DNA from: Gammaproteobacteria bacterium 42_54_T18
GTDB lineage: Bacteria; Pseudomonadota; Gammaproteobacteria; Pseudomonadales; Ketobacteraceae
NCBI GenBank assembly: GCA_002163245.1
Contig: MAAL01000183.1
Coordinates: 1 to 53,256 of the forward strand
Length of the DNA: 53,256 bases
Direction of reading: 5' to 3'
Made by a program: the position numbers and the translations under genes. Shown here piece after piece: positions 1 to 53,256 of this stretch (within the stretch, counting starts at the first letter, position 1; every line of letters begins with the position of its first letter). A model generated the notes under the pieces. That model had not been told where the DNA came from. It was given only the letters and a program-made list of their open reading frames with translations, and made no database searches.

Positions 1-65
1 GCTGGTTTTTGATCATGATCTTGCCATCTCTGCTTTGCATTGTCATGCCGTGAATTATCCGTCAT
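1..65 (-). CDS. N-terminal fragment of an unrecognised protein, running off the left edge
   Basis: A minus-strand reading frame opens with ATG at 65-63, preceded by AAAAGG two bases upstream, and reads MTDNSRHDNAKQRWQDHDQK before leaving the window. A second frame starting at 48 (MTMQSRDGKIMIKNQ) is equally open, so the frame is not certain. I do not recognise either. It lies directly against the point where the amidase reading frame at 98 is lost, so it may belong to whatever sequence replaced the amidase 5' end, for example an insertion element. That link is inference only. Confidence 0.25.
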   Translation of the reverse strand, partial: MTDNSRHDNAKQRWQDHDQKP

Positions 66-97
66 AACCTTTTGTATTTAAAGGTTTTATTTGTTAA

Positions 98-1099
98 CGC
101 AACAGCATTGCGGCAGGGCTCACCCCTATTGAACTAGGCTCAGACATTGCCGGTTCAATTCGAACCCCTAGCCATTACTGTGGCATTTATGGACACAAAA
201 CTTCATACGGCATTATTCCTTTTAAAGGTCATATTCCAGGTCCCCCTGGAGCGCAATCAGCCCCAGACTTAGCGGTCGCCGGTCCTATGGCAAGATCAGT
301 AAAAGACTTACAATTAATGCTCGATGTTCTTGTCAAAGATGGCAAAAAGGAACAATCGGCTTTACAAGTACGACTGCCAAAAGCATCTAAAAAATCGCCA
401 AAGTCCTTCAAAGTGCTGGCTTGGATAGATGACCCACTCTGCCCCATAGAACCTGACCTTGCTACACGTTATAAAGCCCTATTCAATGAGCTCAGAGAAA
501 AAGGTGTCACGGTCATTGAAGCAAGCCCCAAACAGCTCAACTTTACAGAAGTCTATGAGCTGTATTTGAATTTGCTTGGTGGCGTCATGGGCCTTACACA
601 AAAAGACTTACAACAACAAATCATCTCCCATTCAGCAGGGCTACTTGGTAAATTGGCTAAATTTATTAACTTCCCCCCTCACTTTGAGCACTTTGTTCGA
701 GGGGCGGGCCAGTCTCACTTCGGCTGGCTAAAGAAGAATGAACGCAGAGAGCGATTAAAAGCTAAATTCACTCAGCTCTATTCTGAATATGATGTTGTTC
801 TTACCCCTGTCGTTCCTTTTACAGCAATACCCCATGATCACTCCCCTATAATGGCTCTTAGAAAAGTTATAGCCAGAGGAGAAGAAAGGCACTATACCGA
901 CCATATGCCATGGATAGCTTTGGCGACAGTATTTGGACTACCAGCTACATCTGCCCCCGTCGGCAAAGACAGAGACGGAATGCCATTTAATATCCAAATC
1001 ATTGGTGACAGTTATCAGGATAAAACAACGCTACAGTTTGCCTCAATCATTGAAACCATTAACGGAGAATTCGTGGCTCCAGAGACTTATAACGAATAA
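98..1099 (+). pseudogene. Amidase-signature family protein, 5'-truncated remnant
   Basis: The open frame encodes the C-terminal two thirds (about 333 residues) of an amidase-signature hydrolase, the family that cleaves carboxylic amides with a Ser-cisSer-Lys triad. The signature core is visible at about 116-170 (GLTPIELGSDIAGSIRTP), which includes the nucleophile Ser in GSIR. The upstream GGSSGG stretch with the cis-Ser, and the catalytic Lys, are missing: an in-frame TAA stands at 95-97 and no amidase-like sequence precedes it in any frame. The first ATG (287) lies inside the domain, so translation from it could not give an active enzyme. The C-terminus looks normal (NIQIIGDSYQDKTTLQFA). Loss of the 5' part by insertion or deletion at about 98 is the likeliest reading. 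Family call is firm; the cause of truncation is not. Confidence 0.75.
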
Positions 1100-1115
1100 C
1101 TACATAAAATCCCAA

Positions 1116-1517
1116 TTACATTTCCCCCTGATCAATCCGTTGTGCGATTTCGGGGGCAATATACAATTGATCATAAAGGTCAGCTGCCCACTCAACATTT
1201 ACAGCTAGGTGCTTCAAAACACGAACGGCAACAATCTGAACTGGAGCAATTTCGCTCCAAACCGATGTATTCAAACACCGCCAATGATCAGTCGAAAACG
1301 TTTTAGGCTTTAATAGTTGACCAATACAGAATTCACAAGCAAATACTGTATGTTCTATATCGGGGGCTTCTTGGGCCGGCTTTACTTCGTAAGGAGCAAG
1401 TTTTATCCCATGAGCATCACATAATTCACAATGTGCTCGCGAACGCCGAGTTAAATCTTTACCTAAAAGTGAAAGCGCCTCTAAACGCTCTGCATGTTTT
1501 TCTCTTGCTTTTGACAC
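1116..1517 (-). CDS. PhnA-like zinc-ribbon domain protein
   Basis: A 133-residue protein with two Cys pairs, CELC (about 30-33) and CEFC (about 60-63), separated in the manner of a zinc ribbon, followed by the conserved HWRCLNTSVWSEIAPVQIVAVRVLKHL block. This arrangement matches the PhnA-domain family of small cytoplasmic proteins. Their function is not settled: the name is historical and does not by itself imply phosphonate use. The start is GTG at 1517, with AAGGAG about ten bases upstream. It converges on the amidase remnant with a 16-bp gap and has no operon partner. Confident of family, not of role. Confidence 0.8.
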   Translation of the reverse strand: MSKAREKHAERLEALSLLGKDLTRRSRAHCELCDAHGIKLAPYEVKPAQEAPDIEHTVFACEFCIGQLLKPKTFSTDHWRCLNTSVWSEIAPVQIVAVRVLKHLAVNVEWAADLYDQLYIAPEIAQRIDQGEM

Positions 1518-1585
1518 GATAGAGCTCTCCTTTTTGAACTACAATTCTACTATCTATTTATTATTATGCCGTGAACCATAAAACG

Positions 1586-1687
1586 ATGCACTCCACAAAA
1601 AAACATTGCAAGCGCTGCCAACAAAGCCGCTGGGTAATGACAGTTGTTATACTCTCGGTTCTTCTGTTTGTGCTATTTACGGGCTAA
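1586..1687 (+). CDS. Small membrane protein with a CxxC motif (33 aa)
   Basis: A short frame encodes 33 residues: a basic N-terminus with CKRC (residues 8-11), then SRW and a single strongly hydrophobic segment (about 19-32) ending in TG. The combination of a metal- or redox-type CxxC head and one membrane helix looks non-random. An in-frame GTG at 1571 would add five residues. I see no good Shine-Dalgarno for either start, so expression is uncertain. It stands alone between the PhnA-like gene (divergent) and the SulP gene (convergent). Function unknown. Confidence 0.45.
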   Translation: MHSTKKHCKRCQQSRWVMTVVILSVLLFVLFTG

Positions 1688-1835
1688 TATTTTCTAGCAA
1701 TTAAGAACCAATAGGCACTATATGAAATGAAGCCAGAAATAACAAAGCCCCGCAATATCCCTCATAGCTATTAAAACGCTACTAAAGAGCTATTACAGGG
1801 CTATTTATGCTCGTCTCTAGAGCACGTAACAAATA

Positions 1836-3401
1836 CTAAGCCAACGCATTATCTGCCACCGAATATTTAGGATCTTCCATAACATTCACCTCTACCATAT
1901 CCCCTGCCTGTTTAAGTAACAATCGGCATTCAGAACTTAAGTGACGAAGATGGAGTTGCTTGCCTGCCTTAACATAACGTACCGCCAAAGCATCAATAGC
2001 TTCTAACCCAGAGTGATCGTATACACGAGAACCGGCAAAATCAATGATCACATCATCGTTATCATCTGCTGGTGTAAACTGCTCAGAAAATTCAATAGTA
2101 GAGCCAAAAAATAATGGGCCAGTTAAACTGTAAACCGTTGAACCACATGGATCTTCGCTCTTTTTAATCTCAACATGTTTAGCGTGTTCCCAAGCAAACA
2201 CCAGCGCCGAAACAATCACTCCCACTACTACGGCAATCGCTAGATCTGAAGCTACGGTGACGCCGGAAACCAAAATAATCACAAATGCATCGTGTTTTGG
2301 GATTTTCTTAAGGATACGAAAGCTACTCCACTCAAACGTTCCTATAACAACAATAAACATAACTCCCACCAGCGCAGCGAGAGGGATAGCTTCGATTAAA
2401 GAAGAGCCAACTAATATAAATAACAGCAAACTAACCGCTGCGGTGATACCCGACAACCTCCCTCGCCCTCCAGAGTTCACGTTGATCATGCTCTGTCCGA
2501 TCATCGCACAACCGCCCATTCCACCAAACATACCTGTTACCGTATTTGCAACGCCCTGACCGATACATTCTTTATTGCCGCGACCACGAGTTTCAGTAAG
2601 TTCATCGACTAAACGCAATGTAAGCAAAGATTCGATCAAACCTATTGCCGCCAATATCGCAGCATAAGGGAAAATAATGGAAAGCGTTTCAAAGTTAAAG
2701 GGTACAGAAGGAATATGGAAACTTGGCAAACCTCCAGCAATCGTTGACACATCTCCTACAACACGTGTATCAACATCAAAGCCAATTACAATCAATGTAA
2801 CCGCCACAATAGCTACCAAGGCTGAAGGGACTGCTGTAGTAATCATCGGTAAAAATCGAATGATTGCCATGGTAAGACCCACTAACCCCAACATAATCCA
2901 TAGAGCCGTACCTTCCAACCAGGCTATATCAATAACACTGCCTTCCATGCCGGTTCCTGTTAACCAGCCAGGTTCGCCATTTTCACCAAACTGACTTAGC
3001 TGAGCTAAAAAGATAACAATTGCTAAGCCGTTTACAAACCCCAACATAACAGGGTGTGGAACGATTCGAATAAATTTACCGAGTTTTAAAACACCAGCAG
3101 ATATCTGCAATATACCCATTAGCACGACGGTTGCGAATAAGTACTCAACTCCATGGTCAGCGACCAGAGCTACCATCACAACTGCTAAGGCACCTGTGGC
3201 ACCAGAAATCATCCCTGGGCGGCCGCCAATACAAGCCGTAATCAAACCAACCATAAAGGCCGCATACAAACCAACGAGAGGCTCAACTCCCGCTACAAAG
3301 GCAAAAGCCACAGCTTCTGGCACCAACGCCAGCGCCACGGTTAGACCAGAAAGCAGATCATTTTTGTAACTTGAGACTTTTTGTAGTCGAAACTCAAACA
3401 T
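1836..3401 (-). CDS. SulP-family anion transporter with C-terminal STAS domain
   Basis: A 521-residue inner-membrane transporter. The N-terminal SulP motif is clear ([24 protein letters not shown], then [13 protein letters not shown]), followed by some ten or more hydrophobic segments to about residue 400. A STAS domain occupies about 415-510, with the typical strand-helix switch [18 protein letters not shown]. SulP proteins carry sulfate, bicarbonate or other inorganic anions. The [13 protein letters not shown] region resembles the BicA-like bicarbonate branch, but substrate cannot be fixed from sequence here. The length is normal for the family. It is monocistronic, with a weak AGAGAA ribosome site before ATG 3401. 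Confidence 0.9.
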
Positions 3402-3589
3402 CGTGTTTCTCTTTGGTTAATTAATCAAACGGAAATAGGACCCAATATAGCGGGCGCGAATTCTAACGCACTAACCAACAGAACACAAATCAACCAAGTT
3501 TACTATATGTGTAGTTTTTGTAACCATTTCAAAGTGTTAGGTCACATAAAATTAAAAACCACCCAAAACCAACAACCCCTTTTGGATCA

Positions 3590-3618
3590 CTGACATTTGT
3601 TAAGACTATTGGTAGAAT
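3590..3618 (+). promoter_or_regulatory. Sigma-70-type promoter for the double thioredoxin-fold gene
   Basis: CTGACA (3590-3595) and TAGAAT (3613-3618) are separated by 17 bp, close to consensus, about 45 bp before ATG 3665. Predicted by eye. Confidence 0.5.
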
Positions 3619-3664
3619 AGGCACGCTTAAGGACACTCAGCCAAAAATAACGAAGGAAGTTGCT

Positions 3665-4423
3665 ATGGGCCATACAGTCGACGTTTTAACCTCTGTGCTT
3701 GCATCTAGCGTACGCTCTTGGAGAGGTACATCTACAAAACGCAATACGGCAGAGCCTGAAAAGTTACTGACTCTATATGACAGAGAGGGGTGCCCAGACT
3801 GCCGTTTCGTCAGAGAAGCGCTTACAGAGCTAAATTTGGATGTGAACATTATCCCTTGCCCTGAAGGCAATAAAGAGGTCATCGCCACACTGAAAGAAAT
3901 CTCTGGAACCCCATTGGTTCCGTTTCTAATCGACCCAAATACCAGCAAACAGATTAGTGGCCAAGACAGCATTGTCAGCTATCTATTTAAGGAATATCGA
4001 GATACCAATGTTCCTTCTAAGTTGTCCTCCGGTATCCAAAACGCGATTGCATCACGAATAGCTACCACTCTTCGCAACGGCTCAGGTACTCAATACCACC
4101 TCGCAAAACCAGCCGCAGAACCATTAACCTTATATAGCTTTGAATCAAGCCCTTATACCCGTCTCGTTAGGGAGCGCCTTTGTGAATATGGCATTCCCTA
4201 CACCTTGATCAACCTAGGAAAGCAACAACGAGCTGATATGGGCCCAGCCAACTTCCGCATGAGTCTGAAAAAATACAAACCCTTACCAAACTCCAAGCGT
4301 GACGCCTTCTTTAAGCAACACGGAAACGTTCAAGTACCATTCTTGGTTGATCCTAATACAGAATTAGAGCTATTTGAGTCCAAGCAGATTCTTAACTATT
4401 TGGACAACACCTACGCCGCCTAA
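3665..4423 (+). CDS. Tandem glutaredoxin/GST N-terminal-domain protein
   Basis: A 252-residue protein with two consecutive thioredoxin folds of the glutathione S-transferase N-terminal type. The first (about 34-115) starts LYDREGCPDCRFVREAL with a CPDC redox motif and has the cis-Pro loop GTPLVPFLIDPNT, then DSIVSYL. The second (about 155-250) starts LYSFESSPYTRLVRERL, where the cysteines are replaced by SPYT, and has VQVPFLVDPNTELELFES and ILNYLDNTY. Both halves keep the glutathione-binding pattern (VPFLVDP, then E/D-S), so it may bind glutathione, but only the first half could do dithiol chemistry. The start is supported by GAAGGAAG nine bases upstream. It converges on the TerB-like gene. 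Likely a soluble redox or detoxification protein; substrate unknown. Confidence 0.85.
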   Translation: MGHTVDVLTSVLASSVRSWRGTSTKRNTAEPEKLLTLYDREGCPDCRFVREALTELNLDVNIIPCPEGNKEVIATLKEISGTPLVPFLIDPNTSKQISGQDSIVSYLFKEYRDTNVPSKLSSGIQNAIASRIATTLRNGSGTQYHLAKPAAEPLTLYSFESSPYTRLVRERLCEYGIPYTLINLGKQQRADMGPANFRMSLKKYKPLPNSKRDAFFKQHGNVQVPFLVDPNTELELFESKQILNYLDNTYAA

Positions 4424-4429
4424 TCAGCG

Positions 4430-4903
4430 CTACCCATTGCCTTCAGGGATATTAATTACATGAAGAGCGGCAGCCAAGGTCACCATCGCTTGCTTCTCTG
4501 ACAAACAGATACGATTTCCCAACCCTAAGAAACCACCAGAGGCCTTTGCTATCTTTTTTCCAATAGATAGCAAAGCCAATTTAAACGCTAGGGCTTCTTC
4601 TTGTGTTAACTCTGTATCTACTGCGTTGCGTATAGATTCCATGCATTGATTTGGATCCATCTTCCCAGCAAAAACCTCACTCGTGAGGCTCTCTAGATCC
4701 TGGAGCAAATCGTTAGTTACCAGCTTCATCAATTGGATGTCCGATAACAACCCCTCTACCAATAATTTCTTGAAGGCTGCGACTTCTTTTTGATCAATTC
4801 GACCATCCGCTCCAGCAACGATATTAAAGATAATTAGGGGCGCATACAGCAGCGATTGCCATTCTGCGGGTGTAAACCGGTCTTTTGTTATTTTTATTGT
4901 CAT
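4430..4903 (-). CDS. TerB-like helical protein
   Basis: A 157-residue cytoplasmic, mostly helical protein. The stretch FNIVAGADGRIDQKEVAAFKKLLVEG resembles the TerB/DjlA-type fold, whose short acidic loop (ADGRIDQKE) can bind metal. The C-terminal half includes a glycine-rich turn (ASGGFLGLGN) before a last helix. A good site, GAGGCCTT before ATG 4903, sets the start. No tellurite-resistance partners are nearby, so the family name should not be taken as function. Confidence 0.6.
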   Translation of the reverse strand: MTIKITKDRFTPAEWQSLLYAPLIIFNIVAGADGRIDQKEVAAFKKLLVEGLLSDIQLMKLVTNDLLQDLESLTSEVFAGKMDPNQCMESIRNAVDTELTQEEALAFKLALLSIGKKIAKASGGFLGLGNRICLSEKQAMVTLAAALHVINIPEGNG

Positions 4904-5036
4904 AAGGCCTCAAAATACGTATCAAAACTCTAAAAAAACCATATCACCCTGCCCCGCAGATGAAAAGTTATTATTTACTCTCCTAACGTCTATACTAAAT
5001 TTTAACGTTATAAATCCGTTTGCTAGGAAAGTCACA

Positions 5037-6490
5037 ATGTCAAAAAAGTACTTCTGATTGAAGATTCCAAATCCTTTGCATCGCTAGTAGCAGGTACTTT
5101 AAAGCACCGCCATCATTACGACAGCATCATCGCTCCGACACTCGCCGATGCAAGGGCCCTTTTGGAAGAAAATGCAGATATCTTTTTTGCCGCCATTGTA
5201 GACCTAAATCTCCCTGACGCCCCCAATGGTGAAGCTGTAGAATTAACCTCAGAATACAAAATTCCCAGCATCGTGTTCACCGGGCAACTAAGCGAAGGCC
5301 TTCGAGAAGACATATTCAGTAAAGGTGTTTCAGATTACGTCCTTAAAACAGGTCAATACAACATTGATTACGTGGTTGACGCCATTCATCGCTTTGAGTG
5401 CAACCGCAACATAAAGGTATTGGTTGTTGATGATTCCATCACCGCTCGCCGCCAAATGAAACGGTTATTACTCACACAGTGTTATCAAGTAATTGAGGCC
5501 GAGAGCGGTTTGGCCGCATTGGGTGCGTTAGAAGATAACCCTGATGTATCTATCACTATCACCGACTGCCACATGGACGGAATGGACGGTTTTGAACTAA
5601 CTAAAACCATACGCCAAACCCGCACAAAAGAGAGCATGGCGATCATTGGCGTTTCGTCCCAAGGGGGCAGCTCCATCTCCGCTCAATTTATTAAACACGG
5701 TGCGGATGACTTTATCGTTAAACCTTTTATCCAAGAAGAGTTCACCTGTCGCATCAACAAAAATGCGGAAACTCTAGATCACTTTGCACACCTAAAAGCC
5801 TTAAATAATCAAAAGAACTTCTTAATGGGAATGGCTGCTCACGATATCCGCAATCCCCTTGGGATTATCGATCGTATTGTGAAACGTGCGATATCCAGCA
5901 ACCCTACGCCAGAACGCATGGAAGAATACCTTAAAATGGTAGAACTTAGCTGTGGTGGGTTATTAGAGCTGCTTACCGACATTTTGGAAATTTCACGCTT
6001 GGAAGGCAAAGAAATCGTGATGGAAAAAGAGCTTAGTCCAATTGAGCGTATCATCAATGAGCGCATTGAGATGATAAAACTACGCTCTGCGGAGAAAAAT
6101 ATTGCCATAATCACCGATTTCAAAGACAGCAATGTTTTACCTATCGATCACAAGCGTGTCGCACAAGTTGTTGATAATTTCATGTCTAATGCACTTAAAT
6201 TCTCACCACAAGGCTCTACTGTCACCGTTAAAACTGAAGCAAGAAAAGACACGGTTATCATTAGTGTGTGTGATCAAGGGCCCGGTGTAAATGAGGATGA
6301 ACAAACGTTGTTATTTGACGCATTTAGCCAACTAAGTGCAAGACCGACGGGTGGCGAAAGTAGTACAGGCTTAGGGCTAGCGATTTGCAAAAGCATTATC
6401 GAATCCCACGGCGGCACAATTGGATACGAACGACTTGAAAACGAAGGCAGTCGATTTCACTTCTCACTACCAATAACAGACATTCAATAA
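5037..6490 (+). CDS. Two-receiver response regulator/histidine kinase, with a -1 frameshift at codon 4
   Basis: Two phosphoacceptor domains precede a kinase core. Receiver 1 (about residues 4-118) has KVLLIEDS and VDLNLPD; receiver 2 (about 127-240) has KVLVVDDS, TDCHMDG and the KPF lysine. HisKA (about 265-330) has the H-box AAHDIRNPLG, and the ATPase domain has N, G1 (DQGPG) and G2 (STGLGLAI) boxes. No membrane segment is seen, so it is probably a soluble phosphorelay protein. The frame covering receiver 1 has no usable start: the ATG at 5037, with AGGAA eight bases upstream, reads MSKK and then leaves the frame. A -1 slip at A AAA AAG (5042-5048) gives MSKKVLLIEDS, exactly the expected receiver N-terminus. 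Without it the first start is TTG 5162, which would delete a third of receiver 1. Confidence 0.85.
5042..5048 (+). other. A AAA AAG slippery heptamer / apparent one-base deletion
   Basis: The codons are TCA AAA AAG, so A AAA AAG sits in the zero frame. Zero-frame translation stops at TGA three codons later; the -1 frame continues for 480 codons. The SD-like AGGAAA (the initiation site) lies 11 nt upstream of the heptamer. A run of seven A instead of six would also restore the frame, so this is either a slip site, a mutation or a sequence error. Confidence 0.55.
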
Positions 6491-6493
6491 AAA

Positions 6494-7099
6494 TCACATG
6501 CTTTCATGATATGAATGGTATCGCTCAATCCAACGTTCGATAAACACCACAACCTCTTGGGGGTGGTTAAGCGGTAAAACCGACATGCCCTCTTGTTCCC
6601 GTTTCAGAGCTCTTTCAATCAGATCGTCAGCATCAGTCACAAGTGCCACAACCGAACGTGCAAGCTCAGGGCTATCAACAGATTCGCACAATAGCGGCGT
6701 ATTTAACTCTGCCCTAGAAACCTCTACTTTAGGAACTAAACCTTGCCTAAAGCCTTCCAATAAAACCACGTCTAACATTTCAGTATCCATTCTTTCCAGC
6801 AGATACTCCAATTTTGGATACGCTGGGACTTCGTTTTCCATCATTAACGCCCAACCATTGGATGATGCCAGTATCGCCTGCTCTGCCCCCGCCTTTCTCA
6901 ACTCATAACTATCTTTACCCGGCTTATCAATTTGAATTTCATGATGGCAATGTTTAACAATTCCTACACGCACACCTTTGTTTTTAAGTAATGAAATGAC
7001 CTGCTTAAGTAAAGTTGTTTTTCCCGTATTACTGCAATATGCAACAAACCCAAGAACGGGTAACGGATAGTCAAACTGTGAGTTCATGTTGTTTCTCAT
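6494..7099 (-). CDS. mobB: MobB, molybdopterin-guanine dinucleotide biosynthesis adaptor
   Basis: A 201-residue cytoplasmic P-loop protein. The N-terminus LPVLGFVAYCSNTGKTTLLKQ contains the phosphate-binding loop SNTGKTT, then VGIVKHCHHEIQIDKPGKDSYELRKAGA. This histidine-aspartate-rich stretch and the following SYxLRxAGA are typical of MobB, which binds GTP and assists MobA in attaching GMP to molybdopterin. The middle DVVLLEGFRQG matches the family's Walker-B-like LVEGF motif. An alternative ATG five codons in (MNSQFDYPL) is possible. mobA is not adjacent. It converges on the histidine kinase gene with a gap of three bases. Confidence 0.85.
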   Translation of the reverse strand: MRNNMNSQFDYPLPVLGFVAYCSNTGKTTLLKQVISLLKNKGVRVGIVKHCHHEIQIDKPGKDSYELRKAGAEQAILASSNGWALMMENEVPAYPKLEYLLERMDTEMLDVVLLEGFRQGLVPKVEVSRAELNTPLLCESVDSPELARSVVALVTDADDLIERALKREQEGMSVLPLNHPQEVVVFIERWIERYHSYHESM

Positions 7100-7143
7100 A
7101 ATTCACCGGGCATAGTATGGGCTGGTCAAAGGTTGTTACGTTA

Positions 7144-7165
7144 AAGGAAGTCGGTATACTTCCTT
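7144..7165. promoter_or_regulatory. Palindrome between divergent mobB and symporter gene
   Basis: AAGGAAGT (7144-7151) and ACTTCCTT (7158-7165) form a perfect 8-bp inverted repeat with a 6-bp spacer. It lies about 57 bp before the symporter start and 45 bp before mobB, so it could be an operator for either. No T-run follows, which argues against a terminator. Confidence 0.35.
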
Positions 7166-7222
7166 CTAAAGAATCAAAAATAAATCAATAAATTTTATAT
7201 TACCCTATTTCAAGGAACAACA

Positions 7223-8488
7223 ATGCCCAAAATCAAACTTCATTGGCAGATTCTCGGTGCCATAATTCTCGCTGGTATTGCCGGTTACGCAGCAGGCCTC
7301 GAAACCAGCATTTTTGGCGTAACTTTTTATGCCATGTTTGATTTTGTCGGCACACTGTTTCTCAATGGTCTAAAAATGATCATTGTACCGCTCATTATGG
7401 CTTCTATCATCTCCGGTATTGCAGGACTAGGCTCATCCGAAGGACTGGGTCGATTAGGTGCAAAAACCCTTAGCTTTTATATGCTTTCTAGCCTTGTTGC
7501 CATTTTAGTTGGATTAGCAGTAGTTAATATCGTTGAGCCCGGCATTATCGACGGTAAACCAGGAGCTGAAGTTTTAGGGCTCAGTGCCGACACTGAAGAA
7601 ACTTTAAAGAAGGTTGAAGGTAAAAGTGGCGGTGATATAGCAAAAGTCTTTTTACGTATGGTGCCCACTAACATTGTCCACGCAGCAGCAGAAGGCCAAA
7701 TGTTAGGCCTGATATTCTTTGCCATATTATTTGCAGTCTTTATGATGCGGCTTGAGCCCAAACACAGCGAACCGCTTAAAAATCTATGGGAAGGTGTATT
7801 TCAAACCATGATGGGCATCACTATGTTCGTAATGAAATTTGCGCCTATTGGAGTATTTGGCCTTGTCGCAAAAACGGTAGCAAAAACCGGCTTTGATGCA
7901 TTACTGCCCATGCTGGTGTTTTTCTTTACTGTAATCGCTGCGTTATTTATCCATGCCTTTATTACTTTACCAGTGCTTTTAAAGGTAATCGGTAAGGTCA
8001 CACCAATTAAACATATCAAAGCGATGTCTCCGGCAATGCTTACAGCATTTTCGACAGCCTCATCATCCGCCACATTACCATTAACCTTAGAGTGTATCGA
8101 AAAAAATGCGGGAGTTTCAAATCGAACCAGCAGCTTTGTATTACCCCTTGGTGCTACTATCAACATGGACGGCACGGCACTTTATGAGTGTGTCGCTGCG
8201 ATGTTTATTGCCCAGGCCTATGGATTGGACTTATCTATAACCGTACAGTTTACTATTGTATTGGTTGCCTTATTAACATCCATTGGTGTTGCCGGTATCC
8301 CATCTGCCAGCCTTGTAGCTATTGCCGTTATATTGGGAGCAATAGGGTTGCCAGCCGAAGGGATTGGATTATTGCTGGTCACTGATCGAATATTGGATAT
8401 GTTTAGAACCTCCGTAAATGTATTTAGTGATTCATGTTGTGCCGTAATTGTCGCTAGAACAGAAGGAGAAGAAACAAACGTTGCTTAA
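7223..8488 (+). CDS. Dicarboxylate/amino acid:cation symporter (DAACS family)
   Basis: A 421-residue inner-membrane transporter of the GltP/DctA/GltPh type, which couples uptake of glutamate, aspartate or C4-dicarboxylates to protons or sodium. Visible family features are the serine-rich hairpin ML(T)AFSTASSSATLPLTLEC (about 272-290), the conserved LPLGATINMDGTALYE (about 308-323) and the second hairpin AGIPSASLVAIAVIL, followed by DRILDMFRTSVNVFSDSC. In this family NMDGT and the Asp in DRxxDMxRTxxN bind cation and substrate. AAGGAA six bases before ATG 7223 fixes the start. It appears monocistronic and is followed by a strong terminator. The choice between amino acid and dicarboxylate is open. 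Confidence 0.92.
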   Translation: MPKIKLHWQILGAIILAGIAGYAAGLETSIFGVTFYAMFDFVGTLFLNGLKMIIVPLIMASIISGIAGLGSSEGLGRLGAKTLSFYMLSSLVAILVGLAVVNIVEPGIIDGKPGAEVLGLSADTEETLKKVEGKSGGDIAKVFLRMVPTNIVHAAAEGQMLGLIFFAILFAVFMMRLEPKHSEPLKNLWEGVFQTMMGITMFVMKFAPIGVFGLVAKTVAKTGFDALLPMLVFFFTVIAALFIHAFITLPVLLKVIGKVTPIKHIKAMSPAMLTAFSTASSSATLPLTLECIEKNAGVSNRTSSFVLPLGATINMDGTALYECVAAMFIAQAYGLDLSITVQFTIVLVALLTSIGVAGIPSASLVAIAVILGAIGLPAEGIGLLLVTDRILDMFRTSVNVFSDSCCAVIVARTEGEETNVA

Positions 8489-8544
8489 CGAACCGTTGTT
8501 TAGGCCCCCTAAACGCTCTCCGCATGAGGGCTGAACAGTTCAAG

Positions 8545-8580
8545 CAATAAAAAAGGCACCTTAACGTGCCTTTTTTATTG
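8545..8580. terminator. Strong bidirectional Rho-independent terminator
   Basis: CAATAAAAAAGGCAC (8545-8559) and GTGCCTTTTTTATTG (8566-8580) pair over 15 bp around a six-base loop, with A and T tracts on either side. It lies 56 bp after the symporter stop. Confidence 0.9.
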
Positions 8581-8667
8581 CTTTCTTTTTATCAAAAAAA
8601 TCAACTAGTTAGAAACAACCCTCTAATACCTCCGTGATTTCGCTCACATTTCACACAAGACCCCTTG

Positions 8668-8688
8668 ATGTGGGATATATTCCCACAT
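8668..8688. promoter_or_regulatory. Palindrome 1 upstream of the serine protease
   Basis: ATGTGGGA-TATAT-TCCCACAT is a perfect 8-bp inverted repeat with a five-base AT centre, ending 61 bp before the protease start. No T-run follows. Likely a repressor/activator operator or an mRNA leader hairpin. Confidence 0.45.
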
Positions 8689-8703
8689 ATTATAAATCCA
8701 ACG

Positions 8704-8722
8704 AGAGGGAATATTTCCCTCT
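8704..8722. promoter_or_regulatory. Palindrome 2 upstream of the serine protease
   Basis: AGAGGGAA-TAT-TTCCCTCT is a second perfect inverted repeat with a shared GGGA...TCCC core, centred about 35 bp from the first. It ends 27 bp before ATG 8750. Confidence 0.45.
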
Positions 8723-8749
8723 TAATGCGAATGATCCAGGAGAAGAATA

Positions 8750-10528
8750 ATGAACCTGAACCCTAGCCTCAAACGAAACCTAACTCTACGCCCTCTTGCA
8801 ATTGCAACAGCAGCCGTTATCTCTACTAGCGCATACAGCATGCCAACAGTACGAATCATTGGCGGTGCAGAATCAACACCAGATACCTACCCTTGGATGG
8901 TATCTTTGCAAAGCAAAGATGGTCAACACTTCTGTGGAGCCAGCCTAATATCAAACCAATGGATACTCACAGCGGCACACTGCGTAAACGAAGACAAAGC
9001 AGATGATTTACAAGTCGTCATAAGTGAATTTGATCTCACCACTAAGAGCCAACAAGAAGTCACACGCACAATCAGCCAAATTAGTTACCACAAAGATTAT
9101 GGCGATGATAATGATATTGCCATCCTAAAACTCAGCTCCCCCGTAGAAAAAATACCTGTTGCCTTAGCAACTCCCGAATTAATGTCTTCGTTTAAAACCG
9201 GCGACACATTACGAGTTATGGGCTGGGGAAATCGATCAACAACGGGTGAAGATTTCCCCAATATTCTACATGAAGTCCAGGTTCCTCTTGCAGATCACAA
9301 TACATGTAAAACCAACTACCAATCAGAAAACATAGATATAACCGATAACATGATTTGTGCCGGGCTTGCCGATGGGGGTAAGGACTCTTGCCAAGGTGAT
9401 AGCGGCGGACCATTAGTTTTCCAAAAAGACAACCAATGGTTTCAGGCCGGCGTAGTTAGCTTTGGTGTTGGGTGCGCTCAAGCAAATTTCTTTGGTGTTT
9501 ATACCAATGTAGCCAGCTATCTTACGTGGATTGAAGCAACAAAAAATGGGCCGAGCACTGATCCGGGAAATCCAACAGATCCAGTAGAACCAAACGACCC
9601 TATTGAACCAGGTGCACCGGATGAATTCGATGATGGATTTGATGGCGAACTGGATGACGAGCTAAATGACCTTGATGACCTTGATGAGTATTCTGATGGA
9701 CCATTCGGTATTCCACAATTTATGGATTTCTTAAGTTTTGATGGAGAGGCTGTTACTGACGAGTTGTACATCATTAACGATACCGGCACAGTAATTTCTA
9801 TCGAGAATGTTCACCTCAGCAATCCAAGTTTCAATATTGAAGAAAACACCTGCAACACCACGTTAGACCCAGAATCCGAATGTAAGTTAAACGTGACCTA
9901 TACGGCAAGAGATGAAGGTACTGAATTTGGATACCTGACAGTCACCATCAATAACGAAGATTACAAAACTGCGCTAATTGGTTTTACGCTAGATCTTATC
10001 ACCGACGAGAATGACTACGATGATATGGATTGGTATCAAGAGTCTGAACAGCCCTGGTCAGATATTGAGAATGATTTAGGTTTTGAACTGGATTGTAGTG
10101 GAATCGCCGAGAATGACGACTCGACAATCGCTACCGATGTGGAAGGTCCTGGAACGCTAGAGTTTGATTTTGAGCTTGAGGGTGACGCTGAGGGCAACTC
10201 TCTCTCTTATTCCGTTGATGGTGTCGTCATTAAATCCATCACTTCAAACTCACGCTCTACAAACCATTTAACAACTCAAATATCAAAAGGTAAACACAGA
10301 ATATCTTGGACATACGAAAAGAAAACGGGCAACAGCACCGGAGCTAAAGCCTCGGTACGTAACGTCACATTTAGCCGTTCAACAGAACCAAGTGCTGACG
10401 CATCAAGCAATTCAAACAGCGGCGGTGGCAGTGGCGGTAGTCAAACCCCGTTATTTCTTTTATCACTAGCGTCACTGCTAGGAATAAAGCGAGGGCTAAA
10501 AAAACTAAAAATGCAACGTAACAAATAA
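8750..10528 (+). CDS. Secreted trypsin-like serine protease with GlyGly-CTERM sorting tail
   Basis: A 592-residue exported protease. A signal peptide covers about residues 1-29. The S1 domain (about 35-262) begins with IIGGAESTPDTYPWMVSL and has the full triad: His in TAAHC, Asp in DNDIAIL and Ser in CQGDSGGP, with a trypsin-like disulfide pattern. An acidic, Pro-rich linker (about 270-325, rich in DD/DE) may bind calcium. Then come a beta-sandwich-like region and a C-terminal region with its own Cys residues. The C-terminus has a Ser/Gly-rich run (SGGGSGGS), a hydrophobic helix and a basic tail, the GlyGly-CTERM signal processed by rhombosortase before release through the type II secretion route. 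AGGAGA six bases upstream supports the start. It is framed by two upstream palindromes and a terminator. Confidence 0.93.
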   Translation: MNLNPSLKRNLTLRPLAIATAAVISTSAYSMPTVRIIGGAESTPDTYPWMVSLQSKDGQHFCGASLISNQWILTAAHCVNEDKADDLQVVISEFDLTTKSQQEVTRTISQISYHKDYGDDNDIAILKLSSPVEKIPVALATPELMSSFKTGDTLRVMGWGNRSTTGEDFPNILHEVQVPLADHNTCKTNYQSENIDITDNMICAGLADGGKDSCQGDSGGPLVFQKDNQWFQAGVVSFGVGCAQANFFGVYTNVASYLTWIEATKNGPSTDPGNPTDPVEPNDPIEPGAPDEFDDGFDGELDDELNDLDDLDEYSDGPFGIPQFMDFLSFDGEAVTDELYIINDTGTVISIENVHLSNPSFNIEENTCNTTLDPESECKLNVTYTARDEGTEFGYLTVTINNEDYKTALIGFTLDLITDENDYDDMDWYQESEQPWSDIENDLGFELDCSGIAENDDSTIATDVEGPGTLEFDFELEGDAEGNSLSYSVDGVVIKSITSNSRSTNHLTTQISKGKHRISWTYEKKTGNSTGAKASVRNVTFSRSTEPSADASSNSNSGGGSGGSQTPLFLLSLASLLGIKRGLKKLKMQRNK

Positions 10529-10537
10529 CGCTACCAC

Positions 10538-10575
10538 GCGACGCTGCGACCCTACCCCAAGGGTCGCAGCGTCGC
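10538..10575 (+). terminator. GC-rich Rho-independent terminator
   Basis: A perfect 16-bp stem (GCGACGCTGCGACCCT, 10538-10553, with its complement at 10560-10575) closes a six-base loop and is followed by TCATTTTATTCTTTT. It ends transcription after the protease gene and separates it from the next CDS. Confidence 0.85.
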
Positions 10576-10611
10576 TCATTTTATTCTTTTGATAAGAACA
10601 ATGGTGATCTC

Positions 10612-10971
10612 ATGAAAACCAATCTTAGTGTGATTCTTATGGCAGGTTTATTTTTCTTTGCGCTAAACAGTACCGCCAACAACATCACGATAGATCCCAA
10701 CAATGAACCCATCTATGCTATTAAACTCGGAAATGATGTTGCGAAAATATGGGTACGTAGCACTGGCTGCACACAACAACAACACTTTGACTTGGTAATA
10801 TCTGATCAAAGCAACCATTTCTCAATGTTATTAACACGAAACCAAAAAGATCATTGTCGACGCAAACCTAAGATGATTGCATTAATATTTAACATTGACC
10901 AGCCTAATAACAACGTGAGTTCAGCATCGCTGCTTTATCTACAAAACCCATTACGTCAATGGTCAATGTAG
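10612..10971 (+). CDS. Small secreted protein of unknown function
   Basis: A 119-residue protein with a clear signal peptide (about 1-22, ending NSTAN) and a mature part of about 97 residues. This contains two cysteines (STGCTQQQ and DHCRRK) that could form one disulfide. Predicted strands alternate through the chain, as in a small periplasmic beta-domain. I do not recognise the family. The start is supported weakly by GGTGAT close to ATG 10612. It follows the protease terminator by 36 bp on the same strand, so it probably has its own promoter or relies on read-through. Confidence 0.6.
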   Translation: MKTNLSVILMAGLFFFALNSTANNITIDPNNEPIYAIKLGNDVAKIWVRSTGCTQQQHFDLVISDQSNHFSMLLTRNQKDHCRRKPKMIALIFNIDQPNNNVSSASLLYLQNPLRQWSM

Positions 10972-11023
10972 ATAAAGCTCTTGTTATCTCAGTCTGATCT
11001 AAAAAGGCCTAAACCCAAAAAGA

Positions 11024-11704
11024 TTAGAATTCCTTTTTTATGGCCTCATCGACCAACACAAGCAACTGATCTCGTACACGCAATTTAGTATTGTGATGTG
11101 CTGTTAGGTTTAATTGCGACATCATTTTCGCGCCAGCTAACGCTACCGTTAAAAGCTGATCTTCTGGAACAACCTTATCCAAAAAACCTGCAGCCATAGC
11201 ATCTTCAGGTGAAAATATTTCAGCATTACTAACGCTTCGACCAAAAAATGAAGGCGTCAGACGCCCTCGTGCCAGTTCAACGCCAAAATACGGCATCGTC
11301 ATACCAATAGCCACTTCATTCAAACCTAATTTGTATTTTCCAGACACACCAATGCGATAATCCACTGATAACAGCATTAAAGCTCCCATCGCCAAGCTAT
11401 GTCCATTACAAGCTATGATCACGGGACTAGGAAACGTCAACAAACGTTGTGATAGGCGCGCGCCTGCTCCAACCAACATCCCTACAGCCTCTGGGCCTCC
11501 TTCTTTCATCACCGAAAGATCAAACCCAGCAGAGAACTTACCTTCTCGACCCGTTAATAAAACAGTCGCTTTGTCCGCTTCTGCTTTATCCAATGCAGCG
11601 TTAAGCTCATCGATTACTTGATGAGAAACAGCGTTAGCTTTTCCATCATCAAGGGTAATAATTGCTACATTTTCATCTTTTTCGTAAGTTACTAAAGTGC
11701 TCAT
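11024..11704 (-). CDS. Enoyl-CoA hydratase/isomerase (crotonase) family protein
   Basis: A 226-residue single-domain crotonase-fold protein, at the short end for the family. The N-terminus VAIITLDDGKANAVSHQVIDEL and the oxyanion-hole segments GKFSAGFDLSVM (about 60) and ACNGHSLAMGALMLLSVDYRIG (about 98-119) are typical. The usual paired catalytic glutamates are not obvious: the second region reads LNEVAIGMTMPYFGVELARGRL, where NE(V)xIG provides one acidic residue. It may therefore be a hydratase, an isomerase or a related acyl-CoA enzyme. It lies 52 bp downstream of the condensin operon on the same strand, probably by chance. Confidence 0.85.
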   Translation of the reverse strand: MSTLVTYEKDENVAIITLDDGKANAVSHQVIDELNAALDKAEADKATVLLTGREGKFSAGFDLSVMKEGGPEAVGMLVGAGARLSQRLLTFPSPVIIACNGHSLAMGALMLLSVDYRIGVSGKYKLGLNEVAIGMTMPYFGVELARGRLTPSFFGRSVSNAEIFSPEDAMAAGFLDKVVPEDQLLTVALAGAKMMSQLNLTAHHNTKLRVRDQLLVLVDEAIKKEF

Positions 11705-11756
11705 TCTACATCCCCTACTTTTATATTTTCTGACACTATTACGGTTTTAAAAAATG

Positions 11757-14700
11757 CTACTCTACAAATTCCTCCATAAAATCTAAAGCAGCCTGCTGAT
11801 GTATAGTCGTTTTATGACTATCCCACAGTGCTTGGACTTTATCTTGATTAAATTCTTGTCGGTCAACATGAACCTGCGTTTTCAATTCTCCTTCCGCTGA
11901 TTCAGAAGGGCATTTTGCGAACACAAACTGATTATTGATCAATTCTAAAAACGGACCTGACTTACTAGAAGGCATGATAAAGACCAACTGTAAACCCAAC
12001 TGCTTGGTCAGGTAGTTGATCACCTCTTTTGAACGGGTTTCATCCATCCGAGAGAATGCTTCATCCACCAAAACCATGCGTAAATGACTATTACCTTCTT
12101 TAAATCTAAATGCTGATGTCACCGCGGCGGAACGTATAATATAAAATGGAGTTTCTGACTGCCCTCCACTACCTGTTCCATATTGGCTAAGGGGTATATC
12201 TGCTTTATCTTTCGGTTTCTTATAGATTTCGTATTTTCGATAATTCCGATAGTCTGATATACGTTCTAGCTCTCGTAGTGCCTTTTGCTCATCATCATCC
12301 AGCAACATATCCATCATATTATCGCGAACTTTCATGCTACGAGGCGACAAATCAATCTCATCAAGACTAACCCCGTCCCCTAGCTGAGGTTGATCAATTA
12401 TCTCCTTAAAGAAGCGCTGATATTCCTTAAACTCAGGCACCCATTCACTACCAAAACGATAGGTTTCTTGATCCGCACCAAAACAATGGTTCTGCAACTC
12501 TTCATTTAACTCATCAAGTACTCGCATACCATCGTTGATGGCTTGATAAATAGAGTGGCATAAATTAGTAACAAACGCGGTATTAAAAGCAATTTTAAGA
12601 TCAATGAGTTTGTCGTGCTTTTCCACTAGAATATTGTTTTTAAGTCGATTATGAATATTATCCAATTCTTTTTGTAATTGACACACACGGGAAAACATTT
12701 TACGCGTTATATCGTTATCATAATCCCGCTGAAACATAATTCCGTCATTAGGTTGGCAACGAGTATTGTGTTCACGCACAGCCACTTCTAGTTGACCAAT
12801 GAGTTTACGTAATTCATTTTCATATTCATTCAGCTGATTCTGAAGATGTTCACAATTTGTAGATTCCGCGGTTTGATCTGCATGAGCTAACCGTTCTTCC
12901 AACGGGTAATCAGGCCAGACTGGAGATATTTGTTGTAAAACCAGCTCTTTTTCATCGGCTACTTGCAGGGTTTCTTCTTTACGATCCGTAACCATCTTAA
13001 TGCTTCGTTCTATCGCTTCTAGCTTATTTTGCAAACCACCCGTACGTTTAAGCGTTTTCTTTTGTTGGGAATTAAGTTCAGCTCGTCTCGATTCCGCTTC
13101 TTTTAGCTCAGATTCAAGATCATCAAATTCCGTTAAATCCAGTTGTTGCAGCTTCTCTTCAGCAGACTTTAGAGAACGTTGAGACTCAACAGACGTTTGT
13201 ACCAAATCACCGATTTGTACGTGTTTTATGCGGTCTATTGCCGTTAATAACAACTGCGTCTCAGTAACTGCATCACTTGCTGCTTGTGCTTGTCGCCATA
13301 TATCATCAAGCTCATTACGTTTAGCAAGCAACGCACGCTCTCTAGCTCCTTGGCCAAATACAAGTTCACTATCTGGAACATCACAACGGTACATACTGTA
13401 CGAACCAGATCCCATACCGCCACGAGTCACGCCACGACGAGTAAAACGTAACGTTTCAGCATCCTCAACTCTCTCAACAGTTCCATAACTTGCGCAAAGA
13501 TAATATTCAGCGGTTTTATGAGAGAATTCCATCACATTAACCACGGAATTCTTTGGTAGATTTTGTCGTAACTTTTGATAATCCTTTTGAGCCTTTTCGC
13601 CCTGTATAACTCTAGCCTTGTTATTTCGCCCCCCCAAGGAACGAACAATAGTAATCGCTTGAGCTTCATAAGCAGACGCTACAATGATGGAAAAACGCGC
13701 GCCACCAATATACCCTTCAATTGCTGACTGCCACTCAGCATCCATTACTTCAACATAATCACATAATACTCGAGCATCTGCTTCGGGGCATTGTTTACGA
13801 ATAGCCTGTAGTGCTACAACAACATAAGGCGGATAGCTTGCCTGCTGTGTCTCTAGCGACGTTATTTCTAATTGCTTTTTTTCTGCTTGTTTTTCGTATT
13901 GTACTTTTTGCGTATTCTGACGCTCACGAAGATTGGCGACGCCATCACGAAGGCTTACACCATCTTCTCGGTCCTCTCGACCACTTAACGCATTAACCAG
14001 TTGTACATGTTGCTGTTGAAGCTTTACTACATCATCGAGCAATTGTTCAGACTGTGCGCCGTCAACCCAATCAACATTAAATAGGTACGTCATATCAGGC
14101 AACGTCTGACTTTTACCGCCAGACACCAAAATCAAATTCTTTTTTAACGACTTTTGACTAAACCCGATCATGTCTAGGGCCAAATTTGATTTTGTCAAAT
14201 GCTGCTGAATAGCCTCTGATGCTTGTGCATTGGCCCTTAATTGGGAATCTTGAGCGTAAACCGGCCCTTGTAATTGTTGCAACCGTTTATTGCTTTCTAC
14301 CACTAACTGCTCATAGTGGTCTTTGTCTCTTAGTGCAGGCACGCCCAATCGCTTTGCATTGAGCTCATCAACAATCAGTTGAATATCACGAAGTCGTCCA
14401 TCATTAACCGATATTTCCCGTTCAACCTCTTCAAACTCATTTCGTAACGTTTGTTGCTTTTGTTTTTCATCAAGATAATTTTTTTGTTCTGCTAGATAAC
14501 AGGCTTTTGCATAAATATAGGTATGTTCTTGCCATTCAATCCAACGTTCAACATAAATCTGACCCTGTAGCTGTGCATGGCTTAAGATATCGATACTTTC
14601 TTTCAGCTTACGTGCATCACCTTCCATGGCATGAACATTTTTCATTAAACCAGAAACAGAGCGAATAGCTTCACCAAGGTCTTTTTTCTCTAACACCTCA

Positions 14701-15407
14701 TTAGCAACAAAGGAATGGATGCCTTTTTTATTAGGCTTATAGGCCATAAAACCCGAAAAAGCCTTTGCAGCATTCATCGCTTCTCGGTCAGTAACTCGAC
14801 CGTTAATACCACGCAAAACAGCATATAACCGTGCCAAATAGGATTTCTTGGTATCGTATTTTTCTACCGATTTCTTACCAACTTCCCGACCCAGCAACGA
14901 ATATATTTCAGTGATAGGGACGACATGTTTGCCATCATCGTAACTTTTCACAAAGTGATCGATCGTTAACTGTTCGTTAGTAACAATCATAAACAATGTG
15001 CTATCAAGCTTCGCCTGTCGCTGACTGCCTACTGTTTCCAAAAAAGCCCGGTTTGCTATGATGGCAGTAAAAGGTTCTGCGCTTTCACCTTCTGTTGGGT
15101 GAAACACCGCAGCGATATATCCATCGGTAACCCAAGGCCTTGCATAGCTACCGTCATCGCAACCCAACACGTAGGATTCCAAGGTTCGCATTTGTTTACC
15201 GCTGCGACCTCGCTGGCTTGTCTCTTCTTGCCCTGGGTTATAAGAAAACAAGGTATCATGAGCAGCCGTCATAATCGTTTGCAACGCATCTGCGGCCGTT
15301 GTCTTACCGGAACCGTTTCCGCCGGATAACAAATTCACCGGCCCGTATTCAAATTCTTGATTGGGAATCCCCCCCCAATTGACATAAATAAATTTCTTTA
15401 AAAACAT
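11757..15407 (-). CDS. SMC-like ATPase of a Wadjet/Mks condensin (JetC/MksB)
   Basis: A 1216-residue SMC-type ATPase. Walker A is at about 29-37 (GGNGSGKTT), just after a short first strand, as in MukB/MksB-type proteins. Two long coiled coils flank a central globular region (about 535-620, VEVMDAEWQSAIEGYIGGARF) that may be the hinge. Near the C-terminus are an ABC signature (TGSGGQSETPFY) and Walker B (RMVLVDEAFSRMDE). Such proteins form a loop-extruding complex with a kleisin and a winged-helix partner. In Wadjet the complex recognises closed circular plasmids; in MksBEF it acts in chromosome organisation. The start lies seven bases after the stop of the JetB-like gene, so the three genes are one operon. 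Confidence 0.88.
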   Translation of the reverse strand: MFLKKFIYVNWGGIPNQEFEYGPVNLLSGGNGSGKTTAADALQTIMTAAHDTLFSYNPGQEETSQRGRSGKQMRTLESYVLGCDDGSYARPWVTDGYIAAVFHPTEGESAEPFTAIIANRAFLETVGSQRQAKLDSTLFMIVTNEQLTIDHFVKSYDDGKHVVPITEIYSLLGREVGKKSVEKYDTKKSYLARLYAVLRGINGRVTDREAMNAAKAFSGFMAYKPNKKGIHSFVANEVLEKKDLGEAIRSVSGLMKNVHAMEGDARKLKESIDILSHAQLQGQIYVERWIEWQEHTYIYAKACYLAEQKNYLDEKQKQQTLRNEFEEVEREISVNDGRLRDIQLIVDELNAKRLGVPALRDKDHYEQLVVESNKRLQQLQGPVYAQDSQLRANAQASEAIQQHLTKSNLALDMIGFSQKSLKKNLILVSGGKSQTLPDMTYLFNVDWVDGAQSEQLLDDVVKLQQQHVQLVNALSGREDREDGVSLRDGVANLRERQNTQKVQYEKQAEKKQLEITSLETQQASYPPYVVVALQAIRKQCPEADARVLCDYVEVMDAEWQSAIEGYIGGARFSIIVASAYEAQAITIVRSLGGRNNKARVIQGEKAQKDYQKLRQNLPKNSVVNVMEFSHKTAEYYLCASYGTVERVEDAETLRFTRRGVTRGGMGSGSYSMYRCDVPDSELVFGQGARERALLAKRNELDDIWRQAQAASDAVTETQLLLTAIDRIKHVQIGDLVQTSVESQRSLKSAEEKLQQLDLTEFDDLESELKEAESRRAELNSQQKKTLKRTGGLQNKLEAIERSIKMVTDRKEETLQVADEKELVLQQISPVWPDYPLEERLAHADQTAESTNCEHLQNQLNEYENELRKLIGQLEVAVREHNTRCQPNDGIMFQRDYDNDITRKMFSRVCQLQKELDNIHNRLKNNILVEKHDKLIDLKIAFNTAFVTNLCHSIYQAINDGMRVLDELNEELQNHCFGADQETYRFGSEWVPEFKEYQRFFKEIIDQPQLGDGVSLDEIDLSPRSMKVRDNMMDMLLDDDEQKALRELERISDYRNYRKYEIYKKPKDKADIPLSQYGTGSGGQSETPFYIIRSAAVTSAFRFKEGNSHLRMVLVDEAFSRMDETRSKEVINYLTKQLGLQLVFIMPSSKSGPFLELINNQFVFAKCPSESAEGELKTQVHVDRQEFNQDKVQALWDSHKTTIHQQAALDFMEEFVE

Positions 15408-15414
15408 GAAATAC

Positions 15415-16122
15415 TTAGCTCTCGGTATCTTTCAATTGTGATTCAATAACATCAACGTCTTCTGCTACATCGGATGCAACGACCCCACCCTCAACCAACG
15501 GCTGTAATGAATCCAACACCTGGTCACTTACATAACTAACAATCATTGGTCGAACTCTTATCCAAGCTTCACCGCTTTCGATATCTTCTTCTTTACGATA
15601 CTGAATCAAACGCAATTGCTTTAAACTACGAAATAGATCTTTACGCTGCGTTATATTATTTGGAAGTGTTTTCTTTAATAAGTTCTTTAGCGCGATATTT
15701 AGTGCTTCCAACGATAATGTCGCACAGCCATTTTCATCCACCTGCCCTTCACGAAGCGACTTTTCATATTGGCTACGCAACACCAATACCAATTCCACTT
15801 CACTTTTACTTAATCGTGATCGCATGCCGGATTTGAACGGCGGATCGTTTTCATCGACCATACCAGGAACTTCACTTCCGGGAGGATACAATCGTATAAA
15901 TTGAAATCGTGTATCATGTTGTACTCGAATACGAAGCATACTCAGATAATCATTCACCAGATTTTCTAAGCGCAAATAGCGATCATAAAGCAATTGCTCT
16001 CTCTGACTTTCATCACGGCACAATACGCCATAATCCATTAGCCGTATTAGTAATTCACTCAGCTCAGTGGTACTGATACCATTTTTTTCTAGTTGTTTAT
16101 CAATGGACGTCAACACTAGCAA
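15415..16122 (-). CDS. JetB/MksE-like condensin accessory subunit (DUF4194 type)
   Basis: A 235-residue soluble protein in the position and size of JetB/MksE, the winged-helix (kite) subunit bridging kleisin and SMC heads. The middle contains [15 protein letters not shown] and a helical segment [17 protein letters not shown] typical of DUF4194 proteins; the C-terminus is acidic and probably disordered. The TTG at 16122 directly follows the stop of the upstream gene. A GTG two codons later (16116) has better spacing to GAGGG, so the true start is one of these. Identification rests mainly on context plus these short motifs. Confidence 0.8.
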
Positions 16123-17568
16123 TTACCCTCGTTCAACCAATTCAATATAATATTCATCCGACTTTTTGATATACCCATCAATGCCATTATCGATGACATC
16201 AAGGGGACCTTCTATTCGAAACAGATATTCTGTATGTAAATTATTAACACTGCCCACCTCAATAGCATGAACAGCGCTTAATAAATCATCCGCTGTCAGA
16301 ATTGGTAAATGCCGAGTGCTGACGCGTTTACCCTTACCAATAGCCTCGATCAAATACGCGCGAGTATCCTTATCATTAATCGAAAATGCTTTATCAACAA
16401 TCTGTTGTACATATAGCTGTTTTCTAGCTTCTTTATCCAACAAAACAGGTTCATTAACCGAGGTGTTAACGATACGTTTTTCGCGCTCTTCTGTAAGTTT
16501 GATATGTGCAGGGTCCACAAAACCAACGCTGACGGTTTCCATCAACCCAGCAGTCACATCCAACAATGCAACCTGTTCATTTTCTGGTAACGCAGTCAGT
16601 GTCTGGCACACCGACACCAGGTCATCATTTCTTTGCTGGCTTAAAAAACTCATCTGACGAATAATAATATCTGCTCGCTGTGTAAAGCTTTGCAACGCCT
16701 TTCGTAACGAGGGGAGCATAATATCGCAAGCATTTTTCAAACGGCTCTCAATCGTATCCAAGACAAAATAGAGATAAGACTGATTTATCGCAACAACACC
16801 ATCTGGAAATATCTGGCGTAGTTTACGTTCAGCATCTGCTTTGAACTGCTTTCGTTTACGACGTATTTTTGCGATGGTATTTGCGATTTCTTCTCGATGT
16901 TTTTCCACGCTATCAGCAGATAAACGAACCGCGATATCAGGCTGAAAACGTTTCTCCATAAAATCAAAAAACTCATCACTAGCTTTCTCGACCAATGCAT
17001 GAGCCTCAACTTCTTTCACTAACTCGCGCTTTCGCTCATCCAACTCTGAAATAACATCAGTAAAGTCACTGATAATACGCTCAGAATACTCATAGGCATC
17101 TAACAGATCATGTACATCACCCATATCAAGAAAGGCATGAAGAGCATTTCGAGTATTACGGGTGTTTCTATGCCTCGTTCTAATACGGGAGGTATCGATA
17201 TCGATAAATGGCTGGGTAAACACTCGGCCTTGCCTGGTAAAACCGAAGGTGCTTTTCAGCGTTGCCTCATCCATCTGGCGCTCAAGCCAACCATATTCAA
17301 TTAGTGTGTTCAAAATCCATACAGCTAGCTCACGCTCATTGCGAAACCGGCTAATCCCTTCCTCTTCATCATCACTTTCCAATATTGGCGCACGTGTTAT
17401 CGCCTCTTGAAAAGTATCCAGCAACTGGTTGCGGTCTACCCCATGTCCGTAATCTGCCAAAGTGCTATATAAACGCAGGTAAAATAACCGCAAACACTCT
17501 ATTAGCACTTCTCGGTACTTGCTCGTGAGCGGCTTAAAAAACTGGCTATGATTATCAGTAAAAAACAT
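16123..17568 (-). CDS. JetA/MksF-like kleisin subunit of the condensin operon
   Basis: A 481-residue soluble, largely helical protein opening MFFTDNHSQFFKPLTSKYRE, an N-terminus I associate with JetA-family proteins. It has a winged-helix-like first half (about 1-120, ending FGFTRQGRVFTQPFID), a long coiled region (about 165-260, ERKRELVKEVEA and KIRRKRKQFKADAERKLRQ) and a compact C-terminal domain. This is the layout of a kleisin binding an SMC head and neck. It is the first gene of the operon and is divergent from gap. No fourth gene (JetD/MksG, TOPRIM-type nuclease) is present on either side. Confidence 0.82.
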   Translation of the reverse strand: MFFTDNHSQFFKPLTSKYREVLIECLRLFYLRLYSTLADYGHGVDRNQLLDTFQEAITRAPILESDDEEEGISRFRNERELAVWILNTLIEYGWLERQMDEATLKSTFGFTRQGRVFTQPFIDIDTSRIRTRHRNTRNTRNALHAFLDMGDVHDLLDAYEYSERIISDFTDVISELDERKRELVKEVEAHALVEKASDEFFDFMEKRFQPDIAVRLSADSVEKHREEIANTIAKIRRKRKQFKADAERKLRQIFPDGVVAINQSYLYFVLDTIESRLKNACDIMLPSLRKALQSFTQRADIIIRQMSFLSQQRNDDLVSVCQTLTALPENEQVALLDVTAGLMETVSVGFVDPAHIKLTEEREKRIVNTSVNEPVLLDKEARKQLYVQQIVDKAFSINDKDTRAYLIEAIGKGKRVSTRHLPILTADDLLSAVHAIEVGSVNNLHTEYLFRIEGPLDVIDNGIDGYIKKSDEYYIELVERG

Positions 17569-17901
17569 ACATAAAATCCGAAGAATATCGAGCCTATTAT
17601 CAAGGGCAAGCGACCGATAGTAGGTGTCATCTACTCACTTGTCCATTGGTATACAATAGGTTTATAGCAATAATTAGCCTTAGAGTCAGCGCTTTCTTCT
17701 TCTATCCGGTTTTTGTCAACCAAAACAACAACTTTGACGATGATTTCAATCACTTTTATAGCCATTTACCTACATCTTCGAAGGACTTAGACAATATCAA
17801 TCTTGGTGAAACAAGCCGTATTTAGGAATTATTGGCTATTATTTATTAATCACTTTAGGGCTATCAATCACTTTAGGACAACTACACCACCTTCCGGAGA
17901 C
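17569..17901. other. Intergenic region between the condensin operon and gap
   Basis: 333 bp between divergent genes, so it must hold promoters for both. A plausible sigma-70 site for gap is TTGACG (17734-17739), a 16-bp spacer and TTATAG (17756-17761). AATCACTTTAGG occurs twice, at 17848-17859 and 17866-17877 (18-bp period), with a shorter AATCACTTT copy at 17747-17755. No small ORF or RNA gene was recognised. The frame of gap is open upstream to 17803, but that part shows no family similarity. Confidence 0.4.
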
Positions 17902-18915
17902 ATGTCTATGACTATTCGTATTGCCATCAATGGTTTTGGCCGCATCGGTAGAAACACTCTACGCGCGCTTTATGAAAACGGATACAGGGATAGGCTACAA
18001 GTTGTTGCCATAAATGATTTAGGCAAAGGTGACGTTAACACCCACCTCTTTCGTTATGACACCGTTCACGGAAGGTTTCCTGGCTCAGTGAGCTACCAAG
18101 AAGGCTCGATGACTATTAACGGAGACTCTATTGCCATTTTGTCAGAAAAAGATCCCACTGCTTTACCGTGGAAAGCACTACATGTTGATCTAGTGTTTGA
18201 ATGTACGGGGCTTTTCACTAAACGCGATGATGCCGCCGCACATGTAACAGCAGGAGCGACCAAGGTCATAGTATCTGCCCCATCTGAAGGTGCAGATGCA
18301 ACGATTGTGTATGGTGTTAATGATGAATTATTAAATAAAAAACATGTGGTGATATCAAACGCTTCCTGCACAACAAACTGCCTCGCCCCCATCGCAAAAC
18401 CGATTCACGATGCCATTGGAATTAAGCAGGGGTTAATGACAACAATACATTCCATCACAAATGATCAGGCGCTTACTGATGTCTACCATACAGATTTACG
18501 ACGCGCTCGCTCAGCAACACAATCAATGATCCCGACAAAAACTGGTGCAGCGGCGGCAGTAGGTTTAGTACTCCCAGAGTTAGCCGGTAAGCTTGACGGC
18601 ATGGCGATTCGGGTCCCTGTGGTTAACGTATCCGTTATTGACTTTACATTTACCGCAGCACGAAAAACCAGCGCTGGCGAGATTAACGAGGTAATGATGA
18701 AAGCAGCCACACGATCAAAAGGCAGCATATTACAAATCAACCAGGAACCGTTGGTCTCAATTGATTTTAACCATAACCCTGCCAGCGCAACCTTCGATTG
18801 CACTCAGACTCATGTAAACGACAACCTTGTTAAGGTAATCGCTTGGTATGACAATGAATGGGGGTTTTCCAACAGGATGCTAGACAACGCCATCGCTTTG
18901 ATGGCTGTTGGCTAG
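17902..18915 (+). CDS. gap: Glyceraldehyde-3-phosphate dehydrogenase, type I
   Basis: A glycolytic/gluconeogenic enzyme oxidising glyceraldehyde 3-phosphate to 1,3-bisphosphoglycerate with NAD(P). The Rossmann loop [10 protein letters not shown] is at the N-terminus, and the signature [10 protein letters not shown] carries the catalytic Cys. His follows in [11 protein letters not shown] (usually TIHAYT), and [18 protein letters not shown] and [11 protein letters not shown] are present. ATG 17902 or ATG 17908, both close behind GGAGA, gives 335-337 residues, the usual length; the longer open frame from 17803 is not supported. Erythrose-4-phosphate dehydrogenase (Epd) is a close relative, but the overall sequence looks more like Gap. 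The first residue after the NAD-binding strand is Asp (AINDLG), which favours NAD. Confidence 0.9.
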
Positions 18916-18928
18916 CGCTCAGCAACAA

Positions 18929-20092
18929 TTAATCTAGAATTGATCTTGCTATAATTTCCTTCATAATCTCTGATGTCCCCGCTAATATTCGATGCACACG
19001 TTCATCCTGGTATAACTGACAAATGGGGTACTCTTCCATATACCCTGCCCCACCGTGTAGCTGAAGACCAACATCAACCATTCGTCCGTTTAACTCACTA
19101 GTCCACAACTTTGCCCTAGAAGCATCAACTGCATCCAGCCCTTCGCCATTAACCATTTCTACACACCGATCAACATAACACTGTGCAATATCAATCTCTG
19201 CATCAAGCTCTGCCAATTTAAATCGAGTATTTTGCATTTTTGAAAGTGGCTTACCAAAAACTTTACGTTCCGTCACAAAATCTCGCGTATGGGCCATTGC
19301 AACCTTTGCGGCAGCAACATTCCCACAGGCAGCAATTAAACGCTCTTCCGCTAATCCAACCATAAGATGGTAAAAGCCACCATCTACTTTCCCAAGAACA
19401 TTTTCTTCTGACAGTTTAACGTCATTAAAAAACAGCTCAGCAGTATCCTGTGACTTTAGACCCATTTTCTTAAGATTCCTTCCTCTCTCAAAACCTTCCA
19501 TCCCACGCTCCACCAAGAACAATGTCATAGCATGAGGTTTATCTGGATTAGTTTTCGCCGCCACTATTATTACATCAGCATTTATGCCGTTCGAAATATA
19601 GGTTTTTGAGCCATTTAAAACCCACTCATCTCCTACTTTTTCTGCATGGGTTTTCATTCCGGCTAAATCAGAACCTGCATCCGGCTCCGTCATTGCAATA
19701 GCGAGAATAATTTCCCCTGTAATCATGCCAGGAATAAAACGTTGCTTTTGTTCTTCTGTGGCAAAATGTTCAATATAGGGACCAACCAATCGACTATGTA
19801 ATGTAATAAAATAACCAGAGTCACCATGATTTGCATTCTCCTCTACCAGAATCTGCTCATAACGAAAATCTTTTAGGCCTAAACCACCATACTTCTCGTC
19901 AGCCCACATACAAAGAAAGCCCATTTCTCCCGCTTTTAGAAATGCTTCTCTATCCACTATCCGTTGTTCTCTCCACCGCTCTTTGTGTGGTGCAATTTCT
20001 TTTTGGAAAAATTTTATTGCAGTATCCCGAAACTGCTCCATCTCTGGTAAAAAAGGTTTACGTTGCATAAAAATATCTCCTAATACTGCCAA
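18929..20092 (-). CDS. Acyl-CoA dehydrogenase
   Basis: A 387-residue flavoprotein of the acyl-CoA dehydrogenase family, catalysing alpha,beta-desaturation of acyl-CoA with transfer of electrons to ETF. Signature regions are AIAMTEPDAGSDLAGMKT (about 131-148), NGSKTYISNGINAD and, near the C-terminus, QLHGGAGYMEEYPICQLYQDERVHRILAGTSEIM, which corresponds to the FAD/substrate part. It overlaps the start of the upstream acyl-CoA synthetase's 3' end by 13 bp and is the last gene of the operon. The chain-length class is not readable. It probably processes the acyl-CoA made by the synthetase next door. Confidence 0.92.
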   Translation of the reverse strand: MAVLGDIFMQRKPFLPEMEQFRDTAIKFFQKEIAPHKERWREQRIVDREAFLKAGEMGFLCMWADEKYGGLGLKDFRYEQILVEENANHGDSGYFITLHSRLVGPYIEHFATEEQKQRFIPGMITGEIILAIAMTEPDAGSDLAGMKTHAEKVGDEWVLNGSKTYISNGINADVIIVAAKTNPDKPHAMTLFLVERGMEGFERGRNLKKMGLKSQDTAELFFNDVKLSEENVLGKVDGGFYHLMVGLAEERLIAACGNVAAAKVAMAHTRDFVTERKVFGKPLSKMQNTRFKLAELDAEIDIAQCYVDRCVEMVNGEGLDAVDASRAKLWTSELNGRMVDVGLQLHGGAGYMEEYPICQLYQDERVHRILAGTSEIMKEIIARSILD

Positions 20093-21768
20093 ATAATTGT
20101 TTTGTTAAGGTCGAACCATTCCGTTGCTAAGTCTAGATAAGCATTTTCGATCATGGGTCGTTTGATTTTCATTGTTGGTGTCAACAAACCATTGCCGATA
20201 GACCATATATCCTCGGCAATGACAATAAATGAAATAGTTTCATGAGGTTGTAAGGATTCGTTTATTGATACAAGAGCTTTTTCTACACGTTTTTCAAAAT
20301 GACCGCGCGAATCAATATCTTGATATCGTTTACGTTCTTCTTCCCCTAAAGAAACCAGAGCAAATGGCTGCGGAAACCCAGAACCCATGACACACACCGA
20401 TTCAAATTCAGCCATACCATCAAATTTTTGCTCAATAGGAACAGGTGCTACGTATTTCCCCTTACTGGTTTTAAATATATCTTTAACTCTACCCGTGATT
20501 TTTAATCTACCTAAATGATCGATAACTCCACAATCACCCGTTTTAAAAAATCCATCCTCGGTGATTTCCGACTGAGTTTGTTCTGGGAGCTTAAAATACC
20601 CAAGCATTTGCCCAGGGCTTTTAACCTGCAACTCTCCCGATGCAGAAATTCTAGCTTCCACCCCTTCAGCCGGGCTTCCTACATAACCAGCACGAACCTG
20701 CCCAGGCTTACTTACATGAGATGTGGCGAAATTTTCAGACATGCCATAACAATCAAGCATCTCCAAGCCTAACTTTCGATACCACTCAACAATATCTTTA
20801 GAAATCGGTGCAGATCCCGTCAACGCAACGCGAGTCTCCTGCAATCCTAACTTTGCCAAAATAGCCTTGCGAAGCCCACCTGCCTCCGGTGATTCGGACT
20901 CAAGCAATACTTCCTGCTCAGAGGTAAGCTGCTGTCCAACCGTTGAATAAAACTTTAACCATAACCGGGGAACAGAGAAAAATACCGTGGGCTGCGCTCG
21001 TCTTAAGTCATCCGCAAACGTGGCAAGACCTTCAGAAAAGAAAACACAAAAACCAAAAAACAAAGACGACGTTTCTACAATAGCTCGCTCCGCTGCATGT
21101 GCCAGTGGCAAATATGACAACATACGATCAGCTGGCGTCATATTAAACGCCCCCTGAAAACCTTCACACACGGCCAACATACTACGATTACTATGCATCA
21201 CACCTTTGGGAACACCTGTACTACCAGAGGTATAAATAATGGTTGCTAGCGCATCAGCATCAGGGAGCACAACCGGCTCAATAAGGTCATTGCTAGCAAT
21301 GACCTTATTCCAACATGTCGCACCTGAAATTGAAGGGGCTAACGGCAAAGCAATTTTGGGCAATGCTGAGGGCAGAGCTTTTTCCAAAGCTTCCCACTCT
21401 TCACCATCAATATCCATTTTACCAACGAATATTAAAGAAGATTCACTATGATCAAGTATGTAATTAATACTATCACTATCTAAGGTGGGATAAAGAGGAA
21501 CAGAAACATATCCAGCCAACATAATTGACAAGTCAGCCATGACCCAATGCGCACTGTTTTTTCCTAGTATCGCAATCTGACTATTCGCCGGCAAAGACAA
21601 TGACCTCAGGTAAGAAGCCATTCTCTTTACCTGACCCACAACTTCCGCCCAATTTAAACTAAGCACTGCTCCATTAGGCATTGGTTGCACTAAGAAGGGG
21701 GCATTCGGCTGCTCACGCCCCCACTTTAATAATTGCCCAACAAGTGTCACACTATCGTTCTTAAACAT
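20080..21768 (-). CDS. Long-chain acyl-CoA synthetase (AMP-forming)
   Basis: A 562-residue member of the ANL adenylate-forming superfamily, activating a fatty acid with ATP and CoA. The P-loop-like A3 motif TIIYTSGSTGVPKGVMHSN (about 176-194), the A5 motif DCYGMSENFATS (about 338) and the A7/A8 motifs FFKTGDCGVID and GRLKITGRVKDIFKTSKGKYVAP are all present. The C-terminal A10 Lys lies in LTPTMKIKRP. The layout matches FadD15-type/ACSBG-like long-chain synthetases that lack membrane segments. It begins 25 bp after the metal-dependent hydrolase gene and overlaps the dehydrogenase gene by 13 bp, so translation of these two is probably coupled. Confidence 0.92.
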   Translation of the reverse strand: MFKNDSVTLVGQLLKWGREQPNAPFLVQPMPNGAVLSLNWAEVVGQVKRMASYLRSLSLPANSQIAILGKNSAHWVMADLSIMLAGYVSVPLYPTLDSDSINYILDHSESSLIFVGKMDIDGEEWEALEKALPSALPKIALPLAPSISGATCWNKVIASNDLIEPVVLPDADALATIIYTSGSTGVPKGVMHSNRSMLAVCEGFQGAFNMTPADRMLSYLPLAHAAERAIVETSSLFFGFCVFFSEGLATFADDLRRAQPTVFFSVPRLWLKFYSTVGQQLTSEQEVLLESESPEAGGLRKAILAKLGLQETRVALTGSAPISKDIVEWYRKLGLEMLDCYGMSENFATSHVSKPGQVRAGYVGSPAEGVEARISASGELQVKSPGQMLGYFKLPEQTQSEITEDGFFKTGDCGVIDHLGRLKITGRVKDIFKTSKGKYVAPVPIEQKFDGMAEFESVCVMGSGFPQPFALVSLGEEERKRYQDIDSRGHFEKRVEKALVSINESLQPHETISFIVIAEDIWSIGNGLLTPTMKIKRPMIENAYLDLATEWFDLNKTIIWQY

Positions 21769-21793
21769 ATCTTTAACCTGTTAATTCCTAAAC

Positions 21794-22717
21794 TTAAGCT
21801 GCAGCCTTATCTTTTATTTCTGCTAACATTCGATCCAATTCAGGGCGCCATTCTTCTATTAAGTGGCTGTTATCATCTTTCCAGGGATGAAAATCAAACT
21901 TAAAATACTCAAAAAGAAATGGTGCAGATTTACGTAAATACCCTGATTTCTTTCCAAGGCCGATCATCCACCACAAACCTTTAGCAGTACCAGAAAAACT
22001 AAAGTTTTTTCTGTCTTCAATCATAAATAGAGCCGTTCCATAGGTCACAAACAGGCTCAAGAATGTTAATGCTATTGCATAGCCATAAACCCTGCGCACA
22101 TAACTTCCATCGACGGCTTCAAACAAATCATACGTCACTGCTTTATGTTCTATTTCTTCAATTGCATGCCAAACCCATATTGGACGTACTGCAGGGTCAA
22201 CTTGATTGATAATATCCGGATTACGTAAAACCATATCACCAAACAAAGCGGTTAGATGCTCTGCTGCACCCGTAATAGCCATTTGATCTTTTTCCGGCAT
22301 CCCCTTGACCAATGGCACCCACCATTCGATAAAGGCCTCCAACTTATCAACGGGAATCCCTCGCTTAACCATGAAGTCATTAATAATGGAGTGTTCATTT
22401 GCGTGATGAGCTTCCTGACCAATAAATCCACCGCAATCTCTATTTAGCGCTTTATTCCCAGAAATATCCGCACGAAAAAGTCGCACTGAGTGGATCATAA
22501 AACTTTCACCCTCAGGAAAGACTGCCGAAAATGCTGTCAAAAAATGGGTTAAAAAAGGGTTATTATCAAACCAATACGTTGGCGTAGCATCATCCAACTT
22601 CATACCTAATGGTTTAGGCTTAATTGACACGGAGTCGGGGCGTAACGCTTTTGCATACCAAGTTAATGTATTTGTTGCTGACTTTAATGTTTTTGTTGCT
22701 GACATATTCATAATCAC
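21794..22717 (-). CDS. PF10118-type predicted metal-dependent hydrolase
   Basis: A 307-residue protein of the PF10118 'predicted metal-dependent hydrolase' family. The conserved acidic/histidine residues that likely bind a diiron-like centre are visible: EGESFMIHSVR (about 70), FIGQEAHHANEHS (about 101-113) and WHAIEEIEHKAVTYDLFE (about 187-204). The pattern of E, QExxH and ExxEH(K) recalls a helical di-metal fold. One or two hydrophobic segments follow (about 218-240). The start may be M3 or M5 (MNMSATK). These genes commonly accompany monooxygenase/SDR/FadD clusters; the reaction is not established. Confidence 0.82.
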   Translation of the reverse strand: MIMNMSATKTLKSATNTLTWYAKALRPDSVSIKPKPLGMKLDDATPTYWFDNNPFLTHFLTAFSAVFPEGESFMIHSVRLFRADISGNKALNRDCGGFIGQEAHHANEHSIINDFMVKRGIPVDKLEAFIEWWVPLVKGMPEKDQMAITGAAEHLTALFGDMVLRNPDIINQVDPAVRPIWVWHAIEEIEHKAVTYDLFEAVDGSYVRRVYGYAIALTFLSLFVTYGTALFMIEDRKNFSFSGTAKGLWWMIGLGKKSGYLRKSAPFLFEYFKFDFHPWKDDNSHLIEEWRPELDRMLAEIKDKAAA

Positions 22718-22773
22718 TAACCTTTAAATTATTTCTAAATGGATTGCTTTATTTCGTCAAGAAACATTAAATA

Positions 22774-23685
22774 CTACTTCGAAAGAGTCTCTTCTTTGTT
22801 CTGAGATGCCAAAACTGCAACACCTAATGCAAAGTCTTTTGACGACCCTCTATTGCTTTCTTGATAAGATAAAGCCAATGCATTTTTAAGCCGGTAATCC
22901 CCTGCCAATCGCCACTCCAACAAGGGTTGTGCTATACCTCTCAATAGTAAAACTGCCCCCAACCAACGCGGCGCCCACATACGTGATGAGCGTCGCTGAA
23001 TACCTCTTTCAATAACATCAACTGCATCAGATAAAGGAGCGGGCTTGCGAACAAAATCAGGTACCATAAGCTCCATTTTTGATAACGCAGGATGCATTTT
23101 CCCACCCTTAACTAGGTCAGTATCAATGGCACCAAAATACGCACAACCCACACCCACACCTTCTGCGCCTAGCTCAATTCGAAGACTATCTGTCAATGCT
23201 TCCACTGCCGCTTTAGACGCTGCGTACGCTCCCATCAATGGCCCATGGGTTAATGCTGCCATTGACGCAACGGTTAACACATAACCTTTACTTTCTCTTA
23301 AATGCGGCAAACAGGCATATAATGTATTCCATACGCCAAACAAATTTACATTCAATGTTCTCTCAATCCCCTCTGGTGCAACCCCAGACAAAGGGGATAC
23401 ATGATAAATCCCAGCATTAGCAATGACGACATCAAGTCCACCAAAGGATTCAACCACTTGATCCACAGCACTTTCCAGCGCAGCTTTATCACTAACATCC
23501 GCTTCGAAATAAATCGCACCATTACCTAATTCATTGGCAATTTGTTCAAGCTGAAGCACCTCAAGTCCTACCAAGGCAACCAGTGCTCCTTGAGCATGTA
23601 ATCGTTTTGCTACAGCAGCACCAATCCCCCTGGCCGCTCCGGTTACAAGAACCCTTTTCCCTTTAATTTTGAATTTGCTAGCCAT
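22774..23685 (-). CDS. Short-chain dehydrogenase/reductase
   Basis: A 303-residue classical SDR. The cofactor motif TGAARGIG is at about 16-23, the NAG motif is VIANAGIYHVSP (about 86), and the catalytic Ser-Tyr-Lys are in VASMAALTHGPLMGAYAASKAAVEAL (about 140-165). The C-terminal extension (about 230-300) contains a hydrophobic segment, as in SDRs that act on long-chain or membrane lipids. It begins two bases after the monooxygenase stop codon. It probably oxidises or reduces an alcohol/ketone in the same pathway. Confidence 0.92.
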   Translation of the reverse strand: MASKFKIKGKRVLVTGAARGIGAAVAKRLHAQGALVALVGLEVLQLEQIANELGNGAIYFEADVSDKAALESAVDQVVESFGGLDVVIANAGIYHVSPLSGVAPEGIERTLNVNLFGVWNTLYACLPHLRESKGYVLTVASMAALTHGPLMGAYAASKAAVEALTDSLRIELGAEGVGVGCAYFGAIDTDLVKGGKMHPALSKMELMVPDFVRKPAPLSDAVDVIERGIQRRSSRMWAPRWLGAVLLLRGIAQPLLEWRLAGDYRLKNALALSYQESNRGSSKDFALGVAVLASQNKEETLSK

Positions 23686-23687
23686 AA

Positions 23688-25196
23688 TTAATCCGCCTGC
23701 TCAACTGAGTTAAGAACAGGGTTCACAACATATTTATTGACGTCAAACCTCCTTGAATTCCATCGGTGCATAAAACTCCAGCTTGGCCACAAGCCAGCGT
23801 TTCCACCTTCAGCATTTTGAAAATAACTATTACAACCTCCAGAGAGCCAGGATGTTTTCTGGCTACGCTCATTGACTTCGTTCGTAAACGCGTCCAACAC
23901 ATCTTCACGCACATCTACGTTTTTTAGCCTTTTTTCACGCATAGTTTTAACTGCATCAGTAATATAGCCAGCCTGGGTTTCTAACATAAACACTGCAGAC
24001 TGATTACCAGCCGCAGAGAAAGGCCCCATCATCATAAATAAATTCGGGAATCCAGCGATAGATGTCCCCATAAAGGCACGAGGACGAGAACCGAAGTATT
24101 CCGCCAGAGACGCCCCAGTTTTTCCAAATAATTTATCGCTAATTTGGTGAGGGGAACGAAATCCTGTCGCATAGATTAGCGTATCAATCTCATGCTCTAC
24201 CCCTTCTGAATCAACAATCCCTTTTTCAGTTATTTCTTCAATTCCAGAACAAACTAAATCAACATTTTCTTCTTGCAACGATAGGAAATACTTACTGCTA
24301 AATACTGGACGCTTACAACCAAAACGATAAGTAGGAGATAGCTTTTCACGTAAGTCTTTATCTTTGACTTGCTTAAACAAGTGGTATCTTGCTGCCGCCT
24401 CGAAGGGGACAAGAAATCGCGAGTCTACAAACTGGGGTAGCCCCACTAAACCTTCATAAGCCGTATACCACGCTGCTCTAATGCCACGCTGTAAAAAAGG
24501 CACATAACGAACCGCTGCCCGCTTTACCATTGATGTAGCTACATCAACTCTCGGCAAAACATGGCTAGGGGTTCTTTGAAAAACAGTTAGATGCTCTACC
24601 TCAGTCTGAATCTCTGGAACAATCTGAATAGCCGTAGCCCCAGTCCCTACAATAGCGACCTTTTTCCCTTTAAGATCATATTCATGATCCCAGTGAAGAG
24701 AATGAAAAGACGACCCTTTGAAGGATTCAGCACCTTTAAATTCTGGAATTACCGCCTCACCAAATGGCCCCGTAGCCGTCACCAGCACGCTACATGTATA
24801 CTTACCTTGGCTTGTTTCAAGCGACCATTTCTCTGCTTTCTTATCCCAGGTGGCTTTTATTAACTCGTGGTCAAAACGGATGTTAGGATACAGATCAAAA
24901 TCTTTTGCCACGCCTTTGAGATAACCAAATATTTCTGACTGATTTCCATGTGTCTGTGCCCATGAAGGGTTTGGTGCGAAGGAATATGAATATAGGTTTG
25001 ATGCTACATCACAAGCGCATCCGGGGTAGGTATTATCACGCCAAGTCCCTCCAACCTCTTTAGCTCGTTCAAATATATGATAATCCTCAATACCAGCTTC
25101 CTGAAGCTTGACTGCTAATGCCATTCCTCCAAACCCAGCCCCTATTATTACAACAGGTAAATGCTGAATTTTTTCTATGCCGTTAGGACCAACCAT
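23688..25196 (-). CDS. Flavin-containing / Baeyer-Villiger-type monooxygenase
   Basis: A 502-residue FAD- and NADPH-dependent monooxygenase. The FAD-binding loop is VVIIGAGFGGMALAV (about 15-29), the second Rossmann site is VAIVGTGATAIQIVPEI (about 180-196), and between them stands FKGSSFHSLHWD, which matches the class B monooxygenase fingerprint FxGxxxHxxxW(P/D). The ATGF motif (LIYATGFRSP) near 340 is also present. Relatives insert oxygen into ketones or oxidise N/S. It is the first gene of the operon, with AAGGGG eight bases before ATG 25196. Sequence and neighbours resemble the MymA (Rv3083) type, but the substrate is unknown. Confidence 0.92.
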   Translation of the reverse strand: MVGPNGIEKIQHLPVVIIGAGFGGMALAVKLQEAGIEDYHIFERAKEVGGTWRDNTYPGCACDVASNLYSYSFAPNPSWAQTHGNQSEIFGYLKGVAKDFDLYPNIRFDHELIKATWDKKAEKWSLETSQGKYTCSVLVTATGPFGEAVIPEFKGAESFKGSSFHSLHWDHEYDLKGKKVAIVGTGATAIQIVPEIQTEVEHLTVFQRTPSHVLPRVDVATSMVKRAAVRYVPFLQRGIRAAWYTAYEGLVGLPQFVDSRFLVPFEAAARYHLFKQVKDKDLREKLSPTYRFGCKRPVFSSKYFLSLQEENVDLVCSGIEEITEKGIVDSEGVEHEIDTLIYATGFRSPHQISDKLFGKTGASLAEYFGSRPRAFMGTSIAGFPNLFMMMGPFSAAGNQSAVFMLETQAGYITDAVKTMREKRLKNVDVREDVLDAFTNEVNERSQKTSWLSGGCNSYFQNAEGGNAGLWPSWSFMHRWNSRRFDVNKYVVNPVLNSVEQAD

Positions 25197-25339
25197 GCGT
25201 ACACCCCTTAATAATCGATTTACTTCGTTCCTTTCTAAGGAACAAAGCCCTTCAAAGACGCCCTGGCATGATTACTAATTAGCCATATCGTCGCAGTGGG
25301 TTTAGATTAAAGGAGATAAATTTATGAGGTAAGTCGATG

Positions 25340-25367
25340 GCCGCCAAAAAACATTGACTTGCCGCCA
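25340..25367 (-). promoter_or_regulatory. Candidate AraC-type direct-repeat operator upstream of the monooxygenase operon
   Basis: On the minus strand TGGCGGC occurs twice (25367-25361 and 25346-25340), exactly 21 bp apart, about 145 bp before the monooxygenase start. Two-turn direct repeats are the usual binding layout of AraC/XylS regulators, and such a gene lies immediately upstream. Confidence 0.45.
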
Positions 25368-25427
25368 CTCGAGTAAAGATTTGTAACCCTCTGATACATA
25401 TCAAAAAATATGATGTTTTTTAGATAT

Positions 25428-26432
25428 TTAACGCTTCCAATCCGTTGGTTTCACGCCAGTCCATCGCAAAAATGCAACGGCAAAGCTAGTTCTCTGCTCA
25501 TAGCCTAAGCGAAAGGCTATTTTCTCGATGGACAGTGTCGTAGTTTCGAGTAACTCTATTGCTACCGACTTCCTTACTTCTTGCTTAAGAGCCTTGAAGC
25601 TTGTGCCCTCTTCAGCGAGCTTACGTTGCATAGTTCTCTCGCTGCATAACAGCGCTTTAGCAACCATTTCAATCCCAATATCCTCAGGTAGGCTGCATCG
25701 TATAATACGCTTAATCTCACCTCTAAACGTCTCAATAGATTGTAGCTGAGTCTGTGCCTGTTCCTTTATTTTGAAATGATAACCAGGTGATGAAGAAAGT
25801 ATGGGGAAATCAAGCAAATGTGCATCTACCCATATCGCGTCAAATGCCTGATCAAACAGTACCTCACACTTAAAATATTCTCGGTATTTATCTGCATATA
25901 GCGGTTCTGGATGACGAAACCAAACCCGTTTAACCTTGAGTGAGTTCCCTGTTAATCGCTCCCCCCAGACGGGAATCGAGCCCAATATTGCCTCTGCATA
26001 AAATGCCTCATCTGGCTGATTTTCAATAACGCTATATCGAATGCAAAGGTTTTTTCCATCGATATTATATGCTAGCCCAATAAGAGGGTGCAGTAATTGA
26101 TGGTACTTTTGAAATAGGTCCAACCCCTCCTTTATAGTCCCACAACTTGCGATTAACGGTCCAAAGACATCAAGCTGTTGGTAATTAACACGCCGCCCAA
26201 ATTCGAATGCGAGCCATGGTATTTTTGTTCCATCCAGCAACCAACGCACAGCATTCTCTAACCCCTGGACGGTAACGATATTCCCATTGTCAACTAACAC
26301 TGACTGATAAAGATCATCAACACTTAGCCCATTGGACAACGCCAAATCTTCCACCAAGCCAATTAAGAAGGATGGTACCTGTAGTGATGACGCGCTTTCA
26401 CCCAAAGTTATGCTCTCTGCCCTGTTATCCAT
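25428..26432 (-). CDS. AraC-family transcriptional regulator (VirS/OruR-like)
   Basis: A 334-residue DNA-binding protein. The N-terminal two thirds match the 'arabinose-binding domain of AraC, bacteria' type (GLDLFQKYHQLLHPLIG, then FRHPEPLYADKYREYFKCEVLFDQ). The C-terminal AraC HTH pair lies at about 250-330 (VAKALLCSERTMQRKLAEEGTSFKALKQEVR, then IAFRLGYEQRTSFAVAFLRWTGVKPTDWK). This class often senses fatty or sterol-like ligands and activates adjacent lipid-catabolism genes. It is co-directional with the monooxygenase operon, 231 bp upstream. The region before its own start has CAAAGGT/ACCTTTG inverted arms (26445-26451, 26461-26467). Confidence 0.9.
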   Translation of the reverse strand: MDNRAESITLGESASSLQVPSFLIGLVEDLALSNGLSVDDLYQSVLVDNGNIVTVQGLENAVRWLLDGTKIPWLAFEFGRRVNYQQLDVFGPLIASCGTIKEGLDLFQKYHQLLHPLIGLAYNIDGKNLCIRYSVIENQPDEAFYAEAILGSIPVWGERLTGNSLKVKRVWFRHPEPLYADKYREYFKCEVLFDQAFDAIWVDAHLLDFPILSSSPGYHFKIKEQAQTQLQSIETFRGEIKRIIRCSLPEDIGIEMVAKALLCSERTMQRKLAEEGTSFKALKQEVRKSVAIELLETTTLSIEKIAFRLGYEQRTSFAVAFLRWTGVKPTDWKR

Positions 26433-26757
26433 GAGTTTTTAAGCCAAAGGTGTTTTCCTTACCTTTGCATGCTCGAATTTAGCTTCTGCTAAACCTAATA
26501 AGTATTCTCACAAATCTGTTCGAACACAAGGTTTATTTTATAAGCAAATATTAATACAAAATAGACAATCAAAGGGGAATCTATGAGACATATCGAATTC
26601 TTAGCAGGTAAAAAGGTAAATGCTTTAAAGAATTAGCGGCTAGAAGAAGGGTTAAAAGATGTCGAACTAATTTTAAGTATATGTATTTATTGAATGCTGG
26701 TGATGTTCTATAGCCTGTTGCACACACCTACTAGTTAAACCGGCGTCTACAGATTAA
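26433..26757. other. Intergenic region between araC-type gene and receptor gene
   Basis: About 325 bp without a convincing gene. Near 26445-26467 is a 7-bp inverted repeat in the regulator's leader. At 26583-26636 a 17-codon frame (MRHIEFLAGKKVNALKN) follows a good AAAGGGGAATCT site but has no recognisable homology; it may be a decayed gene start. The rest shows nothing recognisable. Confidence 0.35.
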
Positions 26758-26801
26758 CCTCTTCCTTCTTCTACAATCTTACCTGTAGAAGAAGGAAGAG
26801 G
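26758..26801 (-). terminator. Long perfect hairpin after the receptor gene
   Basis: CCTCTTCCTTCTTCTACA (26758-26775) pairs over 18 bp with 26784-26801 around an eight-base loop, and TAAC/GTTA extends the stem past a single bulge. It lies 16 bp beyond the receptor stop. The trailing T-run is weak, so it may stabilise or end the transcript rather than act as a classic terminator. Confidence 0.6.
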
Positions 26802-26816
26802 TGTTACCAGACTTAA

Positions 26817-29009
26817 TTAAAAGTCATACTTCACACCAATTGATGTTGTTCTTGGCTTGTTTGGTCGTGCACCATCAGGTGAGCGTGACACAATATGCTG
26901 TGTATCGAAGATGTTTTCGGTTTTAAGGAATACTTCGACATTTTCTTCTAGCTGGATGCGGCTAATGAAGTCTGCAACGAATAGAGATTCAGTTTCTAAG
27001 AACTCACCCTCTTTATCATTACAGCCTGCAACCGAGCACATACCATCAATATATTTCGCAACGAGGTAATTATTCCAACCACTATCATGCTCTAGACCTA
27101 CACGCACACTAGCAATTTGTTCAGGTACATCTTTTAATAAGTACCCCGACAAGAAATCTTTTTCAGTACTATCTTCTGTGTATTTCGCATCAGTATAGGT
27201 ATATGCAACATCTATCGGCAAATTGAACTCACCAGCAGATATGATCGTACTAACCTGCAACTCTACACCAGAGATTCTTGCATCGCCGCCAACAAGGGTT
27301 CCAGATTCAGCTCCATTTGAACATTCAGAGCCAACAGAACAGTTCTCCGTTTTATTAAAGAAATCACTATAAAAGGCAATTGCTTCAACAAAAACACTGT
27401 TGTTATTAAAACGTACTCCGGCTTCCCAGTTTTTACTCTCTTCCGGATCTTCGTTATCCTTTGCACCGCCACCTAACGGAGAGAACCCTTTGTGGACGCC
27501 AGCTAACACCTGCCACTGATCAGAAAGGTCATAAGTAAAGGATACGCCAGGTAACCAGATTGATGTGTCGTTGCTGGTTTTTGTCGGTGCATCCGTACGG
27601 GCTGTTGTACCATACTGTTTTCGGCTACTTTTTATATCTTCATAACGTAACGCTAGATTTACATTTAGCTCATCATTCACTTGCCAAGAATCGACAAACC
27701 AACCAGTTAGTGCGTCGGCGTGTTCTACCCTATTGTTACTACCAGAAACGTCATCAACAGCTACAACAGCAGGCGGTACGTACTCAAGCTCCCCTGTTGC
27801 TAATTGATTATATTCCTCAACAGGCTGAAAACGATCCATCTCATCATGATGTGCTCTAGCACCTACCGCAAACTGGTGATCACCAAAATCGATATCGAAA
27901 TTAAACTGAAGCCCTTGCGAAATATAATCGCGGTTGTTGTGCTTATATTCCAATTTATTTTCCGCGACAGTTCCGTCGAGTATATTTTGAGCATCTATAT
28001 TTCCTGCATTAGCAGCATCAATTAATTTAGAACCATTAACATCATAAAAATCACCGCTTTTCGCATCGTACTTAAACCAATCTCTCGAAAACTCATTCCG
28101 ATAAATTGTCGCCGTAGAAGTCACAGTATTTGACCACTGAAAAATATGCGTTAAGTTAACACCTTTGTGATCATTATCCATCTCATCGATGCTAGACAAC
28201 CCATAACGTCGATTCGGATCATTATCAAAATCATCATCCGTTAAACCAAGATAGGTTTCGTTAGACACCTCATCAGAACGTTGCAACTTCAATAAAACAC
28301 TCTGTCGCTCATCTTCCCAACCCAACTTCACTACATAGTCAGAAATATCATATTCGGGCTCATCTGAAGTACCGTCAATATCTTTAAAGCCATCACCGTC
28401 TCGCTGAACCGTTTCAATTGAAAGTCCCCAACCGTCCTTCTTGCCACCTACAAACGCATGAATATCCGTAGAACCACGCTGATTAATAGACAACACAGCT
28501 GAACCACCAAACTCTTCAGGGATTGGCGTAGATAACATGTTCACCACACCACCCGTAGTTTGCGGGCCATGGCGCAATAAAGGAGCACCTTTAAGCACTT
28601 CAAACATCGACATACGCATAGCAGTCGGGAAATAATAAGCAGCAGGGTTGGAGTAAGGTGCAGGGGCAATCAACACACCATCTTCCATCAATGTTATCTT
28701 CTCGCTACGCTCACTTGTTGCACCTCGAATACCGATATTAGGACGTAAACCCAAGCCATCCTCTTCTCGAATATAGATACCAGGTACCGTTTTTAAGGCT
28801 TGGTTGATATCTGTAACAACCCCAGTCTCTAATTGTTCAGCAGTAACAACAGCACCTGAACCAGGAAGGTTTCGAGCGTTTTCAGTACTACCAATAACAA
28901 CCATCTGTTCAATGCTTCTGGCATTAGCAGACTGTTCTGCAACGGCAGTTACCGCAGATAACGGCAATATGGCTAACGAAATACTTAAAGATAACAACGA
29001 CTTTTTCAA
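26817..29009 (-). CDS. TonB-dependent outer-membrane receptor, FecA-like
   Basis: A 730-residue outer-membrane receptor for an iron complex. A signal peptide spans about 1-24, followed by a TonB-box-like stretch (IEQMVVIGS) and the plug domain (about 45-150). Its motif PNIGIRGATSERSEKITLMEDGVLIAPAPYSNPAAYYFP resembles the ferric-dicitrate (FecA) branch. The barrel ends in YDF with a C-terminal Phe, as outer-membrane proteins do. There is no N-terminal signalling extension, so it should not control a FecIR-type sigma factor. Two Fur boxes lie just upstream, implying repression by iron. The adjacent TonB operon is the obvious energy source. The ligand could be another hydroxycarboxylate siderophore. 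Confidence 0.92.
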   Translation of the reverse strand: MKKSLLSLSISLAILPLSAVTAVAEQSANARSIEQMVVIGSTENARNLPGSGAVVTAEQLETGVVTDINQALKTVPGIYIREEDGLGLRPNIGIRGATSERSEKITLMEDGVLIAPAPYSNPAAYYFPTAMRMSMFEVLKGAPLLRHGPQTTGGVVNMLSTPIPEEFGGSAVLSINQRGSTDIHAFVGGKKDGWGLSIETVQRDGDGFKDIDGTSDEPEYDISDYVVKLGWEDERQSVLLKLQRSDEVSNETYLGLTDDDFDNDPNRRYGLSSIDEMDNDHKGVNLTHIFQWSNTVTSTATIYRNEFSRDWFKYDAKSGDFYDVNGSKLIDAANAGNIDAQNILDGTVAENKLEYKHNNRDYISQGLQFNFDIDFGDHQFAVGARAHHDEMDRFQPVEEYNQLATGELEYVPPAVVAVDDVSGSNNRVEHADALTGWFVDSWQVNDELNVNLALRYEDIKSSRKQYGTTARTDAPTKTSNDTSIWLPGVSFTYDLSDQWQVLAGVHKGFSPLGGGAKDNEDPEESKNWEAGVRFNNNSVFVEAIAFYSDFFNKTENCSVGSECSNGAESGTLVGGDARISGVELQVSTIISAGEFNLPIDVAYTYTDAKYTEDSTEKDFLSGYLLKDVPEQIASVRVGLEHDSGWNNYLVAKYIDGMCSVAGCNDKEGEFLETESLFVADFISRIQLEENVEVFLKTENIFDTQHIVSRSPDGARPNKPRTTSIGVKYDF

Positions 29010-29034
29010 CTTAAAACCCCCAATAAACTAAAAC

Positions 29035-29053
29035 AATGATATTGATTCTCATT
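29035..29053 (-). promoter_or_regulatory. Fur box 1 (receptor promoter)
   Basis: The 7-1-7 core TGATATT-G-ATTCTCA matches the TGATAAT-n-ATTATCA pattern at 12 of 14 positions. It is centred at 29044, 35 bp upstream of the receptor start. Confidence 0.75.
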
Positions 29054-29069
29054 CGTTGGGGCGAATATT

Positions 29070-29088
29070 AATAATAACGATTCTCATT
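29070..29088 (-). promoter_or_regulatory. Fur box 2 (receptor promoter)
   Basis: The core TAATAAC-G-ATTCTCA, centred at 29079, is a second Fur-like site sharing the half ATTCTCATT with box 1, 35 bp away. Confidence 0.65.
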
Positions 29089-29148
29089 GTCAATGATATA
29101 GGTTAATTTTAGGTCAGCGCCATGATAATTGGGCCGGAATTTGGAAAA

Positions 29149-30381
29149 TTAGAGGGTAGGTTCTTTTTCTAATTGAGCTAATGTATACCTTTCCCACTCT
29201 CTCGCGGCTTTGAAAGACTTCTTGTGTTCCTTAGCTTGACGAAATGCCTGCAGGGCAGCCTCTAACTTGCCTAAATTAACCAAGGAGAGCCCCCTCAGCA
29301 AAAAATTTTGACCGGGCAGTAACACCCCCCCTTTCGAACTGGCTTTTGTAGATGCCTGAACACAAGACTCATAATCAATCGCTTGATAAAACACACCTGC
29401 CAACCGGGCGAATAGCTCCCCGTCTCCCGATAACTTAGCCGCTTTTTGATACGCAGGGATTGCTTTGTCATGCTGGCCTGATTGAGACCACAAACCCGCC
29501 AGCAATGTTTGATGCTTTAGATTAAGCTTTAGATCCCCATTCGCCATTGCTTTCTCTAGAACAACAGCCGCTTTATGGGGCAATCCTTGCTCTAGAAACA
29601 TATAAGCCAAATTCAGCTGCTCCTTGCCTTTACCAAGCTCACCGTGCTCGTAAGCCGCATCAAAAGTTGTTAATCGCTTTCGATTCAAGCCTAGCTCCCC
29701 GTACAACCCCGCCAACTGTTTTAAATATTGAGGGTTCGGGTAATGCCGAAGTAACACCTCATAAGTCGCAACTGTATTTTTTATATCCTGTTTTGCAAAG
29801 TACAACGCAGCCTTAAGCTGTAACCAAGACTCTGGAACAGAAAACTGACTTGAGACAGTCTCGTGACGACTAATAGCTCTAATTACAAAATCCAAGGCCT
29901 CATCGTATTTCGACAATTGGTAATGCGCTTGTGCCAACATAATAAATGCAACGGCACTTGGCGACTTCACAGAATCTACCCACAATAATAAGCTGTTTAT
30001 TGAATCCTGGTATGCTTCCGATTGAAAATACAATTGCCCCAACACATAACGAGCATTAAGCACTAGCGCCTCTGGCACATCTTTTTGCTTTAGAACCTGC
30101 TGATAAGACTGAATAGCATTGGTGTACTGCCCTTTTGTGGCATAGACAAACCCTTGATAGTTCCACACCTGAGCCAGTGCATAACTTGACAGTCTTTTCT
30201 TTTTACTCAGCTTATCTAACACTGCTAACGCCTCGTCAAACGCCTCTTCAGCAACATAGTTTTGAGCTTTTGTAAGTTGCCTGAAAGTTTTGGCATCAAT
30301 GGCACCGGATGCCGCCTTCGCATTCACATGCTGGCCAGAAGCAATAACAACTAAAAACAAAAACAAACAAAGTGATCGCAT
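29149..30381 (-). CDS. TPR-repeat protein of the TonB operon
   Basis: A 410-residue periplasmic protein with a signal peptide (about 1-21) and roughly nine tetratricopeptide-like helix pairs, for example VWNYQGFVYATKGQYTNAIQSYQQVLK and LLAGLWSQSGQHDKAIPAYQKAAKLSGD. It is the last of six genes; its ATG overlaps the tonB stop in TAATG. TPR proteins commonly close this type of TonB cluster in marine gammaproteobacteria and may scaffold TonB or the receptor. The exact role is not established. Confidence 0.85.
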   Translation of the reverse strand: MRSLCLFLFLVVIASGQHVNAKAASGAIDAKTFRQLTKAQNYVAEEAFDEALAVLDKLSKKKRLSSYALAQVWNYQGFVYATKGQYTNAIQSYQQVLKQKDVPEALVLNARYVLGQLYFQSEAYQDSINSLLLWVDSVKSPSAVAFIMLAQAHYQLSKYDEALDFVIRAISRHETVSSQFSVPESWLQLKAALYFAKQDIKNTVATYEVLLRHYPNPQYLKQLAGLYGELGLNRKRLTTFDAAYEHGELGKGKEQLNLAYMFLEQGLPHKAAVVLEKAMANGDLKLNLKHQTLLAGLWSQSGQHDKAIPAYQKAAKLSGDGELFARLAGVFYQAIDYESCVQASTKASSKGGVLLPGQNFLLRGLSLVNLGKLEAALQAFRQAKEHKKSFKAAREWERYTLAQLEKEPTL

Positions 30382-30998
30382 TATTTCTCCATCCTAAAAA
30401 CGATCTTTGTACGTACACCAAAAACCTCAACGGGATCGCCGTTCTCTACCCTCGGTTTATATTTGTAGCCTTTTGCAGAGCGTTTAGCCGCAGAGTTAAA
30501 AATATTACTGGGGCTCGACTCAACCACAATAATGTCTTTAACCCCTCCTAGTTTCGTAACGGTATATTCTAAAACAACAAAACCTTCAATTCCTCGCCGG
30601 GATGCTCTACGGGGATATTCTGGCGCTAATTTACTCATCGGTAAATATTCACCATCCGACGCTTGCAACCCTAGGCCAATAGACAAATCCATCTTCCCTG
30701 TTAGCTGATCCGGCGTCATCACCGAAAGCGCTGATGTGTCTACTTTTTGTTGAACCAATTGCTGTTGAGGCATTATTTGTTCGGGTTCTTTAAGTACCTT
30801 TGGTTTTTTAGGCTTATCAATAAGTCGCCGCGTCTCAATGTCAACATCCGGCATTAGGATGTTGGGCAACGAGACAGTCCGCCCTATCAGCCTATCTCCA
30901 TCTGACGATGAAATCAGCATAGCCATCAGTGTTAATAAACATAGAGTAACGAATGCAGCAACGGGAAGAACAAGCAATGTTCGCTGTAGAACATTCAT
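30381..30998 (-). CDS. tonB: TonB energy-transducing protein
   Basis: A 205-residue TonB. One N-terminal membrane helix (about 10-30) anchors it in the inner membrane. A Pro/Lys-containing periplasmic linker (about 60-90) is shorter than in E. coli TonB, as in TonB2-type proteins. The C-terminal domain (about 118-205) begins PEYPRRASRRGIEGFVVLEYTV and ends with the RTKIVFRMEK strand. It carries proton-motive energy from ExbB/ExbD to outer-membrane receptors. It overlaps exbD by one base (TGATG). Confidence 0.92.
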   Translation of the reverse strand: MNVLQRTLLVLPVAAFVTLCLLTLMAMLISSSDGDRLIGRTVSLPNILMPDVDIETRRLIDKPKKPKVLKEPEQIMPQQQLVQQKVDTSALSVMTPDQLTGKMDLSIGLGLQASDGEYLPMSKLAPEYPRRASRRGIEGFVVLEYTVTKLGGVKDIIVVESSPSNIFNSAAKRSAKGYKYKPRVENGDPVEVFGVRTKIVFRMEK

Positions 30999-31426
30999 CA
31001 GTTTTGTTTGGCCGCAGTAGTCGCCAATGAAATCTTGCTAGGTACAACGACTTCTCTTGCCGCGTCCAATACCGCAGTAAAGGTCTTTATTGATGAATGT
31101 TCATCCGCCTGAATCACAAGCCCGCCTTCAGGGCTTTCAGCGTGTAACCGCTCAATATTGGCCCGCACCGCTCGCACATCAACTTGCCTTTTATCAATCC
31201 AAATGCTGTTATCCGCGCTAATGGCAACTAAGATAGTGGCATTATCTTTTTGTGCAGCAGTCTGTGACTCTGGCCGATTCACCTCAACACCTGACTCTTT
31301 AATAAAGGATGCTGTAACAATAAAAAATATCAGCATGATAAACACCACATCCAACATAGGTGTTAAATCAATGGCACTATCTTCTTCACTATCGTTTTGG
31401 TAAAGATAACTACGTCGTCGACTCAT
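30998..31426 (-). CDS. exbD: ExbD, TonB-system proton channel subunit
   Basis: A 142-residue ExbD/TolR-family protein. The motif AIDLTPMLDVVFIMLIFFIVTASF (about 17-40) is the single membrane helix and includes the protonatable Asp of the channel. A periplasmic domain follows (GLVIQADEHSSIKTFTAVLDAAREV). Its start overlaps the exbB stop in ATGA, so the two are translationally coupled. Confidence 0.93.
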   Translation of the reverse strand: MSRRRSYLYQNDSEEDSAIDLTPMLDVVFIMLIFFIVTASFIKESGVEVNRPESQTAAQKDNATILVAISADNSIWIDKRQVDVRAVRANIERLHAESPEGGLVIQADEHSSIKTFTAVLDAAREVVVPSKISLATTAAKQN

Positions 31427-31962
31427 AAATGATGATCCAATATTAAGTTCTCTTCAATGAGCTGGGACTCAGCCTTGGCAGTTCGAGTTATTGAGATATT
31501 AGCGAACACACCAGACAACGCTGCAACCATACCTGCCATTGTGGGTATGGTTGCTTTTGAAACCCCTGCAGCCATCAGCTTTGCATCGCCACCGCCAGAC
31601 ACTGCTAACACTGTAAATACATCAATCATACCCGTCACCGTACCTAACAGGCCAAACAGCGGACACAGTGCTATCAATGTTCTGATTAGCGACAAATTGC
31701 GACCAATCAATACGCGGCTTTCAGATATCCACTGTTGACGTGTAACAATAGCGTTCCAAGATGAGCGCTCATCTCGTGCTAGCCACTGCTGCTCCAGCGT
31801 ATAGAAATGTTTTTTATAGTCTCCACGCAAGAACCACAAGCGTTCTAACATTAACACCCACAACACAAACGTTACTACTGCGATAAGCCACAATACCGGG
31901 CCACCCGCAGAGAAAAATTTCTCTAACGTTTGCAACAAATCTAATAAGAATAACTGCATCAA
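31423..31962 (-). CDS. exbB: ExbB, MotA/TolQ/ExbB-family channel subunit
   Basis: A 179-residue inner-membrane protein with three hydrophobic helices. The family signature LIRTLIALCPLFGLLGTVTGMIDVFTVLA is at about 91-119, followed by the conserved ATIPTMAGMVAALSGVFANI helix. Such short ExbBs partner with a longer ExbB-like protein and ExbD in TonB2-type systems. The TTG at 31962 abuts the previous stop; the next codon, ATG 31959, may be the real start. Confidence 0.92.
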   Translation of the reverse strand: MMQLFLLDLLQTLEKFFSAGGPVLWLIAVVTFVLWVLMLERLWFLRGDYKKHFYTLEQQWLARDERSSWNAIVTRQQWISESRVLIGRNLSLIRTLIALCPLFGLLGTVTGMIDVFTVLAVSGGGDAKLMAAGVSKATIPTMAGMVAALSGVFANISITRTAKAESQLIEENLILDHHL

Positions 31963-33351
31963 TTAGCGACCTGTGCGAGAGGCTATAATACCCGCACTTT
32001 GTTCTTCCAATATATGCAAAATGTTTTTAGCTTTCCCTAACAACAATGTATGTAACAACAGTATTGGAATAGCGACAATCAAACCTAGTACGGTTGTCAC
32101 CAACGCACTAGAAATACCTCCAGCCATTGCTTTAGGGTCTCCAGCCCCATATACAGTAATCGCCTGAAAGACAATAATCATCCCAGTAACCGTCCCCAAC
32201 AACCCTAATAGAGGCGCTACCATTGCAATAATTTTTAACACTGGCAATCCAATTTCAATCGCTGGTCGCTCTTTTAATATAGCCTCATCCAGCTTCAAAT
32301 CTAGACCATCAGTGTCTAATTCGGGGTGATCTTCCGCTACTTTAAGAATTCGACCAAGCGCATTATTCGCATTGACATTACTATCCGCAAGTTGCCGCTT
32401 AATAGAGCTCGCTACGTTTGACAGCCCCAAAAAGCGCCACAGTGCAATCAGCAATCCAATACAGCCAACAACACTAATCACATAACCCACAACCTTACCT
32501 TGATGCCAACGCTCCAACCACGTAGGTGTATTGATTAGTGCTTTTAACAATCCCCCGCCTGCGGGCCCGGTAGGATCAACTCCCAAAGCATAAACACCAC
32601 CTCCTAGCTGAACAGCTTCAATACCGTCAACATAACCCACTGGCTGTCGTGGCAATGCGTAAACTCGAGCTGTATCTGAATCAAACCCTAAGTATTCACC
32701 TTCAGAAATCAGGTTAAACGTACCAACACGAACAACCTCACGATTCTCTTGCGTTCCGACTGATGTCGTAAATTTGCTCACCCTACCTGATTCCGTCATC
32801 TCTCGGTGCAACTCGTACCAAAATGCTTCAATCTCTTGAATACTTGGAAGATCAACACCGGTGTTCATTTTTTTAATAAGCTGATCGAGAAACGGCTTTC
32901 GATCATCAAATTCTGCTGAAGTAATAGACATTGTTAAATGACTTCGCATATCACCCGCCGCACCGGTTAAATGACCAAATAGCTCTTTTAAGGAACCCAA
33001 CCGCTCATCACGTAGCCTTTTTTTCTCTTTAACAAGCGTTTCGTTGTCATTAAACGCTGATTCGAGAGTTTCACTTTTTGCCTCTAACGCTGCAATTTTT
33101 GCGTTGGCTACATCTATCAATCTTTGACGATCAACTTTCGCTTTTAAAAACTCCGCTTCTCGTTGCTTATTTCGTTGCTTATCTCGGCTACGCCCTTGTT
33201 TAACTTCTTGGAGTAATATATCTAACGATAGCTTTTTTGATGATTCCGACGTTGTTGCTGAAGAATTCTTTTGCTCATCAGCGGTACTACTTATAGACAT
33301 AAGGGAAAAGGCAATAAGCATCAATAACCGTAACGTTTTTGCTATATTCAT
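31963..33351 (-). CDS. Long ExbB-like protein with periplasmic coiled-coil domain (TtpC-like)
   Basis: A 462-residue protein with two parts. A signal peptide (about 1-24) and a periplasmic, charged coiled-coil region (about 40-130) lead to a folded domain up to about 270. Then come membrane helices of the MotA/TolQ/ExbB family (about 275-440), with the signature PVLKIIAMVAPLLGLLGTVTGMI and ALVTTVLGLIVAIPILLLHTLLL. This is the architecture of TtpC, the fourth component of the Vibrio TonB2 system, which is needed for energy transfer to TonB2. Its ATG overlaps the DUF3450 gene stop in TAATG. Confidence 0.88.
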   Translation of the reverse strand: MNIAKTLRLLMLIAFSLMSISSTADEQKNSSATTSESSKKLSLDILLQEVKQGRSRDKQRNKQREAEFLKAKVDRQRLIDVANAKIAALEAKSETLESAFNDNETLVKEKKRLRDERLGSLKELFGHLTGAAGDMRSHLTMSITSAEFDDRKPFLDQLIKKMNTGVDLPSIQEIEAFWYELHREMTESGRVSKFTTSVGTQENREVVRVGTFNLISEGEYLGFDSDTARVYALPRQPVGYVDGIEAVQLGGGVYALGVDPTGPAGGGLLKALINTPTWLERWHQGKVVGYVISVVGCIGLLIALWRFLGLSNVASSIKRQLADSNVNANNALGRILKVAEDHPELDTDGLDLKLDEAILKERPAIEIGLPVLKIIAMVAPLLGLLGTVTGMIIVFQAITVYGAGDPKAMAGGISSALVTTVLGLIVAIPILLLHTLLLGKAKNILHILEEQSAGIIASRTGR

Positions 33352-34112
33352 TAGAGCACTCCCCCTTTAGCTGAGATAGGCAACACCAACATACCTATAG
33401 GAGCTTGCTTATTCGCCATTTTTAAGCCTTCTCGAACTGCATTCCTGTAAATGTTATTATCCAACTGCTGCCATGACTTTGTCTTGTTATCCCAGGCTGC
33501 TGTTATGGCGGTATCTTTAGATTGAGAAACGAGAGCAATTCGCCCGACTCTTAACACATCAACCTCATACCCTACACCACCAATGATGGCAATATCTTGG
33601 TAGCTATCGACCTTACGACCGTATTCATTTTCAATTTGATAGGCTTCTATAATCTGTCTAAATTTTTCCGCTACATTTATATCTGCCGCGACCAAATTCT
33701 CTTCTATCGTAGATAAACGCTCTCTACGCTCTGTCATATGAAACGGTAAGTCCAACTCAATGAAATCACTTAAACTTTTCACCATTTTAACAACCAAGGG
33801 GGTCATCTGGCGCTCTATCGAAGCCACCTCAGAAATAGACGCATCGTACTTTGTGATAAGCTCTTGTTGATTCTGTATTTGTTCGCTGAGTTGCTTGTTA
33901 TAGGTTTCTAAACCCTCTATTTGTTTTTGTAGAAGGCGATATTCACGTAATTGACCCTGAGTGGTTTCTGACAAACGATCCACACGAACCTGGGACGCCT
34001 TACCTTCTACAACCTTTGCGCTACCAGTATCCTGGATGTCCGTTAGCGTATCCGCAACACTTGGAGGAGCCGGCAAGAATAGAGCCATACCCAGTGTTAT
34101 GCTTAATGTCAT
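33351..34112 (-). CDS. DUF3450-family periplasmic protein, first gene of the TonB operon
   Basis: Predicted as 253 residues from ATG 34112, which is preceded by AAGG at good spacing and opens a signal peptide (MTLSITLGMALFLPAPPSVA). The frame stays open upstream to a TTG at 34265, but that would put 51 extra residues before the signal peptide. After it comes a long coiled coil (about 45-100, LREYRLLQKQIEGLETYNKQ) and then the DUF3450 region (FIELDLPFHMTERRERL, YGRKVDSYQD, VDVLRVGRIALV). These proteins regularly precede ttpC-exbB-exbD-tonB. It probably forms part of the periplasmic arm of the TonB complex; the precise role is unknown. Confidence 0.85.
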   Translation of the reverse strand: MTLSITLGMALFLPAPPSVADTLTDIQDTGSAKVVEGKASQVRVDRLSETTQGQLREYRLLQKQIEGLETYNKQLSEQIQNQQELITKYDASISEVASIERQMTPLVVKMVKSLSDFIELDLPFHMTERRERLSTIEENLVAADINVAEKFRQIIEAYQIENEYGRKVDSYQDIAIIGGVGYEVDVLRVGRIALVSQSKDTAITAAWDNKTKSWQQLDNNIYRNAVREGLKMANKQAPIGMLVLPISAKGGVL

Positions 34113-34406
34113 ACATAACCTTGCTTTACTATCTACGCTCAGCGAGGATAAAAACGTAAGCAGAACTCCCACGCTTCCAAAACCTGATTTATCAACATTC
34201 ACCTTGCTCAAACCTTCCACCTTATTCACAACACATTCATAAGCCGCTGATAATAACAAATACAAATGAGAATTATAAGCAGCTACGATTACCCCATATC
34301 AACTATTGGATAGAAAAATAGCTACTCATAAGTTAAGACGGTGACTACAATCACGGATTGCTAATTAAACCGGTCACCTAGACGACCACTCACATGACTA
34401 TAGCTT
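34113..34406. other. Intergenic region upstream of the TonB operon
   Basis: About 294 bp between the divergent DUF3450 and DHH genes, including the open but probably untranslated extension of the former. A weak Fur-like core, TGAGAAT-T-ATAAGCA (34267-34281), shares its first half with the receptor's sites and could place the operon under iron control. The match in the second half is poor. No other signal was seen. Confidence 0.35.
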
Positions 34407-35393
34407 ATGACTGCATTTGATATATTTAACGGGGATGCCGATGGTATTTGCTCTCTTTTACAGCTACGACTAGATTCACCTAGAGAAGCAGAGCTCATAA
34501 CCGGCGTTAAACGCAAAGTAGACTTACTAAATGCGCTATCCATTCAAAACACCATACATCAAGGTGATGAAATCACTGTCCTCGATGTATCAATGCTCAA
34601 AAACCAACCAGGGCTTGAATCCGCACTAACAAAAGGCGCCCATGTGTTTTACGCGGATCATCACCAGTCGGGAGATATTCCAAAACACCCAAACTTAACG
34701 GCTCATATCAATCTTTCCCCCAATACTTGCACTGGCCTGATCATCAACAGCCACTTAGAGGGACGTTATTTATTATGGGCCCTAACAGCAGCGTTTGGTG
34801 ACAATCTCATTGATAGAGCTAATACTCTAGGAGAGCAACATAATATCGATAGTAAAACATTAGAGTTGATACAAAAACTTGGTATATACATTAACTACAA
34901 TGGATACGGTGCAAGCTTAGAAGATCTTTTTTACCACCCGTCAGCACTATTTAATATTTTACTACCCTATTCCTCACCGATCGATTTTATTGAAGATGGA
35001 CACGATGCGTTCAAAACACTAGAAGAAGGCTATCAGTCTGATTTCAGTCGTGCGAATTTTGCAGACATTATCCATAAAACAGAACAAACCGCTGCATATT
35101 TACTACCCGATGAACGCTGGGCTAGAAGAGTAAGTGGCGTATTTGGCAACGATTTAGCAAACCAAGCACCTGACAGTGCTCATGCAGTTTTAACGGAACA
35201 AACAAAGGATGGACAAAAAGGTTACTTAATCAGTATCCGTGCACCACTAAACAATAAATGTCATGCAGATACACTGGCCAGTAAATTCCCCTCTGGCGGT
35301 GGCAGAAAAGCGGCAGCAGGTATAAATTTCTTACCCGAAGCGCAACTATCAACATTTTTACAGCATTTTGAATCTCAATATCAAAACACTTGA
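34407..35393 (+). CDS. DHH-family phosphoesterase-like protein
   Basis: A 328-residue cytoplasmic protein of the DHH superfamily, which hydrolyses phosphodiesters using two metals. The N-terminal motif DIFNGDADGICSLLQL (about 4-19) supplies the first Asp residues, VLDVSM (about 58) the next, and FYADHHQSG (about 83) is the DHH motif itself. The C-terminal glycine-rich SGGGRKAAAGINFLP (about 297-311) corresponds to the GGGHxxAAG motif of DHHA1 domains, with Arg-Lys in place of His. That change may alter substrate binding. Function unknown; oligonucleotide or cyclic-dinucleotide hydrolases are the nearest described relatives. Confidence 0.85.
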   Translation: MTAFDIFNGDADGICSLLQLRLDSPREAELITGVKRKVDLLNALSIQNTIHQGDEITVLDVSMLKNQPGLESALTKGAHVFYADHHQSGDIPKHPNLTAHINLSPNTCTGLIINSHLEGRYLLWALTAAFGDNLIDRANTLGEQHNIDSKTLELIQKLGIYINYNGYGASLEDLFYHPSALFNILLPYSSPIDFIEDGHDAFKTLEEGYQSDFSRANFADIIHKTEQTAAYLLPDERWARRVSGVFGNDLANQAPDSAHAVLTEQTKDGQKGYLISIRAPLNNKCHADTLASKFPSGGGRKAAAGINFLPEAQLSTFLQHFESQYQNT

Positions 35394-35409
35394 ATGCTGA
35401 ATAGAAGAA

Positions 35410-35595
35410 TTATTCCTTATCCTTGTTGGACAACCACTGATCAAACATCGGTGGTGGCGTGGCTGGTGCATAAATAGTAAATGCGGAGTATTGATCTTGA
35501 TGAGGTTTATTAACCACAATATTGCTCAGCACGACAAAAAACACTGCTGATAACAATGAAATAATAACACCCTGTAATGCAAAATGAATTTTCAT
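35410..35595 (-). CDS. Small membrane protein of unknown function (61 aa)
   Basis: A 61-residue protein with one N-terminal hydrophobic helix (about 6-27), then a short soluble tail with a Pro-rich turn (APATPPPMFDQW). AGGAA stands seven bases before ATG 35595, which supports real expression. It converges on the DHH gene with a 16-bp gap. No family recognised. Confidence 0.55.
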   Translation of the reverse strand: MKIHFALQGVIISLLSAVFFVVLSNIVVNKPHQDQYSAFTIYAPATPPPMFDQWLSNKDKE

Positions 35596-35740
35596 AGAAT
35601 ATTTCCTTTTTCTCTATTCCCAATCCCTGGGTAGACATCCGACAAAAGCCCTACCCTTCCAGATTGTAGGTTAGATGAAAATTATGTCAAATATGCTTCA
35701 GACTGCATTAAATTGCCTATAAGGCAGGCAGTTGATTATA

Positions 35741-35746
35741 TATAAT
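35741..35746 (+). promoter_or_regulatory. Possible -10 element of the thioesterase gene
   Basis: A consensus TATAAT lies 18 bp before the first ATG of the thioesterase. No convincing -35 sits at 16-18 bp. Transcription from here would leave only about 11 nt before ATG 35764, which slightly favours ATG 35782 as the start. Confidence 0.35.
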
Positions 35747-35763
35747 ACCTTCCCGAATTTAAA

Positions 35764-36171
35764 ATGAGCAGATACGAGACCATGTGGAGCGATATTTTCA
35801 CCTTGCCGGTACAAATTTATTATGAGGACACGGATCACTCTGGTGTTGTCTACCACCCTAATTTTCTTAAGTACTTTGAGCGTGCTCGTGAACATGTGAT
35901 TGATAGTAATCGTTTGGCACAGCTTTGGAATGAGAAGGGCTTAGGGTTTGCGGTTTATAAGGCGAATATGATTTTCCAGGAGGGTGTGGAGTTTGCGGAC
36001 GTTTGTGAGATTCGTACCAAGTATAAGTTAGATGGGAAGTTTAAGACGATTTGGCATCAGGAGGTGTGGCGACCAGAAGGCAAAAGAGCTGCGGTGATTG
36101 GTGAGATTGAGATGATTTGTTTGGATAAGAACAAGCAGCTTCAGCCGATTCCTGATGAAGCACTAACGTAA
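35764..36171 (+). CDS. Hotdog (4HBT/YbgC-like) acyl thioesterase next to the pfa locus
   Basis: A 135-residue single hotdog domain. The family motif YYEDTDHSGVVYHPNFLKYFERARE (about 20-44) carries the catalytic Asp and the helix that follows, and MIFQEGVEFADVCEIRTKYK forms the central strands. It hydrolyses acyl-CoA or acyl-ACP thioesters. A thioesterase of this type (Orf6) lies beside the pfa genes of several PUFA-producing gammaproteobacteria and is thought to release the finished acyl chain. Here it is convergent with the pfa operon. ATG 35782 (MWSDIF) is an alternative start. The pfa link is from position and family, not from a residue-level match. Confidence 0.88.
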   Translation: MSRYETMWSDIFTLPVQIYYEDTDHSGVVYHPNFLKYFERAREHVIDSNRLAQLWNEKGLGFAVYKANMIFQEGVEFADVCEIRTKYKLDGKFKTIWHQEVWRPEGKRAAVIGEIEMICLDKNKQLQPIPDEALT

Positions 36172-36193
36172 GTTACTAACTATCTTATAGACC

Positions 36194-36304
36194 GTACAAA
36201 ATAAGAAATCTTCTTCCAGAAACCGCAAAAAAACTGCATCCATGCAGGCTTGACTTCGGCGTCCTGCCTCAGACATTTCTGGAAGAAGATTTCTTATTTT
36301 GTAC
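36194..36304. repeat. 111-bp element with perfect 29-bp inverted ends
   Basis: The arm at 36194-36222 is the exact reverse complement of 36276-36304 (29 of 29). The 53-bp centre has its own inverted repeats (CTGCAT/ATGCAG and GCAGG/CCTGC), so the transcript could fold into a three-way structure. It sits between the convergent thioesterase and pfaD genes and may serve as a bidirectional terminator. It may equally be a MITE-like insertion, though no target duplication is evident at its edges. Confidence 0.8.
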
Positions 36305-36396
36305 TCGCTGCCAATGTTTGAGTTTCTTTCCATTTATTAACTCTTAGAAGAAAAACATCAATTACTGGCAGTGAATTTTTATAAATACCGAACTCT

Positions 36397-38016
36397 CTAT
36401 GCCAATGGTTGTGGCGTGTAGATTGAGAATTCAGATGGCAACACAACACCTTGAGTTTTAAGTGCTTGTACTCTGTGCAGGTATACTGCGCCTTGCATGA
36501 TGTGGGTTGCTACATCAACTGCACGGCGATTCTCAACCGGCTCTAGATATGAACCTTTTACCCAGGCGTTAAATGCTCCCAGAGCTGCGCCTGCCCAAAT
36601 TTGGTAATCCATTTCTCGACCAGGTTCGCCAGTATTTGCCCAACGAGAGGATAGGCCTAGATACCACCGGAAGATAAGTGCCATTTTCCGTTTTGGGTTA
36701 CCTTTTGCGCTGGCAATTAATTCTGGATCACGTTGTTCGAAAAATTCGACAGTTCCCTTCCAGATATCTTCTAACGGTGAACGGAATATTTGCTTTTCAA
36801 TCTTCGCGCGTTCATCTGCTGGGATATCATCGATAGAGTCGTATTCGCGATATAGGTCGTAAAGTTTCTGCGCTCGCATGGGGAATAAAGTTCCGCGTTT
36901 CAGCACTTGAAGTTTTACGCCCATTTCGAACATGTCGGCAGCCGGAGCCATGGCAACGTCGGCCATTTGAGCGACTGCGAGGGCTTTTCGTACAGGGTCG
37001 GATGAACCTGATTCTAAGCAAGGTTGGTTGATACTACCAGTAACAATAAAGTCGGCACCCAGTGCAAACGTTGCTAATGCTGCTTGAGGTGTTCCAACAC
37101 CACCGCCCGCTCCTACTCGAAGTGTTTGTGGGTAATTGTATTGTGCTTGAATTTCATCACGTAGTGCAATAATTGCTGGCAATAGAGTTACTAGAGGCCT
37201 GTTATCGGTATGGCCGCCAGAGTCTGCTTCTGCAGTGATGTCATCGGCCATAGGAATCTGTTGCGCCCATTCAGCTTGTTGTGCTGTGATAAGGCCTTTT
37301 TCTACAAGCGGCGTTAAGTACTTTAACGGAGCCGGTTCCATAAAGCGTCTTGCAACTTCAGTTCGAGATATTTTCGCGATAACACGGTTGCCTATCACGA
37401 CGTTGCCACTGGCATCCTGAGATAATCCTGCAGCTCTATACCGTACAACCTGTTCAGTTAAACCAAGAAACGCAGAGGCTTCTACCGTTGTTACATTGTA
37501 CTTTAAGAATAGGTCTACATTACCTCTTTCCAAAGCTGGTTCTTTAGGGCTGTGGATTAGGTTTGCTGCGTAGGGACCATTCGGGAGTGCTGCTTGGATC
37601 TTTTGCAATGATGATTCTACGTGAGACGGTACGCAACCACCCGCACCAAATGAGCACAATATTCCGGCCTTACCTAAAGCAATCACAAGCTCTGCAGAAG
37701 CAATACCATTGGCCATCGCTCCGGCGTAGTAAGCGTAATGAGTTCCATGAGCTGTTCGGTAGGCAGGATCACCTAACTGGGCCACACTAATTGGAGCAGT
37801 GTAAGCTTGAACATTGAGATTGCCTGCCAACTCACCAGGGTGTGCCTCGTTACTAACACCAACCACTCCATCTTTTTCTACGAAGTAGCAAGGCTTATCA
37901 AGGTTGCTGATTTTAGCTTGTATAGAGGCTTCATCGTAAGAAACCGTTGCGTCAGAAACGCTCCAACACCATTGAGTATTTTGGGTGCTGTCCAGTAAAG
38001 AAAGTTTGTTTGTCAT
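36397..38016 (-). CDS. pfaD: PfaD, enoyl reductase of the PUFA synthase
   Basis: A 539-residue flavoenzyme of the PfaD family (2-nitropropane dioxygenase-like TIM barrel), the trans-acting enoyl reductase that saturates double bonds during PUFA assembly. Diagnostic stretches are GKAGILCSFGAGGCVPS (about 110), the FMN-binding GAGGGVGTPQAALATFALGADFIVTGSINQPC (about 301-332) and the PfaD-specific C-terminus MALIFRWYLGLSSRWANTGE. AAGGA eight bases before ATG 38016 sets the start, 36 bp after the pfaC stop. It is the last gene of the operon and of normal length. Confidence 0.95.
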   Translation of the reverse strand: MTNKLSLLDSTQNTQWCWSVSDATVSYDEASIQAKISNLDKPCYFVEKDGVVGVSNEAHPGELAGNLNVQAYTAPISVAQLGDPAYRTAHGTHYAYYAGAMANGIASAELVIALGKAGILCSFGAGGCVPSHVESSLQKIQAALPNGPYAANLIHSPKEPALERGNVDLFLKYNVTTVEASAFLGLTEQVVRYRAAGLSQDASGNVVIGNRVIAKISRTEVARRFMEPAPLKYLTPLVEKGLITAQQAEWAQQIPMADDITAEADSGGHTDNRPLVTLLPAIIALRDEIQAQYNYPQTLRVGAGGGVGTPQAALATFALGADFIVTGSINQPCLESGSSDPVRKALAVAQMADVAMAPAADMFEMGVKLQVLKRGTLFPMRAQKLYDLYREYDSIDDIPADERAKIEKQIFRSPLEDIWKGTVEFFEQRDPELIASAKGNPKRKMALIFRWYLGLSSRWANTGEPGREMDYQIWAGAALGAFNAWVKGSYLEPVENRRAVDVATHIMQGAVYLHRVQALKTQGVVLPSEFSIYTPQPLA

Positions 38017-38052
38017 ATTACTATCCTTAATTCGTACTGTATTGGCAGTTGT

Positions 38053-41000
38053 TTACGCTTCTTTAATAGCAATGGCGATATCATACACTTCGTAGATTCG
38101 CAGCCCGTCTTTTGAAAGGCTCGCGTCACCAATAACAACAACTTCGCCATTGTTGTGCTGTATATCTGTGATATGCACATCTAACGACATCTTCTTGTTT
38201 GTTGGATTTATCTGGCCACGATATTTCCATTTTACAGTGCTTAAAATTGTAGAGAACATAGGGTTGCTGAATTCAGCTCCCAACTTGTTTTCTAGAGCGT
38301 AAACCTGCATAGACTGAATGATTGCCTCAACACCTAAAGAGCCAGGCATTACCGGGTCACCATGAAAGTGAAATGGGAAGAACCAATCAGTTACGTCAAT
38401 CGTTCTTTCAGCAAAAATATAACCCTTACCGTCTTTACCGCCATCACCAACAATTTCTACGCGGTCAATAAAGTTAAGCTGCCCGCCGGCCAATCGGTAA
38501 TGAGGTTTTGATGCTGGTGCTTGGTACATCGACTGCTGTATTTCATCGGATGTTAAATCAATGTAAGTAACATTGGTTTCAGCAATATTATTCACTCGAT
38601 GCCAAGGTTCGGTAGTTTGACCTTTATCCAGACCAAGCTGATCTTTCAGAGCGCTAGCTTCAAAATATCCAAATACCGCAGTACCTTTGTAGAAAGGTTC
38701 GTTATCAGTGCTTAGCGTAAAATCAAACGACTGAACGATATTGTTGCCCACTATCGTGGTAGATAATAAGTTTGAATCATTAATAATGGTTTTTCCGCGT
38801 AAATCCACTTCGCGCAACAACGAACCTGACCCATCCAAGTTCCTGAAAAACAATTCTTTATCAGGGAACCGAAGTGTTGTTCCAGCCCACGCAGAAACAA
38901 AACCGTTTGGTTGTAGTGATATTTCCATCAATACCGAATATGGCATTACAGATGGGTGTGCATTACCTGAGTAATACCAGGCATCCGTCGGTACTTCATA
39001 TTCACCTTTACAATAAGCTGGCTTTTTAAGTTCTCCCCGCTTTCCTCTGACTTCCGTCACGCGGGTAGTTAACTGCAAGTCACCACACGGCGTTCTGGGG
39101 GGAGTGATATCTCGGTAGAAATCAAAATCAGAACCGAAACACTTGCTAATATCACCCGTTGCAAATTCAAACATGTGATATGGCTGATAAGGTACTGTAT
39201 CGGGTACGCGATTATCAGCAATGCCGCCCACAGGAGGGTTCAAATATGGTGCTTCGAAGTGAAGAATCGGCGTCACACCAGTTATTTTCTCACGAGACAA
39301 ATCTGACTCAACTCGCATCAATGGAGCGGTTAATGTTGGGTTTTCATCAACCACTTCAAACGAAACAGATTCAACCTCCGTAGGTTCAACAGCCAAAGCT
39401 GTTGCGCCCTGCTCCTTTAACATCACACTGATATTTTTGAAGTCGACAACAACCTTGCCATTCAGAATTATATCCACATTCGCTTTCGCGTAAGGGTACG
39501 GGCTTAAACCAATTTCTGTCACTTCCAGTCTATATTGTAGCGTTGCATGTTGCGGTAATACTTGACCGCGACAACGAACCTGCTGAGCTTCACCTGGCAC
39601 AGGTTGGAAGCGTGCATTGGAAACCTGGGTATGCATTCCCAAATGCATCATATAAAACATCAATAACTGACCACAACCTTCGGCCATTAAGGAACCGGCC
39701 ATTACTTGGTCATCTTTAAAGTGACAAGGAAAATACCAATGATTCGGGTCTAGCTGTTTTTCACCTTCAACAATACCAAGACCCCATGCACCAGCCTTTG
39801 ATTGAATAGAGATAACACGTTCTATCATTAAGAATTTTTCTGATGCAAAACACAAAGCTGGGTTAGCTCCCTGCTTGTCATAACCAGGTCCAAAACATCC
39901 ACCTGTATCACCATCGATCAACTTACGCATATCTTCAAGTTCGTAGGTTTTTTTCGGTGTAGTGAGTAGCGGTACAAAATCTTGCTTAACAGCATTTGCT
40001 ATTTCTTTTCGGTCATCATCGTTCTTAATAACGCCTTTACCATCCGCTAACTCTTCGTCAGTAAAGAAACCTGCACACCCGCCTTCCATCTTCAGCACTA
40101 ATTTGTCCCCAACAAAACACTCGTAGCTGAAGAAAAACAACAATGCATCGCCATTGTTTGCGTATGAGTTAATGCTGATATCGTAACGCAAAGTTTCGCC
40201 ACCAAACGCCATATCATCCATAAACGTAAGTGTACAATCTAACAAACGATAAACACGCTCACCTTTATTGGTAAAATCAATGCCTAAATAGCTAATCAAT
40301 AGTAAATCACACTGGCCTGATTCTACAGAAACTGCCCACGGGATTTGACCTGCAACTAGGTACGGCGCGTCTGTTGGAATATCATACTCAGTCGTCATAC
40401 TGCAAGGTTTGTACTCACCTACCACAGCATCTAATTTAGTAACTCTCGTCACCAATAAATAATCCGTCGTTGGTAGACGCACACGCCGAGAATAACTATC
40501 AATCACATCAAACTCGGCCCCAAATACATTACCAATTTTTCCTTCAGCAAACTCTACCAAATCCGCTGTATCCCAAATAATACTATCGGGAACGGAATAA
40601 CGCTCTTCGAGTACAACTGGCGCAGCAATAGCATAAGCCGTGTCGGATGTTGATTGGCTTGCGACCTGTGCATATGCCATTGGAGTTACCGGCTCAACAC
40701 TTACAGCAGTGGAGTAATTGGTAGAATTTGAGCCCCCAATATTACTGCTGCCAACACTTTGACCTGACATAGCCAACTGTATTTGCAACTCAATGAGCTC
40801 AGATACCTCGCCAAGCGCATCTTGTCGAGATTGCAAAAATGACTGGTGGCTTTCATTCACTTTACTAAGATTGGCTCTATATGCCGCTAGCTGGCTTTTA
40901 CTTTCACTCATAATCTTATCTGCTGTATTGTCGTTATTGTTAAATGCTGGAGAAGCTGAAATTATTGCCGCCGGTTTAAAGGCACTTTCTCCAGCTACAG

Positions 41001-44000
41001 GCTCAACCTTAACTTGAGGTTGAACTGTGATAGGTTGTGTTGGTATAGGTTTGGGTAATGGGGTATTCAATATAGGGGCTGCTGTTACAAACGGTTTAAC
41101 TGATACTTTGGGGGGAGCTGACACAACCGGCTCAACACGTACATTCGCTTTAGCCTTCACTGTACGTCGAACAGGCTCAAATCGCGTTAAATTCTTCTCG
41201 CTTAATACACATTCATGTAAAGACTTGCGGCCTAACACAACTTGTTTGATCAACCCTTTTTTAGAGGTTGGTTCCAACAAACTCATATCAAATAATGATG
41301 ACAAATCGATATCTATTTGATGGGTTGCTAACTTCGCCAACGCCCTAACAAGTGCAGACTTTTCATCCCGTCCCTTATTATCAAACGCCAAGGCTAAGTG
41401 TTCCCTATCACCCAGAGCTGCACTCACATACTGTGTGCAGGTATCCCTTGGACCAAGTTCAATAAAGATACGTGCTCCATCATCATAAGCAGCATTCACT
41501 AAACGCGGAAAATCAACAGGATTGCAGTACATTTCTGCAATGTTATTCGCAATATTATCTGAGCTTACCTCTACACCTTGATAACCAACAGCGGAAAACA
41601 ATGTTGCGGATGTTTGATTGGCAATTGGCATTCTATGTAAGGTTGCCAATTCATTTATATCGGCACGAACAAGCGGGCAGTGAATAACATCACTCATTGG
41701 TGCAACAAAATTTTCACAATCCAGTTGCTTTACAACCCTGGCGCAAGCCGTTGGATCGCCGGCAATAACACACTCATTAGTAGTGTTGATTAACAACAAG
41801 AAAACTTTCTCTTCCGTATCAACAACAGTCTGAACCTTCTCGATGGGCGCTTTTACTGTATAGCCTGCCCAAATATCTTCATCAGATACACTCGCATCGA
41901 TCGACCATGCTTCGCGCACCGTGTCCATCGGACCAGCCAATCGGGTTCTAAAAACAGGCAACGTATGAAGCAGTTCGCTCATTTCATCTGCAGAATCCCA
42001 AACGTCCATGGCATACATCATGGATATTTCACCCATGCTATAACCGATCGCAGACTGAGATGTTACTTTAAACTTCTTGCTCAAGACCTCTGTTAGCAAT
42101 TTTGCATAACAGATACCACTTTCAAACATTGCGATTGGAGTATGGATCAGATCACGCGATAGTGATTTGACTTGCTCTTTATCAAGCGCCTCGACAGTAC
42201 GCGGGTGGAATAACCTATCACCTATCATGCTATCCAAACGATTGGTGTGTACCGACATTGCTTCCATCATTTCCGGGAATAAACGAAAGATATCCTTACC
42301 TAAGCCAACGTAAGAGGCAAAACCGCCAGGGTAAACAAAACTAATCTTTGCATCCGTCCCCATTGGCACTGGAACAAAAATACTGCCATTCGGGGTAATC
42401 CAAGGCTTTTCTGATTGAATCGCCTTTACTACACCATTTTTCGCAGCAGAAATTTCTTGAGCCAATTGCTTCGATGTAGAAGCCAATAACGCAACGGTAT
42501 ATTTTGATTGCTTACCGTTACTTGCCGAAAATTGCTCCGCGGCCAAGTGACGTAAAGACAGCTCACTAATTCGTGACTCACACTGTATTAATGCAGCAAC
42601 TAACTGTTCTTGCGAACCCGCCTGTATCAACACCAATGTACTACTATCTTCAGCATTTAGTTTAGAATCTTCTAAAGATTCTGTTTGAGACAATTGTGAG
42701 CATTCTGATAAGACAATATGTGCTGCCGTATCGTCTGCCCCCAAACCACTGATACTTGCACAGCGTCTATTTTCTGTTAGCCAATTCTTTGATTCATTTT
42801 GAACGTAAAAACAACTGTTGTCCCACACCTGCCGATCAGCAGGAGCCTGCCAATTGGGAACTCCTGGGATATAACGATTTTTTAGGCATAATGCCGTCTT
42901 TATAAGACTCGCCATGCCGGATGCAGAAAAGGTATGGCCAATATTCGCTTTCACACTGCCAATAGCAGTGATTTTCTCATTATTATCGGCATCATTGTCT
43001 GCGGAATGATAAACCGCTTTGAGACCCGCTATTTCTTGTTGATCTTCGTGAAGATTGCCACTCGCAAATGCTTCGATATAACCAATATCAGTAGCAACTT
43101 TACCTGCCTGATTTAATGCTATAACACTAGCATTAGCCACAGCACTAGCATCACTGCCCGCACTAAAACCAATACCATCAATTTGACAATAGGTACGTTG
43201 ATTCTCGGACACCGCATCGACGCTACGTTTTAAAACAACCGCACCGGCACCCTCACCCACTGACCAGCCATTGACGGATTCATTAAACCCCATGCTGTGA
43301 TCGGCAGTATTTAGTGGGTTCATTTGTTGACGCAACATAACGTTTTCTAAACTACCGCTTAGATCAACGGCAGCCACAACAACTGCGTCAACATCCGACG
43401 TACCTAATAAATTCTGAGCCAGATCAAGACATTTGAATACCGAATTTTCTTCAGCAGATACCGTAAATGCAGGGCCATTAAAATCCCACAAAGAAGAAAT
43501 ACGCGCTGCCATAATATTGCCAATAAAGCTGGTATATTTATTCAGTTTTGCAACATCATAAACACTATCTTTAGCAATATTCTCTAGTTCAGTCTCATCT
43601 TCTGGTGATAGCGCTATTCCATTGGCTTTAAGGCTATCGACGATCTGAGTCGTTAGGTTAACTCGACCTCTAAACTGGTGCAATTCCAATTCAGTACCCA
43701 TTGCAACCAACACCGCCACATTACCACCGACCTCCATCCCAGCATCATGTAATGCGCCATCAACAACTTTCATCATTAGCAGCTGCTGAGGGATCAAACT
43801 GTCCTCTTCTTTTGGTGGTACCTTAAAACGCATAAAGTCGACATCAAAATTATCAATATATGCGCCAGTAGCCGGCGGACTAAATGGCAAATCACGCTCA
43901 AGACTATCAATACCTTTCCAACGTTGTTTCGGCAGTGGAATAAAATGTTGGGTACCTGAATACATGCTTTGATCGAAATTAGAAAGGCCTACGCAATTCC

Positions 44001-45495
44001 CAAACAATGAATCCATACCAATAATTGCCATAGATTGGGGCTGGCAATTATTATTGGAAACGGCATCAGACGTCGTATCACTCTCTGCATTAACAACTCC
44101 ACCAGGAACATGCTCTTCAAAAACCATATGAGCATTACAACCACCAAAACCAAATACACTGGACGCTGCCCGTTTTGGTTTCCCTTCAGTGACTGGCCAA
44201 TCAATGGTGTCAACCGGAATTTGTTCCACCCCTATCAAACCATTCTTTGATACTTGAGGGTTGTTTACATTAATTGTTGCAGGGATCTTTCCGCTTTGCA
44301 TACCCAATATGATTTTGGACATACCCGGCATACCTGCTGCGGTAAGCAAATGGCCTAGATTAGATTTGACCGAACCTATTTTTGGAACAGGACGGCTATT
44401 CCCTGCGTCATCACTGCCAAAAAATGTTTCCATGGAAGCAATTTCAACTTTATCACCCAATGGAGTGCCCGTCGCATGGCACTCAACAAAATCTACGGTT
44501 GATGGATCAACATTAGCATCATCATATGCACGTTTGTAAGCTAACACCTGGCCTTTTGAATTCGGACTTAAAACATGCTGACCTTTACCATCGTTTGATA
44601 GCCCACCCGCTAATATGCTGGCGTAGATTTTATCACCATCTCGAATCGCATCATCATAACGCTTTAACACCAGCATGCCAGCGCCTTCACCAGCAAACAG
44701 GCCTTGGGAATTTGTATCTAATGGCGCGTGTATTCCATTTTCTGGATATGCTTGAAAAATCGAGAAACCCATATTAACAAAAAACGGGTCACCGCCACTA
44801 ACAGCTCCCGCAAGCATCATATCGGCCTTGCCCATATTAAGATGGTCACAGGCAAGCTTTACTGAATATAAGGAGGATGCACAGGCAGCGTCTAACGCAT
44901 AATGCATCGCGCCCAAGCTCAGCGATTTTGCGATAACAGCCGCTGGATAACCGGCAATTAGACCATTTTTAGGATCAACCGGTTGCTTAGCGCTCCCACC
45001 TGCATTAGCAAGGTAGGTATCTAAACAAAAACCATCATCCCCTAGCAGAGATTTTAATGCCGTTTCTAAAGGCTTGTGATAAAGCGGCAAAAATAGTTCA
45101 TTTGATTTTTTGGTGGGAAAAGACAAGTTCCCGAGCAATACACCACACCGAGCAAGTACATCTTGACGGCCATGATAACCACTGTCCTTTAACGCCTCTT
45201 GAGCAACATAAAGCGACCATTTAAAAACATCATCTAGTCCTGCCAATGTTTCTTCTGTCAGGTCAAAACCATCAGCCGACATAGAAAAGTCATGGATATA
45301 ACCACCTGTTTGACAATAATATTTGTCATCATGACCTTTTCCAGCCTGATAGAAACGATCAGGAACATCCCCCATCTGATAGGGAGTGGCAAGAGTACGT
45401 GAATCTACTTTTGCTAACAGGTTATTCCAAAATGCTCCCGGCTCTTTTGAACCAGGAAACAAATTCGCCAACCCTACTATCGCAATTCTTTTCAT
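38053..45495 (-). CDS. pfaC: PfaC with domain order KS-CLF-AT-DH-DH
   Basis: A 2480-residue multidomain synthase. KS1 (about 1-460) has its catalytic Cys205 (DAACASSL), His340 (ECHATGTP) and His382 (NLGHLLTAAG). The second KS (about 485-935) lacks the Cys (AEENSVF) and is a chain-length factor. An acyltransferase follows (about 1050-1440) with GYSMGE, Ser1153. After a Pro/Val-rich linker come two FabA-like hotdog dehydratases with WYFPCHFKDDQVMAGSL and WFFPFHFHGDPVMPGSL, the latter about 115 residues from the end. The usual gammaproteobacterial PfaC is about 2000 residues (KS-CLF-DH-DH); the added AT accounts for the extra length and resembles the AT of PfaB next door. It begins 36 bp after pfaB, with AGGA six bases before ATG. 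Confidence 0.95.
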   Translation of the reverse strand: MKRIAIVGLANLFPGSKEPGAFWNNLLAKVDSRTLATPYQMGDVPDRFYQAGKGHDDKYYCQTGGYIHDFSMSADGFDLTEETLAGLDDVFKWSLYVAQEALKDSGYHGRQDVLARCGVLLGNLSFPTKKSNELFLPLYHKPLETALKSLLGDDGFCLDTYLANAGGSAKQPVDPKNGLIAGYPAAVIAKSLSLGAMHYALDAACASSLYSVKLACDHLNMGKADMMLAGAVSGGDPFFVNMGFSIFQAYPENGIHAPLDTNSQGLFAGEGAGMLVLKRYDDAIRDGDKIYASILAGGLSNDGKGQHVLSPNSKGQVLAYKRAYDDANVDPSTVDFVECHATGTPLGDKVEIASMETFFGSDDAGNSRPVPKIGSVKSNLGHLLTAAGMPGMSKIILGMQSGKIPATINVNNPQVSKNGLIGVEQIPVDTIDWPVTEGKPKRAASSVFGFGGCNAHMVFEEHVPGGVVNAESDTTSDAVSNNNCQPQSMAIIGMDSLFGNCVGLSNFDQSMYSGTQHFIPLPKQRWKGIDSLERDLPFSPPATGAYIDNFDVDFMRFKVPPKEEDSLIPQQLLMMKVVDGALHDAGMEVGGNVAVLVAMGTELELHQFRGRVNLTTQIVDSLKANGIALSPEDETELENIAKDSVYDVAKLNKYTSFIGNIMAARISSLWDFNGPAFTVSAEENSVFKCLDLAQNLLGTSDVDAVVVAAVDLSGSLENVMLRQQMNPLNTADHSMGFNESVNGWSVGEGAGAVVLKRSVDAVSENQRTYCQIDGIGFSAGSDASAVANASVIALNQAGKVATDIGYIEAFASGNLHEDQQEIAGLKAVYHSADNDADNNEKITAIGSVKANIGHTFSASGMASLIKTALCLKNRYIPGVPNWQAPADRQVWDNSCFYVQNESKNWLTENRRCASISGLGADDTAAHIVLSECSQLSQTESLEDSKLNAEDSSTLVLIQAGSQEQLVAALIQCESRISELSLRHLAAEQFSASNGKQSKYTVALLASTSKQLAQEISAAKNGVVKAIQSEKPWITPNGSIFVPVPMGTDAKISFVYPGGFASYVGLGKDIFRLFPEMMEAMSVHTNRLDSMIGDRLFHPRTVEALDKEQVKSLSRDLIHTPIAMFESGICYAKLLTEVLSKKFKVTSQSAIGYSMGEISMMYAMDVWDSADEMSELLHTLPVFRTRLAGPMDTVREAWSIDASVSDEDIWAGYTVKAPIEKVQTVVDTEEKVFLLLINTTNECVIAGDPTACARVVKQLDCENFVAPMSDVIHCPLVRADINELATLHRMPIANQTSATLFSAVGYQGVEVSSDNIANNIAEMYCNPVDFPRLVNAAYDDGARIFIELGPRDTCTQYVSAALGDREHLALAFDNKGRDEKSALVRALAKLATHQIDIDLSSLFDMSLLEPTSKKGLIKQVVLGRKSLHECVLSEKNLTRFEPVRRTVKAKANVRVEPVVSAPPKVSVKPFVTAAPILNTPLPKPIPTQPITVQPQVKVEPVAGESAFKPAAIISASPAFNNNDNTADKIMSESKSQLAAYRANLSKVNESHQSFLQSRQDALGEVSELIELQIQLAMSGQSVGSSNIGGSNSTNYSTAVSVEPVTPMAYAQVASQSTSDTAYAIAAPVVLEERYSVPDSIIWDTADLVEFAEGKIGNVFGAEFDVIDSYSRRVRLPTTDYLLVTRVTKLDAVVGEYKPCSMTTEYDIPTDAPYLVAGQIPWAVSVESGQCDLLLISYLGIDFTNKGERVYRLLDCTLTFMDDMAFGGETLRYDISINSYANNGDALLFFFSYECFVGDKLVLKMEGGCAGFFTDEELADGKGVIKNDDDRKEIANAVKQDFVPLLTTPKKTYELEDMRKLIDGDTGGCFGPGYDKQGANPALCFASEKFLMIERVISIQSKAGAWGLGIVEGEKQLDPNHWYFPCHFKDDQVMAGSLMAEGCGQLLMFYMMHLGMHTQVSNARFQPVPGEAQQVRCRGQVLPQHATLQYRLEVTEIGLSPYPYAKANVDIILNGKVVVDFKNISVMLKEQGATALAVEPTEVESVSFEVVDENPTLTAPLMRVESDLSREKITGVTPILHFEAPYLNPPVGGIADNRVPDTVPYQPYHMFEFATGDISKCFGSDFDFYRDITPPRTPCGDLQLTTRVTEVRGKRGELKKPAYCKGEYEVPTDAWYYSGNAHPSVMPYSVLMEISLQPNGFVSAWAGTTLRFPDKELFFRNLDGSGSLLREVDLRGKTIINDSNLLSTTIVGNNIVQSFDFTLSTDNEPFYKGTAVFGYFEASALKDQLGLDKGQTTEPWHRVNNIAETNVTYIDLTSDEIQQSMYQAPASKPHYRLAGGQLNFIDRVEIVGDGGKDGKGYIFAERTIDVTDWFFPFHFHGDPVMPGSLGVEAIIQSMQVYALENKLGAEFSNPMFSTILSTVKWKYRGQINPTNKKMSLDVHITDIQHNNGEVVVIGDASLSKDGLRIYEVYDIAIAIKEA

Positions 45496-45531
45496 TATAT
45501 TCCTAAACTTTCTGACGATTTATTCAACACG

Positions 45532-47997
45532 CTATTTTTCCAATGGGCGAAATAACGATGAAATATCAATATCCACTTGATGGCTCACCAACTTAGCCAA
45601 CGCTCTCACGATGGTGATGTGATCATCCGTACCCCTTGCATTTACCGGCACACAAACATGAGGCATATCAACATAATTGTGCTTGAGGATTTTATCTATC
45701 CAGGTTGAACAGGATCGATCGGCACCCATTTCCACAAAAACTCTCACACCAGAATCAACCATTTGTCCGATTAGTTTTGGAAAATCTACCTGTTCGGTAA
45801 ACGACTTCGCAATACTGTGAGCAATGGCTTTAGATCGATGCGGTACAGGCTTGTACACACTGGTTGAGTAATAACGAACGTTACTTCTTTCATTAACCTC
45901 AATGGAGTACAAATCCACAATACGGTCATATTCCAATTTTGCTGGAGCACTGTGTATTGCTGAGGCAAGTTGTAACGACATGGCCCGAGTCCCCAATGCT
46001 TTCACTACGCGCTGACACGCATCTGGATCACCGCCAATCAGCATATTATCGGGCGTATTAATAATGGTTAAGAAGACTTTATCTTCTTTAGCAACAGCCT
46101 TGGCGACGTTTTCTGGGTCACCGCGCAGGCTATAGGTATTCCATAGCTGAGTACCAGATTCATCAGATTTTGACAAACCCCAGTACTCTTTTAGCGCGAA
46201 AAGCTCACCAGTAATATTTTGCTTAAATGTTGGATGATCTGCCAAAGGCTCACTCAAACAACCTGGATCGGTCCAAGCATCAAGTGCGACATACATACTG
46301 ATTTCACCCATGCTATAACCAACACCCGCATTAGGCTGAAAGTTAAACTGATCACGAAAAGCCTTGGTTAGTAGGTATCCCATACCAACACCACATTCAC
46401 TGATTTTATGCAGGTTAACTTTAAGTTCTTTCTCTACCTGTTTTTTCTCGTTGGTATCCAGGCGATATCTAGAACGGGGATATAACAATTCCTGCTTTAC
46501 TGACTGACCCGCATCCCGAGACATCTGATCCAAAGATGAGTAAGCACCAGGAAACAGGTGAAACAAATCACGACCAAAATCCACGTAAGGAGCCCCAATA
46601 CCTGGATATACAAAGGCGACTTCTGCCTCAGCACCTACTGGTGTCGGCGTAAAAAAACTACCCTTAGGTGTTTTTCTTTCTGTACCTGCGTCAAACGACG
46701 CCTGTAACCCTGCCAACATTAATTCAACTTCTTTATCCAGCACCTCAACACTTTCACCCAAAATAACCAATGTGTACTCAACATTGTTTTTTTGGAGCTG
46801 GAAGTTCTGAAAGTAATCTTGAGCTAACGCTTTTAAATCTGGCTCACTAGCAACCTGCAGTTTTAACGTCTGTAACGCTGCGTTCAAGTCTTCGATGTTG
46901 TTACCAAGCAAAGGGTAGAAACACCAGCTAACACGAGAAAAATACTCACTCTGACGTTCAACAGCAGATTTATTTTCACCGAGAACGATATGCGTCGCAG
47001 AATTTTCACTAACAATGTTTACCGCTGCCTTACGAATACCGTACGTTTTATTTTCAAACCAAGGTGTCGACTCTGTTGCTACATAAAAGGGAGAGTTATT
47101 CCATACTTGCGGTTGTGACGGTGCATTCCACTCAGGAACCATGGGGATATATCGATGAAACAAACCAAGAGCAGACTTTATAACAGAAGCAATGCCTGCA
47201 ACATGGCCACACTGTCCAACAAGGGTGTTGATTGAGCCCAAAGCACAATCAAGGTTTTTGCTGCCTTGACCATACACTTCCGTTAACCCTATTAATTCCT
47301 GCTGAGCTGATTCTGCTCTAGATATGCTGCCTGTGCTATCTAGGCTAGACACACAATCAATTAACTCAATCTCTCTAGATTCAACATCTGCTTGCCCTAA
47401 ACTCTTTGCACATGCGGCAGAAACGTTGTCATCACTGGCGCAGCTCAAAATATACGCATGAGGCACTTCTTTAGGAAAGCCACTTTGCATTAATACAATA
47501 GCCGCCGCCCCGTGTGTTTCTGCATACACCTGCCCTTCACAGACATTGTCATCAAATGCCAATGTTGTCAGTAGGGATTCGCCACCATCAACACTGCTCT
47601 TAGCATTCTCTATTCCGACATTATGTATCGACGCGATAACAATACAATCATTTTCATTCGTCGCTAGACGTTCACTCCCAGCCACAAGAGCGGCTTCAAA
47701 TGAATCAACAACTACACTTGAGTTAAGCCCTATGCTGAGAGCATCACCGAACATGCCTTCATACTGAGACTCATCTCCAAGAAGGTATAGATCTACCCTT
47801 TGTGGACTCAATTGAGCGTTATCGGTGACTCCGTTTTTTACCAATGAATTAACAAAAGCAACAAATTCATCAACAGCTATGGTTTTGTCAGTTTTAACCA
47901 AAGACTGTCCATCATAGATAGCTTGATCAAGATGAGCCAAACCGCTCTCACCTGCAATTAACATATCCATAGCGACAATGGCTAACGGGTAACTCAT
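45532..47997 (-). CDS. pfaB: PfaB, degenerate ketosynthase plus acyltransferase
   Basis: An 821-residue protein. The first 340 residues are a KS-like fold without the catalytic triad (no DTACSS motif; the late GSINTLVGQCGHVAGIASVIKSAL region remains), as in known PfaB. The AT domain spans about 445-800, with GVGYSMGEIS (Ser562) as the nucleophile elbow and GYSxG in place of the common GHSxG. PfaB is thought to influence the final product type in bacterial EPA/DHA synthases. Its ATG overlaps the stop of the PfaA dehydratase frame in ATGA, so it is translationally coupled to whatever reads that frame. Confidence 0.93.
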   Translation of the reverse strand: MSYPLAIVAMDMLIAGESGLAHLDQAIYDGQSLVKTDKTIAVDEFVAFVNSLVKNGVTDNAQLSPQRVDLYLLGDESQYEGMFGDALSIGLNSSVVVDSFEAALVAGSERLATNENDCIVIASIHNVGIENAKSSVDGGESLLTTLAFDDNVCEGQVYAETHGAAAIVLMQSGFPKEVPHAYILSCASDDNVSAACAKSLGQADVESREIELIDCVSSLDSTGSISRAESAQQELIGLTEVYGQGSKNLDCALGSINTLVGQCGHVAGIASVIKSALGLFHRYIPMVPEWNAPSQPQVWNNSPFYVATESTPWFENKTYGIRKAAVNIVSENSATHIVLGENKSAVERQSEYFSRVSWCFYPLLGNNIEDLNAALQTLKLQVASEPDLKALAQDYFQNFQLQKNNVEYTLVILGESVEVLDKEVELMLAGLQASFDAGTERKTPKGSFFTPTPVGAEAEVAFVYPGIGAPYVDFGRDLFHLFPGAYSSLDQMSRDAGQSVKQELLYPRSRYRLDTNEKKQVEKELKVNLHKISECGVGMGYLLTKAFRDQFNFQPNAGVGYSMGEISMYVALDAWTDPGCLSEPLADHPTFKQNITGELFALKEYWGLSKSDESGTQLWNTYSLRGDPENVAKAVAKEDKVFLTIINTPDNMLIGGDPDACQRVVKALGTRAMSLQLASAIHSAPAKLEYDRIVDLYSIEVNERSNVRYYSTSVYKPVPHRSKAIAHSIAKSFTEQVDFPKLIGQMVDSGVRVFVEMGADRSCSTWIDKILKHNYVDMPHVCVPVNARGTDDHITIVRALAKLVSHQVDIDISSLFRPLEK

Positions 47998-48890
47998 TCT
48001 GCGCTTACACTCCTATCTTGAGATGTTTTGATAACGCTATTTTGTAAAAACAACGGGTTTAGCGCATCACTGATTGTCACTTCTGCACCAAACATTTGAC
48101 CGTAAACTTTGCCAGTTTTTGAATGCAACGTAATATCTGCACTCATTGCATTCGGCTGATCACTGACAACATTCAACGAAACATAGAAATCGGCCCCTTG
48201 GGGTATCAATTCATATTGCTCATATCGCTTAGCACTACTCGGCAAACTGCCTTTATTCGAATTGATTTTCACCCAAACTAACATCGCTTGATACAACACA
48301 TCATCAACAAACGGGTTAGTTGATGACACTCCGAATTGCCCTTGATTATCTTTTGCAATCGTTGGCGCATTACATCGCAACATCAAACCCTTTTCATCAA
48401 TATCCAACACCTGTTGAATGCTTTGAAAAGACGGGCCGTGAAACAACGTTCCATTTTCATACGGAGCTGTCGTTTCTAGGCTAGGCTCGCCGTTTGTCAT
48501 AATGTCGCTATCAAGGCCGCTAAGCTGAGGCGCTACAGTAACCTGCTTAACCAAAATAACATCGGCAATATAGTGATTAACACGAAACCCTTTCTGGTTC
48601 GTACTCCACACCTTCACTTGTAACGTTAAGTCGGCATCACTGGATGCTATCTGTTCAACATCCAAAGCCAAGTGTTCAGTTTGTTTACCGTCGAACACTA
48701 CCCCTTTATATAAGCGGTAATTATCATACGCAAAAAATCGATAGCCAGGACACAAGTCCTCACACACACTCACCATCCATTGAGTGGCACATACGGTTGG
48801 AAGTACCGCGTTACCACCAAAGCAATGATCCGCTAAAAAGCTATTCGCTTCTTCGCGGATCGTTCGCGTTACAGTGAGTGTGCCATTGAC
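47994..48890 (-). CDS. pfaA: PfaA C-terminal dehydratase domain, in the -1 frame
   Basis: This frame continues PfaA after the KR domain. From 48890 it reads VNGTLTVTRTIREEANSFLA, then DHCFGGNAVLPTVCATQWM, the N-terminal hotdog of a polyketide-synthase-type dehydratase with its catalytic His. It goes on through TLFHGPSFQSIQQVL and NPFVDDVLYQAMLVW (second hotdog, acidic residue). The first ATG in frame (48776) lies inside the domain, 38 codons late, so independent translation would give a broken fold. The frame ends in an ATGA overlap with pfaB. Together these show it belongs to PfaA and is reached by a -1 shift at 48890-48896, or that one A is missing from the sequence. Confidence 0.85.
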   Translation of the reverse strand, partial: VNGTLTVTRTIREEANSFLADHCFGGNAVLPTVCATQWMVSVCEDLCPGYRFFAYDNYRLYKGVVFDGKQTEHLALDVEQIASSDADLTLQVKVWSTNQKGFRVNHYIADVILVKQVTVAPQLSGLDSDIMTNGEPSLETTAPYENGTLFHGPSFQSIQQVLDIDEKGLMLRCNAPTIAKDNQGQFGVSSTNPFVDDVLYQAMLVWVKINSNKGSLPSSAKRYEQYELIPQGADFYVSLNVVSDQPNAMSADITLHSKTGKVYGQMFGAEVTISDALNPLFLQNSVIKTSQDRSVSAE

Positions 48891-51800
48891 TTTTTTACCG
48901 CTGAACTTCCCTTACTTGCAGCGTCCGTTCCATTTGAAGGGTCACCTCCATCTGCACGCATATCGTTACCGACCATTATTTGCAATCGATCATTGGTTGC
49001 AGAAGAAAGTTCATTCACAAACAATTCAGACCCAGCATCCAATGGAATAACGTATACGTTTTTCGCCATAAACATCTTTTTAAGCTCAGGTGTCACCATA
49101 CCACCGTCCCAAGGGCCCCAATTAAAGGAAACCACATGACAGCTTGGATGTTGCTGCTTAAAGCTTAACGCTGTTTTGTTCAATATTTCATTGGCAACAG
49201 AGTAATCGGCTTGGCCTTCATTTCCATAATAACCGGCAGCAGATGAGAACAGTGCCAAATGGGTTAACTTGGCAACATCAACAGCACTAAGTAATGCAGC
49301 TAAGCCTTGTACTTTTGTTGAATATACTGCATCAAAGTCTTCTACGGTTTTTTGTTCGATGTATTTGTCCGCAAGAACACCTGCCCCGTGAACAATACCG
49401 GTTACTGGGCCCAGGGTTGCAATAGCAGATGCAAGTTTACCTGGCATTGCATCAACATCAGTCACGTCAGCACTTACGTACAACGCCTGGCTTCCCGTTG
49501 CTTCAATAGCAGTGATAGCTTGAGATATTTCTCGTGCAGACAATACTGGGCGCAATAACTTACTGACCTTAACCGGCGTAGGCTTCTCTCCCTGAGCAAT
49601 AAGCTCTTGCATCGCTAACTTTTTAAGCTCAGCTTCATCAAGGCAATCATTAACCCACTGAGGCTCTTCACTATGATAATCAGATCGACCTAAAAGAATG
49701 AACTTACACTGATAACGTGCAGCTAACTTTTCTACACATTTTGTAGTTACACCTTTCGCCCCACCGCTCACAAGGAAAACAGAATCTTTCGATATTGAAT
49801 TTCCTGCAGTTAATGAGTAACTATCTACGCCTTGAGTTTGTAGTGTCACACGCCCATTGGCGTTATAACCCACTTCAACCAAACTACTATTCACATCATA
49901 CAACTCAGCAAGTATGACATTGGTCGCCTCTTCTGCTTTTGTACTTGATGCAATATCGATGCTACGACAATGAACGTTTGGCCACTCCAATTTCAGTGTC
50001 TTGGTTAGACCAAACAAACCGCCTTGAATAAGATCCTCGCCATTAGCAATACCGTAACCTAGTGAACCATCCATTCTAACAACGGAAACAAAAGCACTGC
50101 GCCCAGTTTCTGCCGCCGTATTTAGCGTCACCTTCAAATGCTTCGCTAACAAGAAGCTGTTCAGCATTAACGCTTTACTTGCTTCAGGATAACTAACACC
50201 CTTTTTTGTTGACGCAATTGTCGGTTGAATCGCAAACACTGCACCAATGTTACCTATGTCTTTCTGAATGGTTGCAAGGCTATCTACTAACGCACCTTCT
50301 GATGTGTCGGCCATAACAACACAGGGGATTGATTTAGCAACCGAAGCACAAGGTTTAACAATTGCTTTCGGTAATCGAAGCACTGCTGGCTTCCAACCTT
50401 TTGCCTCTAGCGCACTCATTAACAGAGCGGTAATCTTAGATCCATCATCAACAACCAGTGCAACATTTTCTGTTGGCGTATTAACTTGCAATGCATCAGG
50501 AGCCGACAATGCTACGATTTGAGCAATACTACTAGGTGCCTTTTCATCCGCAATTTCACTGGCACTTCCAGCAACTGCCGTGGTTGCCGCCACACTAGAA
50601 GCAGCCGCTCCGCCTGAAGCAGAAACTTGCGCCTTCATGTAATCAACAATCTCGCCCAAAGTACGCAGCTCAGACAACTCACTAGCATTTAATTCTGGAA
50701 GTTCAGGCAATTCATCTTGAACCGCTCCGAGTATTTCAACACGCTTGATAGAATCAATTCCAAGGTCTGCTTCCATGTCCATTTCAAGTTCAAGCATTTC
50801 TTCTGGATAACCGGTTTTTTGTGCTACCGCAACCATCATCACTTGATTGATTTTGTTCAGATCCAGAGCGGGTGCTGCTTGTTCAGCAACTGGAGCGTCA
50901 CCTGTTGACACTTGCTTTTGCATGTAACCAACAATTTCACCCAGTGTTCTTAACTCTGACAATTCGCTTGCATTTAACTCTGGAAGCTCTGGCAATTCAT
51001 CTTGCACTGCTCCGAGAATTTCAACACGCTTAATAGAGTCAATACCAAGGTCGGCTTCCATGTCCATTTCAAGCTCAAGCATTTCTTCTGGATAACCGGT
51101 CTTATCTGCAACCGCTGCCATCATCACTTGATTTATCTTATTCAGATCCAAGACTGGTGCAGTTGTTATCGCGGCTGCTACAGGTGCTGGCGCAGCAGCA
51201 GATACCTGCTTTTGCATGTAATCAACAATTTCACCCAACGTACGAAGCTCAGCAAGGTCACTCGCATTTAACTCAGGCAGCTCAGGTAACTCGTCTTGAA
51301 CCGCGCCTAGTATTTCAACACGTTTGATGGAATCGATACCAAGATCCGCTTCCATATCCATTTCAAGCTCAAGCATTTCTTCTGGGTAACCGGTCTTTTC
51401 TGCAACCGCAGCCATCATCACTTGATTGATTTTTGCAAGATCCAATGTCGGTGCTGATGTAACAGCCGCCACTGCAACAGGAGCGGTGCTCGCTGCAGGC
51501 ACTTGCTTCTGCATATAATCAACAATTTCACCCAAGGTACGAAGCTCAGCAAGATCACTCGCATTTAACTCAGGAAGCTCTGGCAACTCATCTTGAACCG
51601 CGCCAAGTATCTCTACACGTTTAATAGAGTCGATACCAAGGTCCGCTTCCATGTCCATTTCAAGCTCAAGCATCTCTACTGGGTAACCAGTCTTTTCTGC
51701 AACCGCAGCCATCATCACTTGATTGATTTTTGCAAGATCCAATGTTGGAGCTGTGGATACAACTACCGCTGCAACAGGAGCAGATCCGGCTGCAGGCACT

Positions 51801-53256
51801 TGCTTCTGCATGTAATCTACAATTTCACCTAAAGTACGAAGCTCAGCAAGGTCACTGGCATTAAGCTCAGGTAGCTCTGGCAATTCATCTTGAACAGAAC
51901 CTAATATCTCTACACGCTTGATAGAGTCGATACCTAGGTCCGCTTCCATATCCATTTCAAGCTCTAGCATTTCCTGCGGGTAACCCGTTTTTTCTGCTAC
52001 CGATGCAAGCATAACTGCGTTGATTTTTGCAAGATCAAGGGTTGGCTTTGCAACGACCGGTGCTGCTACTGGTTGCTGAACAACTTTCTTCGTAACAATA
52101 ACTTTTGGAGCAGCCGGTTTCGCTGGAGCAGGTGTAATAGGCGCTTGCGCAACGGGCGCTACAACAGCCTGCTGTACTTGTACTTGTACTGGCACGCGCT
52201 GAACTGAAGCTTGAGGTGCAACCTGTTCAGTTACACCATCTACTACGACACCAGCAGCAGATTGAAACTGCCCTTTCATCATACGCAAAGCAGACGTTGA
52301 GTTTTGCGTATGATTCTGCAAGTACTGTTCATGAACACGTAATGTGTCAGCCTGATAGGAATGGAACATCATCATGCTACGTTCTACACTTTCAGGTATT
52401 TTCTGACCTTGCGCTGCTAGCTGAAGCTGTTGCGACATAAGGTTTTCAAATGCATTAGCGTATTGCTGTGGTGATTCTAAATACTTCTGATGAACACCTA
52501 GAATTTCATTTTGATTTTGGTAGAAACTTTCAAGACCTGCTCCAATGCTATCGGCTAAGTTTGCATTGGGAACAGGCTGTGAATTAACAACCGGGTTAGC
52601 AACAGCTACTTGAGCTTGAGCAGGCTGAGTAGCAGGCGCAACTTTTGGTGCTGGAGCAGCCTGCACTGGCGCAGCTTGCGCTTGTACGGGTTGCTGTACG
52701 GGCTTAGACACTGGCTTGGCTTGCGTTACAGGCTTTGCTTGCTGAACTGTTTTTGCAACTGGCGCTGGAGCCGCTTGCTGGATCACCTTCACTTCTTGAG
52801 CAGGCCCTTTAACCTGGTGCCCATCAACTAACGCATCCGCATAGATTTTTTGCGTTTTATCACTAACGTAATGATGCCCACCCAAACTTAGAGAAAGGGG
52901 CGATTTCTTACGTAACGTAATATCTTCACGCTCCATCTCATAAGGATCGATGCTAGACAAAGAAATACCCGCCACTGCCAATTGAATAACGGCTTGTCGA
53001 AGCTGAACGTCAGCATCTTTCTTAGGATTAGCATTTAGAGCAATGGATATGTGTGGCTGATCGCCCAAAATATTGCTGACCAACTTAGTCAACGTATTCT
53101 TTGGACCAAACTCAACAAAAACACGTCCGCCAGCGTCATAAATATTTTCAATAGACTCTTTAAAACGTACAGGCTCTAAGATGTGATTTTTAAGTGCCTT
53201 CTTAATAGAAGCTGGAGTACTTGGGTAAGCAACGCCAGTTCCATTTGCGAATACAG
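48869..53256 (-). CDS. pfaA: PfaA: end of MAT, five ACPs, ketoreductase (5' end outside window)
   Basis: The right edge cuts the gene inside the malonyl/acyltransferase domain; coding continues past ATG 53092 to 53256 (AGGRVFVEFGPKNTLTKLV). A long Gln/Pro/Ala/Val linker follows, then five tandem acyl carrier domains, each with the attachment Ser in LGIDSIKR. The KR has the nucleotide loop LVSGGAKGVT and catalytic S-Y-N in FSSAAGYYGNEGQADYSVANE. The zero frame ends at TAA 48869-48871, ten codons after the slip site, giving a product without dehydratase. Expected PfaA architecture is KS-MAT-ACPn-KR-DH, so the stop is premature by one domain unless the ribosome shifts. Confidence 0.93.
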   Translation of the reverse strand, partial: VFANGTGVAYPSTPASIKKALKNHILEPVRFKESIENIYDAGGRVFVEFGPKNTLTKLVSNILGDQPHISIALNANPKKDADVQLRQAVIQLAVAGISLSSIDPYEMEREDITLRKKSPLSLSLGGHHYVSDKTQKIYADALVDGHQVKGPAQEVKVIQQAAPAPVAKTVQQAKPVTQAKPVSKPVQQPVQAQAAPVQAAPAPKVAPATQPAQAQVAVANPVVNSQPVPNANLADSIGAGLESFYQNQNEILGVHQKYLESPQQYANAFENLMSQQLQLAAQGQKIPESVERSMMMFHSYQADTLRVHEQYLQNHTQNSTSALRMMKGQFQSAAGVVVDGVTEQVAPQASVQRVPVQVQVQQAVVAPVAQAPITPAPAKPAAPKVIVTKKVVQQPVAAPVVAKPTLDLAKINAVMLASVAEKTGYPQEMLELEMDMEADLGIDSIKRVEILGSVQDELPELPELNASDLAELRTLGEIVDYMQKQVPAAGSAPVAAVVVSTAPTLDLAKINQVMMAAVAEKTGYPVEMLELEMDMEADLGIDSIKRVEILGAVQDELPELPELNASDLAELRTLGEIVDYMQKQVPAASTAPVAVAAVTSAPTLDLAKINQVMMAAVAEKTGYPEEMLELEMDMEADLGIDSIKRVEILGAVQDELPELPELNASDLAELRTLGEIVDYMQKQVSAAAPAPVAAAITTAPVLDLNKINQVMMAAVADKTGYPEEMLELEMDMEADLGIDSIKRVEILGAVQDELPELPELNASELSELRTLGEIVGYMQKQVSTGDAPVAEQAAPALDLNKINQVMMVAVAQKTGYPEEMLELEMDMEADLGIDSIKRVEILGAVQDELPELPELNASELSELRTLGEIVDYMKAQVSASGGAAASSVAATTAVAGSASEIADEKAPSSIAQIVALSAPDALQVNTPTENVALVVDDGSKITALLMSALEAKGWKPAVLRLPKAIVKPCASVAKSIPCVVMADTSEGALVDSLATIQKDIGNIGAVFAIQPTIASTKKGVSYPEASKALMLNSFLLAKHLKVTLNTAAETGRSAFVSVVRMDGSLGYGIANGEDLIQGGLFGLTKTLKLEWPNVHCRSIDIASSTKAEEATNVILAELYDVNSSLVEVGYNANGRVTLQTQGVDSYSLTAGNSISKDSVFLVSGGAKGVTTKCVEKLAARYQCKFILLGRSDYHSEEPQWVNDCLDEAELKKLAMQELIAQGEKPTPVKVSKLLRPVLSAREISQAITAIEATGSQALYVSADVTDVDAMPGKLASAIATLGPVTGIVHGAGVLADKYIEQKTVEDFDAVYSTKVQGLAALLSAVDVAKLTHLALFSSAAGYYGNEGQADYSVANEILNKTALSFKQQHPSCHVVSFNWGPWDGGMVTPELKKMFMAKNVYVIPLDAGSELFVNELSSATNDRLQIMVGNDMRADGGDPSNGTDAASKGSSAVKKSMAHSL
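48890..48896 (-). other. A AAA AAG slippery heptamer between PfaA KR and DH frames
   Basis: Zero-frame codons are GTA AAA AAG. A -1 slip leads straight into the dehydratase frame (KK then VNGTLTV). The SD-like AGGGAA lies upstream with exactly 10 nt between it and the heptamer, as AGGGAG does in E. coli dnaX. Only a short CGCG/CGCG stem is seen downstream. Confidence 0.55.
50636..52048 (-). repeat. Five tandem ACP-coding repeats
   Basis: Five near-identical units about 290-300 bp apart, with the phosphopantetheine Ser codons near 51922, 51622, 51325, 51030 and 50750. Units differ mainly in the short Ala/Pro/Val linkers. Each keeps MDMEADLGIDSIKRVEILG. Confidence 0.92.

Follow-up and report, generated by a model that had tools for sequence, protein, structure and literature searches.

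To our knowledge, programmed ribosomal frameshifting has been established experimentally in few stable bacterial chromosomal genes, with prfB and dnaX as the standard examples. In Escherichia coli dnaX, the Shine-Dalgarno (SD)-like element has a spacing of 10 nt. The site of this gene, which yields tau and gamma, combines an in-phase A_AAA_AAG heptamer, an SD-like stretch, a near hairpin and an immediate stop in the -1 frame (PMC5009743, PMC7282821; all sources are cited here for the portions of them that were available), and ribosomes that shift terminate one codon later (PMC5009743). The roles can also be reversed, with a stop just after the site and tau made by frameshifting (PMC3711429, PMC5009743). 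Several of these role-reversed dnaX genes carry 7-10 A and are argued to act at transcription (PMC3711429), and one from Chlorobium has E. coli-like stimulators (PMC5009743). A single-nucleotide change reverses the roles when the shift is near 50% (PMC5009743; see also PMC3711429). As to the gene considered here, the canonical pfaA of EPA/DHA synthesis belongs to a pfaA-D operon, has the domain order KS-MAT-ACP-KR-DH and is described as a single multidomain product, the available portion of PMC4882568 mentioning no short form; further FabA-like dehydratases (DHs) are contained in PfaC (PMC4882568). The literature searched, mostly without subscription journals and with supplements excluded, yielded no account of frameshifting in a PUFA synthase gene. 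The first 300,000 characters of the frameshift review PMC5009743 contain neither polyunsaturated, polyketide nor fatty acid. In the portions available, PMC3711429 mentions no fatty acid and no Shewanella (polyketide occurs once, for a cyclase), "truncat" occurs in neither PMC12895367 nor PMC8174602, and "isoform" is absent from PMC12895367.

The stretch analysed here (the window, 53,256 nt) corresponds to an entire contig in a draft genome (6.66 Mb, 199 contigs), and we propose, with a probability of roughly 87%, that its pfaA undergoes a programmed -1 ribosomal frameshift, dnaX-like in action, at the point where PfaA passes from its KR to its DH domain. The zero frame of pfaA (48869-53254, minus strand, as for all features below) codes for the short product and is open at the contig end; it holds five ACPs (five Pfam PP-binding matches) and the KR domain (PF08659, 49106-49780, residues 1159-1383 of P0001). 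The contig end cuts the gene inside an apparent MAT domain and the N-terminal part lies elsewhere in the draft; KS and most of MAT are thus outside the window because the latter is a single contig, and KS and AT are found in the congener G003. The -1 frame (48896-47994) encodes the PfaA dehydratase (PF14765; PF21089 below cut-off) and ends in an ATGA overlap with pfaB (47997-45532; ORF list and Pfam), followed by pfaC (45495-38053; ORF and Pfam), with two KS and FabA-like DHs, and pfaD (38016-36397; ORF and Pfam PfaD_N). ACP repeats, KR and PS-DH, then pfaB, pfaC and pfaD, are the features of PfaA in a PUFA synthase, and the domain order and operon are those of the canonical gene. Elsewhere in the window, the region 11757-17568 (minus strand) has the look of a Wadjet-like defence cluster, in which a 1216-aa protein carrying an SbcC/RAD50-like Walker B match lies close to a match to JetA (PF18982), and 26817-33351 (minus strand) encodes a TonB-dependent receptor, a TPR protein and a MotA/TolQ/ExbB-family protein, perhaps a TonB system.

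In the KR-bearing frame, the minus strand reads GCG GTA AAA AAG TCA ATG GCA CAC TCA CTG TAA. The heptamer A_AAA_AAG (48896-48890) stands in zero-frame phase (GTA AAA AAG), with its six A at 48896-48891, and conforms to the X_XXY_YYZ pattern of bacterial programmed -1 sites. The TAA stop (48871-48869) begins at +25 nt, counted from the heptamer's first base, as it does in all four matching genomes of the window genus; six sense codons separate AAG from this stop, the count of ten codons in the initial annotation holding only if GTA and the stop are included. The last -1 stop before the heptamer is a TAA at 48914-48912, from which the -1 frame stays open to the TGA at 47996-47994 that overlaps the pfaB ATG. 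The heptamer therefore sits between two stops about 40 nt apart, with a near stop in one frame and a long open reading in the other, and both the coordinates and the intact DH confirm the earlier observation that the zero frame ends after GTA AAA AAG while the -1 frame continues into the dehydratase. In-phase A_AAA_AAG occurs five times, the pfaA site included, in the 14,807 codons of window frames of at least 300 aa, and simple arithmetic puts the probability that a stretch of 13 codons contains the heptamer by chance at about 0.4% for each independent lineage.

The window also carries the AGGGAA that had been noticed 10 nt before the heptamer (48912-48907). Its anti-SD duplex energy is -5.4 against a mean of -2.2, a value matched or bettered at 10 of the 82 in-phase positions upstream (E. 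coli anti-SD). In each signal-bearing gene, the stretch 7-22 nt ahead of the heptamer pairs with the anti-SD better than most in-phase positions upstream; single elements are modest (per gene, 0-17 of 82 positions do as well; the best 9-mer lies 19-21 nt upstream in G100 and G152), and the combined Fisher p is 1.5e-4 over 12 of the 15 sequences, which leave out the near copies G002, G175 and G990 and are still related. Codon choice around the site (-7 to +30) is also conserved in most pairs: codons for the same residue are identical in 9/9 cases for G925/G955 and G1060/G955, 9/11 for G068/G152, 9/10 for G000/G004 and 8/9 for G004/G003, and the effect is weak in G000/G003 (6/9), on a background of 43-57% identity over the stretches compared (45% for G925/G955). 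Finally, 35 tRNA genes were read in 21 of 30 loci (the Rfam matches total 41), and the three tRNA-Lys genes in this set are all UUU, with no CUU.

Could the break be an assembly error or a recent pseudogene, an A having been lost in the reads or in the strain? The site is a homopolymer and several of the assemblies are fragmented drafts, but relatives decide against a lost A. A DH search of 145 genomes gave 11 matches, the window's own included; four of the five window-genus genomes match, and the fifth (G001, 84% complete) gave no match. Further overlapping draws covered the order twice (390 genomes with 18 matches at E 0.001, then 389 with 10 at 1e-30, all already known), the class (369 genomes, 18 matches) and the phylum (398 genomes, 14 matches at 1e-15), besides small family and order searches. 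DH lies in a separate frame in the four window-genus genomes and in G025 and G100, which belong to other families; L002 shows the break of G002 and is not counted separately. Alignment of pfaA from relatives, as had been suggested, shows heptamer and frame break to be conserved in all six split genes, A_AAA_AAG being in zero-frame phase each time. Measured from the heptamer's first base, the zero-frame stop is 19-40 nt away and the last -1 stop 9-21 nt, and 31-58 nt separate the two stops. Six separate assemblies from three genera, with six or seven A, thus break at the same place, one of them lying in a contig of 353,753 bases and having a zero frame of 2390 aa, as expected from a frameshift rather than a lost A. 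The initial annotation had also pointed to two intact seven-A runs in pfaB: one is indeed A7 (46793-46787) and the other is T7 on the coding strand. Besides, DH retains in the alignment the His and DxxxQ motifs, which we take to be its catalytic motifs, and its dN/dS is 0.088 between the window and G002 and 0.09-0.23 in three of four window-genus pairs, those computable, a range that speaks against a pseudogene, with synonymous differences near saturation except in the closest pairs (tested in the window genus and g18). The frame break is thus confirmed as real and not a sequencing error, and we give an error or recent decay practically no credence.

The same heptamer also occurs where no break exists. 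In nine in-frame pfaA genes it stands in phase where KR meets DH, 173-209 nt downstream of the KR motif: G068, G175 and G152, from one genus, and six from outside the order (G1095, G990, G925, G1060, G955 and G1089). They include two genomes of a Vibrio-like genus, g413 (f228) being judged so from its match to a Vibrio replicon (24% coverage, 82% identity). In the locus of G1095 (L123, 3934-11977), the KR-DH part (a 1160-aa ORF) and the preceding 1513-aa ORF appear to be separate genes. A -1 slip would meet TGA or TAA at +9 nt in eight of the nine in-frame genes and at +15 in G1095. At seven other in-phase A_AAA_AAG sites in nine loci, a small control, a -1 stop is found at +9 in none and within +15 in one, and no 45-nt fold reaches -15.8 kcal/mol, compared with seven of the nine in-frame pfaA genes. 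Like E. coli dnaX, these in-frame genes unite the in-phase heptamer, the SD-like stretch, a near hairpin and an immediate -1 stop; here the enzyme concerned is a fatty acid megasynthase, which would lose a dehydratase. Both frame arrangements lead to the same two predicted products, PfaA without DH and PfaA with DH. That the short product is the unslipped one, as first supposed, holds for the six split genes and is reversed in nine of the 15 signal-bearing genes, in which slipping would give the short form.

Downstream folds were computed from h+10 or h+12, and stems starting earlier would be missed. A hairpin begins 6 nt after the heptamer (h+13) in eight of the nine in-frame genes, that is, 12 nt downstream of the first base of the P-site AAA. 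In a 45-nt window, synonymous recodings as stable as the natural sequence numbered 13, 4 and 5 of 1000 for G068, G175 and G152, and 0, 0, 2 and 0 of 500 for G990, G925, G1060 and G955. At 66 nt the folds are less exceptional (74, 41 and 33 of 1000; 0, 0, 14 and 5 of 500, in the same order). The stem of G1095 needs the longer window (50 of 500 at 45 nt, 0 of 500 at 66 nt), and G1089 showed no exceptional fold (293 of 500). At this position the folds of the split genes are weaker, with 50 (G100) and 77 (G025) of 1000 recodings as stable in the 45-nt window and 28 and 198, respectively, in the 66-nt one. A close hairpin was sought in the window genus and none was found, 287-683 of 1000 recodings of the first 45 nt being as stable. 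This genus has instead a distal hairpin of 35 nt (48861-48827 in the window), whose first base comes 28 nt past the end of the heptamer and 7 nt past the zero-frame stop, with 90% of cells paired in the alignment. Its 45-nt folding energies in G000, G002, G004 and G003 are -21.1, -22.6, -20.2 and -22.9 kcal/mol, with 2, 1, 13 and 2 of 1000 recodings as stable (1, 2, 36 and 6 at 66 nt), and it would face a ribosome terminating at the zero-frame stop. Three alignments (4, 4 and 2 distinct rows) contain one-sided changes of stem pairs and no two-sided ones, and covariation neither proves nor refutes the stems. The likeness to dnaX claimed at the outset stands for the SD-like stretch and the heptamer phase, is extended by the hairpin of eight of the nine in-frame relatives, and fails for the window genus as regards the close hairpin: judged from its sequence, the window would act like dnaX but is no full dnaX cassette.

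Since the distal hairpin follows the zero-frame stop, and this stop closely overlaps the DH frame, one could imagine that DH is a separate protein made by re-initiation. However, the last -1 stop precedes the heptamer by only 9-21 nt, and the first ATG, GTG or TTG of the DH frame comes 60-120 nt after it in the six split genes; in three of them (G000, G002 and G100) every such codon lies beyond the His motif. Re-initiation also leaves the in-frame genes unexplained, and we regard it as highly improbable. Alternatively, RNA polymerase could slip on the A run, which is the kind of substrate used in transcriptional slippage, and yield mixed mRNAs that are translated normally; G100, with seven A, would suit such a process. 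Yet the run counts six A in the other 14 of the 15 signal-bearing genes, PMC3711429 (portion available) ties transcriptional slippage to runs over seven, and both the SD-like elements and the hairpins at 6 nt suit a ribosome better. Transcriptional slippage is therefore, in our opinion, very unlikely. With six A (seven in G100), pfaA differs from the several role-reversed dnaX genes that have 7-10 A.

Under ribosomal frameshifting, the ribosome reading GTA AAA AAG would pause, aided by the upstream SD-like contact and, in most in-frame relatives, by the hairpin where the mRNA enters. In some of the ribosomes, tRNA-Lys(UUU) would then re-pair on AAA AAA. For the window, this means that unslipped ribosomes would stop at the seventh codon after AAG and release PfaA without DH (KS-MAT-ACP-KR), and slipped ones would make PfaA with DH (KS-MAT-ACP-KR-DH). 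In the in-frame relatives, the roles would be swapped and the two products unchanged. We infer that the slip occurs, perhaps with an efficiency near one half, at which swapping the roles would be almost neutral, and that both proteins are stable and used.

The heptamer is in phase in 15 of the 32 PfaA-like KR|DH junctions examined and absent from 17: G035, G075, eleven g239 genomes, G505, G906 and two Persicobacter plasmids (in the printed stretch). This count leaves out L071 (G767; a locus without KR motif), L072 (G755) and L073/L074 (G769), which are weak or partial matches. The heptamer is also absent from fifteen more distant loci and six others, L028 being common to both sets. That the Persicobacter pfaA genes lie under no annotated feature was set aside as a lead, the records being nearly unannotated and the genes in frame. 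Because 17 of 32 junctions manage without the heptamer, the short product is not required in every PUFA synthase. One may then ask whether frameshifting is only corrective, with a tolerated indel rescued in few lineages and the short protein as waste. Besides these 17 junctions, the apparently derived state of the split form under midpoint rooting would fit this idea. It is weakened by the in-frame relatives, which need no rescue and keep the heptamer, the -1 stop at +9 (8/9) and mostly the hairpin, and we consider it unlikely, though worth keeping in mind.

In the KR+DH tree (26 rows, midpoint root, five of the eleven g239 genomes included), the root has in-frame signal-bearing genes to either side. 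Two changes to the split form are required in this tree (G025 with the window genus; G100), and heptamer absence also requires two (G906; the group of f22, Persicobacter, g239 and G505), with heptamer gains rather than losses being possible. The second split origin is less sure because G100, G906 and G1089 have long branches. A grouping of the nine signal-bearing genes then known had 95/95 support in a 19-row KR+DH tree and was abandoned, being found neither in the DH-only tree nor in the 26-row tree. The window resembles role-reversed dnaX in its stop just after the site and in a slip that would lead to the long product. By analogy, pfaA may have undergone a dnaX-type role reversal, which predicts a shift efficiency near one half. 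The genome's own dnaX frame (L107, 662 codons) is without A6G or A7 run, unlike its pfaA, and so gives no internal comparison.

Altogether, the pfaA site would bring an established mechanism to a gene new to it, and the comparative support is good. The ratio of the two products would fix how many DH sites each PfaA complex holds, and a pool mixed from both forms could determine how frequently the DH of PfaA acts rather than those of PfaC. We lean slightly towards a wider proposal, in which many gammaproteobacterial PUFA synthases, those with an in-frame pfaA included, would make two PfaA isoforms in a set ratio. These forms would mix and tune which dehydratase acts (PfaA or PfaC), and hence double-bond placement; with a slip near one half, the frames would have been swapped at least twice with the ratio unchanged. 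Frameshifting in pfaA would set the domain make-up of an omega-3 fatty acid megasynthase, and the two frame arrangements of pfaA would add a natural example of dnaX-type role reversal. Moreover, pfa clusters transferred to E. coli for EPA/DHA production may yield two PfaA proteins unnoticed.
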